Below, in pieces: positions 1-64,000 of a stretch of DNA of 64,000 nt. A program made the translations under genes and the position numbers. The first letter of the stretch is position 1; every line of letters starts with the position of its first letter. The notes beneath the pieces are model-generated. The model was not told the origin of the DNA, searched no databases, and saw nothing but the letters and a program-made list of their open reading frames with translations. The stretch spans positions 5,715,501-5,779,500 of the forward strand of contig OX637394.1 of NCBI GenBank assembly GCA_951799425.1, given 5' to 3'. Origin of the DNA: Ilex aquifolium (lineage: Eukaryota; Streptophyta; Magnoliopsida; Aquifoliales; Aquifoliaceae).

Positions 1-569
1 ACGTCAGCTTTATGAACTCTATGCCTTAACCAATCACTATGGTGGCATGGGAAGTGGTCACTACACTGCACATATCAAGGTGATGTAAAACTGCTTGTAT
101 CATACCCTGTTGTATATTAGATTGTTTATAGTGCTGCATGCTATCGTTGCTAGATATCCTAGGGAAATTCATACAGCATAATCTGTGTGTTAAACTGCGG
201 GGAAGATCTAAGCATCTGCAGACAGGGATGTTGGTTTTTTACTTTCCAAGACCTGTAGTTTTTCTTATCTTGGATGCCCCTGCTTTTGAGAGCATTGCCT
301 AAGTCAGCCCATTCACCTGAGTTTCTTATGGAGATTCTTATTCTATTGAAGAAGTCAATGACTCGTATTATTTCTTTGATCTGCAGCTTCTTGATGAGAA
401 TAGGTGGTACAATTTCGATGACAGCCACATATCACCCATTAATGAAGAAGACGTAAAGTCGGCTGCTGCTTATGTGCTATTTTACCGGAGGGTGAAAACT
501 GATGACGCCTCTGTAAGTAATGGAGCACAGTCCTCTGCAGGTCACAACAACTTTACCTCTGAAAAGTAG
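1..569 (+). CDS. Ubiquitin-specific protease, 3' end (last two exons)
   Basis: This is the C-terminal end of a cysteine-type ubiquitin carboxyl-terminal hydrolase, which removes ubiquitin from proteins. The first visible exon ends at 79 (GT donor at 80) and may begin at 8 after a CAG acceptor. It encodes NHYGGMGSGHYTA, the His box carrying the catalytic histidine. The last exon is 387-569, after a CTGCAG acceptor. It encodes LLDENRWYNFDDSH, then AYVLFYRR, the usual end of the USP fold, then a short Ser/Asn-rich tail and a TAG stop. The layout matches the plant UBP5/8/9/10/11 group. The Cys box and everything upstream lie outside the window, so the exact paralogue cannot be assigned. Family call is firm. 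Confidence 0.9.
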
Positions 570-868
570 CCTCCCAAGGTGTGTATACAGTTCACAGTTA
601 ATAGGGTAATCCTCTTGTATGTATTGATTTTGTAATCCTCTTCTAAAATATTTACCAATTTACAAGCCTTATGGTGTTTGAGGAAGTCTCTGCCTGTTTA
701 GGAAAGGCTAGAGAGAACAAACGGTTATCTCAATATAGATTATTGTATTATGAATCCGAGATCTCTTCTTCTTCTTCTTTTTTGTTGGGGCACCTAGAGG
801 TGAACCCTAACGGCTAGGCTTTAGAAATAATGCAACTCCCTTGTCTCCATATGCGTTCATTCGTTGTT
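570..868. other. 3' flank of the protease gene
   Basis: AT-rich sequence after the TAG stop, probably the 3' UTR and its polyadenylation region. It ends where homology to the CAD-bearing tandem unit begins. No further gene is seen. Confidence 0.5.
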
Positions 869-1199
869 TTCTCTTGGCAATCGCTACACCCTTACCTCAC
901 CTTAAGAAAAAGGTTGTCAATTGAGTTGTATCGTGTTATGTTTGGTTTGTTTTGTTTTGGATGTATGATTTTAGGTTCGTATCGTGTTTATGTCACCATA
1001 AAACCATGACATAAACACCACAAATTGCAGGATTAAGACTTCCTTTTCTGTGAATCAAATTCATTACATATTGGTCCCTTTAAATTCGAGAATAAAAAAC
1101 TAGGGCATTATCAGCAGCAAGCCAAGAGGATTTGAACCCACTTTTGGAAAAGAAGAAATCTAATGTGTCAATGTCAATGCATTTGACCAACCGATTGAG

Positions 1200-1445
1200 A
1201 GATTGAATTAATTACTCACAACCTGATTTGTGTAGGTTAGAAGCCAAAAAAAAGTACGATAGCTCGATTGATTACATTGATCGCTCCATTTGTTTTCTTG
1301 GTGGAAGGGTTCAGATTCAGTGAAATGAATGAACGAGAGTTGTTTAAGAAAGGGGCAGAACATCGTTCTTTGTGTCAGTAAAGGAAAAAACAAGATATTG
1401 ATTCAGTCGGAGATAGACTTTTCGATGAGCGAAAGTAGATACGCA
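1200..1445 (+). other. Conserved ORF-like segment downstream of CAD A
   Basis: This segment recurs at about 10,210-10,460 in unit 2. Both copies can be read as a peptide containing NERELFKK, then AEHRS, then RLFDERK. In this copy an in-frame stop follows HRSLCQ. In unit 2 a small indel changes the phase in the middle. It looks like a decayed exon or an inserted foreign fragment. I do not recognise the parent gene. Confidence 0.35.
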
Positions 1446-2026
1446 ATGAGATTTATCCTAGATTGATTGTCTTAGTGCTCTATATCTAATCGTTATGTCT
1501 CTTATTGTTGGGAAAATCAATCCGAAAACAGTAAATCTTTCCTTGTTCGTTCTCCGAATGATAAAATTGACCAAAATGTAATTCTGCAATGATTTGTAAA
1601 ATACTCGGTCAAGACATAAAAACATTAAAAATTGATCATTTTTGGGATTCATGTCAGGTAATACAAAAACATAATTATGGAAGTCAAACGATATGTGGAT
1701 CTTATTTTTCTGCTTTATTATGGAGCAAAACAATCCATCTGCTCACTTCAACTACAACATCACATCAAATAGGATCATATGAAACTGAAATATTTTGAAG
1801 CAGATAAGATGATCTACTCAAATTGAACTTCAAAATCACACCAAATAGTTTACATGGAACTATCCTATTATGAAGCAGATCAAATGATCTACTCATTTCA
1901 AGTTGAAAATCACACCAAATTAAAAATTACATAGATAATGAAAGTTGAATCACATTCACATAACATGATGGTCGTTCACATTCATCATCAGGAAGATAGC
2001 TTATTCATGGGCTTGTGTAGGTATCA

Positions 2027-4377
2027 TCACTTCAAGGATTTCTCTATCTCAATCACAAATCGATACTTCACGTCTCTCTTCACTAGCCTCTTAAGAGCTT
2101 CATTTATATATTGGATTGAAATCAGTTCAATCTCTGGGTATATTTTGTGAGCTGCACATAAATCTAACATTTCTTGCCTCTCTTTTAAACCACCTGTTAC
2201 ACTCCCGGAAATCGATTTCATACCTGCTACCCAGAAAAAAATAATCAAGAATTCTCTTTACAACTATGACTAGGGTTGGGAAATCACATATTCTAGTCAC
2301 GCATGCTTCACAATTACGAGTTTTTTTGTTTTTTGTTTTTTTGGTGTAATTCACAATTACAAGAGTCTTATGCATGTTCCAAGAAAATATAGCTGCCATA
2401 ATTATCTTGAGTTCAAGAAGTTTGGTGATACAAGTACCTCTAAGAAGACTGATGGGACTGAGCTTGACTTCACTTGGGGCGCCAACCAAGACGAGGGTTC
2501 CAGCAGTCTTCAACAGGGCCATTTATGGATCAAATGGGTGATCCCCAGAAGCTGTGTCAATTATAAAGTCCAATGAATTTGCCAGGGCCTGCATACAAGT
2601 GGATCAAACTTTTACATGCCCTGTTTCTCAAATTGTTCATTATGGCACTTTAAGGCTGGCTGATAACATCTTATTCCGGAAGTAACGGACTTAGATCCCC
2701 TACAATACATTTTTTTTTCAATTTTTATAGATAAATCAAGTGACATGATTTTAAGTCAGGACTCATTATAGATATGCAGGTCGGTGGGTGTTTCACCATT
2801 GAGATGGAAATTATGGAACAACATCTGGAATTCGAAATCCATAAGTAACTCATATCATTTACCTTCATCTGTTGTTCATCTGATGAGACCACAAATTTGT
2901 CAGCTCCAAGAAGATTCAGAGCTTCCTCTTTCTTAGACATGCTTGTGCTGAACACCGTTACATTCAATCCAAAAGCCTTCCCAAACTTGACAGCCAAGTG
3001 ACCAAGGCCTCCAAGCCCTATCACCCCAAGTGATTTTCCAGGTTGGTTCATCTTGTGCCTCATCATGGGACTGTACACAGTAATTCCAGCACACAACAGG
3101 GGAGCTGCTGAGGCCAATGGGTAGCCATCAGGTATTCTGAAGCAGTACCTGTAAGTCCAAAACAATAGCAGTACCCACTTAACTTTGATTCAGATATGAA
3201 ATTTAGGAGTATATAAGAGCTACTTATAACTCATTTAAAGCCGAGTTATGACTCAAAAAGGTTAGTAATTGACTCAATTGAGTCAAGTTACGACAATATT
3301 CATTTGAGAACAAAGTAACTACTTTTCGATTGGAACACATAACTTAGTGGGATTCAAATTAAGGATGGATAAGGGAATGACAAATATGTCTAGCTTGCCA
3401 TGACTGGGGGTTACCTTTCATGAACAACATAGTAGCTGGAATATCCACCTTTTGTGACAGAACCATCCACATCAACAGAGTTAAATGTGAGTATTGCTCT
3501 TTTTTCGCAATGGACTTCCCCATCAACATTGCAATTTTCACATTCCTTGCATGAGTTAACATACGTTCCAACTCCGACATGTTGGCCAACTTTGAAACGA
3601 TGGACATTGGAGCAAACCTCTTTCACAACTCCAGCAATTTCATGTCTGCTCAAATATAGTCTCATCAGACATCAGTTGATGAAAAATATGAGTAACCCTT
3701 CTTTGTATTATCTGAAATATTTCAAGTGTAATTTGGGCATATCAATCCTAACTAACCCGAAATATTTAGTATTTGGTCAATGATTCAAGTATTTGGATTG
3801 GATTTGGACAAAAATATCTCAATCCGATTCAAGTACTCAAGTTGTGGCTTCTGATTTTTGAAATCTAAGCCGAACTATAGAATTCAAGATTAATGGGTTG
3901 TGTACTCTTAGAATCAATACCCAAATTGCACTCGATTTGACAGTGAATTTCAGCCCTAAAATACTTCAATTTTTAACCCAAATGAATCGGATTTGAGTTG
4001 AATTCCCATACCCTGGCACCAGAGGATACATTGCATCCCCAAATTTATTCCTGGTCCATATTACATCAGCATAACATACCACAATGAGTAATTGTTAGCA
4101 AAACATCGTCATCTCCAACTGCCCTGTATTGGGTTTTATCCCCAGAGTTAAAAGGGTCAGTAAATCTGTGTAATATGCTGCCATGTACAAAAATTGAAGC
4201 CCGCAAAGAGAAGAAAAAGATCCCAGAAAACGAGCAGAGAGAGAGAGAGAGAGAGACTGTCAATAGGAAAAATATAAGCAAGTTTTCATACCTTCGTGCA
4301 AACTTGTAAGGTGAGAGAAACCCAGATGAATCTCTTGCTGCCCATCCAAGACAGTCCTCCTTCACTTCTAAACTCAT
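2027..4377 (-). pseudogene. CAD1-class alcohol dehydrogenase copy A, broken
   Basis: A zinc-dependent medium-chain alcohol dehydrogenase of the Arabidopsis CAD1 class. Exons, from the start codon down: 4292-4377, 4012-4123, 3415-3645, 2863-3148, 2438-2588, 2027-2223. All splice sites are GT-AG and match the three sister copies. Two lesions make it a pseudogene. Two bases present in the sisters are missing from exon 2 (near 4,078), inside the GVCYAD motif at the catalytic-zinc Cys46, and the frame stops four codons later. In exon 5, Tyr261 is a TAA stop (near 2,527). It also has Gly78 changed to Cys. The other exons read cleanly, including the GLGGLG cofactor motif, so inactivation looks recent. 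TATA box and leader are intact, so it may still be transcribed. Confidence 0.9.
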
Positions 4378-4795
4378 TTTAGCTGCTTCTTTTTTTTCCT
4401 GCATGAACAACCTCAATCAATGAGACATATTCTATTTCAATAGATTTACGAAACAATAATGTTATTTGAACTTAATTTGTTGACGTAATTCTTCACAAGT
4501 ATTTGATTAGTTGCGAGTCCTAACATATATTAGTATCCGTTATCAATCTAATGGGTATGAATAAATAAGTGAGCAAAAAACAATGAAAAGACGATTTCTT
4601 TTGTATTTAGCAGACTCTTTAAAAAAAAACAGAAAAGAAAATTGCTGGGTCAAAAACCCAGCACATAAAAAAGAGAAGAATGCCATAAGCATATATACTA
4701 CTCAGTACTCACACAAGGAGAAGAATGCCACCAGATTCCGAATGCAGATTGTATATGGAAGTCACTCTCTCTCTCTCTCTATCTTTCTCTCCCTC

Positions 4796-4803
4796 TATTT
4801 ATA
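4796..4803 (-). promoter_or_regulatory. TATA box of CAD A
   Basis: TATAAATA on the - strand, about 420 bp upstream of the ATG. A GA-rich stretch follows it in the predicted leader. It is conserved at the same place in copy B. Confidence 0.6.
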
Positions 4804-5016
4804 GAACTACTGGGTGTGTCTTCACTTTTAGCTTCTCTTAACAATTCTTGGATGTGAAGCCATCCCACTGTTACTCAAAAACTGTCAAATGTGTATTGTT
4901 TTTGTTTTTGGTGCAATGACTTTGAGAGTTTTCTTGACGTAGGCGGTGACATCTTTGTACAGTTAATTGGAATTTTCAGCAGAGATTGATTAGTTCAACC
5001 TAAGCCAAATATAATT

Positions 5017-6657
5017 GGAAAAATTATACCCACATCCCTTGAGGTTTGTCACTTAATCATCTATATTCTTCGACATTTAAAATATTACATACAAACCCTC
5101 TAAAGCTTGTATGCGTGTAACACATAGACTTCTGCCAGTGTGGTTAATGTCCGTTAGTAAATTATATCCAGACCTCTAAAATTTGAAACATGTAATACTT
5201 AGACCCCTTCAAGTTTAAAATATTATTGTTAGACCAAAAATACTCTAATTAAAGATAGAATATCAAATATTTTAAATTTTACAACAAAAATTCATGTTCT
5301 ATTATGTCATTTATTTAAATAAAATTAAAAATAAAATATATTTTTTCTTTAAGAAATCATAATTAATACTGTTGATGCCAAAATTTGGACGACATTTACG
5401 TTAGTTTGGACTTAAACTAAATGAACTTTTCACGTTGAGTCAATTTTTTCATTATCAAGTACGAACATATAAAATATGCCTAATCAACACATTTGCATAT
5501 TCCATTATATTATCCATTGACATAAAAACCAAACAAAATTTCAATTTTTTGAGGAAATAGTAATGTGTATAAATATATCAAATAACTCAATTCAACACTC
5601 ATTTGCATACAATTAGGGCTGTCAAAATTCGACACGACACGATTAACCGACACGAATCGACACGAATTAAACGGGTTTGGGTGAGATCTTAACGGGTTTG
5701 GGTGATAAACGGGTTGACACGCCAAACACGTTTAATAAACGGGTCGTGTTCGGGTGAGACCTGTCAAACCGTTTATCACACGTTTACCCGTTTAAATAAA
5801 ATTAATATAATAATAAATTAATAATTATTTTAAAAAATTAGCAAGAAAAAAATAAGTAAATAAATTAATACAAAAAAAAGAAGTAAAGTAGTAGTTCAAA
5901 GACAAAGGAGGAGAGATGGGGAGTACTTCAAAGACAAAGGCAAACTAATGTCTTTTGTTTTTGTCCCACATTGGAAAATGAGGGGAGATGGAGAGGATTG
6001 AGTTGCCTATAAAAGGCAATTGCCTCTTTAAATTTTTTTTAAGCCTTCAAGTATGTTTTTTATGAGATTTGGCTAAAAATTCCTCTTTTTTGAGGTAAGT
6101 ATAATTGGCAATAAAAAAAAAGTGGAGTATTAAATTTTTTTAATATAATTTTTTTAAAATTAAATGGGTTAAACGAGTCGTGTCGTGTTACCCGTTTATT
6201 AAACGGGTTGTGTTCGGGTTGAGATTTTTCACCCGTTTATTAAACGTGTCGGGTACGGGTTTACATATTTTTCACCCGTCACCCGTTTAACCCGACACGT
6301 AACCGTTTAACCCGACACGTTTGACACCCCTACATACAATTATACTGTCTATTCGAATAAAACTAAAAACTCAAATAAGATCTTTAATTGGGCTAATTTG
6401 GTCGTTTAATAAATTCAATTAGTTCCATAACTAATAAGGAGTCTAAGTATAATATTTTAAATTTGAGAGATTTAAGTGTTACATGTTTATAAATTTCAGG
6501 GAGTTTGAGCGTAATTTATTAATGAATAAACTAATAGACATTGATGACAGAGTGTTACACGCGTATAAACTTTAGGATATTTGTGTGTAATATTTTAAAT
6601 GTCAAGAGGTCCAAGTGATTAAATATAAATGTCATAAGATTTGGGTGTAATTTTCCT
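5017..6657. mobile_element. Mutator-like non-autonomous element (unit 1)
   Basis: It begins GGAAAAATTATACCC and ends GGGTGTAATTTTCCT, and the arms stay complementary for well over 150 bp. It is flanked by a 9-bp duplication, AATATAATT (5008-5016 and 6658-6666). Without the nested hAT-like element it is about 0.9 kb. It has no coding capacity. The same element at the same place in unit 2 shows that it predates the unit 1/2 duplication. Units 3/4 appear to have an empty site near 22,590. Confidence 0.75.
5614..6332. mobile_element. hAT-like MITE nested in the Mutator-like element
   Basis: It begins TAGGGCTGTCAA and ends TTTGACACCCCTA. A perfect 8-bp duplication, CATACAAT, flanks it (5606-5613 and 6333-6340). 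Unit 2 keeps the unoccupied target with a single CATACAAT near 15,315. The inside consists of repeated ACGGGT/ACACG-type words and has no ORF. It inserted after units 1 and 2 separated. Confidence 0.85.
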
Positions 6658-6666
6658 AATATAATT

Positions 6667-9089
6667 TGATCTGACGTCGGCTATGACCTAAGCTTAAGAA
6701 CAGTTTCAAATCATAGCTCGATAAAGATAAAAAGAAAATGCTATTTGGATCTAATTTGAAGACCTAATCTAGGGACTAGAAATGGAAATTATAATTAATT
6801 ATATGAAGAACTTTTTTGATATAGGCATATTGCTATACAATAATCCACTCCAAAAGTTTAATAATTATGGTGACAGTGAAATTCAAATACATGATCTCTT
6901 GTTTTAATACCATGTTAAACAAAAATTATTGAAAATGATGTAACTCAAGTATTTATACTTCAACAAATATATCATATTTATCTATTAAACAAATGAGGGA
7001 ATAAATGATTCCTCCATTGAAAGTGTATCACTTCTATTTTCCATCTTTTTATTTTTTCATTCACCCCACCAAACACACCATAAGGGAGATGAGAGGTTTA
7101 ATGTCCTTATTATGAAATATTTATACAAAAAGGGAGCTAGATTATTTATCTTAAATTTTTCGCGGCTCAAATCGTTTGAAGATTATTGATCCGATGGTCT
7201 TAATGAAATTTTTTTACCCCAAACTACTTTTTGAAAAAAACTTTAATTCTTTCCACAACTCTAAGACTCCAAACTCTCATATCTCTTTTTCTCTATCTTA
7301 TACTATCTGATGCAGTTCACACGTCTCTCTAACTTATTTATTTGGTTCAATCATCTTTTACCCTGCACTTTTTTTATCTTTCTCTTATTTGCTCGTTTAT
7401 TGTGTAATTCAACAAGGGTTTTTTGTTTAAGGATCATATAAATATTTTATTTTTTCTCTGGTTTTTGCTATTTTCTTTTGAGTTTCAGTATTTTCTATTT
7501 TTTTCTTGGTCAAAAGGTAGTATTGAACCTAAATCACCTTTTTTCAGTTGTCATGAGTTATTGGTAAAGTCAATACAACAACCACATGACTTGGGGTTTA
7601 TGCATGGCATATTGGATTTATTTTGGATATTAGTATTTGTTGTTAATCTACTTTCTCCCTGTTGAAGTTTGAGCTTTGATTTTGTATTTATGTGGTGAAA
7701 GAGAAAAAATTGGTGCATTTCTTCCTTTACTGGTTGTCTAAGGCTTACCATTATGATTTTATTTAATAATGACTTTGATAATTTGGTCTTTCTTTACATT
7801 TTGACAATAATAGGTGATCATGAATCCAATTGAGTTGTAGATCTCGTCAAAGACCTCGAGGAATATCTCCTAAAGATTTGCTACAATTAAAATCACGAAC
7901 GGTTACCCGTGTGTGAATTTTGAAAGTTAATTAGCTTAAATTAAATTTGAATGTTTACTTTGTTTTTCTCCTTGCTTGGTTTTATAATGTTGTGATTTTT
8001 AAATTGTGATTTTCAGAAAAATGCAACTTCGTTGATGCTTTAGAGTTCGATTTAGGTGGATACTCAGAAGGTTAAATTTGTTTTATTTTATTATGCTTAC
8101 TGTTGAATTAAAAATTATATAGTGAAAATAAAGGATTATGTTTTATTTAGTCGAAAGGTCTATTTTTTGTATTTTGTTTGGTTTCATTTATGTGATTATG
8201 TAGTGGAATGGCAGGACGTGAGGGATGATCTCCTCCTTTCCAGTTAGCAATCTACAAGTGTTTTTTGCCTCTGTTTTTGGTTTCATTTAGTACTTTTAAT
8301 ATCACTTTAGGCTTCAGATAGTCTTGGACCTCCCTTAGTGACTAATTACACACGTGGATTTGTGTGCAATCGCCCATAGTGAGTGACAATAAAATTTCAA
8401 TCATTGTATCGTGTTAATTATTCAATAATTTTTTTTTATTTTATCCTTAATTGTACTTGCTAAAAATTAAACAATAAAACTTGACCCAAATTCTTACTCA
8501 GACCCGTGACCCGTGACCCATGATCAGTATCCCTTCCCTTTTCCCTACCCCAACCGGACAACCAATTTTTTCCCTCACTCCCAAACCCTAACATCTCGCC
8601 ATTAAACCATCACACCACCATTGGGAAAAATAAGCACAGCTATTCTTATCAAATTTTACTTATCAAATCGATATGAAGTGTTAAATTAGTGAGTCTCGTT
8701 AACTTTTTCTGATGAGACTTACTATTGTTGCATATTTCTATTATGTACTTTCTATGAGAGTTGTCGTTGATTTATTTGTAGGATTTCACTATTGAGTAAA
8801 TAAAATCTTTGGTCGAACATATCTAAAATTTTAGGTCAAATTATTTTTGAATCACTTTTTTTCGAATGAATTTTACCTTCTTTCTCATGCATAGGGCTTT
8901 CAGGTATGCGACGTCGCACTCCAAATTATCCGGATGCTTACGCGGGATGGAATACTCTTAGCTGACCTTTACTACAAACATTTATTTGATAAACAATATT
9001 TGATAAACATTTCAAAAAAAATCTTTAGTAAAAAAATTGGTAAGCATATATTTATTCCGAAATAATACTCACATTTTGGCCCTCGTTTA
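6667..9089. other. Non-coding upstream flank with an unidentified duplicated segment
   Basis: No intact gene is seen. The part at 7,140-8,700 is conserved in unit 2 at 15,770-17,640. Both copies contain ATGAATCCAATTGAGTTG followed by AGATCTCG and a stretch with short exon-like phases ending at GT-like sites, then a block ending CTCAGAAGGT. This may be a relic of a small multi-exon host gene. I do not recognise the family, and stop codons interrupt every simple reading. Confidence 0.4.
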
Positions 9090-9451
9090 GGGTATCTCTA
9101 ATGTTGATCCAAATTCAAATTCAAATTTAAGTAAAAAATTGAGTAAAAAGTTTGATTTGATATTAACTTCTCCAACAAACAAATTCAAATTTTGATAAAG
9201 GGCAAACTCAAATTTAAAGTAGGACAAACTCAAATTTAAATGAACATGAAATATGACCATTAGATCTTTTAAAAGAGTTAAATCTGATCATCGAATATTT
9301 GAGTAAATATTTGAGTCTGCCTTGATTTGAGTAAAAAGTTGAGTCCCCTTCATTTGATATAAGTTTGAGTCAAAGATTGGAATTTATTTTTAGTCTGTTT
9401 TTACTCAAATTTAAATTTGAGAAAGGGTTTGAGCAAGAAATGGAGATGGCT
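9090..9451. mobile_element. PIF/Harbinger-like (Tourist-type) MITE
   Basis: Inverted ends of the form GG(T)ATCTCTAA and GGAGATGGC, with TTA on both sides (9087-9089 and 9452-9454). The inside is made of inverted ACTCAAATTT words. A second partial copy starting GAGCATCTCCAACC follows directly, to about 9,580. Confidence 0.5.
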
Positions 9452-11060
9452 TTACTGAGCATCTCCAACCATGACTCAAATTTAGACTCAAATTTGAGTA
9501 AAAAGTTTGATTTGGTATAGAGTACTCTAATGAGTAAATTCAAATATCTACTCAAATATTTTAAAAAATTCTCTTATTGTCCCAAAACTTATTTTTTTTT
9601 TTTGGTATCATTCAAATTATAATATTTGATAAAATAAATAAAACTTTCATATCTCTCCAAAAATGGGTAATTCAAAAAAAATGAATTTGTATACAACATT
9701 ATATGAGAATAAAGAAATCACCATAGAATTCTAAGATTGTTCTAATTTTTTATCATTTTTTTATAAATCCAGATAAAGAAAAAAAAAAAAACTATTTTGA
9801 CATAGACTTGGTCTGAAGAACACAAAAACATACGTTTTTAACAAAAATTGAAGATTGAATATTGAAGAAATAAAATGAAGAGTTTTCTCTTGGCAATCGG
9901 TACACCCTTACCTCACCTTAAGAAAAAGATTGTCAATTGAGTTATATCGTGTTATGTTTGGTTTGTGTTGTTTTGAATTTATGATTTGAGGTTTGTATTG
10001 TGTTTATGTCACCATAAAACCATGACATAAACACCACAAATTGCAGGATTAAGACTTCCTTTTCTGTGAATCAAATTCATTACATATTGGTCCCTTTAAA
10101 TTCGAGAATCAAAAAACTAGGACATTATCAGCAACAAGCCAAGGGGATTCGAACCCACTTTTGGAAAAGAAGAAATCGAATGCGTCAATGTCAATGCATT
10201 TGACCAACCGATTGAGAGATTGGATTAATTACGCACAACCTAATTTGTGTAGGCCAGAAGCCAAAAAAAAGTATGATAGCTCGTTTGATCACACTGATCT
10301 CTCCATTTGTCTTTTTGGTGGAAGGGTTTAGATTCAATGAAATGAATGAGCGAGAGCTATTTAAGAAAGAGGCAGAACATCGCTCTCTGGGGCAGCAAAG
10401 AAAAAACAAGATATTGATTCAGTCGGGAGGTAGACTTTTCGATGAGCGGAAGTAGATGCACAATGAAATTTACCCTGGATTGATTGTCTTAGTGCTCTAT
10501 ATCTGACCTATTGTTAGGAGAAATCCCTTCCTGATTAAATCAATCCGAAAACAATAACACTTTCTTTGTTCGTTCTTCGAATGATTAAATTGACCAAAAT
10601 GTAATTCCGCAATGATTTGTAAAATACTCGGTCAAGACATAAAAACATTAAAAATTGATCATTTTTGGGATTCATGTTACGTACCTAATTATGGAATTCA
10701 AGCGGATATGGATTTTGTTTTTCTGATTTATTATGGAGCAGAACAATCGATCTGCCCAATTCAACGACAACTTCACATCAAATAGGATCATATGGAACTG
10801 TAATATTATGAAGCAGATCAGACGATCTACTCAAATTGAATTTCAAAATCACACCAAATAGTTTACATGGCACTGCCTTATTATGGAGCAGATCAAACGA
10901 TCTACTCATTTCTAAGTTGAAAATCACACCAAATTAAAAAATACATAGATAATGAAAGTTGAATCACATTCAACAAAAAAAAATCACATTCACATAAAAT
11001 GATGGTCGGCCACATTCATCATCAGGAAGATAGCTTATTCATGGGCTTGTGTAGGTATCA

Positions 11061-13342
11061 TCACTTCAAGGATTTCTCTATCTCAATCACAAATCGATAC
11101 TTCACGTCTCTCTTCACAAGCCTCTCAAGAGCTTCATTTATATATTGGATTGAAATCAGTTCAATCTCTGGGTATATTTTGTGAGTTGCACAGAAATCTA
11201 ACATTTCTTGCTCCTCTTTTAAACCACCTGTCGCACTCCCGGAAATCGATTTCATACCTGCCACCAAAAAAAAATATATCAAGAATTCTCTTTACAACTA
11301 TGATTAGGGTTGGGATATCACATATTCTAGTCAGTCTTCTTTTTTTTGTGTGTCCTTCACAATTACAAGAGCCTTATGCATGTTCCAAGCAAATATAGCT
11401 GCCATAACCATCTTGAGTTCACGACGTTTGGTGATACAAGTACCTCTAAGAAGACTGATGGGACTGAGCTTGACTTCACTTGGGACGCCAACCAAGACGA
11501 GGGTTCCAGCAGTCTTCAACAGGGCCATGTATGGATCAAATGGGTGATCCCCAGAAGCTGTGTCGATTATAAAGTCCAATGAATTTGCCAGGGCCTGCAT
11601 ACAATTGGATCAAAGTGTTACATGCCCTGTTTCTCAAATTGTTCATTGTGCCACTTTAATGGTTGGCTGATAACATCTTAATCCAAAGTGACGGATTTGG
11701 ATCCCACTTGACATGATTTTAAGTCAGGACTCATTACAGATATGCAGGTCGGTGGGTGTTTCACCATTGAGATGGAAATTATGGAAAGGCATCTGGAATT
11801 CAGAATCCAGAAGTAACTCATATCATTTACCTTCATCTGCTGTTCATCTGATGAGACCACAAATTTGTCAGCTCCAAGAAGATTCAGAGCTTCCTCTTTC
11901 TTAGACATGCTTGTGCTGAACACTGTTACATTCAATCCAAAAGCCTTCCCAAACTTGACAGCCAAGTGACCAAGGCCACCAAGCCCCATCACCCCAAGAG
12001 ATTTTCCAGGTTGGTTCATCTTGTGCCTCATCATGGGACTGTACACAGTAATTCCAGCACACAACAGGGGAGCTGCTGAGGCCAAAGGGTAGCCATCAGG
12101 TATTCTGAAGCAGTACCTGTAAGTCCAAAACAATTGCAGTACCCACTTAACTTTGATTCAGATATGAAATTTAGGAGTATATAAGACTTACTTATAACTC
12201 ATTTAAAGCCGAGTTATGACTCAAAAAGGTTAGTAATTGACTCAATTGAGTCAAGTTACGACAATATTCATTTGAGCACAAAGTAACTACTCTTCGATTC
12301 GAACACATAACTTAGTGGGATTCAAATTAAGGACGGATAACGGAATGACTAATACGTATAGCTTGCCATGACTGTGGGTTACCTTTCATGAACAACATAG
12401 TAGCTGGAATATCCACCTTTTGTGACAGTACCATCTTCATCAACAGAGTTAAATGTGGATATTGCTCCTTTTTCACAATGGACTTCCCGATCAACATTGC
12501 AATTTTCACATTCCTTGCATGAGTTAACATACGTTCCAACTCCGACATGTTGGCCAACTTTGAAACGATGGACATTGGAGCCAACCTCTTTCACAACTCC
12601 AGCAATTTCATGTCTGCTCAAATATAGTCTCATAAGACATCAGTTGATGAAAAATATGAGCAAACCCCTCTTTGTATTATCTGAAATATTTTAAGTGTAA
12701 TTTGGGCATATCAATCCTAACTAACCCGAAATATTTAGTATTTGGTCAATGATTCAAGTATTTGGATTGGATTTGGACAAACATATCTCAATCCGATTCA
12801 AGTACTCAAGTTGTGGGTTCTGATTTTTGAAATCTAATCCGAACTATAGAATTCAAGATTAATGGGTTGTGTAATCTTAGAATCAATACCCAAATTGCAC
12901 TCGATTTGACAGTGAATTTCAGCCCTAAAATACTTCACTTTTTAACCCAAATGAATCGGATTTGAGTTGAATTCCCATACCCTGGCACCAGAGGATACAT
13001 TGCATCCCCAAATTTATTCCTGGTCCATACTACATCAGCATAACATACTCCACAATGAGTAATTGTTAGCAAAACATCGTCATCTCCAACTGCCCTGTAT
13101 TGGGTTTTATCCCCAGAGTTAAAAGGGTCAGTAAATCTGTGTAATATGCTGCCATGTACAAAAATTGAAGCCCGCAAAAAGAAGAAAAAGATCCAAGAAA
13201 ACGAGCAGAGAGAGAGACAGACTGTCAATAGGAAAAATATAAGCAAGTTTTCATACCTTCGTGCAAACTTGTAAGGTGAGAGAAACCCAGATGAATCTCT
13301 TGCTGCCCATCCAAGACAGTCCTCCGTCACTTCTAAACTCAT
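11061..13342 (-). CDS. CAD1-class alcohol dehydrogenase copy B
   Basis: NADP-dependent zinc alcohol dehydrogenase related to cinnamyl alcohol dehydrogenase, probably cytosolic. Exons: 13257-13342, 12981-13094, 12383-12613, 11831-12116, 11444-11594, 11061-11257. They join into an uninterrupted 354-residue protein, close to the 355 of Arabidopsis CAD1. Visible motifs: catalytic-zinc ligands Cys46, His68 and Cys163 (LLCAG); structural-zinc cysteines 99, 102, 105 and 113; cofactor motif GLGGLG at 188-193; and a STSxxK loop typical of NADP preference. The C-terminus is [13 protein letters not shown]. Classical CADs have CHTDLH at the active site; here it is CYADVV, so the relay Thr and His are replaced. 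Native substrate is uncertain. A solo LTR separates its TATA box from the ATG, so expression may be altered. Confidence 0.9.
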
Positions 13343-13585
13343 TTTAGCTGCTGCTTTTTTTCCTGCATCAACAACCTCAATCAATGAGACATATTATGTG
13401 TCAATTGATTTACGAAACAATAATGTTATTTGAACTTAATTTGTTGACGTAATCCATCACAAGTATTGGATTAGTTGCGAGTCCTAACATATATTAGTAT
13501 CCGTTATCAATCTAATGGGTATGAATAAATAAGTCAGCAAAAAACAATGAAAAGACGATTATTTTTGTATTTAGCAGACTCTTTA

Positions 13586-14460
13586 TGACGAGTCCGAAAT
13601 TGACTGGGCCGAGCCCAATTTAAGCGGACCAAGAAAGCCCAAACAAAATCCCGGAGTTGAATAGCCCAAATCACAGAGGGCATAAAGGGAAACCAAAAGT
13701 ACGACTGCAAATCGATACGGAGCACAAAATTCAAGTCCATGGACCAAGGGGGCGCCTAGGAGGCTGGCCACGCCCAAGTGGGCACCGCCCATGGGGGCGC
13801 CTGGTCCTGGTCTCCTCCTCCTCCTCCTTCCTGCCTTGGTCTCCTCCTCCCTTGCCTCCTTATTCCAAAGAAGCCTTCTACAACTCAAGCCTAGCCCACT
13901 CCAAATCAAGCTTAGTCCATCTCAGGACCACCTCCGACGGAACCCACTCCAAATCAAGCTTAGTTCATCTCAGGACCACCTCCGACGGAATAGGGGCACG
14001 AGGGAGAAAATATCGGGATACGCACCGGAGATCAAATCCTACCATACTTGTACTTACCAAAGTGGTGGAATCCTACCATAACTACACTTACCAAAATAGT
14101 GGTGACCGCCTCAACTCACCGCCTTAGTAAACCTATATAATGTAAGCTCTCTCAACTTGGAGAGGCATCTGATAATCTACACACACCACACCTCCAATAC
14201 CCCTACACATTGCTCTCTCTCTCTCTCTCTCAAAGTTCTGTAACACTCCGGTGACTCTTATTCATCAATAAAGAACACCAGGCCACCGCTGTCATTCCCG
14301 AAAATGGAGTAGGTCATCCGAGACCGAAACATTATAATTTCCTGTGTTGATCTGTTGTTTATTATTTGATTGTCATTGATTCCTCGTTAATTACTCATTA
14401 ATTACATCATTATTCATACTTGACTGTTGATCTTGCCAAAGACAATTTTGTGCATCATCA
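13586..14460 (+). mobile_element. Solo LTR in the leader region of CAD B
   Basis: An 875-bp TG...CA element (TGACGAGTCC to GTGCATCATCA) with a perfect 5-bp target duplication, CTTTA (13581-13585 and 14461-14465). Unit 1 keeps the empty site near 4,616. It has TATATAA near 14,134 and AATAAA near 14,268 in + orientation, so the LTR is antisense to the CAD gene. A second copy is at 36,322. No internal region is present. Superfamily cannot be told from the LTR alone. Insertion is younger than the unit 1/2 duplication. Confidence 0.85.
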
Positions 14461-14610
14461 CTTTAAAAAAAAACAGTAAAGAAAATTGCTGGGGCAACCC
14501 AGCACATAAAAAGAGAAGAATGCCATAAGCATATATAATTGTATTACTACTCAGTACTCGCACAAGGAGAAGAATTCCACCAGATTCCGAATGCAGATTG
14601 TATATGGAAG

Positions 14611-14648
<38 letters not shown>

Positions 14649-14652
14649 CCTC

Positions 14653-14660
14653 TATTTATA
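14653..14660 (-). promoter_or_regulatory. TATA box of CAD B
   Basis: TATAAATA on the - strand, in the same context as in copy A. The LTR pushes it about 1.3 kb from the start codon. Confidence 0.55.
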
Positions 14661-14895
14661 GAACTACTGGGTGTGCCAGTGCCTTCACTTTTAGCTTCTC
14701 GTAACATTTCTTGGATGTGAAGCCATCCCAAAGTTATTCCAAAACTGTCAAATGTGTATTTTTTTTTTTTTCTGTAAGTATCAAATGTTTATTGTTGACT
14801 TTGAGAGTTTTCTTGACGTAGGCGGTGACATCTGTGTACACTTAATTGGAATTTTCACCAGAGACTGATTGGTTCAACCTAAGACAAATATAACT

Positions 14896-15646
14896 GGAAA
14901 AATTATATCTAGACGCATTGAGGTTTGCTCCCTGATATTTAAAATATTATACACAAACCTCCTAAAATTTGTATGCACATAACACAGAGACTTCTGCTAG
15001 TGCCGTTAATGTACGTTAGTAAATTACATCTAGACTCTTAAAATTTTAAACATGTAATACTTAGATCCTTTCAATTTTTAAAATATTACACTTAAAAATT
15101 TGGACGACATCCACGTCAATTTGGACTGCACTTTTCACCTTGGTCCAATTTTTTCATCATCAAGTACGAACATTTAAAATAAGCTTAATCAACATATTTG
15201 CATGTTCTATTATATCATCCATTGACATAAAAAGCAAACAAAATTTCAATTTTTTGAGAAAAAAATAGTAATCAGTATAAATATATCAAAGAACTTAATT
15301 CAACACTCATTTACATACAATTACACTATCAATTGGAATAAAACTAAAAACTCAAACAAGATCTTTAATTGAACTAATTTGGTCGTTTAATAGATTCCGT
15401 TAGTTCCGTAACTAATAAGGAGTCTTAGTGTAATATTTCAAACTTGAGAACTCAAAATGTTACACGCCTACAAATTTTAGGGAGCTCGAGTGTAATTTAC
15501 TAATAGTTATACTAATGGACATTGATGAGAGTGGTCTAAGTGTTACACGCGTATAAATCTCAAAGAATTTGTATATAATATTTCAAATGTCACGAGATTT
15601 AAATGATTAGATGATAAGTCTCATGAGATTTGGGTGTAATTTTCCT
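14896..15646. mobile_element. Mutator-like non-autonomous element (unit 2)
   Basis: The sister of the element at 5,017-6,657, at the matching place. It is shorter and more diverged, without the nested hAT-like insertion. The flanking 9-mers AATATAACT and ACTACAATT are now degenerate. Confidence 0.65.
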
Positions 15647-15769
15647 ACTACAATTTGATCTAATGTCGGCTATGACCTAATCTTAAGAACAGTTTCAAAT
15701 CATAGCTCGATAAAGATAAAAAAGGGGGGTAGAAATGGAAATTAGAATTAATTATATGAAGACCCGTTT

Positions 15770-17640
15770 TCGTGGCTCAAATTTTATTCCGACTCTCTTT
15801 ATTGATCTGATGCAGCTCACGCGTCTCTCTCACTCATTTATTCGGTTCAATCATCTTTTACCCTGCAATTTCTTCATCTTTCTCTCATGTGGCCGTCTAT
15901 TGTGTAATTTAACAAGGATGTTTTGTTTAAGGATCATATAAAACATTTTATTTTTTTCTCTGATTTTTGCTATTTTCTTTTGAGTTTCATTATTTTCTTT
16001 TTTTTTCTTGGTCAAAAAGGTAGTATTGAACCTAAATCACATTTTTCAGTTGTCATGAGTTATTGGTAAAGCCAATATAGCAACCACGTTACTTAGGGTT
16101 TATGTATGGCATATTGAATTTATTTTGGGTATTAGTATTTTTTGTTAATCTACTTTTTCCTTGTTTAAGTTTGAGTTTTAATTTTATCTTTATGTGGTGA
16201 AAGAAAGAAAATTGGTGCATTTTTTCTTTTACTGTTTGTCTAAGGCTTACCATTATGATTTTTTTTAATAATGACTTTGATAATTTGGTATTCCTTTGCA
16301 TTTTGACAATAATAGGTGATCATGAATCCAATTGAGTTGAAGATCTCGCCAAAGACCTCAAGGAATATCTCCTAAAAATTTGCTATAATTAAAATCACCG
16401 ACGGTTACCGTGTGTGATTTTTGTAGGTTAATTAGTTTAAATTAAATTTGAATGTTTATTTTTTTTCCTCCTTGTTTGGTTTTATAATGTTGTGATTTTT
16501 AAATGGTGATTTTTAGGAAAATACAACTTCGTTGATGCTTCAGGGTTTGATTCAGGTGGATACTCAGAAGGTTAAATTTGTTTTATTTTATTATGATTAT
16601 TGTTGAATTAAAAATTATATAATGAAGATAAAGGGTTATGTTTTATGCTGTCAGAAGGTTTGTTTTTTGTTTGGTTTCATTTATGTGATTATGTAGTGGA
16701 ATGGCACGACGTGAAGGGTGACCTCCTCCTTTCCAGTTAGCAATCTACAAGTATTTTTTACCTCTGTTTTTGTGTGGATCTGAATTTTGTTGCACATCAT
16801 ATGTTGTTATATCCACTACCAATTTATTTTAAGCTCATTAATACTACTTTTGTGATTGGATTTTGTCGTGCGTTAATCACAAGAAAAAGGAATGGTTTTT
16901 TTTTTTTTTTGAACAGAACATGCACATAGAACACACACACAAACAATCCACACGGCAAAGCTCAACACACACATAGTCAATATATACTAGTGCTTATTTA
17001 TTTTGGTGAGAGACAAGGGAATCAATTTTCTGTTTAAATTAACTCTTAAACTTTTGCAATTTTTTTGTTGAAGGAAAAATTTCTTAGGTTTGTATCAGGC
17101 AAACGAAGAGATGTTATTTGTTAGGGGTTGATACATACATGTATGAAAATATATTTTCTATCATTTTCTTTTCTTTCACTTCACTTTTCTATAATTTTTA
17201 TTTTATATCATTTTTTTCTTCCTAACCAAACGGACGCTTTAGTTCTCAAATAGTCTTAAACCTCCCTTGTGACTAATCACACACGTGGATGTGTGTGCAA
17301 TCACCCACAGTGAGTGACAATAAAATTTTAAACGTTGTATCGTGTTAAGTGTTAACTAACTATTTGATAATTTATTTTTATTTTATCCTTAATTGTACCT
17401 GATAAAAATTAAACAATAAAACTTGACCCAAATTCTTACTCGGACCCGTGACCCATGAAGCCAGTTTTGCCCTCACTCCCAAACCCTAACATCTCGGCAT
17501 TAAACCATCATACCGCCGCCGGAAAAAAATGAGCACCGCTATTCTTATCAAATTTTACTTATTAAATTGATACGAAGTGTTGAATTAGTGAGTCTCATTA
17601 ATTTTTTCTGATCAGACCTATTGTGATTGCATATTTTTAT
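15770..17640. other. Unit 2 copy of the unidentified duplicated segment
   Basis: Counterpart of 7,140-8,700. It contains ATGAATCCAATTGAGTTG near 16,322 and a short block ending CTCAGAAGGT near 16,571. About 0.4 kb of extra AT-rich sequence near 16,780-17,230 is absent from unit 1. No intact reading frame. Confidence 0.4.
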
Positions 17641-17696
17641 TATGTACTTTCTATGAGAGTTGTTTTTTATTTAGTTGTAGGGGTGGGTGAAAGGGG

Positions 17697-17775
17697 CTGT
17701 GCGTGGTGGTGGGGGGGGGGGGGGGGGCGCTGCGGTGGAGGGTGTGGTGGGGATGATGGGTAGAGAGAGAGAGGG
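17697..17775. repeat. G-rich tract at the unit 2 / unit 3 junction
   Basis: A run of 17 G (17,711-17,727) inside GGTGG/GGTGGGG-type sequence, followed by GAGAGA. It lies between the end of unit 2 homology and the start of unit 3. It could form a G-quadruplex. Confidence 0.7.
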
Positions 17776-18045
17776 GCTGTAGTATGGGGAAAGGATCCGA
17801 CTTTCATTTGTTGGGTATTCGGGCTAGGTGTAGGGCATAGAGAAAATTACATGATTAATAGTGAGATAAATTGATAAAGTAAATGATTAAAAGTGAAATT
17901 ATAATTAATTATCGAATTCACGTTCAAGTTCAAAATCACACCAAAATAAAATTACATGGATAATGACAGCTGAATCACATAACATGATGGTAGTCCATCC
18001 ACCTTCATCAGGAAGTTTAGCTATCCATGGACTTTGTGTAGGTAT

Positions 18046-20546
18046 TCATTTCAAGGACTTTTCTATCTCAATCACAAATCGATACTTCACATCTCTCTTC
18101 ACAAGCCTCTCAAGAGCTTCATTTATATATTGGATTGAAATCAGTTGAATCTCTGGGTATATTTTGTGAGCTGCACAAAAATCTAACATTTCTTGTTCCA
18201 CCTTTAAACCACCTGCTGCACTTCCGGAAATCGATTTCATACCTGCCACCCAGAAAAAAATATATCAAGAATTCTCTTTACAACTATGATTAGGGTTGGG
18301 AGATCACATATTCTAGTCAGTCTTCTTTTTTTTGTGTGTCATTCACAATTACAAGAGCCTTATGCATGTTCCAAGTAAATATAGCTGCCATAACTATCTT
18401 GAGTTCAAGAAGTTTGGTGATACAAGTACCTCTAAGAAGACTGATGGGACTGAGCTTGACTTCACTTGGGGCGCCAACCAAGACGAGGGTTCCAGCAGTC
18501 TTCAACAGGGCCATGTATGGATCAAATGGGTGATCCCCAGAAGCTGTGTCAATTATAAAGTCCAATGAATTTGCCAGGGCCTGCATACAAGTGGATCAAA
18601 GTGTTACATGCCCTGTTTCTCAAATTGTTCATTGTGCCACTTTAATGGTTGGCTGATAACATCTTAATCCAAAGTAACGGATTTGGATCCCACTTGACAT
18701 GATTTTAAGTCAGGACTCATTACAGATATGCAGGTCGGTGGGTGTTTCACCATTGAGATGGAAATTATGGAAAAGCATCTGGAATTCGGAATCCAGAAGT
18801 AACTCATATCATTTACCTTCATCTGCTGTTCATCTGATGAGACCACAAATTTGTCAGCTCCAAGAAGAGTCAGAGCTTCCTCTTTCTTAGACATGCTTGT
18901 GCTGAACACTGTTACATTCAATCCAAAAGCCTTCCCAAACTTGACAGCCAAGTGACCAAGGCCTCCAAGCCCTATCACCCCAAGTGATTTTCCAGGTTGG
19001 TTCATCTTGTGCCTCATCATGGGACTGTACACAGTAATTCCAGCACACAACAGGGGAGCTGCTGAGGCCAAAGGGTAGCCATCAGGTATTCTGAAGCAGT
19101 ACCTGTAAGTCCAAAACAATAGCAGTACCCACTTAACTTTGATTCAGGTATGATAAGACTGATGATTTGATATCACCATGGCACTGAGTTCAGCACCGTA
19201 CCGCAATTTAGGAGTAAATAAGAGTTGCTTATTAACTCATTTAAAGTCGAGTTATAACTCAAGAAAGGTTAGTACTGGACTCAATAGAGTCAAGTTATGA
19301 CATTATTCGTTTGAGCACAAAGCAACTACTTTTTGATTCGAACACATAACTTAGTGGGATTCAAATTAAGGACGGATAAGGGAATGACTAATATGTATAG
19401 CTTGCCATGACGGTGGGTTACCTTTCATGAACAACATAGTAGCTGGAATATCCACCTTTTGTGACAGTACCATCCACATCAACAGAGTTAAATGTGTGAA
19501 TTGCTCCTTTTTCACAATGGATTTCCAAATCAACATTGCAATTTTCACATTGCTTGCATGAGTTAACATACGTTCCAACTCCGACATGTTGGCCAACTTT
19601 GAAACGATGGACATTGGAGCCAACCTCTTTCACAACTCCAGCAATTTCATGCCTGCTCAAATATAGTCTCATCAGACTTCAGTTGATGAAAAATATGAGT
19701 AACCCCTCTTTGAATTATCTGAAATATTTCAAGTGTAATTTGGGCATATCAATCCTAACTAACCCGAAATATTTAGTATTTGGTCAATGATTCAAGTATT
19801 TGGATTGGATTTGGACAAAAATATCTCAATCCGATTCAAGTACTCAAGTTGTGGCTTCTGATTTTTGGAATCTAATCCGAACTATAGAATTCAAGATTAA
19901 TGGGTTGTGTAATCTTAGAATCAATACCCAAATTGCACCCGATTTGACACTGAATTTCAGGCCTAAAATACTTCAATTTTTAACCCAAAAATTGAACTGA
20001 GTTTCGGTCCATGTTCGGTAACTGAGTTCAAAAAAATTTAGACACAAGTAGTGCTTGAGTTGAAGGGTTTGGATTAAAAATCGGATTTGAGTTGAACTCC
20101 CATACCCTGGCACCAGAGGATACTTTGCATTCCCAAATTTATTCCTGGTCGATAATACATCAGCATAACATACTCCACAATGAGTAATTGTTAGCAAAAC
20201 ATCGTCATCTCCAACTGCCCTGTATTGGGTTTTATCCCGAGAGTCAAAAGGGTCAGCAAATCTGTGTAATAATAACAATATAGCAAGAAAGTAAACTCCA
20301 ACTCAATTGTTCATAAGCTCAAAGACCAGTTATTAGAAATATATGCTTTAAGATGTGATCTACTACACAAAAATACTAAAGAAAATGCTATTTGTGTCCA
20401 GTCTATACAATTAGGTCTAAGTAGCGTTGGTCGATCGAAAATAAAAGCAAGTTTTCATACCTTCTTGGAAATTTATAAGGGGATAGAAAACCAGATGAAT
20501 CTCTTGCTGCCCATCCGAGACAGTCCTCCTTCACTTCTGAACTCAT
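18046..20546 (-). CDS. CAD1-class alcohol dehydrogenase copy C
   Basis: Same enzyme family and gene structure as copy B. Exons: 20461-20546, 20106-20219, 19422-19652, 18817-19102, 18430-18580, 18046-18242, giving 354 uninterrupted codons. The start is [19 protein letters not shown], with PRR instead of ARR at the exon 1/2 join, a feature shared only with copy D. Zinc ligands Cys46, His68 and Cys163, the four structural cysteines and GLGGLG are all present. The codon joining exons 2 and 3 is GGG here and GGA in the others, still Gly67. Intron 3 has about 55 extra bases near 19,150-19,205. Intact TATA box and a short leader with an upstream ORF. The best candidate for a normally expressed copy. 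Confidence 0.9.
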
Positions 20547-20676
20547 TTTAGCTTTCCTGCATGAACCAATTCGATTCAGTGAGTCATACTTTGTTTCAAA
20601 AAACTTATGAAATCAATACAAAAGCCCTATTATTGTTATCGACAAAGGGAGATTATCAGCAGTAGATAAGAATGTA

Positions 20677-20733
20677 TCACTCACACACAAGGAGAAGAAG
20701 ATCACCACCAGATTCTGAATGTAGATTCTCCAT
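20677..20733 (-). promoter_or_regulatory. Upstream ORF in the CAD C leader (18 codons)
   Basis: An ATG just after the TATA region opens MENLHSESGGDLLLLVCE and stops 130 bases before the CAD ATG. Copy D has the matching peptide MADLHSESGGDLLLFVCE. Copies A and B lack this ATG. It may lower translation of the main frame. It could instead mark an alternative first exon, because a GCAG acceptor-like site lies just before the CAD ATG. Confidence 0.5.
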
Positions 20734-20747
20734 GGAAGTGAATTCTC

Positions 20748-20755
20748 TATTTATA
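20748..20755 (-). promoter_or_regulatory. TATA box of CAD C
   Basis: TATAAATA on the - strand, about 200 bp upstream of the CAD C start codon. Confidence 0.6.
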
Positions 20756-20759
20756 GACA

Positions 20760-23320
20760 CTATACTATTAATTTCAACCATTAAAAGATGACGGAAACTA
20801 ATCACATGACTTGCACGTCAACTAAATTTTTTCCCAAAAATAAAATTACCCTCATCTCTCATTTTTTGGGTCAAATAAAGTAAATCTTCGACAATGGTTT
20901 CTTTGATCAATTCGATCAACCACTCAGTTTCTTAAATCGTAATTGTTCCTTTTGATTTTATTTTTTTTCATTCAACCACAAATCTCGTTTAGGTTATGAT
21001 TGCATCATCTTATATTCAATGGTGTTGCAGGAAGAGACAGAGAGAGCCATCTTTAGTGGCATCAACGCTAATTTACATATAAAAAGAAACAAAATAATTC
21101 AAGATTAATGCTTCATTTGATTCGATGAAAAAACGAAATGATGAAAAGGTTTGAAGGATAGAAAGTTGGAAGGATAGAGAAGAAATATATGATTGATGAA
21201 AAAATGGATGGATTAATTTTCCCTCTAACTCACTAAAATCAATCTCTCTAAAATTGGGAGGAAAAATGGATGAAAAATTAATTATGTATGTTGAAATTTA
21301 TGTTATTTTTTTTATATATTATTGATATATATATATATATCAATTACATATTATGTATATATTAATTTTATATATAAATATAATGATAAAATATTAATTA
21401 TATTTTTTTAATAAAAAATAAAAAATACTTTTTCCTTCTTATTAAATACAAAAAAGTCAATCCTTCTTACCAAATACAAAGAACGAAAGAAATGATTCAT
21501 CACTTGAAAAATAAAAAATGTATCAATCTAATTTTATATTTTTCCATTTTTTCATTCACCCTGCCAAATAGAGAAGTCTGTGACGGTTGCTGCCTGTCAC
21601 GTTGGAGATGTTGACCCAGTTACGTAAAAGGGGAAGAAAATGGGTGTAAAGGTCAAGGGATTTTTAGATTTTTGTTCAATTCATCAGCTAATTTAGTAAA
21701 ACTAAAATTTAAAATGGATAAATTGTTGAAATTAAAACATGAAGGAGCTAATTAAAATGAGATTCATAGTTCAAGGTGATATTTTATAATTAGCCATTTT
21801 TTGGGGGCGGGGCGGTGGTGGGGGATTTATGATAACAATTACACTGCATTATTATTGGATTTTATGAATTTTTTTTTTTAATAAATGAAATTTACTTGCT
21901 TATTTATTGATCTACTAGTTATAGTCCGTGCACTACACAAAAAAAAAAAATTTGAGCATCAAAAAAATTGATCTCATTTTATTAAATAATAATTATTTTA
22001 AAAAAAAATTTCTCAAAATTAAGGATCTCAAAAAATTGTCAACATGTTTACACTATCATATATGAAAAATATTTGAAATAAAAATATATTAAACCACAAA
22101 TTAATAAAAAATTAAATAATTCAAATTGTAATAGTAATGAATGTTGTGATAGAAATTGAAAGAAAAAAATATGTAGAGATAAAATTCAAAATGCTAGCTA
22201 TTTTATTAAATATACTAGTAACCTCGTACTTGAAAACACCCTGTAATACCAAAAATTGAATATTGAGCTTGTAAATTTTATATTTTAAATAATAATTTAT
22301 TTTTTAATTACGTAATTTAAAATTAAAATAAACAGAGAAAAAATAAGAATAAGATATGTTTAGACTAATGAAATTATTTGGTATTAAGAAATGTGTTAAT
22401 TAAATTTAAAGATACATTCTATATCATTGAATCAAGAAAGATAAAAATTAAATCAATTTTAAATGTTGTTATATCTTTTCCAGATGAGAACTATAATGCT
22501 AGATTGACTAGACTCCCAACTCTAATGGGCATCCTGACGTTAGCTATGACATCTTTGTGGGATTTTCAGCAAAGGTTGACTTGATCAACATATATAAAAT
22601 AATCAGATCTGACGTAGGGAGTGACTAAGGTTAAGGGGGCATGCTTAATTAATCATATTTTGATTTAGAATAAGTGATAGTTAGATTACTTGAAACAGGA
22701 AAATTAACGTGTGTCAAAGGCTCAATGAAATGCTAAAATGTGATAGTAAAGGTAAAATGGATCACACTTAGAATTGATTGAGATCAGTGGTATTTGATCC
22801 GAATTAGGCCAACAATCAAAACTTATCACTTTTTTATGAGCTCCTTCAGTTTTTGGCTGAATTCCATTGTTTAGGCCTTCAAAACTCTGTTTTTGTATTT
22901 TTATCGTCATAGGAGATTCCGAATTCAGTGTCATTAGTTTTGCCCGACTCCATACAACACGTGCTTTTATGTTAAGGAAAATTTGAAGATTGGTCCCCCT
23001 ATATGGACTTATAACACGAAATTACAACATCAACCCAATTTTTCATTCAGTTATTTACATAAACTAAAGACATACATCATTTAGTATCATGACATGGTTA
23101 CACTAATTATGTACACCAAATTAGGTTTATCATTATACAAAAGACTTTACTATTATACCAAATTTGATGTATATAATTAATGTAATCATGTCATAATACT
23201 AAATAGTGCAACTCTTTGGTTTATGTAAACAACTAAATGATAAATTAGGTTGGTGTCATAATTTTGTATAATTATTTGGTGAAACTGTTTGGTTTATTAG
23301 AATACATGAGTAACTGTTTG
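20760..23320. other. AT-rich intergenic DNA upstream of CAD C
   Basis: No gene is seen. The stretch 21,830-22,640 matches 35,830-37,920 of unit 4 once the later LTR and LINE insertions there are removed. The uninterrupted target of the unit 4 solo LTR is at about 22,290. The sequence from about 22,977 resembles the ends of the Mutator-like family at 39,043 (GGTCCCCCTATATGGACTT). Confidence 0.5.
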
Positions 23321-23328
23321 GTGTATTA

Positions 23329-23664
23329 GAACATCTCCAACCCTTACTCAAATTTAAATTTGAGTAAAAAGTATAAAAAAATTGCTCCAACCTTGACTCA
23401 AACGTATACCAAATTAAGGGAGACTCAATTTTTTACTCAAATCAAGAGAGACTTAAATCCTTACTCAAATATTTAATTATGAGATTTCACTCTCTTTTAA
23501 AGATCCAATGATCATCTTTACTCTCTTTTAAATTTAGATTTGTCTTCATTTAAATTTGAGTTTCTCCTTTTTTAAATTTGAGTTTGTCCATTGGAGCCAT
23601 TTGTATCAAATCAAGTTTTTTACTCAAATGTTAATTTAAATTTGAGTCATGGTTGGAAATGCTC
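23329..23664. mobile_element. PIF/Harbinger-like (Tourist-type) MITE
   Basis: 336 bp, ends GAACATCTCCAACC and GGTTGGAAATGCTC, flanked by TTA on both sides (23326-23328 and 23665-23667). The inside is inverted ACTCAAATTT/AAATTTGAGT words. Same family as the element at 9,090. Confidence 0.75.
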
Positions 23665-24084
23665 TTATAGGGTAATTGTAACTGATTATTGTAATTGTAT
23701 TGTTGTAACGTTGATATAAAGAGAGAGAAAAATAGGGAGAGAGATAAAAAAATCAAATCAAATCTTTACATATTTGAAAAAAAAAAAATTATCAGTGGGA
23801 GATAGAGAGAGAAAATAGGGGAGAGATAGGGAGAGTAACGAGAGGGATGGAGAAAAAATAGAGAGATAGTGAGAGAGTACTGGAGAGAGAGATGGAGAAA
23901 ATAAAAATTATGCATAATTTAAGGAAAAGTAAGTAAGTAAAAAAAATTCAAATGTCATTTGAATTTTGTATCTAATCACAATATGTTTTATTATAATTGA
24001 ACTTAATAGAGTAAAATATTTATACATACACTTCCTCTCAAATAAGTTTAAAAAATGTACTCACACCAAAAAATACCCAAAAAT

Positions 24085-24742
24085 ATAGGCAGCAATATAA
24101 AATTTGTAGCTAGTTAAGCCCAAATAGAGCTATTCTGGCTTATTGGTTTACATAGAAGGCAAGAAATGAATGGGTGTATAATTATCATGTACCTCAGTGC
24201 AATACAGTGATCCATAGAGCTATTCTAGTGGCAGAAGAGGTCTATCTGGATGGATGACTCCACCTGAAGAGTGGATGAAAATCAACTCTGATGGGGGTTT
24301 CTTGCAGAAGTCTAGGATAGGAGCATATGGCGTTGTTAGAAATGAGGATGGGGTTTTTATAAATGGGAATGCCAGATCTTTTGATTCTTCTTCTGCATTA
24401 GTTTCTGAGGCTTGTGCAGTTAAGAGAGCTTGCAAAATGGCATTGAAACTTCAGCTTCAAGGAATAATCATAGAATCAAATTCAAAGGCTCTGATGGATT
24501 CAATATGCAAGGGCATCGAAGTTACAATTAAAAATATTGCACCAATTCAACAAGATACATGGTATTATGCAGAACAGATTCCCCAGATCAAGTTTCAAAT
24601 AATCAAGAAGAACCAGAACAAGGTGACTCATACACTAGCAGGTTTGACTAGAAGAGGTAACCTTTACCCTCATTGGGTGACTCACCTCCCATCATGTCTG
24701 AGGAGTGTTCTTAGAGAAGAGGAAAGAGCTGGTGTTGGCTAA
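24085..24742 (+). pseudogene. RNase H-like relic of a LINE reverse transcriptase (unit 3)
   Basis: A 162-codon frame from 24,254 reads as a plant RNase H-like domain: KINSDGG (first catalytic Asp), a GAYGVVRNEDG strand, SEACAVKRA (catalytic Glu), IIIESNSKAL and HTLAGLTRRG. The usual third acid in ESDS is Asn here, so catalysis is unlikely. Upstream in another frame is KARNEWVYNY, the segment that normally precedes this domain in LINE ORF2, so a frameshift lies near 24,250. It is therefore a decayed LINE 3' piece, not a host enzyme. The sister copy at 40,280 is nearly identical, so the relic was already there when units 3/4 duplicated. Confidence 0.7.
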
Positions 24743-25205
24743 GACTTGTAGATTGTATTTCAAAGTTTACCATTAATGCAAATTTTGATTTCTGACCAAA
24801 AACAAAATGCCCAAATAAGAATGTGCTTCCCTTAATTTGGACTTGGATTTGGAGGGTGAATATCTGTCTACCTAACTTTATGAAAATGATGCCCCCCCTC
24901 CCTTTTTTTTTTTAAATTTTTGAAAGAAACATCGAAACTATACATTTTCTAGACAATATAATTTTACAGATTTATTCTTATTTTCTTTTTATGAAAATGT
25001 TATAGTTCAGAGCTAGCTCAAGGTAATCTATACAAATCAAAGATGTTTTTGTCCAAGAAGCCTTGTTTGATCTTTTACTCAAAGATCAAGGGGAGGACAT
25101 ATATGTGAGGTGATCTGTCCACGGCGTAAAAATTGAAACTAAAGCTATCGAAAACCAATGATATAATTATCATTTTCTTTTCATTTTTCTTTACTTCCTT
25201 CAGTA
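24743..25205. other. AT-rich flank of the RNase H relic
   Basis: No gene. Shared with unit 4 at about 41,140-41,438. Ends with CTTCAGTA, the target duplication of the next element. Confidence 0.5.
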
Positions 25206-26250
25206 TAGGGGTGTTCACCCTACCCTACGGAAAAAAAATATGGCATTCCGTCTTTCTACCCGATACTTTGCGGAAGAATTTTTTCTTAGCCTATCCTACC
25301 CGATCAGGTGTGGTATTCCCATCCGACTTCCGTCCAAACTAATCGGGTAGGAAATCGGGTGATCACTTTTGTAGTTATTAATTTTTGAATTATTTTAACA
25401 ATTCAATTAAATAACATGCACCAATTTAACAACACAATAAACCAATAAAACTAAAACTTAAAACAATTACAACAACAATCAGCAAACAAAGTCATGTGAG
25501 TTAGCTTCTAAATTGTTCAGCAAATAGAAAACAGTAAACTGTTCAGCAACTTTGAGAATCAAACTGAAGTAACAGTCAGCCCAAAGCACACACACAAGTA
25601 TGTAATTTAAGAAGAAAAACAGGTGACTAAAAATGGAGAAACAAGATGGAAAAAATTCTTAAAGAAATCATAAAAGAAGACCAGTTTACCAAATCAGAAA
25701 TCATGAACAAATTCTTAAACTACAAGACCAATTTACCAAAGTTACAAACATCAAGTTTAATCCAGAAGGAAAAACACCAAAAACAACAAGTTTAATCCCT
25801 CTGTTTTTCACCCTTCTCATGCCGACCCTTCTCTCTAAATCGCGCCCAAACGGTCAACTGAGATAGGGACATATAGAGAGATAGATAGAGACAGAGACAA
25901 AGAGAGTACTTTGGAGAGGCGATGAAGGCCTGAGGTGTTGGAGGCAGTGGAGGCCTGAGGAGCGATTGAGTGATGAAGACTGAAGAGGTGAGAGAGGCGA
26001 TGAAGACTAAAGAGCTCAGACGATAGGGTTAGGGAATTTAGGTTTTTAGTTTATATATATATATATTAATTAATTAATGCGGGTAGGGTAGGGTATAAAT
26101 ACAGAAATTAATGGGTATTCTGCATTCCTACCCAATTTAATCGAAAGACCAAAAACTCTTCCGCATTCCTACCAGATTTAATCGGCTAGCCATTCAATAG
26201 GGTCGGGTAGGGTAGGAAATTGCGACTAATCAAAAATTTAAACACCCCTA
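25206..26250. mobile_element. hAT-like non-autonomous element, 1.05 kb
   Basis: Begins TAGGGGTGTTCACCC and ends TTTAAACACCCCTA. It is flanked by CTTCAGTA (25198-25205) and CTTCGGTA (26251-26258), an 8-bp duplication with one mismatch. Unit 4 keeps the unoccupied target CTTCGGTA at 41,431-41,438. The sub-terminal parts carry CGGGTAGG words in inverse orientation. No transposase is visible. Confidence 0.85.
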
Positions 26251-26830
26251 CTTCGGTACTATATATTCAATGGTTATTATATCAATTTATGTTGCAGTTT
26301 ATTGGTCCGCAAGTATTCAAACTATCTTAGTCCTCTCTCTCTCGTGCTCCTAGGATGTTAGGTTTAATTTCTTTCTTATCTCTAGAGGTGACATTTTTAA
26401 CCCATTACCTATTAATCCGTCCAACCCCTCCATAAATAAATGAATTGGGTACTTATATTAATTAATGTGGGGTTCAAACGGGTTGGATAATAACACTCAT
26501 TTTAATTAAACAGGTTCAAATGGATAACAAATGGGTACCCATTAGATTGAGTATTTATCTTTCTATTAACTAACAAAAATAATAAATCAAATGCACACAC
26601 TAATATACTAAAATACACACACACACACACACAGTAATACACCAAAAAATATACACACGACCTAACCCCCGATCTCGACCCCTACCCCAGACCCGACCCC
26701 TACCTCGGTGTATAAGTGTGTTTGTGTGTGTTTTGGTAGATATTAATGTGTATGTGTATATTTTTTGGTATATATTAATGTGTGTATTTTTTAGTATATT
26801 AGTGTGTATTTCTAATTAGAATTTTAATTA

Positions 26831-29613
26831 GTGAAAATGGTATTAAATGATATATTAAATGGTATTTTTTTGTGTTTAAATGATATTTTTTTTTGTATTT
26901 GAATGCTACTATTTTTTATTTTTAATGTTACTATATATATATATATGAGAGATATTGTGAGACCCAAATCATGCATTGCATGCATCTTAACATAATTATG
27001 TGGGCTAAATTGTAATTACGTGAAATTAATAAAAGATTAATTAAAATAAATCTTTCATAGCCATGATGTGTGTGAGCATATATTGGGTATGTGGACCCCA
27101 TTAATGATGTATTAGTGAGACCCATTTATAGAATTTTATGTGTGAAAATATTAGTGGGTCGATTTCGAAATCATTTAAAAAACTTGGGGGGAGGCAAACG
27201 TAATTACCCCATTAGAAGGGACACCTTTACAAGTGTTGGCATATAAAAAATATATATATATGTAAGTGTGCCGTGTGTGTGTGTGGGAGTGCCGTGTGTG
27301 TAGGTGTGTGTGTTTTATGGTGTGAAGTGTGTGTTTGTGTGTTTAAAACATAAAAGTGTGTGTGTGTGTGTTCTGATATACTGGGAAGCTGAGAGTGAGG
27401 GACTGTGAGCGAGAGAAAAAGGAAAAAAAACAGAAAGAGGGAAGAAGACATTAAGGAAAGAAAAAAATATACGTACGTGGGTCGTCTTGATACCGTGAGC
27501 AAGGAAGGTATGTGGAATTAAATTTTAGTTTGAGTTGTGATTCATTTTAGTATGTACGTATTTATATATGTGTGAGCTATTTTAGCATATTTAATTAGTA
27601 GACTGGTTTAATTTAAATACATGAGTTGTCTTATTTAATTTTAATGGACTGTTTTAATTTAAAGTTCATGGGCTGTGTTATTTTGAGTTCAAAACAGATT
27701 TTTGTGAGTTAAATTAAGTGTATTTAGTATATTTTAGGGGCTGGTAAGAAGGGGTATTAAATTAAGTGTGGAAAAAAAAAAATGTGGGAAATGCATATAT
27801 TAATGCTTGGAAATGCTTTAGGTAGGCTGTGTTGGAATTGAGATATTTGGGAGAGAAACAGAGAGGTTAAAGGGTTAATAAGAGGCTGAATTGCATGATT
27901 AAGTTTGACGGTTTTAAATAAAAATGTGATAGAAATTGGAAAGAGTTGTCGGTAACGCCGGAACCCTAATTTTTAAATGTTATTATCACATGTGTGAATT
28001 TTAATCCAAATGACTTGAAATTTTGCATGCAGCATTTTTAAATGATGTTCGATGTGATAATATGACTTTTGAATGTAAATGAGTTTAATATCCGGTGCGA
28101 AATGTATGGAATGCCGGAAGTGCAATTTTTAGGATTCGGGGTTGAAATGTGTGAAAATGGACCCCCGGTCAATGTGTTTGACCTACTTAATCCTAATTGT
28201 GATTAATGTGAGTGATTTTGAATATTTGGGGAGAAAATGTGATCCCTAGAATAAAAGTGCTAATGTGTGAATGGATAGTGGGGTAATCGGAGTTACCGGG
28301 GCACTTTGGGGTGCATCATTTTGCATGCATTAGTGCATGATTGACTAGTAAATGTGATAAACATATTGATATTGAAATTACAAATGTGTTAGGTGGAACA
28401 TGTGAGACTGTCGGTATTGGAACAAATACGGTAACACCGGAAGGATCTACCGATAGGACCGAAGGGTCGTAGATCTGTGTATTTGAGGTGGGTGTATATC
28501 TTTATATGTTTTGGAAATGCTATTATAAGATAATAGTAAATGATTAAATTGAATAGCATTTCTCCAGGATTATGTGCTATGTGCTTATGTGATTGAATGA
28601 TGCTTTGTACTGTGTATTGTGTATTGTGGAATATGGCCCACTGTTTGAGACAGGGGCGTCGATGCCTGATCACTGGGCGTGCTGTGGTGTGCTAGCACTG
28701 AGGTGTTCCCGGGAGGTTCGGGAGACACGGATCCATGTGGGATCGATTACCCGATGAGGGGTAGTATGGTTGTGATGTGACTTGTGAATTCTTTGAAATT
28801 GGAATGATGCTGTTGTTTGATACGTGTATCTACGTAGTATCTATCTACTTCAGTGTATTACTATCATTTTCATTTCATATACAGCATGTATACTCACTAA
28901 GCGCGTGGTTTAGCTCACACCCCCATAGTTTCTCCTTTTCAGGTACTGTAGAAAAGATGCAGACCAGTCCACTGTCCAGTCGATTGAGTCTTGAATAATG
29001 TAGGGTGACATCACTCAGGTTGAGTGTCGATATAACTAATTGCTGGGTTGTGTATTATATTTGTGAAAAATTATTATGTCAGGTAAATAGTATATATTTG
29101 TAAACAGACTCAACAAGCATACTTTGTATTGTATGCTATGTGGGTGTGGGATTTTGTATATGTCTATAACCTGGAAAATAAACCATTGGTACATGTGTTA
29201 TTTTGTATATGGTACAGGTTTTTACCATCATGCTTATTGATTAAGGTGATGGGTGGTGTTGTTGCACCTGTGGAATTAGTTAATGTTTGATTAGTCCAGA
29301 TTATACATATATGTAAATAGGTGTATCCAAAACCTAGTCGCGTCTCATCCTTGGGAGACCGGGATGGGGCGTGACAGATATAGTCATAATTAACCTATAT
29401 ATGAATATAGATAGATATGAGAGAGAAATTTTTTTAATGTTAGTCAAATTCCTAAAATTTAGCAGTTTTTAATTTTTAGTTTTACTTCACTTCTAAAGGG
29501 AAGGGATAGTCTAGTAAAATTGACAAAAAAAACGGATTTCATAACAAATAAGTTTTCTTGACGGACTTAAGTTCAAATAAGTCCATATGGGAGGACCGGC
29601 CTCCAAATTTCTC
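26831..29613. mobile_element. Mutator-like element nested in the hAT-like element
   Basis: Begins GTGAAAATGG and ends CCAAATTTCTC. It is flanked by a perfect 9-bp duplication, TTTTAATTA (26822-26830 and 29614-29622). Most of its own 5' part is deleted compared with the relative at 39,043-40,133. The 3' part, with ACCGGCCTCCAAATTT, is clearly the same family. Confidence 0.75.
26956..29376 (+). mobile_element. Solo LTR, 2.4 kb, innermost insertion
   Basis: Begins TGTGAGACCC and ends GGGGCGTGACA, with a perfect 5-bp target duplication GATAT (26951-26955 and 29377-29381). Long TG/CA microsatellites and an ACTCACTAAGCGCG motif near 28,893 fit long plant Ty3/gypsy-type LTRs, but family is uncertain. 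No internal region remains. Absent from the related Mutator-like element at 39.8 kb, so it is the youngest layer of the nest. Confidence 0.8.
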
Positions 29614-29780
29614 TTTTAATTATTTTAAAGGTTAATGGGTTTAACTCAATCTATTATGGTCCAACCTATTATAATCCATTTATTAAGCGGGTTGAAAATG
29701 AATTGAATTTGTTTTGCACCCAACTCAATTTAAAACAATCCATAAATAACTCAACCCATCTCATCCATTTGTCACCTTTA

Positions 29781-30527
29781 ATTATCTCCCACCACTTTCT
29801 AAATTCAAAAGAAAGTTCGATCATCGTAGTTTATGTTTTTGGTAAGAGCTTTTATGTTATGGTATTTAGTAACTAATGATGGATAAAAGATTGTTATAGT
29901 GCATAATTATGTTATCAAATAGGGCACACGTATTCTATAATTAATAAGAATTATGTTGTAGACTGTTGCATTCAACACGTATGAACATATCAATTAATAT
30001 GGGTTTTATCGTATTCTGTTCACTTTCAATGCTTGAAGTCTATTTAAAATCTAGCTTTAGAAGTGACATATTAAAACTTCTATTCTTGTAAATAATTTCC
30101 TAAACCTGGACCTGGACCTGGACCTGGACTCGGACCTCGACCCCAACCCCAACCCTAGACTTGACCCCGGTGTATAAGTATATGTTTGTGTGTGTGTGTG
30201 TTTATTTTAGTGTATTAGTATGTGTGTGTCTGTTTTGGTATAATAGTGTGTGTGTTTGTGTGTTTTGGTGTATTAATGTGAATGTAATTTTTAGTATATT
30301 AATGTGTGTATTTTTTGGTGTACTAGAATGTGTTTTATTTGATATATTAGGATGTATTTATATTTAGAATTTTAATTACTTTATGGGTTAATGGGTTTAA
30401 CCTAACCCATTATAATTCAACTCATTATAACCCTTTTATTAAACAGGTTAAAAATAGATTGAATTTATTTTACACTCAACCCAATTTAAATCAGCTCATA
30501 ACTAACTCAACCCACCTATTTGTCACA
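29781..30527. repeat. Single TG-rich monomer next to the hAT-like element (unit 3)
   Basis: Matches the monomers of the 42-47 kb array: TTTATGTTTTTGGTAAGAGC, then CTAATTAATAAGAATTATG, then a CCTGGA repeat, CCCCGGTGTATAAG, a TG-rich part and another hAT 3' end. It is cut at TTTGTCAC, where unit 4 begins. Confidence 0.75.
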
Positions 30528-30662
30528 CGACTTTCGTTTGTTGGGTATTCGGGCTAGGTGTATGGCACAGAAAATTACATGATTAATAGTGAGATAAATT
30601 GATAAGGTAAATGATTAAAAGTGAAATTATAATTAATTATCAAATTAAATTTAAGAATTAGT

Positions 30663-31830
30663 ATGCTTGAACCAAATTTATTTTGGGGAAAACTTGTCTT
30701 GAAGGGCATTCTTGGTATTATAAAAAAAAATTATGACATTCTCTTTCAAGTTTCAACGCCCACATGCATGAAGGCCTTAAGAAGATATGCTTCAGTTGTG
30801 GCTCTCCTGGTCATGACACTGAAGCTTGCAGCGCATCACCAGCTACTGTCATGGATTCCCAACAAGAACAAGCAGCACAAAGGCAGCAGGGGCAGATATA
30901 CAAGCTCCAAAACAAAGAGGAAGAAACATTTGGTTCTTGGCTTCTAGTCCAACACAAGAAACCACGAACAGTGATCAACAAGGAAAAACTTAGAAATAAT
31001 TCCAATTCTAAGCAATCACGTAACAACTTTACTCCTACGGGCAAAACAGATTGGAGGAAAAAGGCTGAAGGTAATTTACATTCAACGGGTTCTACAGAAC
31101 AAAATCAGCCCCATCTCAAGGATCATGACACTGCCAAAAGTCTAGAAGGTACAGACAAAGCAACAAGTTTGTTATTCTACGCTAGTGAAAGAAATTGTTA
31201 GGCCAAAAGAAAAGTCCTCATCCCTTAATACAGAAGTTCCACTTGAGAATCAATTCAGAGTGCTGCAAGAGGAAGACAATCATGAACCTTCAGTGAATCT
31301 ACCTAACCGACTCCAATCCATTGCTGAGGAAGACATCTAGAAGGTTGAGATGGAACATGATAAAGAAACAGAAAGCAAGGGGGATGAATCTGATAAAGAG
31401 GATGATGTGCACGACTTAGTCTCTTATGAATCTGAAGATTCAATGGATGAATGTTACATGGAACTGGCTTCAGCAAAACTTTCATTAACCAAGATGTTTC
31501 AAAGATATGGATCAAAATCTTGCAAATCATTCTTCGGACGAAAGAGTTCAAGATGAATTGTCATTAAACGGCGTAAATAACACTAGAGGAAGAGGGTGGT
31601 GTGAATAGATTGATATATTCCTTGCATAGCCTCACGACTTGCAGGATGACATTGGATTTTCTTTATATCCTAGTCTATTTAATCTCTTTGACCTACTTTA
31701 AGTTTTTAGACTAGGTTGAGAATTTTCTTGTATAGCCTCCCGGCATGCATCAAGCCTCGATGCTTGATTATATTTTGTACTCTTTTTTCCCTTAATCTCA
31801 ATTTATATTTAGCACAAAAAAAAAAAAAAT
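30663..31830 (+). mobile_element. LINE relic: ORF1 zinc-knuckle part fused to a 3' tail
   Basis: A 145-codon frame at 30,764-31,201 contains CFSCGSPGHDTEAC, a CX2CX4HX4C zinc knuckle, then FGSWLLVQHKKPR, which is typical of plant L1-type LINE ORF1 proteins (nucleic-acid binding). Acidic and basic stretches follow to about 31,556, with stops between them. The reverse-transcriptase region is absent. The sequence jumps to a LINE-like 3' end (TTTTGTACTCTTTTTTCCC) and an A-run at 31,818-31,830. So it is internally deleted. It lies between the start of unit 4 and CAD D and is absent from unit 3. Confidence 0.7.
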
Positions 31831-32660
31831 TAAAGATGCCTAGATCGTATAGGTATCAAAAATCAAGAGATTTCTCTATTATTTTTCAAATTACTCGGTA
31901 TCTGTGTAATTAAATAAAATAATAAGGAATGCATGTATAATTTATCCAAGATAAAAGTTCTGTAATTTTTTTTTATTTTTTTTTGTATTTTGACACATTA
32001 CTAGAATATAAAAATAAGGTTATTAAAAGCAATAAAGGTGAAGTTATGATTTATTCTACTAAGGCAACCATAAAATAAGATTATTTGGGAATAATTCTAA
32101 TATTAAGGATTAATTCTCATATTCTATAATCATTTTAATTTTATTTTGAGTTGGAACTTGATTGCGGAAAGTCGTAATTGACATTTTATAGTCACAATTT
32201 GACTCAAAATAAGTAGTAATAATATCCAATATCAATCCAAACACTATTATTACCTTTTCCCTTATTTTTTCTCAGATATTAATTTCCACTATTTTTGGTA
32301 GATTATAAGAAGAAAAGGAAAATTTCCCTTATACTACTTTTGCTTATTTCAGTTATGCCCAAAAAATTAATTTTTTTTTTTTTTTCTAATTTTTGAAGTA
32401 TACTTGTCTATCAGAATTTTAGAAGACATAACTGATTTTACCGGACACATGAAAATCCCTCCATTTCACATCTATCGTGTAATGATATGATAAGTTTCTA
32501 AGCTTAATAAAGTGGAGTCCTTTCAAAAAAAAATAGAGTGGAGTCAGATCAGTTGTGTAACTATAAGAATCAAATAAAAATGAAAAAGAAAATTGTTCGG
32601 ACCGATATGGAATTTAATACACGTCAATGCGATCTTATTACAGAGCATATCAAGCGATCT
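31831..32660. other. AT-rich DNA between the LINE relic and CAD D
   Basis: No gene seen. Homology to the downstream region of the other CAD copies resumes near 32,660. Confidence 0.5.
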
Positions 32661-32788
32661 TCTCATTTCAAGTTCAAAATCACACCATACTAAAATTTAC
32701 CTGGGTAATGACAACTGAGTCACATAATATGATGGTAGTCCATCCACATTCATCAAGAAGTTAGATATCCATGGACTTTGTGTAGGTA

Positions 32789-35174
32789 TCATTTCAAGGA
32801 CTTCCCTATTTCAATCACAAATCGATACTTCACGTCTCTCTTCACTAGCCTCTCAAGAGCTTCATTTATATATTGGATTGAAATCAGTTCAATCTCTGGG
32901 TATATTTTATGAGCTGCACAGAAATCTAGCATTTCTTGCTCCTCTTTTAAACCACCTGTTGCACTCCCAGAAATCGATTTCATACCTGCCACCCAGAAAA
33001 ATCAAAAATAAAAAATTCTCTTTACAATTATGACTAGGGTTGGGAGATCACATATTCTAGTCACGCAAGCAATTTGTCCGCATTCTTCACAATTACAAGT
33101 CTTCTTTGGTGTGTGTGTGTGCCTTTCACAATTGCAAGTTTTACAAGTACCTCTAATAAGACTGATGGGACTGAGCTTGACTTCACTTGGGGCACCAACC
33201 AAGACGAGGGTGCCAGCAGTCTTCAACAGGGCCATGTATGGATCAAATGGGTGATCCCCAGAAGCTGTGTCAATTATAAAGTCCAATGAATTTGCCAGGG
33301 CCTGCATACAAGTGGATCAAACTGTTACATGCCCTGTTTCTCAAATTGTTCATTATGTCACTTTAAGGTTGGCTGATAACATCTTAGGCCAGAAGTAACG
33401 GACTTGGATCCCCTACAATACATTTTTTCTTCAATTTTTATAGATAAATCAAGTGACATGATTTTAAGTCAGGACTCATTATAGATATGCAGGTCGGTGG
33501 GTGTTTCACCATTGAGATGGAAATTATGGAACAACATCTGGAATTCGAAATCCATAAGTAACTCATATCATTTACCTTCATCTGTTGTTCATCTGATGAG
33601 ACCACAAATTTGTCAGCTCCAAGAAGATTCAAAGCTTCCTCTTTCTTAGACATGCTTGTGCTGAACACCGTTACATTCAATCCAAAAGCCTTCCCAAACT
33701 TGACAGCCAAGTGACCAAGGCCTCCAAGCCCTATCACCCCAAGAGATTTTCCAGGTTGGTTCATCTTGTGCCTCATCATGGGACTATACACAGTAATTCC
33801 AGCACACAACAGGGGAGCTGCTGAGGCCAATGGGTAGCCATCAGGTATTCTGAAGCAGTACCTGTAAGTCCAAAACAATTGCAGTACCCACTTAACTTTG
33901 ATTCAGATATGAAATTTAGGAGTATATAAGACTTACTTATAACTCATTTAAAGCCGAGTTATGACTCAAAAAGGTTAGTAATTGACTCAATAGAGTCAAG
34001 TTACGACAATATTCATTTGAGCACAAAGTAACTACTCTTTGATTCAAACACATAACTTAGTGGGATTCAAATTAAGGACGGATAACGGAATGACTAATAC
34101 GTATAGCTTGCCATGACTGGGGGTTACCTTTCATGAACAACATAGTAGCTGGAATATCCACCTTTTGTGACAGTACCATCTTCATCAACAGAGTTAAATG
34201 TGGATATTGCTCCTTTTTCGCAATGGACTTCCTGATCAACATTGCAATTTTCACATTCCTTGCATGAGTTAACATACGTTCCAACTCCAACATGTTGGCC
34301 AACTTTGAAACGATGGACATTGGAGCCAACCTCTTTCACAACTCCAGCAATTTCATGTCTGCTCAAATGTAGTCTCATCAGACATCAATTGATGAAAAAT
34401 ATGAGCAAACCCCTCTGTGTATTATCTGAAATATTTCAGGTGCAATTTGAGCATATCAATCCCAACTAACCCAAATATTTAGTATTTGGTCAAAGATTCA
34501 AGTAGTTGGATTGGATTTGGACAAAAATATCTCAATCCGATTCAAGTACTCCAGTTGTGGATTATGATTTTTGGAATCTAATCCGAACTATAGAATTTAA
34601 GATTAACGGGTTGTGTAATCTTAGAATCAATACCCAAATTGCACCCGATTTGACAGTGAATTTCAGCCCTAAAATACTTCTATTTGAGTGGAAGGGTTTG
34701 GATTAAAATCGGATTTGAGTTGAACTCCCATACCCTGGCACCAGAGGATACTTTGCATCCCCAAATTTATTCCTGGACCATAATACATCAGCATAACATA
34801 CTCCACAATGAGTAATTGTTAGCAAAACATCGTCATCTCCAACTGCCCTGTATTGGGGTTTATCCCCAGAGTCAAAAGGGTCAGCAAATCTGTGTAATAA
34901 TAACAATATAGCAAGAAAGTAAACTCCAATTCAATTGTTCATAAGCTCAAAGACCAGTTATTAAAAATATATGTTTTAAGATGTGATCTACTGCACAAAA
35001 ATACTAAAGAAAATGCTATTTGTGTCCAGTCTATACAATTAGGTCTAAGTAGCGTTGGTCGATCGAAAATAAAAGCAAGTTTTCATACCTTCTTGGAAAT
35101 TTATAAGGGGATAGAAAACCAGATGAATCTCTTGCTGCCCATCCGAGACAGTCCTCCTTCACTTCTGAACTCAT
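32789..35174 (-). CDS. CAD1-class alcohol dehydrogenase copy D
   Basis: Exons: 35089-35174, 34734-34847, 34128-34358, 33576-33861, 33151-33301, 32789-32985, giving 354 uninterrupted codons. Zinc ligands Cys46, His68 and Cys163, structural cysteines and GLGGLG are intact. It is a mosaic: exon 1, exon 2 and the leader match copy C; exon 3 and part of intron 3 match copy B ([11 protein letters not shown] and the ATACGTATAGC intron word); exon 4 and intron 4 match copy A, including an intron insert near 33,412-33,459 that B and C lack. Intron 5 has a unique deletion next to exon 5. The C-terminus has EIGKSLK instead of EIEKSLK. The TATA box is altered, so expression is uncertain. Function as for copy B. 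Confidence 0.9.
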
Positions 35175-35304
35175 TTTAGCTTTCCTGCATGAACCAATTC
35201 GATTCAGTGAGTCATACTCTGTTTCAAAAAACTTAAGAAATCAATACCAAAACCCTATTATTGTTATCGACAAAGGGAGATTATCAGCAGTAGATAAGAG
35301 TGTA

Positions 35305-35361
35305 TTACTCACACACAAAGAGAAGAAGATCGCCACCAGATTCTGAATGTAGATCCGCCAT
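35305..35361 (-). promoter_or_regulatory. Upstream ORF in the CAD D leader (18 codons)
   Basis: MADLHSESGGDLLLFVCE followed by TAA. Same length and position as the copy C upstream ORF, with four residue differences. Confidence 0.5.
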
Positions 35362-35372
35362 GGAAATGAACT

Positions 35373-35380
35373 CTCTTATA
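35373..35380 (-). promoter_or_regulatory. Altered TATA box of CAD D
   Basis: Reads TATAAGAG on the - strand where A, B and C have TATAAATA. About three bases have been lost compared with copy C. Confidence 0.45.
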
Positions 35381-35389
35381 GACAGTGTC

Positions 35390-36321
35390 TGGTCAGTCCA
35401 CAGTATCAGGGGTGGGTTGTTTTTGGGTTTATTACAAAATAACCCATTGAACTATGGGTCTCCTTTCAATCAGGTCCTTCATATTTCAATTTCAACAATT
35501 TGTCCCTAATATTATAAACATGGTTTCAATTAACTTATACCATTAATTTCAACCGTTAAAAGATGACAGAAATTAATCACGTGTGAACCCTAGTTGTAAA
35601 TTATGCTATTGATTTAAATATTTAGTTTTAAATATGTTCGGGTTGAACTTGATTTATAGATTCGGGTTAAATCCAGTAACTCGATGTTTCAACCTAGGTA
35701 CTATCCAAATTCAATTCAGATTAATATTTTTCAGCCTCGACTCAACTCAAGTTTAAAAACGTCAACTCAAACCCTGTTTTTCCAGTTGGGTTCGGGTTTA
35801 TCCGCCCAAGTAGCACCCTTAGTTTGAATTGGTGGATTTATCATAACGATTACACCTAGTCATTATTAGATTTTGTGAACATTTTGTTTTTAATAAATGA
35901 GATTCACTTGTTCATTTATTGATCTACATGTGATAATATGTGCAATACACAAAACTAAAATTCAAGCATTAAAAAAATTGATCCAGCTATATTAAATAAT
36001 AATTATTTACAAAAATTCATCAAAAGTTTTTTAAAATACTTAACCTCAAAAAATTATCAGCATGTTTACACTATCGTATATAAATAATGTTTGAAATAAA
36101 AATTATATTGAACCATAAATTAATGAAAAATTAAATAATTTAAATTGTGATAGTAATGAGTGATATGGTAGAAATTGGCAAAAAAAAATCTGTGGAGATA
36201 AAATTCAAAATACAAACTTTTTTATTAGATAAACTAACAATAACTTCGTGCTTGAAAACACCATGTAATACCAAAAATTGAAAATTGATCCTGCAAGATT
36301 TATATTTTAAACAATAATTTT
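35390..36321. other. Intergenic DNA upstream of CAD D
   Basis: No gene. The stretch at 35,620-35,820 is rich in GGGTT/ACTCAA words and looks like a hAT-type fragment absent from unit 3. From 35,830 the sequence is homologous to 21,830 onward. Confidence 0.45.
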
Positions 36322-37142
36322 TGACGAGTCCGAAATTGACTGGGCCGAGCCCAATTTAAGCGAACCAAGAAAGCCCAAAGAAAATCCCGGAGTTGAATAG
36401 CCCAAATCACAGAGGGCATAAAAGGAAACCAAAAGTACGGCTGCAAATCGATACGGAGTACAAAATCCAAGCCCATGGACCAAGGGGGCGACCACCCATG
36501 AGAGGCACCTTGGCCACGCCCAAGGGGGCGCCTAGGAGGCTGGCCACGCCCAAGTGGGCGCCGCCCATGGGGGCGCCTGTCTTGCCTTGGCCTCCTCCTC
36601 CTCCTTTGTCTCCTCACTCTATGAAGGCCTCCTCCGACTCAAGCCTAGCCCACTCCAACTCAAGCCTAGTCCATCTCAGGACCACCTTCGACGGAATAGG
36701 GGCACGAGGGAGAAAATATCGGGATACGCACCGGAGATCTAGTTCTACCATAGCTGTATCTACCAAAGTGGTAGAATCCTACCATAACTATACTTACCAA
36801 AACAATGGTGACCGCCTCAACTCACCGCCTCAGTAAACCTATATAATGTAAGCTCTCTCCACTTGGAGAGAGATCCAATAATCTACACATTGCTCTCTCT
36901 CTCTCTCTCTCTCAAAGCTCTGTAACACTCCGGTGACCCTCATTCATCAATAAAGAACACCGGCCATCGTTGCCATTTCAGAGAGTGGACGTAGGTCATC
37001 TGAGACCGAACCACTATAAATCCCTATGTTGATTATCTGTTTACTGCTTTAAAGTCCATTGATTGCCATTGATTGCTCGTTAATTACGTCACTATTCATA
37101 CTTGACTGTTGATCTTACCAAAGACAATTTTGTGCATCATCA
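36322..37142 (+). mobile_element. Solo LTR, second copy of the family at 13,586
   Basis: An 821-bp TG...CA element with a perfect 5-bp target duplication ATTTT (36317-36321 and 37143-37147). Unit 3 keeps the empty site near 22,290, so it is younger than the unit 3/4 duplication. It differs from the other copy mainly by short tandem-block differences in its GC-rich centre. Confidence 0.85.
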
Positions 37143-37578
37143 ATTTTATCTATTTTTTTAATTACGTAATTTAAAATTAAAGCGAACAAAAAGAAAATGA
37201 GAAAGAAACATGCTTAGATTAATTAGATTATCTAATTTTAGAAAAGTGTGTTGGTTGAGTTATCTGATATTAGATATTGTATAGATAATATAATATTTTT
37301 GAGCGAAGAAACAAATTTAGGGATGTATTTTGTGTCATTAAATCAAAATAGATAAAAATTAAATTAATTTTAATAATTACCGTGTTTTTTCGAGTTGAGA
37401 ATTTAGCTTATTAAGGCCTAAGACTGCCTAACTATAATATTAAATAGATTAGACGATGATATTAACACCTAACCATACATAATATTAAATAGATTAGACG
37501 ATGAACCCATGTTATATACGTAAGCAATGGAGTTATAATCGAGAGTTTTCTAATGGGCATCCTGACGTTAGCTATAGG

Positions 37579-37890
37579 TTTTTTTTTTGATCAAAACCCA
37601 GACTATGAATTCATTAAGAAGAAAATAAAGCTTTAAGCTCATCAGGGCACAACTGGCCCAACTCACAGCAAGAGAATCGAACAACGTCACTGCTGCCACC
37701 CACCCAATGAGCTGTTCCGTTAAAGGCTCTTGACTTGAATAAAAAACTAATATTAAAGAGTTTAACAAAAAATCTAATGTCATTAACAAAGGCACTGATT
37801 TTTCAAGGAGGGACTCCTTCCGTTGAGCAAAGCTTGATCACTTCTTGACCGTCGCTCTCAATTATGATGTGCTTTAGCCGAGGCATTTGA
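37579..37890 (-). mobile_element. 5'-truncated LINE (ORF2 C-terminus), unit 4 only
   Basis: On the - strand it reads IIIESDGQEVIKLC, then FNGTAHWVGGSSDVV and ELKALFSS before a stop, GGGTTTTGATC and an A-run (the T-run at 37,579-37,588). This is the RNase H-like end of a plant LINE ORF2. A stop lies in the middle. It is short and 5' truncated, as is usual for LINE insertions. Unit 3 lacks it at the matching site near 22,540. Confidence 0.65.
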
Positions 37891-38330
37891 TTAGTTCTAC
37901 ATATATATAAAATAATCAGATCTGAAGTAAGGAGTGACTAAAGCTTAAGGGGGGCATTGCTTAATTAAGGGAAAATTTCATCTACACTGATTCTTGCCTT
38001 GTCCACATTATCATCTGACAATGAAGTTTTAGAATTTGGGGATGCAGTGAAGTTTCAGAATTGGAAGGGAATGTCATTGAATTTAGACTTAATTAGAGGA
38101 GGTGTGGATGAAATTTTTCACTTAATTAATCATATATCATATATCATCCATCAAAATATCAATTATGCTATTTTTATTGAGCTTTACTTTTCTTTTTTCA
38201 ACTAATATTAATCATTATATTTCTGGTAATTCTTAAAATAAAAAATCACTTATTTTTTAAACCTATTTCATGTATGACAAATTCAAATTTTCTTTTTTTC
38301 AAATTTGGTGGTATGAGAGTACCCAATTAT

Positions 38331-38868
38331 AAGGATGACAGTGGACCAGGAGTGGGGGAGTAGTCTCCACCCCCTTACCCATTTAAAAAAAAAATTTGTT
38401 AATAAGATTAGTTTTAATCATCATCCCTGTTCAGCGAGTAAATCATAATCCCTGTCCCCGCCACCTATTTTCGCAAAATTCGAAATTTGAAATTTTTGGA
38501 GGCATTTTTTCCTACCGTTTGAAGCTAAGGCTCTAGGTTCACTAATTCTAGGTGGCGACTCTTCAATTTACAAGAATTTAACACCTATTTCTAATTCTAG
38601 GTGGAACCAGCATTGGTGGGGTGAATTTACAGAACCCAAATTTTGGAAAAGTTGGAATGGTTAGGACTTAGAAGTATATATATATAAACAAACGGGTTTA
38701 GTGGAGTGGGGCGGGGATGAGTTTCAGTCCATAATTGCTTCCATCCTCACATGGATTTATATGAGTATTTTCATATATGTCTACCATTCAATACGTATGT
38801 TTCATTTTCAATCCAAATGAGACGGGTTTGATTGAATCTTTGTTTTTCCCCGGTCCACTGCCACCCCT
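38331..38868. mobile_element. Possible hAT-like element
   Basis: GATGACAGTGGACC near 38,334 is mirrored by GGTCCACTGCCACCCC near 38,851. Both sides carry GAGAGTA and CCAATTAT words, but a clean 8-bp duplication cannot be fixed. Confidence 0.35.
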
Positions 38869-39042
38869 AACGAGAGTAATTGGCCCAATTATTTTCATGG
38901 GGTACATAAATGAGTTTAACTATAGTACCGAAAAATTATATTATAATAATTTATCTCCTTTTTCTATCAAATTAAAATGTGTCATGTGTTAATTATTTAT
39001 TTATTTTATTATCTTTATAATCAATGACAGACAAATATATTA

Positions 39043-39306
39043 GTGAAAATTGGAAGTGAGTCTCCCTAAATGTACTTGTTTGGAGATAAGTCCTGCAAGG
39101 AAACTTATAAGGGGCTAAGTCCATGTTTAAAATTATATGTAATGACTTAAGTCCATTTTTTTTTTTTATCTCAAAAATACCCTTCCTTGAAAGGAAGTTA
39201 AATTAATTTCCTATTTTAGAAATTGTTATCCCTTAATTCAAGGTCTATTAAAATATGCCAATAAAATCTCCATCATAAATTTAAAATTCAAATTCAAATT
39301 CAAATA

Positions 39307-39344
<38 letters not shown>

Positions 39345-40133
39345 TTTTCAAATTCATGTTCATGTTACTATTTTTTTTATTATGTTACTGTTCATGTTAC
39401 TGTTTTTGTTGAGTATGTTACTGTTCATGTTACTATTATTTTGAGCATGTTACTGTTTTTTTTGAGTATGTTACTACTGTTATTTTACTAAATATTAATA
39501 TTTAATGTTACTATTTTTTTTGTTTTTGAATATTACTATTTTTTGTGTTTGAATGGTACTATTTTTTGCGTTTGAATTTGAGAGAAATAATTATTGTTAA
39601 ATATGTTACAGTTTTTGTTAAGCATGTTATTATTTTTTTTGAACATGTTAATATTTTTGTTGAACATGTTGTTGTTGTTATTTTTTAAAAATAATAATAT
39701 TGAATGTTTCAATTTTTTTTTATATTTAAATGTTACTATTTTTTGTATTTAAATGTATTTTTTTTGTGTCCAAATGATAACTTTTTTTTTGTATTTGAAT
39801 GTTACTATTTTTTATTTTTAATGTTACTATATATATATATATATACACCTAACCTATATATGAATATAGATAGATAAGAGAGAGGAAAAATTTTAATGTT
39901 AGTCAAACTCTTAACCTATATATGGATATAGATAGATATGAGAGATGAAAGATTTTAATGTTAGTCAAACTCCTAAGATTTATGATTTTTTAATTTTTAG
40001 TTTTATTTTCACTTCTAAAAGGAAAGGATAGTATGGTAAAATTGACAAAAAACGGACTTCATAACAAATTAGTTTCCTTGACAAACTTAAGTCCAAACAA
40101 GTCCATATAGGGGGACCGGCCTCCAAATTTCCC
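39043..40133. mobile_element. Mutator-like non-autonomous element, 1.09 kb (unit 4)
   Basis: Begins GTGAAAATTGGAAG and ends CCAAATTTCCC with long imperfect inverted arms. A perfect 9-bp duplication AATATATTA flanks it (39034-39042 and 40134-40142). The centre is a repetitive ATGTTACTRTT sequence. No coding capacity. It is a complete relative of the element at 26,831. Confidence 0.75.
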
Positions 40134-40279
40134 AATATATTAATCTAAATCTACTATTTCTAATCCATTTTAATGGGCCTTAAGCCATTCCTGCGTAGTA
40201 ATGGGCCTTAAGCCAATTCCACCAAAATGGGTTTATGGGTTCTACCCTGAGGATGTACACAGCTTATAATGCAGAGAAA

Positions 40280-40802
40280 AATACAGGCAGCAATATAGGA
40301 TTTGTAGCTAGTTAAGCCCAAATAGAGCTATTCTGGCTTATTGGTTTACATAGAAGGCAAGAAATGAATGGGTGTATAATTATCATGTACCTCAGTGCAA
40401 TACAGTGATCCATAGAGCTATTCTAGTGGCAGAAGAGGTCTATCTGGATGGATGACTCCACCTGAAGAGTGGATGAAAATCAACTCTGATGGGGGTTTCT
40501 TGCAGAAGTCTAGGATAGGAGCGTATGGAGTTGTTAGAAATGAGGATGGGGTTTTTATAAATGGGAATGCCAGATCTTTTGATTCTTCTTCTGCATTAGT
40601 TTCTGAGGCTTGTGCAGTTAAGAGAGCTTGCAAAATGGCATTGAAACTTCAGCTTCAAGGAATAATCATAGAATCAAATTCAAAGGCTCTCATGGATTCA
40701 ATATGCAAGGGCATCGAAGTTACAATTAAAAATATTACACCAATTCAACAAGATGTATATGGTATTATTCATAACAGATTCTCCAAATCAAGTTTCAGAT
40801 AA
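40280..40802 (+). pseudogene. RNase H-like relic, unit 4 copy
   Basis: Sister of 24,085-24,742, with nearly identical sequence through KINSDGG, SEACAVKRA and IIIESNSKAL. Near 40,755 one extra base changes the frame, so the peptide ends at 116 codons instead of 162. Downstream, about 0.25 kb of unrelated sequence (40,905-41,145) replaces the unit 3 flank. Confidence 0.7.
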
Positions 40803-41572
40803 TCAAGAAGAACCATAACAAGGTGGATCATACCTAACCTTAATTTGGACTTGGATTTGGATTTGGATTTGGAGGGTGAATATCTGTATAACCTAACTTT
40901 ATGAAAATGATTGAATGTCGAGCAGATTGGGAACATACCAGCAAAGGAATCAACAGGTCACAAAATTTCTTTGAAATGTCACTCGAATTTTCTTTTGACA
41001 TCTTTTTCTTTTTTTGTAATTAGAAATAACTTGTGCCTAAAGAAACGGTGCAATGTGAATGATTTTGAGAAGGATGTTGGTGGCCGTTACATGAATTTAT
41101 TTGAGACCGTCGGATAGACTTATTGAAGCCTACCCTGTTTTGTATTATAGATTTGAAAGAAACATCCAAACTATAAATTTTCTAGACAATATAATTTTGC
41201 AGATTTATTCTTATTTTCTTTTATGAAAATGCTTTAGTTCAGAGCTAGCTCAAGGTAATCTATACAAATCAAAGATGTTTTTTGTCCAAGAAGCCTTGTT
41301 TGATCTTTTACTCAAGATTAAGAGGTGGATATATATGTGAGGTGATCTGTCCAAGGCGTAAAAATTGAAACTAAAGCTAATGAAAACCAATGAGATGATT
41401 ATCATTATCTTTTTCGTTTTTCTTTACTTCCTTCGGTACTGTATCTTCAATGGTTATTATATCAATTTATATATGTTGCAGTTTATTGGTCTGCAAACTA
41501 TTTTAGTCTCCCCTCTCTCTCTCTATCTCTCTCTCCCTCCTCGGATTTCAAGTTTAATTTCTTTCTTATCTC
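40803..41572. other. Flank of the RNase H relic (unit 4)
   Basis: No gene. It contains the empty target CTTCGGTA of the unit 3 hAT-like element and a CT-rich stretch near 41,510. Confidence 0.5.
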
Positions 41573-42229
41573 TAGAGGTGATATTTTTAACTCATTACCT
41601 ATTATCCCGTCCAACCCGTCTATAAATAAATGAATTAGATACTTATATAAATTAATGTAAGATTTAAATAGATTGGATAATAACACTCATTTTAATTAAG
41701 CGGATTCAAATAGATTACAAATGAGTATCTATTGGATTGACTATTTATCTTTTTATTAACTAACAAAAATAATAAAATTAAATATACGCACGCACGCACA
41801 CACATACTAATGCACCAAAACACATATATGCACAGTAATATACAAAAAAATATACACACGACCCAAACCGAACCCAACCCCCGACCTCGACCCCGGTGTA
41901 TAAGTATATGTGTATGTTTGTTTTGGTGTATTAGTATGTGTGTATTTGTTTTAGTGTATTAGTGTGTGTGTTTGTGTGTTTGGTGTATTAATGTGTGTGT
42001 ATGTTTTTTTGGTGTATTAATGTGTGTATTTTTTGGTATATTAGAGTGTATTTACATAGAATTTTAATTATTTTAAGGGTTAATGGGTTTAACCAAACTC
42101 ATTATGGTCCAACTTATTATAACCCATTTATTAAGCAGGTTGAAAATGAATTGAATTTGTTTTGCACCCAACTCAATTTAAAACAGTCCACAAATAACTC
42201 AAATCCACACCAATCATTTGTCACTTCTA
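41573..42229. mobile_element. hAT-like element, clean copy (unit 4)
   Basis: 657 bp, ends TAGAGGTGATA and TGTCACTTCTA, flanked by the perfect 8-bp duplication CTTATCTC (41565-41572 and 42230-42237). Same place as the element at 26,383, so it was there before the unit 3/4 duplication. Its 3' part is the seed of the array that follows. Confidence 0.85.
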
Positions 42230-42420
42230 CTTATCTCCCACCACTTTCTAATTCAGAAGAAAGTTCGATCATCGTAGTTTACGGTTTTGGTAAGAGCTTT
42301 TATGTCATAGTAATTAGTAATTAATGATGGATAAAAGATTATTATAGCGCATAATTATATTGTCAAATAGGGCACCCATATGCTCTAATTAATAAGAATT
42401 ATGTTGTAGATTGTTGCATT

Positions 42421-42619
42421 CAACACGTACGGACACATCAACTAATATGGATTTTATCGTATTATGTTCACTTTCAATGCTTATTTATTTTATGTTGAAG
42501 CTTTAGAAGTGAAATATTAAAACTTCTACTCTTGTAAATAATTTGTCTAAACCCGGACTCGGACCTCGACCTCAACCCCCAACCTCAACCCCATCCCCAG
42601 ACTTTACCTCGATGTATAA

Positions 42620-42651
<32 letters not shown>

Positions 42652-44089
42652 TTATGTTAGTGTATTAGAATGTGTGTGTTTGTTTTGGCGTAATAGTGTG
42701 TGTGTTTTGGTGTATTAATATGTGTGTGTGTATTTTTTTGTATATTAATGTGCATATTTTTTGGTGTACTAGTATGTGTTTTATTTGATATATTAGTATG
42801 TATTTATATTTAGAGTTTTTATTATTTTATGGGTTAATGGGTTTAACCTAACTCATTATGATCTAACTCATTATAACCCATTTATTAAACGGATTAAAAA
42901 TAGATTGAATTTATTTTGCACCTAATCTAATTTAAACCAATCCATAACCAACTCAATCTACCCATTTGTCACCTCTACTTATCTCCCACCACATTCTAAT
43001 TCCGATGAAAGTTCGACCATCATAGTTTATGGTTTTGGTAAGAGCTTTTATGTCATAGCATTTAGTAACTAATGATGAATAAAAGATAACTATAACGCAT
43101 CATTATGTTGTCAAATATGGCGCACGTGTGCTCTAATTAATAAGAATTATGTTGTAGATTGTTGCATAACACGTACGGACATATCAACTACTATGAATTT
43201 TGTCGTATTCTGTTCACTTTCAATGCTTATTTATTTTATGTTGAAGTCTATTTAAAATCTAGCTTTAGAAGTGAAATATTAAAACTTCTACTCTTGTAAA
43301 TAATTTGTCTAAACCTGGACTCAGATCTCGACCTCAACCCCCAACCTCGACCCCATCCCCGGACTTGACCCCGGTGTATAAGTATATGTGTGTGTGTGTT
43401 TGTTTTGGTGTACTAGTGTGTGTGTGTTTGTGTGTTTTGGTGTATTAATATATGTGTGTATTTTTTTGTATATTAATGTGTATATTTTTTGGTGTACTAG
43501 TATGAGTTTTATTTGATATATTAGTATGTATTTATATTTGGAGTTTTTATTATTTTATGGGTTAATGGGTTTAACCTAACTCATTATGGTCAAACCCATT
43601 ATAACTCATCTATTAAACGGATTAAAAATAGATTGAATTTATTTTGCACCTAACCCAATTTAAACCAGTCCATAACCAACTCAATCTACCCATTTGTCAC
43701 CTCTACTTATCTCCCACCACATTCTAATTCCGACGAGACCATCATAGTTTATGGTTTTGGTAAGAGCTTTTATGTCATAGCATTTAGTAACTAATGATGA
43801 ATAAAAGATAACTATAACGCATAATTATGTTGTCAAATAGGGCGCACGTGTGCTCTAATTAATAAGAATTATGTTGTAGACTGTTGCATTCAACACGTAC
43901 GGACACATCAACTAATATGGATTTTATCGTATTATGTTCACTTTCAATGCTTATTTATTTTATGTTGAAGCTTTAGAAGTGAAATATTAAAACTTCTACT
44001 CTTGTAAATAATTTGTCTAAACCCGGACTCGGACCTCGACCTCAACCCCCAACCTCAACCCCATCCCCAGACTTTACCTCGATGTATAA

Positions 44090-44153
<64 letters not shown>

Positions 44154-45589
44154 ATGTTAGTGTATTAGAATGTGTGTGTTTGTTTTGGCGTAATAGTGTG
44201 TGTGTTTTGGTGTATTAATATGTGTGTGTGTATTTTTTTGTATATTAATGTGCATATTTTTTGGTGTACTAGTATGTGTTTTATTTGATATATTAGTATG
44301 TATTTATATTTAGAGTTTTTATTATTTTATGGGTTAATGGGTTTAACCTAACTCATTATGATCTAACTCATTATAACCCATTTATTAAACGGATTAAAAA
44401 TAGATTGAATTTATTTTGCACCTAATCTAATTTAAACCAATCCATAACCAACTCAATCTACCCATTTGTCACCTCTACTTATCTCCCACCACATTCTAAT
44501 TCCGATGAAAGTTCGACCATCATAGTTTATGGTTTTGGTAAGAGCTTTTATGTCATAGCATTTAGTAACTAATGATGAATAAAAGATAACTATAACGCAT
44601 CATTATGTTGTCAAATATGGCGCACGTGTGCTCTAATTAATAAGAATTATGTTGTAGATTGTTGCATAACACGTACGGACATATCAACTACTATGAATTT
44701 TGTCGTATTCTGTTCACTTTCAATGCTTATTTATTTTATGTTGAAGTCTATTTAAAATCTAGCTTTAGAAGTGAAATATTAAAACTTCTACTCTTGTAAA
44801 TAATTTGTCTAAACCTGGACTCAGATCTCGACCTCAACCCCCAACCTCGACCCCATCCCCGGACTTGACCCCGGTGTATAAGTATATGTGTGTGTGTGTT
44901 TGTTTTGGTGTACTAGTGTGTGTGTGTTTGTGTGTTTTGGTGTATTAATATATGTGTGTATTTTTTTGTATATTAATGTGTATATTTTTTGGTGTACTAG
45001 TATGAGTTTTATTTGATATATTAGTATGTATTTATATTTGGAGTTTTTATTATTTTATGGGTTAATGGGTTTAACCTAACTCATTATGGTCAAACCCATT
45101 ATAACTCATCTATTAAACGGATTAAAAATAGATTGAATTTATTTTGCACCTAACCCAATTTAAACCAGTCCATAACCAACTCAATCTACCCATTTGTCAC
45201 CTCTACTTATCTCCCACCACATTCTAATTCCGACGAGACCATCATAGTTTATGGTTTTGGTAAGAGCTTTTATGTCATAGCATTTAGTAACTAATGATGA
45301 ATAAAAGATAACTATAACGCATAATTATGTTGTCAAATAGGGCGCACGTGTGCTCTAATTAATAAGAATTATGTTGTAGACTGTTGCATTCAACACGTAC
45401 GGACACATCAACTAATATGGATTTTATCGTATTATGTTCACTTTCAATGCTTATTTATTTTATGTTGAAGCTTTAGAAGTGAAATATTAAAACTTCTACT
45501 CTTGTAAATAATTTGTCTAAACCCGGACTCGGACCTCGACCTCAACCCCCAACCTCAACCCCATCCCCAGACTTTACCTCGATGTATAA

Positions 45590-45649
<60 letters not shown>

Positions 45650-46870
45650 ATGTTAGTGTATTAGAATGTGTGTGTTTGTTTTGGCGTAATAGTGTGTGTG
45701 TTTTGGTGTATTAATATGTGTGTGTGTATTTTTTTGTATATTAATGTGCATATTTTTTGGTGTACTAGTATGTGTTTTATTTGATATATTAGTATGTATT
45801 TATATTTAGAGTTTTTATTATTTTATGGGTTAATGGGTTTAACCTAACTCATTATGATCTAACTCATTATAACCCATTTATTAAACGGATTAAAAATAGA
45901 TTGAATTTATTTTGCACCTAATCTAATTTAAACCAATCCATAACCAACTCAATCTACCCATTTGTCACCTCTACTTATCTCCCACCACATTCTAATTCCG
46001 ATGAAAGTTCGACCATCATAGTTTATGGTTTTGGTAAGAGCTTTTATGTCATAGCATTTAGTAACTAATGATGAATAAAAGATAACTATAACGCATCATT
46101 ATGTTGTCAAATATGGCGCACGTGTGCTCTAATTAATAAGAATTATGTTGTAGATTGTTGCATAACACGTACGGACATATCAACTACTATGAATTTTGTC
46201 GTATTCTGTTCACTTTCAATGCTTATTTATTTTATGTTGAAGTCTATTTAAAATCTAGCTTTAGAAGTGAAATATTAAAACTTCTACTCTTGTAAATAAT
46301 TTGTCTAAACCTGGACTCAGATCTCGACCTCAACCCCCAACCTCGACCCCATCCCCGGACTTGACCCCGGTGTATAAGTATATGTGTGTGTGTGTTTGTT
46401 TTGGTGTACTAGTGTGTGTGTGTTTGTGTGTTTTGGTGTATTAATATGTGTGTGTATTTTTTTGTATATTAATGTGTATATTTTTTGGTGTACTAATATG
46501 AGTTTTATTTGATATATTAGTATGTATTTATATTTGGAGTTTTTATTATTTTATGGGTTAATGGGTTTAACCTAACTCATTATGGTCAAACCCATTATAA
46601 CTCATCTATTAAACGGATTAAAAATAGATTGAATTTATTTTGCACCTAACCCAATTTAAACCAGTCCATAACCAACTCAATCTACCCATTTGTCACCTCT
46701 ACTTATCTCCCACCACATTCTAATTCCGACGAGACCATCATAGTTTATGGTTTTGGTAAGAGCTTTTATGTCATAGCATTTAGTAACTAATGATGAATAA
46801 AAGATAACTATAACGCATAATTATGTTGTCAAATAGGGCGCACGTGTGCTCTAATTAATAAGAATTATGT
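42421..46870. repeat. Satellite-like array with a dimeric 1.5-kb unit, three copies
   Basis: Two monomer types alternate. The landmark CTCAACCCCC recurs at 42,571, 43,333, 44,041, 44,833, 45,541 and 46,329, giving spacings of 762, 708, 792, 708 and 788 bp. By eye, the first and second dimers are identical over about 1.45 kb apart from the length of the TG tract (13, 29 and 27 TG pairs near 42,625, 44,093 and 45,593). The third differs at a few bases until about 46,870. Each monomer holds the 3' part of the hAT-like element (to TGTCACCTCTA, then CTTATCTC) plus its right flank. No gene. Confidence 0.9.
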
Positions 46871-47700
46871 TGTAGATTGTTGCATTCAACACGTACAGAC
46901 ATATCAACTAATACGGATTTTGTCGTATTCTGTTCACTTTCAATACTTATTTATTTTATGTTGAAGTCTACTTAAAATCTAGCTTTAGAAGTGAAATATT
47001 AAAACTTCTACTCTTGTAAATAATTTGTCTAAACTTGGACCTTGACCTCGGTGTACAAGTATATGTGTGTGTGTTTATTTTGGTGTATTAATATGTGTGT
47101 ATTTATTTTGGTGTAATAGTGTGTTTTTATATGTTTTGGCGTATTAATGTGTGTGCGTATTTTTTGGTGTATTAAGGTGTATATTTTTTAGTGTATTAGT
47201 GTGTGTTTTATTTGATATATTAGTATGTATTTATATTTAGAGTTTTAATTATTTTATGGATTAATGAGTTTAACTCAACTCATTGTGGTCCAACCTATTA
47301 TAGCCCATTTATTAAGCGGGTTGAAAATAAATTGAATTTATTTTGCACCCAACCCATCAATTTGTGATCTCTACTTATCTCCCACCACTTTTAGACGAAA
47401 GTTTGATCATCGTAGTTTTTAGTTTTGGTATAATAGCTTTTATGTCATAGTATTTAGTAACTAATGATGGATAAAAGATAACTATAACGCATAATCATGT
47501 TGTCAAATATGGCGCACGTGTGCTCTAATTAATAAGAATTCTGTTGTAGATCATTGCATTCAACATGTACGGACATATCAACTAGTACGGATTTTGTCGT
47601 ATTCTGTCACTTTTAATGCATATTTATTTTATGTTGAAGTTTATTTAAAATCTAGCTTTAGAAGTGAAACATTAAAACTTTTACTCTCGTAAATAATTTG
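46871..47700. repeat. Decayed edge monomer of the array
   Basis: One more monomer, clearly diverged: the CCCC-rich block is reduced to CTTGGACCTTGACCTCGG, and the hAT end is deleted to CAATTTGTGATCTCTACTTAT. Old edge monomers beside near-identical central ones are typical of arrays homogenised by unequal exchange. Confidence 0.75.
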
Positions 47701-47956
47701 CATAAATCACATATTAGTAGAATTTTAAGTTTCTAAATCGTACTTATTTATGATAATTCCTAACTCTCATATGATTATCAAACAAGTTTGATTCACGGGA
47801 ACAACAGGGTTTGCTATTTAAGTTTCTAAACCTAAATTGCAATATCACAAAAATATGTATTCAAGCAAGATTATTAGAATTCCCATTTCTGATACCAAGA
47901 ATCCAATAGCAAATTTCACTTGGGGTGGGCCCCAACAAAAGGACCTTTAACACCCA

Positions 47957-47964
47957 CCACGTGG
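47957..47964 (+). promoter_or_regulatory. G-box upstream of the bZIP-type gene
   Basis: The palindrome CCACGTGG, about 320 bp upstream of the TATA box. It is a common plant bZIP/bHLH target; use here is inference. Confidence 0.4.
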
Positions 47965-48285
47965 CTATGCTTCATTGGCTATCGAGGTATCGGCCTCGTC
48001 AGATACAGTGGAGAACGTAACTGACCTCTTTCGTCTCTATCTGAAGTCTTTTAAAGACGAAAAGGTTCTATTAAGGCTGTATTCTGGTACACTTCGAGTG
48101 CATGTGTTACTGAAAACCCTAGCCTTATCTTTCAGAGAAAATAATAGACTATTCATAGTATGAAAATCTAACGGTGGATATCATACCTCAATTGACATAC
48201 ACATGAAAAAGAAATAAATATTCCCCAGTGTTGTTTCTGTAATTTTCTATTGGATAGGTCACACCATTGTCAACATTCACCTGAC

Positions 48286-48293
48286 TATAAATA
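48286..48293 (+). promoter_or_regulatory. TATA box of the bZIP-type gene
   Basis: TATAAATA in a GC-richer context. It is followed by a leader of about 650 bp with CT, TG and TCTTC repeats. A TTTTTAG acceptor-like site at 48,950 suggests a 5' UTR intron, but its donor could not be fixed. Confidence 0.55.
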
Positions 48294-48970
48294 CACCCAT
48301 GTACATGGTGGTCTTCTCCTCAGTACTCGAGAGTGAGAGCCTTAGGGTTTCTGCCCTTATAACAAGCTTCTTCCTCCTCGGAGACTCTTTCTGTGTGTGT
48401 GAATTGAGTACTCGAGTGTGAAATTTACCACTTTAAGCTTCTTTTTCTACTTTCTTTTTTGGGTTTTATTTCTGGGAGAAAATGGGTTGCCATGGTTGAG
48501 ATATATGCATCTCTCTCTCTATCTGTCTATCTATCTACATGTGTGTGTGTGTGTATCTTTCTAGGGTTTAGACTTTAGATAGCTGTATCTGAGACTCAGT
48601 GTGGTTCAGTGATTTTACCATGATCAAGATGATTTTATGTTGCTTCTTTTTTCTTCTTGTGAAATTTAATCACTTGATTGTTTTTCAATTCTAGAACTCA
48701 TGGAAGGCTGTTTCATGCGGTGTTCTTCTGAAATTCGTTAGTTTTCGGCACACACACAGACACACATCGATGTATCAGAGTTTCTCAAAAAAACAAAAAA
48801 CAAACAAAAAAAAAATGATTTCAGATTGATTTTCGTCTTCGTCTTCTTCTTCTTCTTCTTGGTTGTTTTTATCTTTGTTGTTGTTGTTGTATAGCTAGGT
48901 TGATCTTGTGACTGTACAACAAACTTGTCGTCTTGATTAATACTTTTTAGTGTTTGATAGTTACAGACAT

Positions 48971-51900
48971 ATGATGGATATGAAAAAAAGAAATGTTGTG
49001 GATGATGATTTCGAATCAACTTTCGAAGACTTCGAAAAGTACTTCACATCATCAGATCCTTCTTTCCTTTCATTAGAAAACCTTCTTAAGGACAAGACCG
49101 AAAGTTTGCCATTATTTGAATCCAATTCTGAAAATGGATTAAATCCAACTATTCCGATCCCTAATTCCGGCAGATCAATCGTCAGTCAAAATGTTCCGGC
49201 CAACGGACAGAACTTTCTTCCGACCAACGGACAGAACTTTCTTCCGATCAACGGACAGAACTTTCTTCCGACTTCTGGGTTTACAAATATGCCTTCCGGT
49301 GGCCATGGTACCATCAGCTCAATGTCGGACTCAACTCCACCAGTTGTTAGCCAATTTAGTCCACAACTCATAGAGAACACCCTCCCATATAGGATTATCA
49401 ATTCAATGCCAAACTTCGAGCCACCACAAGCTCTCAGCCTAAATCTTTCATCAAATAGTGTAAACAGTCTCTTGGACAGTTTTAAGTCTTCGAATCAGAA
49501 GGAAAGAATCAATAGAATGCCTTCTTCTATACCAATTGATAGGCGTGGCAATGGCATTGCTTTGACCACGAGGGGCTCATCTTCTATGGCACCCCAAACT
49601 CGGCCACCAAGGCAGGCCCTCGGAAAACAACCCTTGCCACCACCACCACCACCTTCAGGCGGTGCAGGTCAAGAAGGTCGATGGAGGATCAGAAAGACGC
49701 CTCCGGCAATGCTGGAGGAACCTGCAGAGACTGATGGACAACGGTTGAAGAGGTATAGTTCAAAAATATGTATATATCTTGTCTCCATGTTTTTTATTGT
49801 TTATATGAGATGTATCCCAAAATTGGCAGCTCTTTACTTGTTACTTACTTAGGGTTTGGTGCATGCTTATTTATCGATTTTACGTATTTAAGTATTCATA
49901 TTATTTCATTGCTAGTTGAGCGTCACATGTTTAAGTTACGTAAAACAGTCCATCATACAAGGGGTAATGAAATCTCGTTCTCTAACTTGCTCTTTATGTT
50001 AGTTGGACTATTCTGACTGAGTTGGATGGTCGGGGAATGCATAGTTATTGCCAATACTTTTAAATATAAACATTATATCTGTGAAAAATATGTGTATTAA
50101 TTTATGTAAGAGAAGCATAAGAAATGGTACAAAAGTGTTTAATGTTACAAGTTGAGCATATGTAGAGTACATTATCATAACATTTTGTACAGCTGAATGG
50201 CTGCACATATTAATCTACATGATATTTATTGTGAGTGGACAAATAGAAGCTGTGAAACATATACCTCTAGGGATACTACTCTTTGTTAAAGCTTTTGCCT
50301 CTGCTAGCCAGCTCCACATCTGTTGAATACTCTTATGATTCTATGTTGATGCTTTATCATTTCTCGGTAATTAATGAAAAATCATCTCAACCACGTATCT
50401 CTTTTAAACTCATAGTTACAACAAAAACGTGGGATGCACGCAATCCCCACTAATCACGTGCATCATGTTACATACAATTTTATATGGCCAAGAAATGTCA
50501 AATTTAAGACGTCTAAATCCACAATTGGACTTTTATTCCAGCAGTGTATATGGGGTTCTTTGTTGGCCAGATCCACCTTTGGAACTCTTGTTCAATATAA
50601 TAGCTTTGTGATTTCTGTAATGTTTCCTTCTTTCAACTAACTAATATGTCATTCATAATAGAATCATGATCAACCGGACGCCGACTATTGAGGCAAAGGA
50701 GGAGAAGAGGTTGTCTCTGTTTGAGCTTGAACAAAAACAAAAAAACTTGCAAGCAGAATCCATGAACTTTTCTGCACGATTACTGCAAATGAAGGTAAAC
50801 CGATGCGTTTTTCACTTCCATAGTTGTTCCAAATGATAAAATCTTGCTTAGCTACCATTTGGAAATCATTTTCTAATGTACTTCCTTGGTTTTTATGTTT
50901 TAAAGTATGTTTTTTAAGTAGCGTTTAGTTTATGTATTTATTTTTAAGTTTCCCTTACATAATAGTAAACATGTACTATATATATTAGTGTATTATTCTT
51001 GTACTAACATTAATATTGGCCACTTTAATTGTATATGATCAAAGATGTTTTTGCTTTATGAATAAATTGTTTCTTGGCTTAAGAAAATTTACTTGAAAGA
51101 ACGTTACCAACCATTACCTTACTGAGTATTTATCAAAGTGGGTTATTTTCCTAAGCTTGTTTTGACCAATTTATATTATATTTCATCTGATAGAGAGAGC
51201 CGATCAGGCTGGATGCTTTGAACTACAACATGAAACAACGTTGGATTAATGCCGGGGAACAACTTCGGCTGCAAAACTGTAAGGGTTTCTTCTGATATTG
51301 CCTCATTGCATGGATCACCTGAGAATCATATAGCTCACATAATCTACTATCTGATGCTTCTTCACTTTTATACTGCTGTGAAACAAAAACTGTTGAAGTA
51401 TATTAATACTTATGCTATACACATCTCATAGATTTGCTGTTATGAGTTTGTGAGTTGATATGATATCATATACGTTCGCCACTTTATATTTAAAAAGACT
51501 TGCAAGTGTGACTCAATATAGGCCCACAGGTGAGGGGACGCATTAAAGTTTAAATATAAAAACTTATAGAAATAGTTTTGTTACAAGCTATCTACAACTT
51601 AAGTTTCTTGGTGATATTGTGGTTTTAATAATATCATAAAGACAGATGTACTTTAGCAAAGAATTTGTTGCGAAAAGTAAGTTGCCTTGCAGTGGTAGCT
51701 ATATGGTATGTTTCCAGCCAGTTAGGTTTATTTGCCATATTTCTTCTAGTTAGAACCTTTCTGTCTGCTTAGTTGCTGTCTTGCAGATTAAAGTAACTCT
51801 TAGTCCTACTACTCTTAGTTTTACAGCCAAATGATCTGTGGTTGCCAATATATCTTGCAGTAAGAAGATATAGAAGTAGGGCACTTCATGCACTTTAGGG

Positions 51901-53431
51901 TGATTACAGAAAAGTAGTATAGTCCGTACTACCTATATGTAATCAGTTTAGCTTAGAGCTGTTTGTTGAAATATACAGTTTTCACTCGGATTCTCCTCTG
52001 GTGGATCGAGGCATATTGGTGACTTCTGTTTTTTCCCTCTCATGTTTACTTTTTGGAAAGTTAGGTTACATATATCACTGCATCTTTTATATTTCCTGAG
52101 GCTGAAAACTTAATAAACTACAACTAAAGTCCAACTTCCTTCAATAGATTGTTCATTCTATATTGTAAAGAGAATTGATATGTTACTATATGAACACCAG
52201 CGGGCCTTTGGTCCAATAGTACTCCTTACCTTGTGAAGGTTTTGCCTTCTTAAGGTCAAGGCTTCAAGCCTCTTTCCCTCCTCCCCCTCCCCTTCCCCCC
52301 CAAAAAAAAAAACTAAATGAATAAAAAATCCAATAACGTAATTATAGGAAAATCCAAGGTAGATGATAGAAACTCCTTTTAATGATGTGTTAAATGCACT
52401 ACACTTGGTTTCTGCTGATGCATTTTGGGTGTCTAAAATCAATCTTGAAATGAAGCTTAGCAATTATTGTTGCTCAAGTCAATAGGCACCATGGCTACAT
52501 ATATCTCCATAATATGGGTGTATGCAATTTATAGAAACAGTTTCTAAAGAAAGCTCCTTATATATAGCACCTTTTTGCTATCCACATCAAATGTTTCTTT
52601 TTTGTTACACTGGCAGCTTTGAATGAAGCCAAGAGAAATGATGTCAAGAATAAAGGAATCCCTGGATTCGGTAATCAACATTGGCCCCTGACCGGCCTCG
52701 GTTCATCCTTTCGAGATAGGAGTCCTACGATGCACGGTATATCTGCCATGGCAGCGCCTTCACAATTTCATTTGCAATCTCTTCATAAGCAGCAGCAGCA
52801 GCAGCCAAGCTTTGCATCCATCAAGAACAACAGCTCTGGATTACTGGAAGACCTTGTCATGAACCAACAGCTCACTCCGATTCCTAATCAGCACCAGCAC
52901 CAGAACCAGCAGCACCACCACCACCCCTCACCCAGCCTCAACTATCATGAAGTGTATAATCCCCCAGACATAAACCAGTCACCTGAGCTCCAAGTTAAGA
53001 TGCCACAACAGCTTCAACAACCGAATCTTTCGTTCCATCCTGACCACAGTCCTCTAATGATGAATGCTATTCCTCTCACCATGCCACAATCTGCAAGTAA
53101 TCAAGTTCAGAGTACTCCATTTGAGCAGGAGCTACCAGAATTAGATCTACAAGAGCTTAAGGGTTTGCTTCAATTTCCAGCTGAGTTTGAGCAGGAACAA
53201 TGCTTTTGGCTTCAACAACTGCAATCAAAACATGGGTCTTCACAGCAAAATCAGGTTCAGATTCAATGTGAGCAGGCAAAACCTATCAATCCTGAACCTC
53301 ATGTGCAACCACAAATTCAGCCAAATCAGCTTGGTTATGATCAGATTCAACATGAGCATGGACAGTCTAATCAGTTTTACCAGCTCCTGCAACAACCATC
53401 TCAGCCACAGCAGAATAGGTGGTTTCATTAG
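48971..53431 (+). CDS. bZIP-type protein, VIP1/RF2/bZIP29-30 group, divergent basic region
   Basis: Exons: 48971-49752, 50662-50794, 51194-51278, 52617-53431, joined by GT-AG introns into 604 codons. The start is the first ATG of MMDMKKRN after a likely leader intron. Exon 1 is Ser/Pro/Asn-rich with three NGQNFLP repeats and a poly-Pro stretch. Exon 2 holds the basic region and the start of the zipper. Exon 3 continues the zipper (LDALNYNMKQRW) and exon 4 opens with SLNEAKRNDVK, where relatives have ALNEALKEEV. The rest is Gln/His-rich, as in this group. Asn265, Arg266, Lys273 and the spacing to Leu283 are canonical, and heptads run Leu283, Leu290, Phe297, Met304, Leu311, Met318. The core DNA-reading residues QSAAR are TPTIE, with a proline in the helix. 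It would be nuclear; DNA binding is doubtful, and a dimer-partner role is possible. Confidence 0.85.
49201..49272 (+). repeat. Three in-frame 24-bp repeats in bZIP exon 1
   Basis: Three copies of CAACGGACAGAACTTTCTTC plus four bases, differing at one position. They encode NGQNFLPT, NGQNFLPI, NGQNFLPT. Recent slippage expansion inside the coding region. Confidence 0.9.
49753..52616. other. Introns of the bZIP-type gene
   Basis: Introns 49,753-50,661, 50,795-51,193 and 51,279-52,616 are AT-rich with no recognisable element. A run of C then A near 52,290-52,312 may mark an old inserted fragment. Confidence 0.5.
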
Positions 53432-53560
53432 CATTGGTCCATACAATGCTATGATGGATGAACTGCTGCTCTAGAAATATTCTAGTACTTCTAAGAGTTA
53501 TTTTGTGTGTTTGTTTGTTTGTTGTGTCTTAAAAACATATCTATATTATTGCCGGACAAT

Positions 53561-53739
53561 TGAGAAATATTATTTAGACAAAAAATATTGATAACATATG
53601 CTAACTCCTAGCGTCACTGTCATTGATTTGACTATGAGTCCCCGTAGACCCATAGTAGAGACTCATAGTTAAATCAATGACAGTGATATTAGGAGTCAGT
53701 AAATGTTGTTAATATTTTTTGTCTAAATAACATTGCTCA
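53561..53739. repeat. Long hairpin (MITE-like) downstream of the bZIP-type gene
   Basis: Two arms of nearly 80 bp fold on each other: TGAGAAATATTATTTAGAC at the left end pairs with GTCTAAATAACATTGCTCA at the right. The inner arms carry CACTGTCATTGATTTGACTA and its complement. The central loop is about 18-20 bases. It begins 130 bp after the stop codon, so it probably lies in or near the 3' UTR. No convincing target duplication was found. Confidence 0.8.
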
Positions 53740-55955
53740 TTATTTTTGTGGATGGCTGGTAATTTCGTGTAGTTTTGTGTGGTTTATATGTTTTATTACT
53801 TAGTTACCTTGTCAATTTATGTAAACATCTGATTGTGTGATGGGAATCGTATATGAATTGGATAGATATTATAGATTAATTATGATAGTTATTTAAATAC
53901 TTTTAATATTTATCTTTTAAGTAATTTCTTTTAACTTGTGAGGATTTATTTGTTATTATTTATTTATTTTAGAGTTCTTTTAGGATTTGTGCTCTCCCTT
54001 TGTATATAGGGAATATGGTATTTGTTTTAGACTAGACTTTTGATTATTATTGATTATTGATATTGAATCATTCTTCCTTAAATTCTCTCTCTGTTCTCAT
54101 CCCCTTCTTCTTTTCTCATCTCTTTCTTCTTCCTTTTTCATCTCTAATTCTTCCTTACTACGAGCTACATCATTGTGTCTATGGAATTTTCATATGTGCT
54201 CCGGTTCATTTTATATATATGTTGCAGTGGTTCGGTGTTTTGCCTTTGCTTCATTTTTGCACTGCCGATGCATATATATATAGTTGTGATTAATAATGGA
54301 TATAGGGAGATGAGCTTGACGATGAGTCTATGGCGTCAAAATATGACACGATATTCGTTTTTGTAAATGAGTGAACCGATCCGATGTGATTAATAAATGA
54401 ATCGGGTATATGTGAAGTCAATCAAAAGAAATATACTACACGACTTATTTATAGATCTGTTATATACGATTTATACACAACAGAGTCTAATATAACACAA
54501 TTTGTTAGACATGAATTAATAAACAAATCGGGTATAAATGAAATATTTTTGTATACAAATCAACTAAGATGTAAGACGAACTCGTCTCATCCGACACGAT
54601 CTGACTTACCCTCAAAGATTTGAAAAGACTGCCCACTTAAATTAAAATCCTAGATTCGTACCTAAGTACGAGATTGAAGTTTGATAATGTTGGTGGACTC
54701 ACCTATGCAGCCTATGAATTTGTTGGATATTTATGTTATGTTTTTTTTTTTTTTTTTCCATTGTACATGGCGCTTTCAACTATTTTTGTTAAAAAGATGT
54801 TGTCTTATCTTCATATTTGGCATGTAGGTGAAAATTACTATACCTGCGTGCCGTGTTGTCCAGTTTAGACAACGAGAGCCTTCTTCTGTTTCTATGTTAT
54901 AAATAGTGCTATACTTAGCCAAGAAATTATCAACTATTTTATACTAAATGGTTAGATTTATGAGTTTTATTTATTTGTTAATGATCGACTAATGTGAATG
55001 TACCACATCACTTGATATACGCATAAAACATTATTCGATAAAAAAAACCGCACCAACACCACTTAATGACATTGAAATTACGGTTAGCCACGGATTAAAG
55101 GGCTTAAGTCCATACACTACTCATTTTCTAGCACATTTTGACTAATTTTTTCTTCGGGTCAGTTAAAAATAGGTTATGTATGTCGGGATTAAAGTATTCA
55201 TGAGGGATAACAAAATTTGACCTGATCCCAAAAAATTGCTAATACTCGAACTCAAGGCGTCTGCGTTTCTAGTTCGTTTTTGTTATCACTTGAACTACAT
55301 TTGAAATTTTGACAAATCACATTCATCGTAGATAAATGGGTCCCTCTTTAATGCTAAATTTAACCTTGTTCATTTTGTGGCGATTTTGTGTCGTATACTT
55401 CGCTCGTGCCTAGATTTGCTAGCCAAGCGGCAACGAACTATCAAAGCGTGTGTGCAATATATAGGGGGTCATCAAAAACATTTTCCCAAAGTATTAAGGC
55501 CACTACGCGAATTTGCAAATATATCAGGGACCTCATCTGAAATAAATCGAAATCAAATAAAGGACTAAAATGAGAGCCGCGAGACAGTGAGCGAGCGAGA
55601 GGACGGGAAGATGAAGAATGTGAGAAGAAAGCAAGAAAGGGAAAAGAACTAGTCTGCAATGATCTTTTCAAAACCCTAATAAATCAAAGCTTCGTCCCCT
55701 CTCTGATTTGAATGTAAACATATATATGTTCATACATATGATAGCTCAAATACATATAGATAGACCCATGATTGTTCGATAAATCACTCCTTAAATCAAC
55801 TCTCTTCTTTATCGTCTTCATTTTCATCACTGTAATTTCGACCTTGTTGCCCCTCCGATCGTCTCCAATTTTCAGATCCACTCACTCATAATTGCCCTAC
55901 TGTGAGGGGGCAATTCCTCTCAGATCTGCCAAAAGCAAATTCAAAAGCCCCATCA
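53740..55955. other. Intergenic DNA and auxilin leader
   Basis: No gene between the hairpin and the auxilin start. 54,350-54,620 contains GAATCGGGTA and ACACGA words like those of the hAT-type elements, with no clear ends. A weak TATATA is at 55,458-55,463. GAGA-rich sequence near 55,570-55,650 probably belongs to the auxilin promoter or leader. Confidence 0.45.
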
Positions 55956-58900
55956 ATGGACGACCTTGATATCTTAGCCAGAGACTTTGGGTTTAGACCT
56001 CAAGGCAAATCCAACCCTATGAAATCATCCAGTCTCCGATCCGACGGTCCTCCCCCTCGCTCCGCTGCTCGATCCTCAACGATCTCATCCTCACCGTTCA
56101 TCGATGACAGTCACAACGATCCATTATTCAACGACGTCTTCGGTGGACCACCGAAGTACACAAACAGCAATAAAGAGAAGTCTTCGTCGCTCTCTGATTT
56201 TGATTATGATTCAATGTTCAAGAGCACAGGGACAAATGAATCGAAGAATAAATCAGCTTCGGCGGTGCCCGTTTACGATAAGCCGGTGTATGATGACGAT
56301 ATATTCGATGGACTGCCTGGGTTGAAGAGCAAGTCGACGTCGGCTTCGGTTAGGTATGATGAGAATGTGTTTGCGTCGATGGCTTCACCACCAAAGCAGA
56401 GTGATCAGTTTGATGATATTCTTGGGAATTTGGGAAGGACCGAGAAGGTGGAGTCGAGGAAGAGTAAGAGTTCGAGGGGTTTGGATGATCTGTTGCCTGG
56501 GTTTGGTAGTGGCGATCCAGCCAGTAATAGTAGCAGGTATTACATTTATGTATTTGGAGTCTTCATATTTAACTGCTTACATGCTCAAGTGGGTTTAGAT
56601 GTATTGACATGTTGTGAGGTGATCATTGTTCAAGTGGGCTTATATTTCAGACAATATTTGTTTAGGAGAATTATATTTTGTTTAGTTAGTACGTGATTCA
56701 AGTTAAATTGTTATCAATATTTTGTATATTTAGTTCATTGAGAGGTATAGGAATCAATAATGTGGTTATTCACACACGCATGGGCCTTTTTTTTTCTTTC
56801 CAAATTTAATAGGATTTTGAGGAACATTTTAAAATGTAGGAATATGTGCATACCAACTCAAGGTTAAATAAGTTGTATGAAATTAACAAAGCTTTCCTAT
56901 CGAAAAAAGCAATGGACAAAGCTTCTAACTTGAATTTGTAATGATATGCGTATCAAGTGTTAACTGTTTGTACCAGATAGTGCCTTGGAATTCAAGTTAT
57001 AAACACTAGTAATATTATTATAATCGCCGTCGAGCATGTCAGTATCTGTACGATCACGCATATAGTTAAAGTTCATTATAAATATGCACATTAGGGTTTT
57101 GTCTGGATGAATACTTTACATTCCTAACTCTAGGAAGCCCTTTCACCTCATGGGTGATGTTATGCATGGTGTCAAGTGTTCGTACATAGAAGATGTTATG
57201 CAAGATTGATAATGTCCTGCATTATCCATCTATGTATTGTTTTTTGCTTTGACCGCTACTGTTAGAAGTTCTGGGATTGGCATTGAACGCCCTTGTCAAA
57301 TTTCATTGCGCATCCCAACATAAACGAACATGGATCCAATGTTTTGCTTTGATGAACTATATAACATGATTGGGCACATTGGAGGTAATAGTGCCCAGAA
57401 TATTTTGCAGGTTCCTTTGGTAATCTTATCGTTATTAGGAGGGCTTGGAGTTTTTAATTGACAGTAATATTTGATGTGTGAGGAGGGTTTGCTTCTCTTT
57501 GGGAAGTTTATTTTGTGTGTTTAGGGGTGTTTGAGGAATCATCAGCAGCGATAATTTGCAGAAACTTCCAGTATTATTTTGTTACATGACGGAAAAATAT
57601 AGCCACGTGCTCGAACTGTACAATTTTTAATGTTTAGTAATCTGTTTACATTTGTATGAGATGAAAAGCTTGGCATGCTATGAAAGGAACTCAACTAATG
57701 TTTAAAAGTACTGTGGTAAACTCCTTTCAAAAGCTCCTCTGAAGAAAGTTAGCCATTTGCCATTAGATATGGTGACAAAGTATTTCGGTGTTTTTCCGCA
57801 GTACACTGAATCACATGCAATAGTTTCTCTACAGTTGTACAGAAATGAGAAAATGTGTGCATGTGTGTATTAATTTGGATGTCCATTTCGACATTGTCTT
57901 TTCAGTTTTTTTTCTCTCTCTCACCTTTGGAAATAATTTTTAAGTTTTGGCTAAAAGTTCTTCTTTTGAAGGTTCTTTTTTTCGTATTAGAGGGAAAGAA
58001 ATTTTTTTGTCTTTCCAAAAGGATAATAATTAGAAGAGAAAAAGGAACAATTTTTTCAAAGTAAACATTACTTGCTTGAAAGATTTACATGTAACAGGAA
58101 TCCATGAATAGTCATCTTCGCTGTGTTTGGGAAGGATAATTTCTGAGAAATGTTCTAGAAACTTGCAGATTAAATTGGAGTAGATTAACTTTTGAATTAC
58201 TTTCTCTCCTATGCTTCTGAAAAATCTCCTCATATCAAAGTACTTGTTTGCAATGATCAAAATTTCGTTTTGGTACATTATTTCGATTATTTAGGAAATG
58301 GAAACGATTTGAAAACGAATAAAAAATTAGGGAATATATTTTCAACACATTTTGAATCATTGGTCGAAATGTAATGAAACGTGTTGAAACAGCTCAAAAC
58401 AGTGGTGGAAACATATTGAAATATTTTAATACATTTTGAAACACCGTGAAACACCTCAAAACATTGGAATTTCAATTCTATCACTAAATCGTTTCGGTCC
58501 CCTTGGAAACAAAACGTTTCGACCGTTTCGAAACGAAATTTTGATCCTTGCATGCGTGCCAAAAAGTACAAATTTTATGGCCAAAAGAAGTTCTTGCTGC
58601 TTTATCCAATCCAACACTTAATATAGGGTAAAATGGGGTTTATTATCTTATGGCGTTCTATGGCATGCTTGGACTTTTGCTTCAGAGTGATGTTTAGATT
58701 CTTCTGTATGTCTTTGCATTATCATCCACTTTGGTATTATGTCTTGGAACTATGAAGGCATTGTAGAGGAGATGAGGCTAACAATTCTCTAGAAATCATA
58801 TAAACCATTTATTGTAACGTACATGGCATGCATGCCGTCTAGTTTGCCATATTTGGATATGTCTTTATCACGTGCTGCACAATGCTCAATGTTTTTGATA

Positions 58901-61900
58901 GGTGTCAGTTGATAATGTTCAGCTTCATGTTTCATTTTGCACAGGCCAATTCCAGATTCAAGTCAACCCCCGAGGTCAACTGGCAGTACAAATCAAACAA
59001 CTTCTACTGTGATGGATGACCCTTTTGTAGTTTTAGAATCAACTTCAACTCCTGCGGCTTCATCCACAGGGTTGTTTACAGATCCACTGGAAGAGATTGG
59101 TAAGCTTGGTAAATCTGGAAACACAAAGGCTGACAATTCATCTGTTGGGGGAGGAGTATTTGATGATATAGATCCCCTCAATGGTTTTGGCAAGTCTGTG
59201 CCTGCATTTTCCACCGAGAGGAATAACAGGGGGAAGGATGGGAGCCCTTCAAGGGCAGGATCAAGCATGAGTGGGAATCAAACTTTTGTTAGTAGAGAAC
59301 AAACTGGGAAATCTTCTTCTAGATTTTCTGAGAGCCACTTGCAGAAGAAGGTTCCTGATGACAATTTTCAGGAATTTCCTCAAACCCACTTTGACATGCC
59401 CACTGTTTCAGCTGATTCACATACATCTTTCAATCCAACTGCTTCTTCCCCTTTGGATGTAGATGCTTACTTTAATGAGACACACTCCCAGGTAGATATG
59501 TCTCTGAGATCGGAAGAACAAGTGCAGTCATCTGATGATGTATGGCTTTCAGTATCAGAGATCCCACTTTTTACACAACCTACAAGTGCTCCACCACCTT
59601 CAAGACCCCCTCCTCCAATACCCAGGCAGGGTTCAAAATCAGAAACAGTTTTCTTTTCTTCAAATGCTAGAAAGAAGGGTGAAGAATTTTCTCCTTCCCC
59701 AACTTACACTCATTACTCTCAAAGTCCTAAACTCTTCCATCCTGCAGTGAAGAGCTCTGTAGCTTCTTCAACAGATGAACTTGAGGATTTTGCCATGGGT
59801 AGAGCCCAAAATAACGTCGATCAAAATACCAATGTTCAATCTGGTGAGGAAATGAACACGAACTCTGCAGCAGCAGCAGCTATGAAGGAAGCTATGGATA
59901 AAGCTGAAGCAAAGTTTAGGCATGCAAAGGAAGTAAGGGAGAGAGAATATGCAAAGGCTGCTAGAAATAAAGAAGCTGTGCAGCTGGAAAAAGATGAACA
60001 GACCATGCAAGAAGCGCAAGAGAGAGAATTCAACGAGAACCAGGAGCGATCAGATCATGAGAGGCGACAAAGGGAAAAGGAAGAGGAAGAGAGAGAACAG
60101 AGGAGACTTGAGAGGGAGAGGGAGAGAGCAAGGGAAATTGAAAGGGGAAGGGGCAGACAAGCAGTGGAAAGGGCTACTAGGGAAGCACGGGAAAGAGCAG
60201 CGGCAGAGGCTCGCGAGAGAGCAACTGCTGAAGCTCGGCTGAAAGTTGAAAGGGCTGCAGTTCAGAGAGCACAAGCTGAAGCCCGTGAAAGGGCAGCAGT
60301 GGAAGCTAAAGATAGAGCAGAAAAGGCTGCTGCAGAAGCAAGGGAAAGAGCAAATGCAGAAGCAAGGGAGAAAGAAACGAGGGAGAAAGCTGCTGTTGCA
60401 AGGGCCGAAGCTGATGCTCGACGTAGAGCAGAACGAGCTGCTGTTGATAGGGCTGCCGCAGAAGCCCGTGAGAGGGCTGCTGCTACAGCAAGAATGAACC
60501 AACAAAAGAATGATAATGATCTTGAATCCTTCTTCAACATGGGATCTCGAGCAAGCAGTGCACCGAGGCCAAGGGCAAATCCTTCGGTCAGTACAAAGGC
60601 TGCTGCATAGGCCATCTACATACTGAGTTCTGTCACAATGTAGTGTTGTTCATTGTGTGTTTGTCATTTGTTTGATCCCTATTTTCAGGACCCTGTTGTG
60701 GATCCGCAACCCCAGGGCAGGGCAGCACCTGAAGCTGCTAGGCAGACATCTTCTTCAGGTGGTGCCTCATCCAATTTGAGAAAAGCATCTTCCACCACTA
60801 ATATTGTTGATGATCTTTCTTCAATTTTTGGAGGTATGTCATATCTATTTAATTTGGTAAGTCCTTTTCTTGCTAATTTGTCACTTGCTGAACAATCTAC
60901 TTTCACAAGGTGCTCCTTCATCTGGAGACTTCCAAGAAGTTGAAGGGGAAAGTGAAGAAAGAAGAAGAGCTAGACTACAACGCCACCAACGCACTCAGGA
61001 GCGAGCGGTACATCTTTTTCTGCCACAAGATGTTTGTAATTTGTGTTAACATGTCCAAGGATTAGTTGAGTTCTGAATCTTAGTTTTCTGTTTCTTTTTG
61101 GTTTTGAGTAGGTAGCTCAGAATCTGAGTTTGAATGTTTATACAGGAAGTTATACTAGTATATTTGTTGTTTTTTTGCTTGCCCTTTGGCTTCTCAGTAT
61201 TGATTGATGTGTTTGTTTGCTCAGGCTAAAGCAGTGGCTGAAAAGAATCAGCGTGACCTTCAAGTTCAGAGGGATCAGGAAGAAAGACATGTAAGTACCT
61301 TAAGCATCTTAAAATATATTTCTGGGCCTTTGACTTTTGCCTCCATAGATGGACGAAAATGCCATGCCCTCACTTCATTCTACAAAAACATTGGGACTTC
61401 ATATATCTTCTGTGGTCCTTCATCCTTCATCGGGGTTCATCCCTTTCCATCCAAACCTTACCCCTCCAAATTACTAACAGGGACAGTATTGGGTGTTGTT
61501 AATTTGATGGCATCATCAGGATTTCCATTAACTGCATCAATGAAACCCTACTTCTGGCACTTGCTATTAACAAATCTTCATCATTGTTGTGTAACACTAA
61601 ATGGTGTTTGTTATTGCCTTCGCTACAATATTTCTTGGATCATCTATAGCCATCTTACTATTCTTAGTCCAACCTCCAACAGCTGCAATAAATGGTAACA
61701 TAGGCACCACTATTCTGGCCTGTTTGTGACTCATAAATACTTAGGCATCTCTCTGAATCTCTCAATTTAAGTTTATGGTCCGCACCCGGACAAATACAGA
61801 TTTTTCTAGCAGCATTGATTTTGGCTTTTCATCTTTTTGGCAATCCATCACCTATGTTATCATTATCTTGAAACTTGCTTGACGTTTTTGTGAGTTTTTA

Positions 61901-63742
61901 TATTTTTAACTTTGGTTTGGATTACAGAGGATGGCAGAAACATTAGACAGCGAGATTAAGCGTTGGTCTGCAGGGAAAGAGGGAAATTTACGTGCACTAC
62001 TGTCAACAATGCAATATGTGCGTTTGATTATCTCCTATATCTCGTGTTTAGGCTTCTTTGTATTGCTTGAAAATTTTCTAATGCTTGCTACATTGCTAAT
62101 TGTGGTGTTTGCATTCTATTCAAAACGTTTTTTTCCTTTTCCATTTTCTTTCAGTGGACAAACATATAATCTCTCTCTTTTCATTTTTGCATTGGAATTT
62201 TGAGTAAAAGCTTTATCCTTCCTTACTTGTTTGAGATGTGATTGCGGCTTTATTTTCCTTTTTCTTTCCTTTTCCTCTGTCCTGGTCAAGTTTATTTCAT
62301 TTGCTTACTGCTGATTTTGCACACGAGTTATAGTACAGATGGGTTGTTGATGTTGTGAACTGTGCTTCATCATTGTAGGTGACTAGGTACAAGTAAAACA
62401 AGAACTGGTAATTTAGGAAAGTTGTAGGAAGAAGAATACTAGCGTAGTTCCCTGGTAAAGATTTAAGGGCATTAAAAGGTATGCAACTAAAGAATGATAA
62501 GGCACTTTAGGATTGGATTTCTAGGTCTTGCTTCTGGGAAACACAATTGTTTAGAACTAAGCTGTTGACTTAAGTGTTTGAATATTGAATATTCGTGTAT
62601 TACACTGGACCCTCTCCTGGTGTGAATGTACTGGGCAAGGTGAGCTCCTAATTTATTTCTGTGCTACAAGTACAAGTAGTTCTGCCAATGCTCTTGGGTG
62701 ACTTATTTTGTTTTTTTGGGGGGGAGGGGGGAGCTCAGCGAGAAAAATCTAGTTGGTGGTTTTTTGTTGATTTCAAATAATGCATCTGCTTTGAGGATGA
62801 GGATTAGCATCATGTGTATCTTTTCTATGAACACTATAAATACTTTGCCCTTTTGGTGAATCTTGTTTTTTCCTGGCCTCTCGGGGAACATGCTTTTGTT
62901 AGTCAGTCCTTGAGGCTGTGAGTGTTGTTTTAGAGTGTTATGCGATCTTATGGCCGAAGTTGGATATAGGAATAATGCCCCTCCCTTTCTATTTTAAAGT
63001 TACTTCTGGATCCAAATGAAATGACACATCATAATACTGGATGTCCCTGAGGGTGGGTCTTAAGTTTGAGTCACGGAAACAACTCCGCATGCAGGGTAAC
63101 ACTCTGTACTCCTAACCCTCCAGACCCTGCAGTGGCGGGAGTTACATGCACTGGCCACCCTGAAAATATTGAATGTCCCTGAAAGAGAATCTTGCGTGGC
63201 ATTTAATTTGTTGACTCGAATTCTACCATGACTAATTCCTTATACTATGGTCGAGTCAAAATTTTAATTTCAGTTTCAACCTTTCAATTACCATGACAAC
63301 AATAATTTGAAGGAAATAATACAATTCTAGAAAGTTCCAAATTGTTTTTCCCGGAAAACCATGACCAGTTGGTTGAGTACCCATCAAATATGAATGACTG
63401 TGAATGGCAAATATTTGTTTCTTTATGAAAATGGTTTTTACATGTCATGCAATTCTTATGCTGAACTCTGGCTTTGTTGGGTATTTGAGAGCTGTATTTT
63501 TGCTGTTGCTCTTTTGTTTGTGATAAAGAAGCTAACTGTGCTGGTCCCCTTTTGATTGATGACAGGTGCTTTGGCCTGAGTGTGGTTGGCAGCCTGTTTC
63601 TTTGACCGATTTGATTACAGGTGCCTCAGTTAAAAAAGTTTATAGGAAGGCGACTTTGTGCATTCACCCTGATAAGGTGCAACAAAAAGGTGCCAGCCTG
63701 CAACAAAAATATATTGCTGAGAAGGTGTTCGATCTGCTTAAG
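55956..63742 (+). CDS. Auxilin-like J-domain protein (3' end outside window)
   Basis: Resembles Arabidopsis auxilin-related proteins 1/2, which recruit Hsc70 to remove clathrin from vesicles. Exons: 55956-56536, 58945-60586, 60689-60833, 60910-61007, 61225-61290, 61928-62017, 63566-63742, all in phase, 933 codons so far. The start [19 protein letters not shown] matches the family, and an upstream GTG extension is not needed. Short DPLF/DPF-type motifs (DPF at about 219-221) suit adaptor or clathrin binding. Residues about 500-710 are a long Arg/Glu/Ala coiled coil. The J domain starts at about 875, with the Hsc70-stimulating HPD at 908-910. The last residues lie beyond the right edge; 63,743-64,000 is intron. 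Exon 2 reads on into intron 2 for six codons and stops, so a retained intron would give a protein lacking the J domain. Confidence 0.92.
56537..58944. other. Auxilin intron 1
   Basis: 2.4 kb, no gene. 58,360-58,530 is rich in GAAACA/TTTCGAAACG words that form a weak local repeat. Confidence 0.55.
62018..63565. other. Auxilin intron 6
   Basis: 1.5 kb, T-rich, no gene. A G-run near 62,719-62,731 and a GAGTCACGGAAACAACTCCGC stretch near 63,070 may be old repeat fragments. They cannot be placed in a family. Confidence 0.5.
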
Positions 63743-64000
63743 GTACTTGTATGAAAATTAGAGAATTCAGATAATTTTTTCTATGAACGTTGCCAATGTG
63801 GGGCTTTAAACATGATCTTGGTGCTTGCTATCATTCATTTGCTGGATTACTGAACTTATGAAAAAAGGTCACATAAGTATCGAGTCATAGAAGCTCTATT
63901 AGCATTGTCAGTCAATTATGGAGGCAAAATATCACAAATAATTTGAATTCATAACAGATTTTCCTATATTATAGTAATAATTTCTTTGTGCTTAATTTTG

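Follow-up and report, generated by a model that had tools for sequence, protein, structure and literature searches.

The 64,000-nt window of the Ilex aquifolium genome analysed here (C4:5715501-5779500) contains a real, intact gene that differs from its relatives. Sequence comparison identifies the gene as a group I bZIP gene by descent, and its 604-residue product has TPTIE in place of the QSAAR core of the basic region. Loss of ordinary DNA reading by this protein is well supported by paralogue comparison and structural modelling. Our tentative reading, to which we assign a probability of about 0.42, is that this group I paralogue no longer reads DNA, but pairs with normal group I proteins and blunts them.

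The gene lies on the + strand at 48971-53431, and its four exons join across three GT-AG introns into a frame of 604 amino acids followed by a stop, with no internal stop. The initial annotation had described an open 604-codon frame with clean splice sites, and splicing the four exons confirms it. The features discussed in this work are the following:

48286..48293, + strand: TATA-box-like sequence TATAAATA upstream of the gene, read in the sequence; putative
48971..49752, + strand: exon 1, covering residues 1-260 plus two bases of codon 261; open frame, with codon use that is coding in this frame only
49001..49039, + strand: DDDFESTFEDFEK, which may correspond to the acidic motif of group I (EDDLFSTFMDIEK in the paralogue L040)
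49194..49272, + strand: 24-nt tandem repeat, 3.3 copies, in frame (NGQNFLPx), 94% matches, from Tandem Repeats Finder
49694..49752, + strand: last 20 codons before the intron, KTPPAMLEEPAETDGQRLKR, counterpart of the paralogue stretch ending DPKRAKR
50662..50794, + strand: exon 2, 133 nt, encoding the basic region and the first heptads of the zipper; 30-39% identical to the 11 paralogues
50672..50677, + strand: Asn265-Arg266, kept; read in frame and in the paralogue alignment
50678..50692, + strand: TPTIE (residues 267-271), replacing the QSAAR of all 11 normal paralogues found
50696..50698, + strand: Lys273, the group I lysine, kept; read in frame and in the paralogue alignment
50726..50728, + strand: Leu283, the first zipper leucine, read in frame
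51194..51278, + strand: exon 3, 85 nt, remainder of the zipper
51200..51202, + strand: Pro308, which occupies a zipper a position past the fourth d position
52617..53431, + strand: exon 4 with the stop, Gln-rich C-terminal part (52 Gln in 271 residues)

According to a codon-use score whose reference was the first exons of eight paralogues, all four exons code in the annotated frame only. GC content is 45% in the coding sequence and 27-35% in the gene's introns, and a first-order model of that coding sequence gives a 604-codon open frame a chance of 6e-11. The marks of a processed or decayed pseudogene are absent, with introns retained and 604 codons open, and the gene is presumably expressed.

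Our search for relatives ran a canonical group I query against the genome (800 Mb). It returned 11 strong exon-2 loci at 73-98% identity, whereas the exon studied here reached just 39% (E = 4.75). A profile built from nine of these normal paralogues (L036 was left out for a wrong exon 4 pick, and L045 because its exon 3 was not found) gave the bZIP region 39.5 bits, against 17.7 for the best shuffle (19,965 scored of 20,000 made), and in a fixed-register comparison none of 5,000 shuffles was as good for exon 2, for exon 3 or for the beginning of exon 4; this likeness to group I therefore far exceeds chance. Of the 43 columns that are invariant among the profile paralogues, 16 are kept. The splice signals of exon 2 (AG and GT) stand at the identical 133-nt spacing in all 11 paralogues, and a fitting AG..GT exon 3 is present in 10 of the 11 in a search that demanded exactly 85 nt. 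The gene itself has a phase-2 intron ahead of the basic-region Asn, followed by exons of 133 and 85 nt, and a Lys at basic-region position -10 (Lys273). Most legume group I genes have a phase-2 intron in the basic region (PMC4676100; compared here by phase and region), and Lys at position -10 is a group I trait (PMC5066499). The group I membership claimed by the initial annotation is thus supported by exon lengths and phases and by the profile score.

Within group I, the closest branch is most likely that of the paralogues L042 and L043. The best of five tree placements puts the gene beside these two (lnL -1427.9), with a position inside the branch with L043 at -1429.7 and positions beside the other three branches at -1431.5 to -1432.2. 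Synonymous differences lean the same way (pS 0.63-0.70 vs 0.73-1.00). We treat this placement as a lean, short of proof; in the protein tree the gene sits on a very long branch with no well supported fork. Trees, synonymous differences and dN/dS fits used 10 of the 11 paralogues, with L045 left out. The first exon of L042 looks to us PosF21/RSG-like, not bZIP29/30, and of the narrower assignment to VIP1/RF2/bZIP29-30 we accordingly retain group I and not the bZIP29/30 kind. Group I bZIPs of the PosF21/RSG/RF2a kind, to which L042 and L043 presumably belong, likewise have the same intron places and phases with exons of 133 and 85 nt, the spacing Asn-x7-Lys-x9-Leu, a Gln-rich end and a possible acidic motif; the 604-aa protein differs from them in having TPTIE for QSAAR and a degraded later zipper, and in showing no Pfam match and no counterpart of the HRRAHSE stretch of the L042 first exon. 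A search of the genome with the whole protein returned the gene and a single further match (E 0.61), but it missed the 11 normal paralogues too and so excludes near copies only. A milder second group I outlier, L046 (C4:6761300-6771200), lies 1 Mb off on the same contig; it is 73% identical to the canonical query, has Tyr at one of its zipper d positions and keeps its Pfam match.

The basic-region core reads NRQSAARSKER in all 11 paralogues and NRTPTIEAKEE in the studied gene. Asn265, Arg266 and Lys273 are kept, the distance from Lys273 to Leu283 is canonical (Asn-x7-Lys-x9-Leu), and a proline has entered with the change from QSAAR to TPTIE, all as first annotated. Asn and Lys at these bZIP places make classic base contacts, known from the GCN4 structure; by GCN4 numbering, the other three base-contact places presumably hold Pro268, Thr269 and Ala272, and Glu271 replaces an arginine that, going by the same structure, presumably lies near phosphate. 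Net charge over the 27 basic-segment residues is +3, compared with +8 in L042. Single-sequence AlphaFold2 models of the exon 2 peptide, which, as DNA-free monomers of 44 residues, are no test of whether binding is present or lost, place a helix at 9-43 (starting at Ile270), vs 2-43 in L042. Mean pLDDT was 91.5 in the best of five models and 76.7 in the worst (94.6 and 90.5 for L042), and the first ten residues are the least sure part of the model (mean pLDDT 77). Since the modelled helix starts at 270, Asn265 and Arg266 fall outside it. In place of a continuous basic helix with a conserved core, we thus find TPTIE and a helix predicted to start well after the second residue, where that of L042 starts, in support of the earlier description of a rewritten DNA-reading helix.

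The zipper has fared less well than its spacing suggests. The spacing is canonical, as annotated, with Leu283 and Leu290 present and all six d positions of heptads 1-6 hydrophobic (a modest P of 0.034-0.072, depending on the drift model), but Pro308 and the polar d positions past the sixth heptad are predicted to weaken it: its ten d residues are, in order, L L F M L M A Q K K, where L042 has L L L L L L M Q L L. Counted to column 72, a homodimer of the 604-aa protein would have no attractive and four repulsive g-e' pairs, and a heterodimer with each of 10 paralogues 1-2 attractive pairs and one repulsive pair; paralogue homodimers have 2-4 attractive pairs, with repulsive pairs in L042 alone (two). 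Up to column 46, the protein's own homodimer has two repulsive pairs, and the heterodimers have neither attractive nor repulsive ones. This count, which is crude and involves few pairs, favours heterodimers over the protein's own homodimer, although the normal proteins fit each other better still. Because the paralogues have better g-e' pairs with themselves, the 604-aa protein would be a weaker partner than they are to each other. The initial annotation had suggested a dominant-negative or dimer-only factor; the hydrophobic d positions of heptads 1-6 and the smaller number of repulsive pairs in heterodimers than in the homodimer speak for this, whereas Pro308 and a zipper that diverged as fast as the basic region speak against it, and the dimer-only part is weakened because the zipper is not really intact.

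Outside the bZIP region, the possible acidic motif gives a local alignment matched by 4 of 2,000 shuffles against L040, 59 against L046 and 61 against L042, with no signal against the other five of the eight paralogue stretches (323 to 1,625 of 2,000 shuffles); the comparison took in 8 of the 11 paralogues, and the first exons of L038 and L043 were absent from all comparisons. The 20 residues before the intron share 6-8 identities with each of 9 of the 11 paralogues, a result equalled by 14 of 20,000 shuffles. The 24-nt repeat in exon 1 may be a young expansion. Exon 4 starts with SLNEA, similar to the ALNEA/ALNDA of the paralogues. C-terminal likeness that includes this exon start and the Gln run is equalled by 31 (L042) and 4 (L043) of 2,000 shuffles; without them, 556 and 814 of 5,000 shuffles do as well, and we dropped C-terminal homology to these two paralogues. 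As this likeness is not above chance, no conservation is shown downstream of the bZIP region. We also dropped a candidate EAR repression motif, since the one LxLxL match (LSLNL, residue 155) has its like in 1,874 of 5,000 shuffles of the protein.

The gene has evolved fast. For exons 2 and 3, dN/dS on its branch is 0.88, indistinguishable from 1 (lnL -1427.93 free, -1427.96 at 1), vs 0.074 on the other branches (2 delta lnL 10.2, with the studied gene's branch length at its bound in the equal-rate fit). The dN/dS comparison proposed in the initial annotation was made within paralogues of the same genome. With dN/dS fixed at 0.3, 0.5, 2 or 4 the fit comes within 1.92 lnL units of the best, which it does not at 0.1, 0.15 or 0.2; placed inside with L043, the branch has a dN/dS of 0.66. 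The basic region (0.89) and the zipper (0.87) do not differ, and because the zipper evolved as fast as the basic region there is no sign of dimerisation-specific selection; nothing shows that dimerisation is what selection keeps. These rates are what would be expected of a relaxed paralogue, that is, a duplicated group I gene whose bZIP function is unneeded, whose product, or part of it, retains a minor role, and whose basic-region change is meaningless. Under such a history the absence of stops from exons 2 and 3 would be only mildly unexpected (P = 0.028, in a neutral drift run started from L043 alone). Over the whole frame, however, neutral drift at the fitted distance would leave a mean of about 26 stops in 604 codons, with a minimum of 12 in 4,000 simulations (a run that starts from the gene's own frame and extends to exons 1 and 4 the distance fitted for exons 2 and 3), and we observe none. 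Both bZIP exons also hold the exact paralogue lengths, and a placement beside the other three branches brings dN/dS down to 0.25-0.31, although that fit is 3.6-4.3 lnL units worse. Pure neglect of the whole gene is therefore unlikely, in line with the initial view that this is not simple decay; most of the weight against drift comes from exons 1 and 4, because exons 2 and 3 alone yield only the P value above. A relaxed paralogue is nevertheless nearly as likely as pairing with normal group I proteins.

Other explanations carry less weight. The protein could be kept for a role unconnected with its bZIP region, for example that of the Gln-rich C-terminal part or of the repeat-bearing N-terminal part. 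Most of the open frame lies outside the bZIP region, the acidic motif resembles three of eight paralogue stretches and the 24-nt repeats are in frame, all of which is consistent with such a role; the chance-level likeness of the C-terminal part past its exon start and Gln run is not, and we regard this explanation as improbable. The initial annotation also raised the prospect of a new DNA target, which would have Asn265 and Lys273 still contacting bases in a re-shaped helix. The joint retention of Asn, Arg and Lys has P 0.023-0.052 under the drift models, for a trio picked after the fact, but the modelled helix begins after both Asn265 and Pro268, and the acidic and proline replacements leave a net charge of +3; we find no support for a new target and consider it very unlikely. 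Least probable of all is an artefact, whether a mis-called exon 2, a fault in the assembly or a compensated frameshift. Although the gene is known from the DNA of one genome alone, its divergence spans exons 1 to 4, and the length (133 nt), phase and coding score of exon 2 are all as expected. Scanning the window in six frames for the exon pattern gave no other bZIP exon, hence no hidden normal exon 2; the three matches comprise two in dehydrogenase-copy regions and one in a stop-filled frame. At the DNA level, these results make a mis-predicted exon 2, the earlier worry, unlikely. We rejected the idea that TPTIE arose by a compensated frameshift: with gaps allowed, the alignment to L043 seems improved to the eye, but an equal gain occurs in 15,648 of 20,000 shuffles.

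Directly downstream, at 55836-60610 on the + strand, lies a gene that we take to be auxilin-related; two of its frames have no Pfam match. An auxilin-like copy at C19:7471046 has 80% identity and one stop in the matched stretch. We considered a syntenic second bZIP copy beside it, and rejected this because the 9 kb upstream, on one side, lacks bZIP likeness (tblastn gave at best E 0.26, with stops, and blastn nothing but short matches); as a positive control, the same comparison found the auxilin copy (79% over 1.36 kb). This C19 flank encodes DOMON and, below cut-off, cytochrome b561-like frames. Elsewhere in the window, four alike stretches of a zinc-type alcohol dehydrogenase gene on the - strand (2429-3556, 11435-12524, 18421-19563 and 33142-34269), 84-99% identical to reference pieces, probably form a tandem array of recent origin, and are named from a sub-threshold Pfam ADH_zinc_N match in each of the four frames. 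Retroelement-like pieces on the + strand at 24218-24742 and 30737-31201 contain an RNase H-like frame (Pfam RVT_3) and, by eye, a CCHC zinc-knuckle-like frame.

Returning to pairing with normal group I proteins, we propose that the gene is a protein-coding, strongly diverged group I bZIP paralogue, likeliest from the L042/L043 branch, in which TPTIE would make the helix begin only past Pro268 and put Glu271 in place of an arginine presumably near phosphate, and, with its surroundings, would take the basic segment from +8 to +3 in net charge. Because of this shifted helix start, the replaced arginine and the lost charge, specific DNA binding is most likely lost. What is left over would be some four to six usable heptads that repel one another in a homodimer and fit normal group I zippers better, and because of that better fit the likeliest action would be pairing with normal group I proteins to give half-sited, weakened or inactive dimers. 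We consider it unlikely that selection made the proline-capped, acid-bearing helix segment, and kept Asn, Lys and a heterodimer-only zipper, as a built-in group I inhibitor hidden from Pfam surveys. CHOP/GADD153, an animal bZIP with helix-breaking residues in its basic region that pairs with normal relatives, is a comparison in how such a protein works; it is not a plant group I protein, and the function of the plant protein is predicted only.

Group I members heterodimerise, also group I with group E (PMC5066499, PMC4122391), and a potato TGA factor that lacks the full bZIP acts through other factors (PMC10022624). Heterodimer-based inhibition would be the most economical positive function, in keeping with these precedents. 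The group E proteins bZIP34/61 likewise have a zipper proline and form heterodimers with group I; their proline stands in the third leucine heptad, where it blocks homodimers (PMC5066499), whereas Pro308 comes after the fourth d position and the 604-aa protein also has a rewritten basic region. The potato mini-TGA StTGA2.1 is likewise a plant bZIP relative without a full DNA-binding region that heterodimerises, but it is a truncated TGA factor linked to activation (PMC10022624), whereas the 604-aa protein is rewritten and we propose inhibition.

Pfam bZIP_1 scores 34.7 bits in L042 and 28.8 bits in L046, the most diverged normal paralogue, against a cut-off of 27.6; no family was found at E 1 or less for the 604-aa protein or its exon 2 peptide, and the 95-aa region gave one unrelated sub-threshold match. 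The typical motif is present in all but eight of 585 bZIPs of six legumes, with exceptions described in the Asn, the Arg/Lys or the spacing (PMC4676100), and in olive one protein is listed with a zipper motif and without a basic region (PMC7288668). None of the legume and olive exceptions described there is a rewritten core flanked by a kept Asn and Lys. We found no plant bZIP with a QSAAR to TPTIE change in the open-access literature, which leaves out most subscription papers. Pfam-based counts of bZIPs can thus miss an intact member, and such surveys would not list this gene. If it does pair with group I proteins, it would be a natural negative regulator of a group tied to osmosensory responses, vascular development and root growth (PMC5066499), and bZIP inhibitors could then arise through rewriting of the basic helix instead of through truncation.
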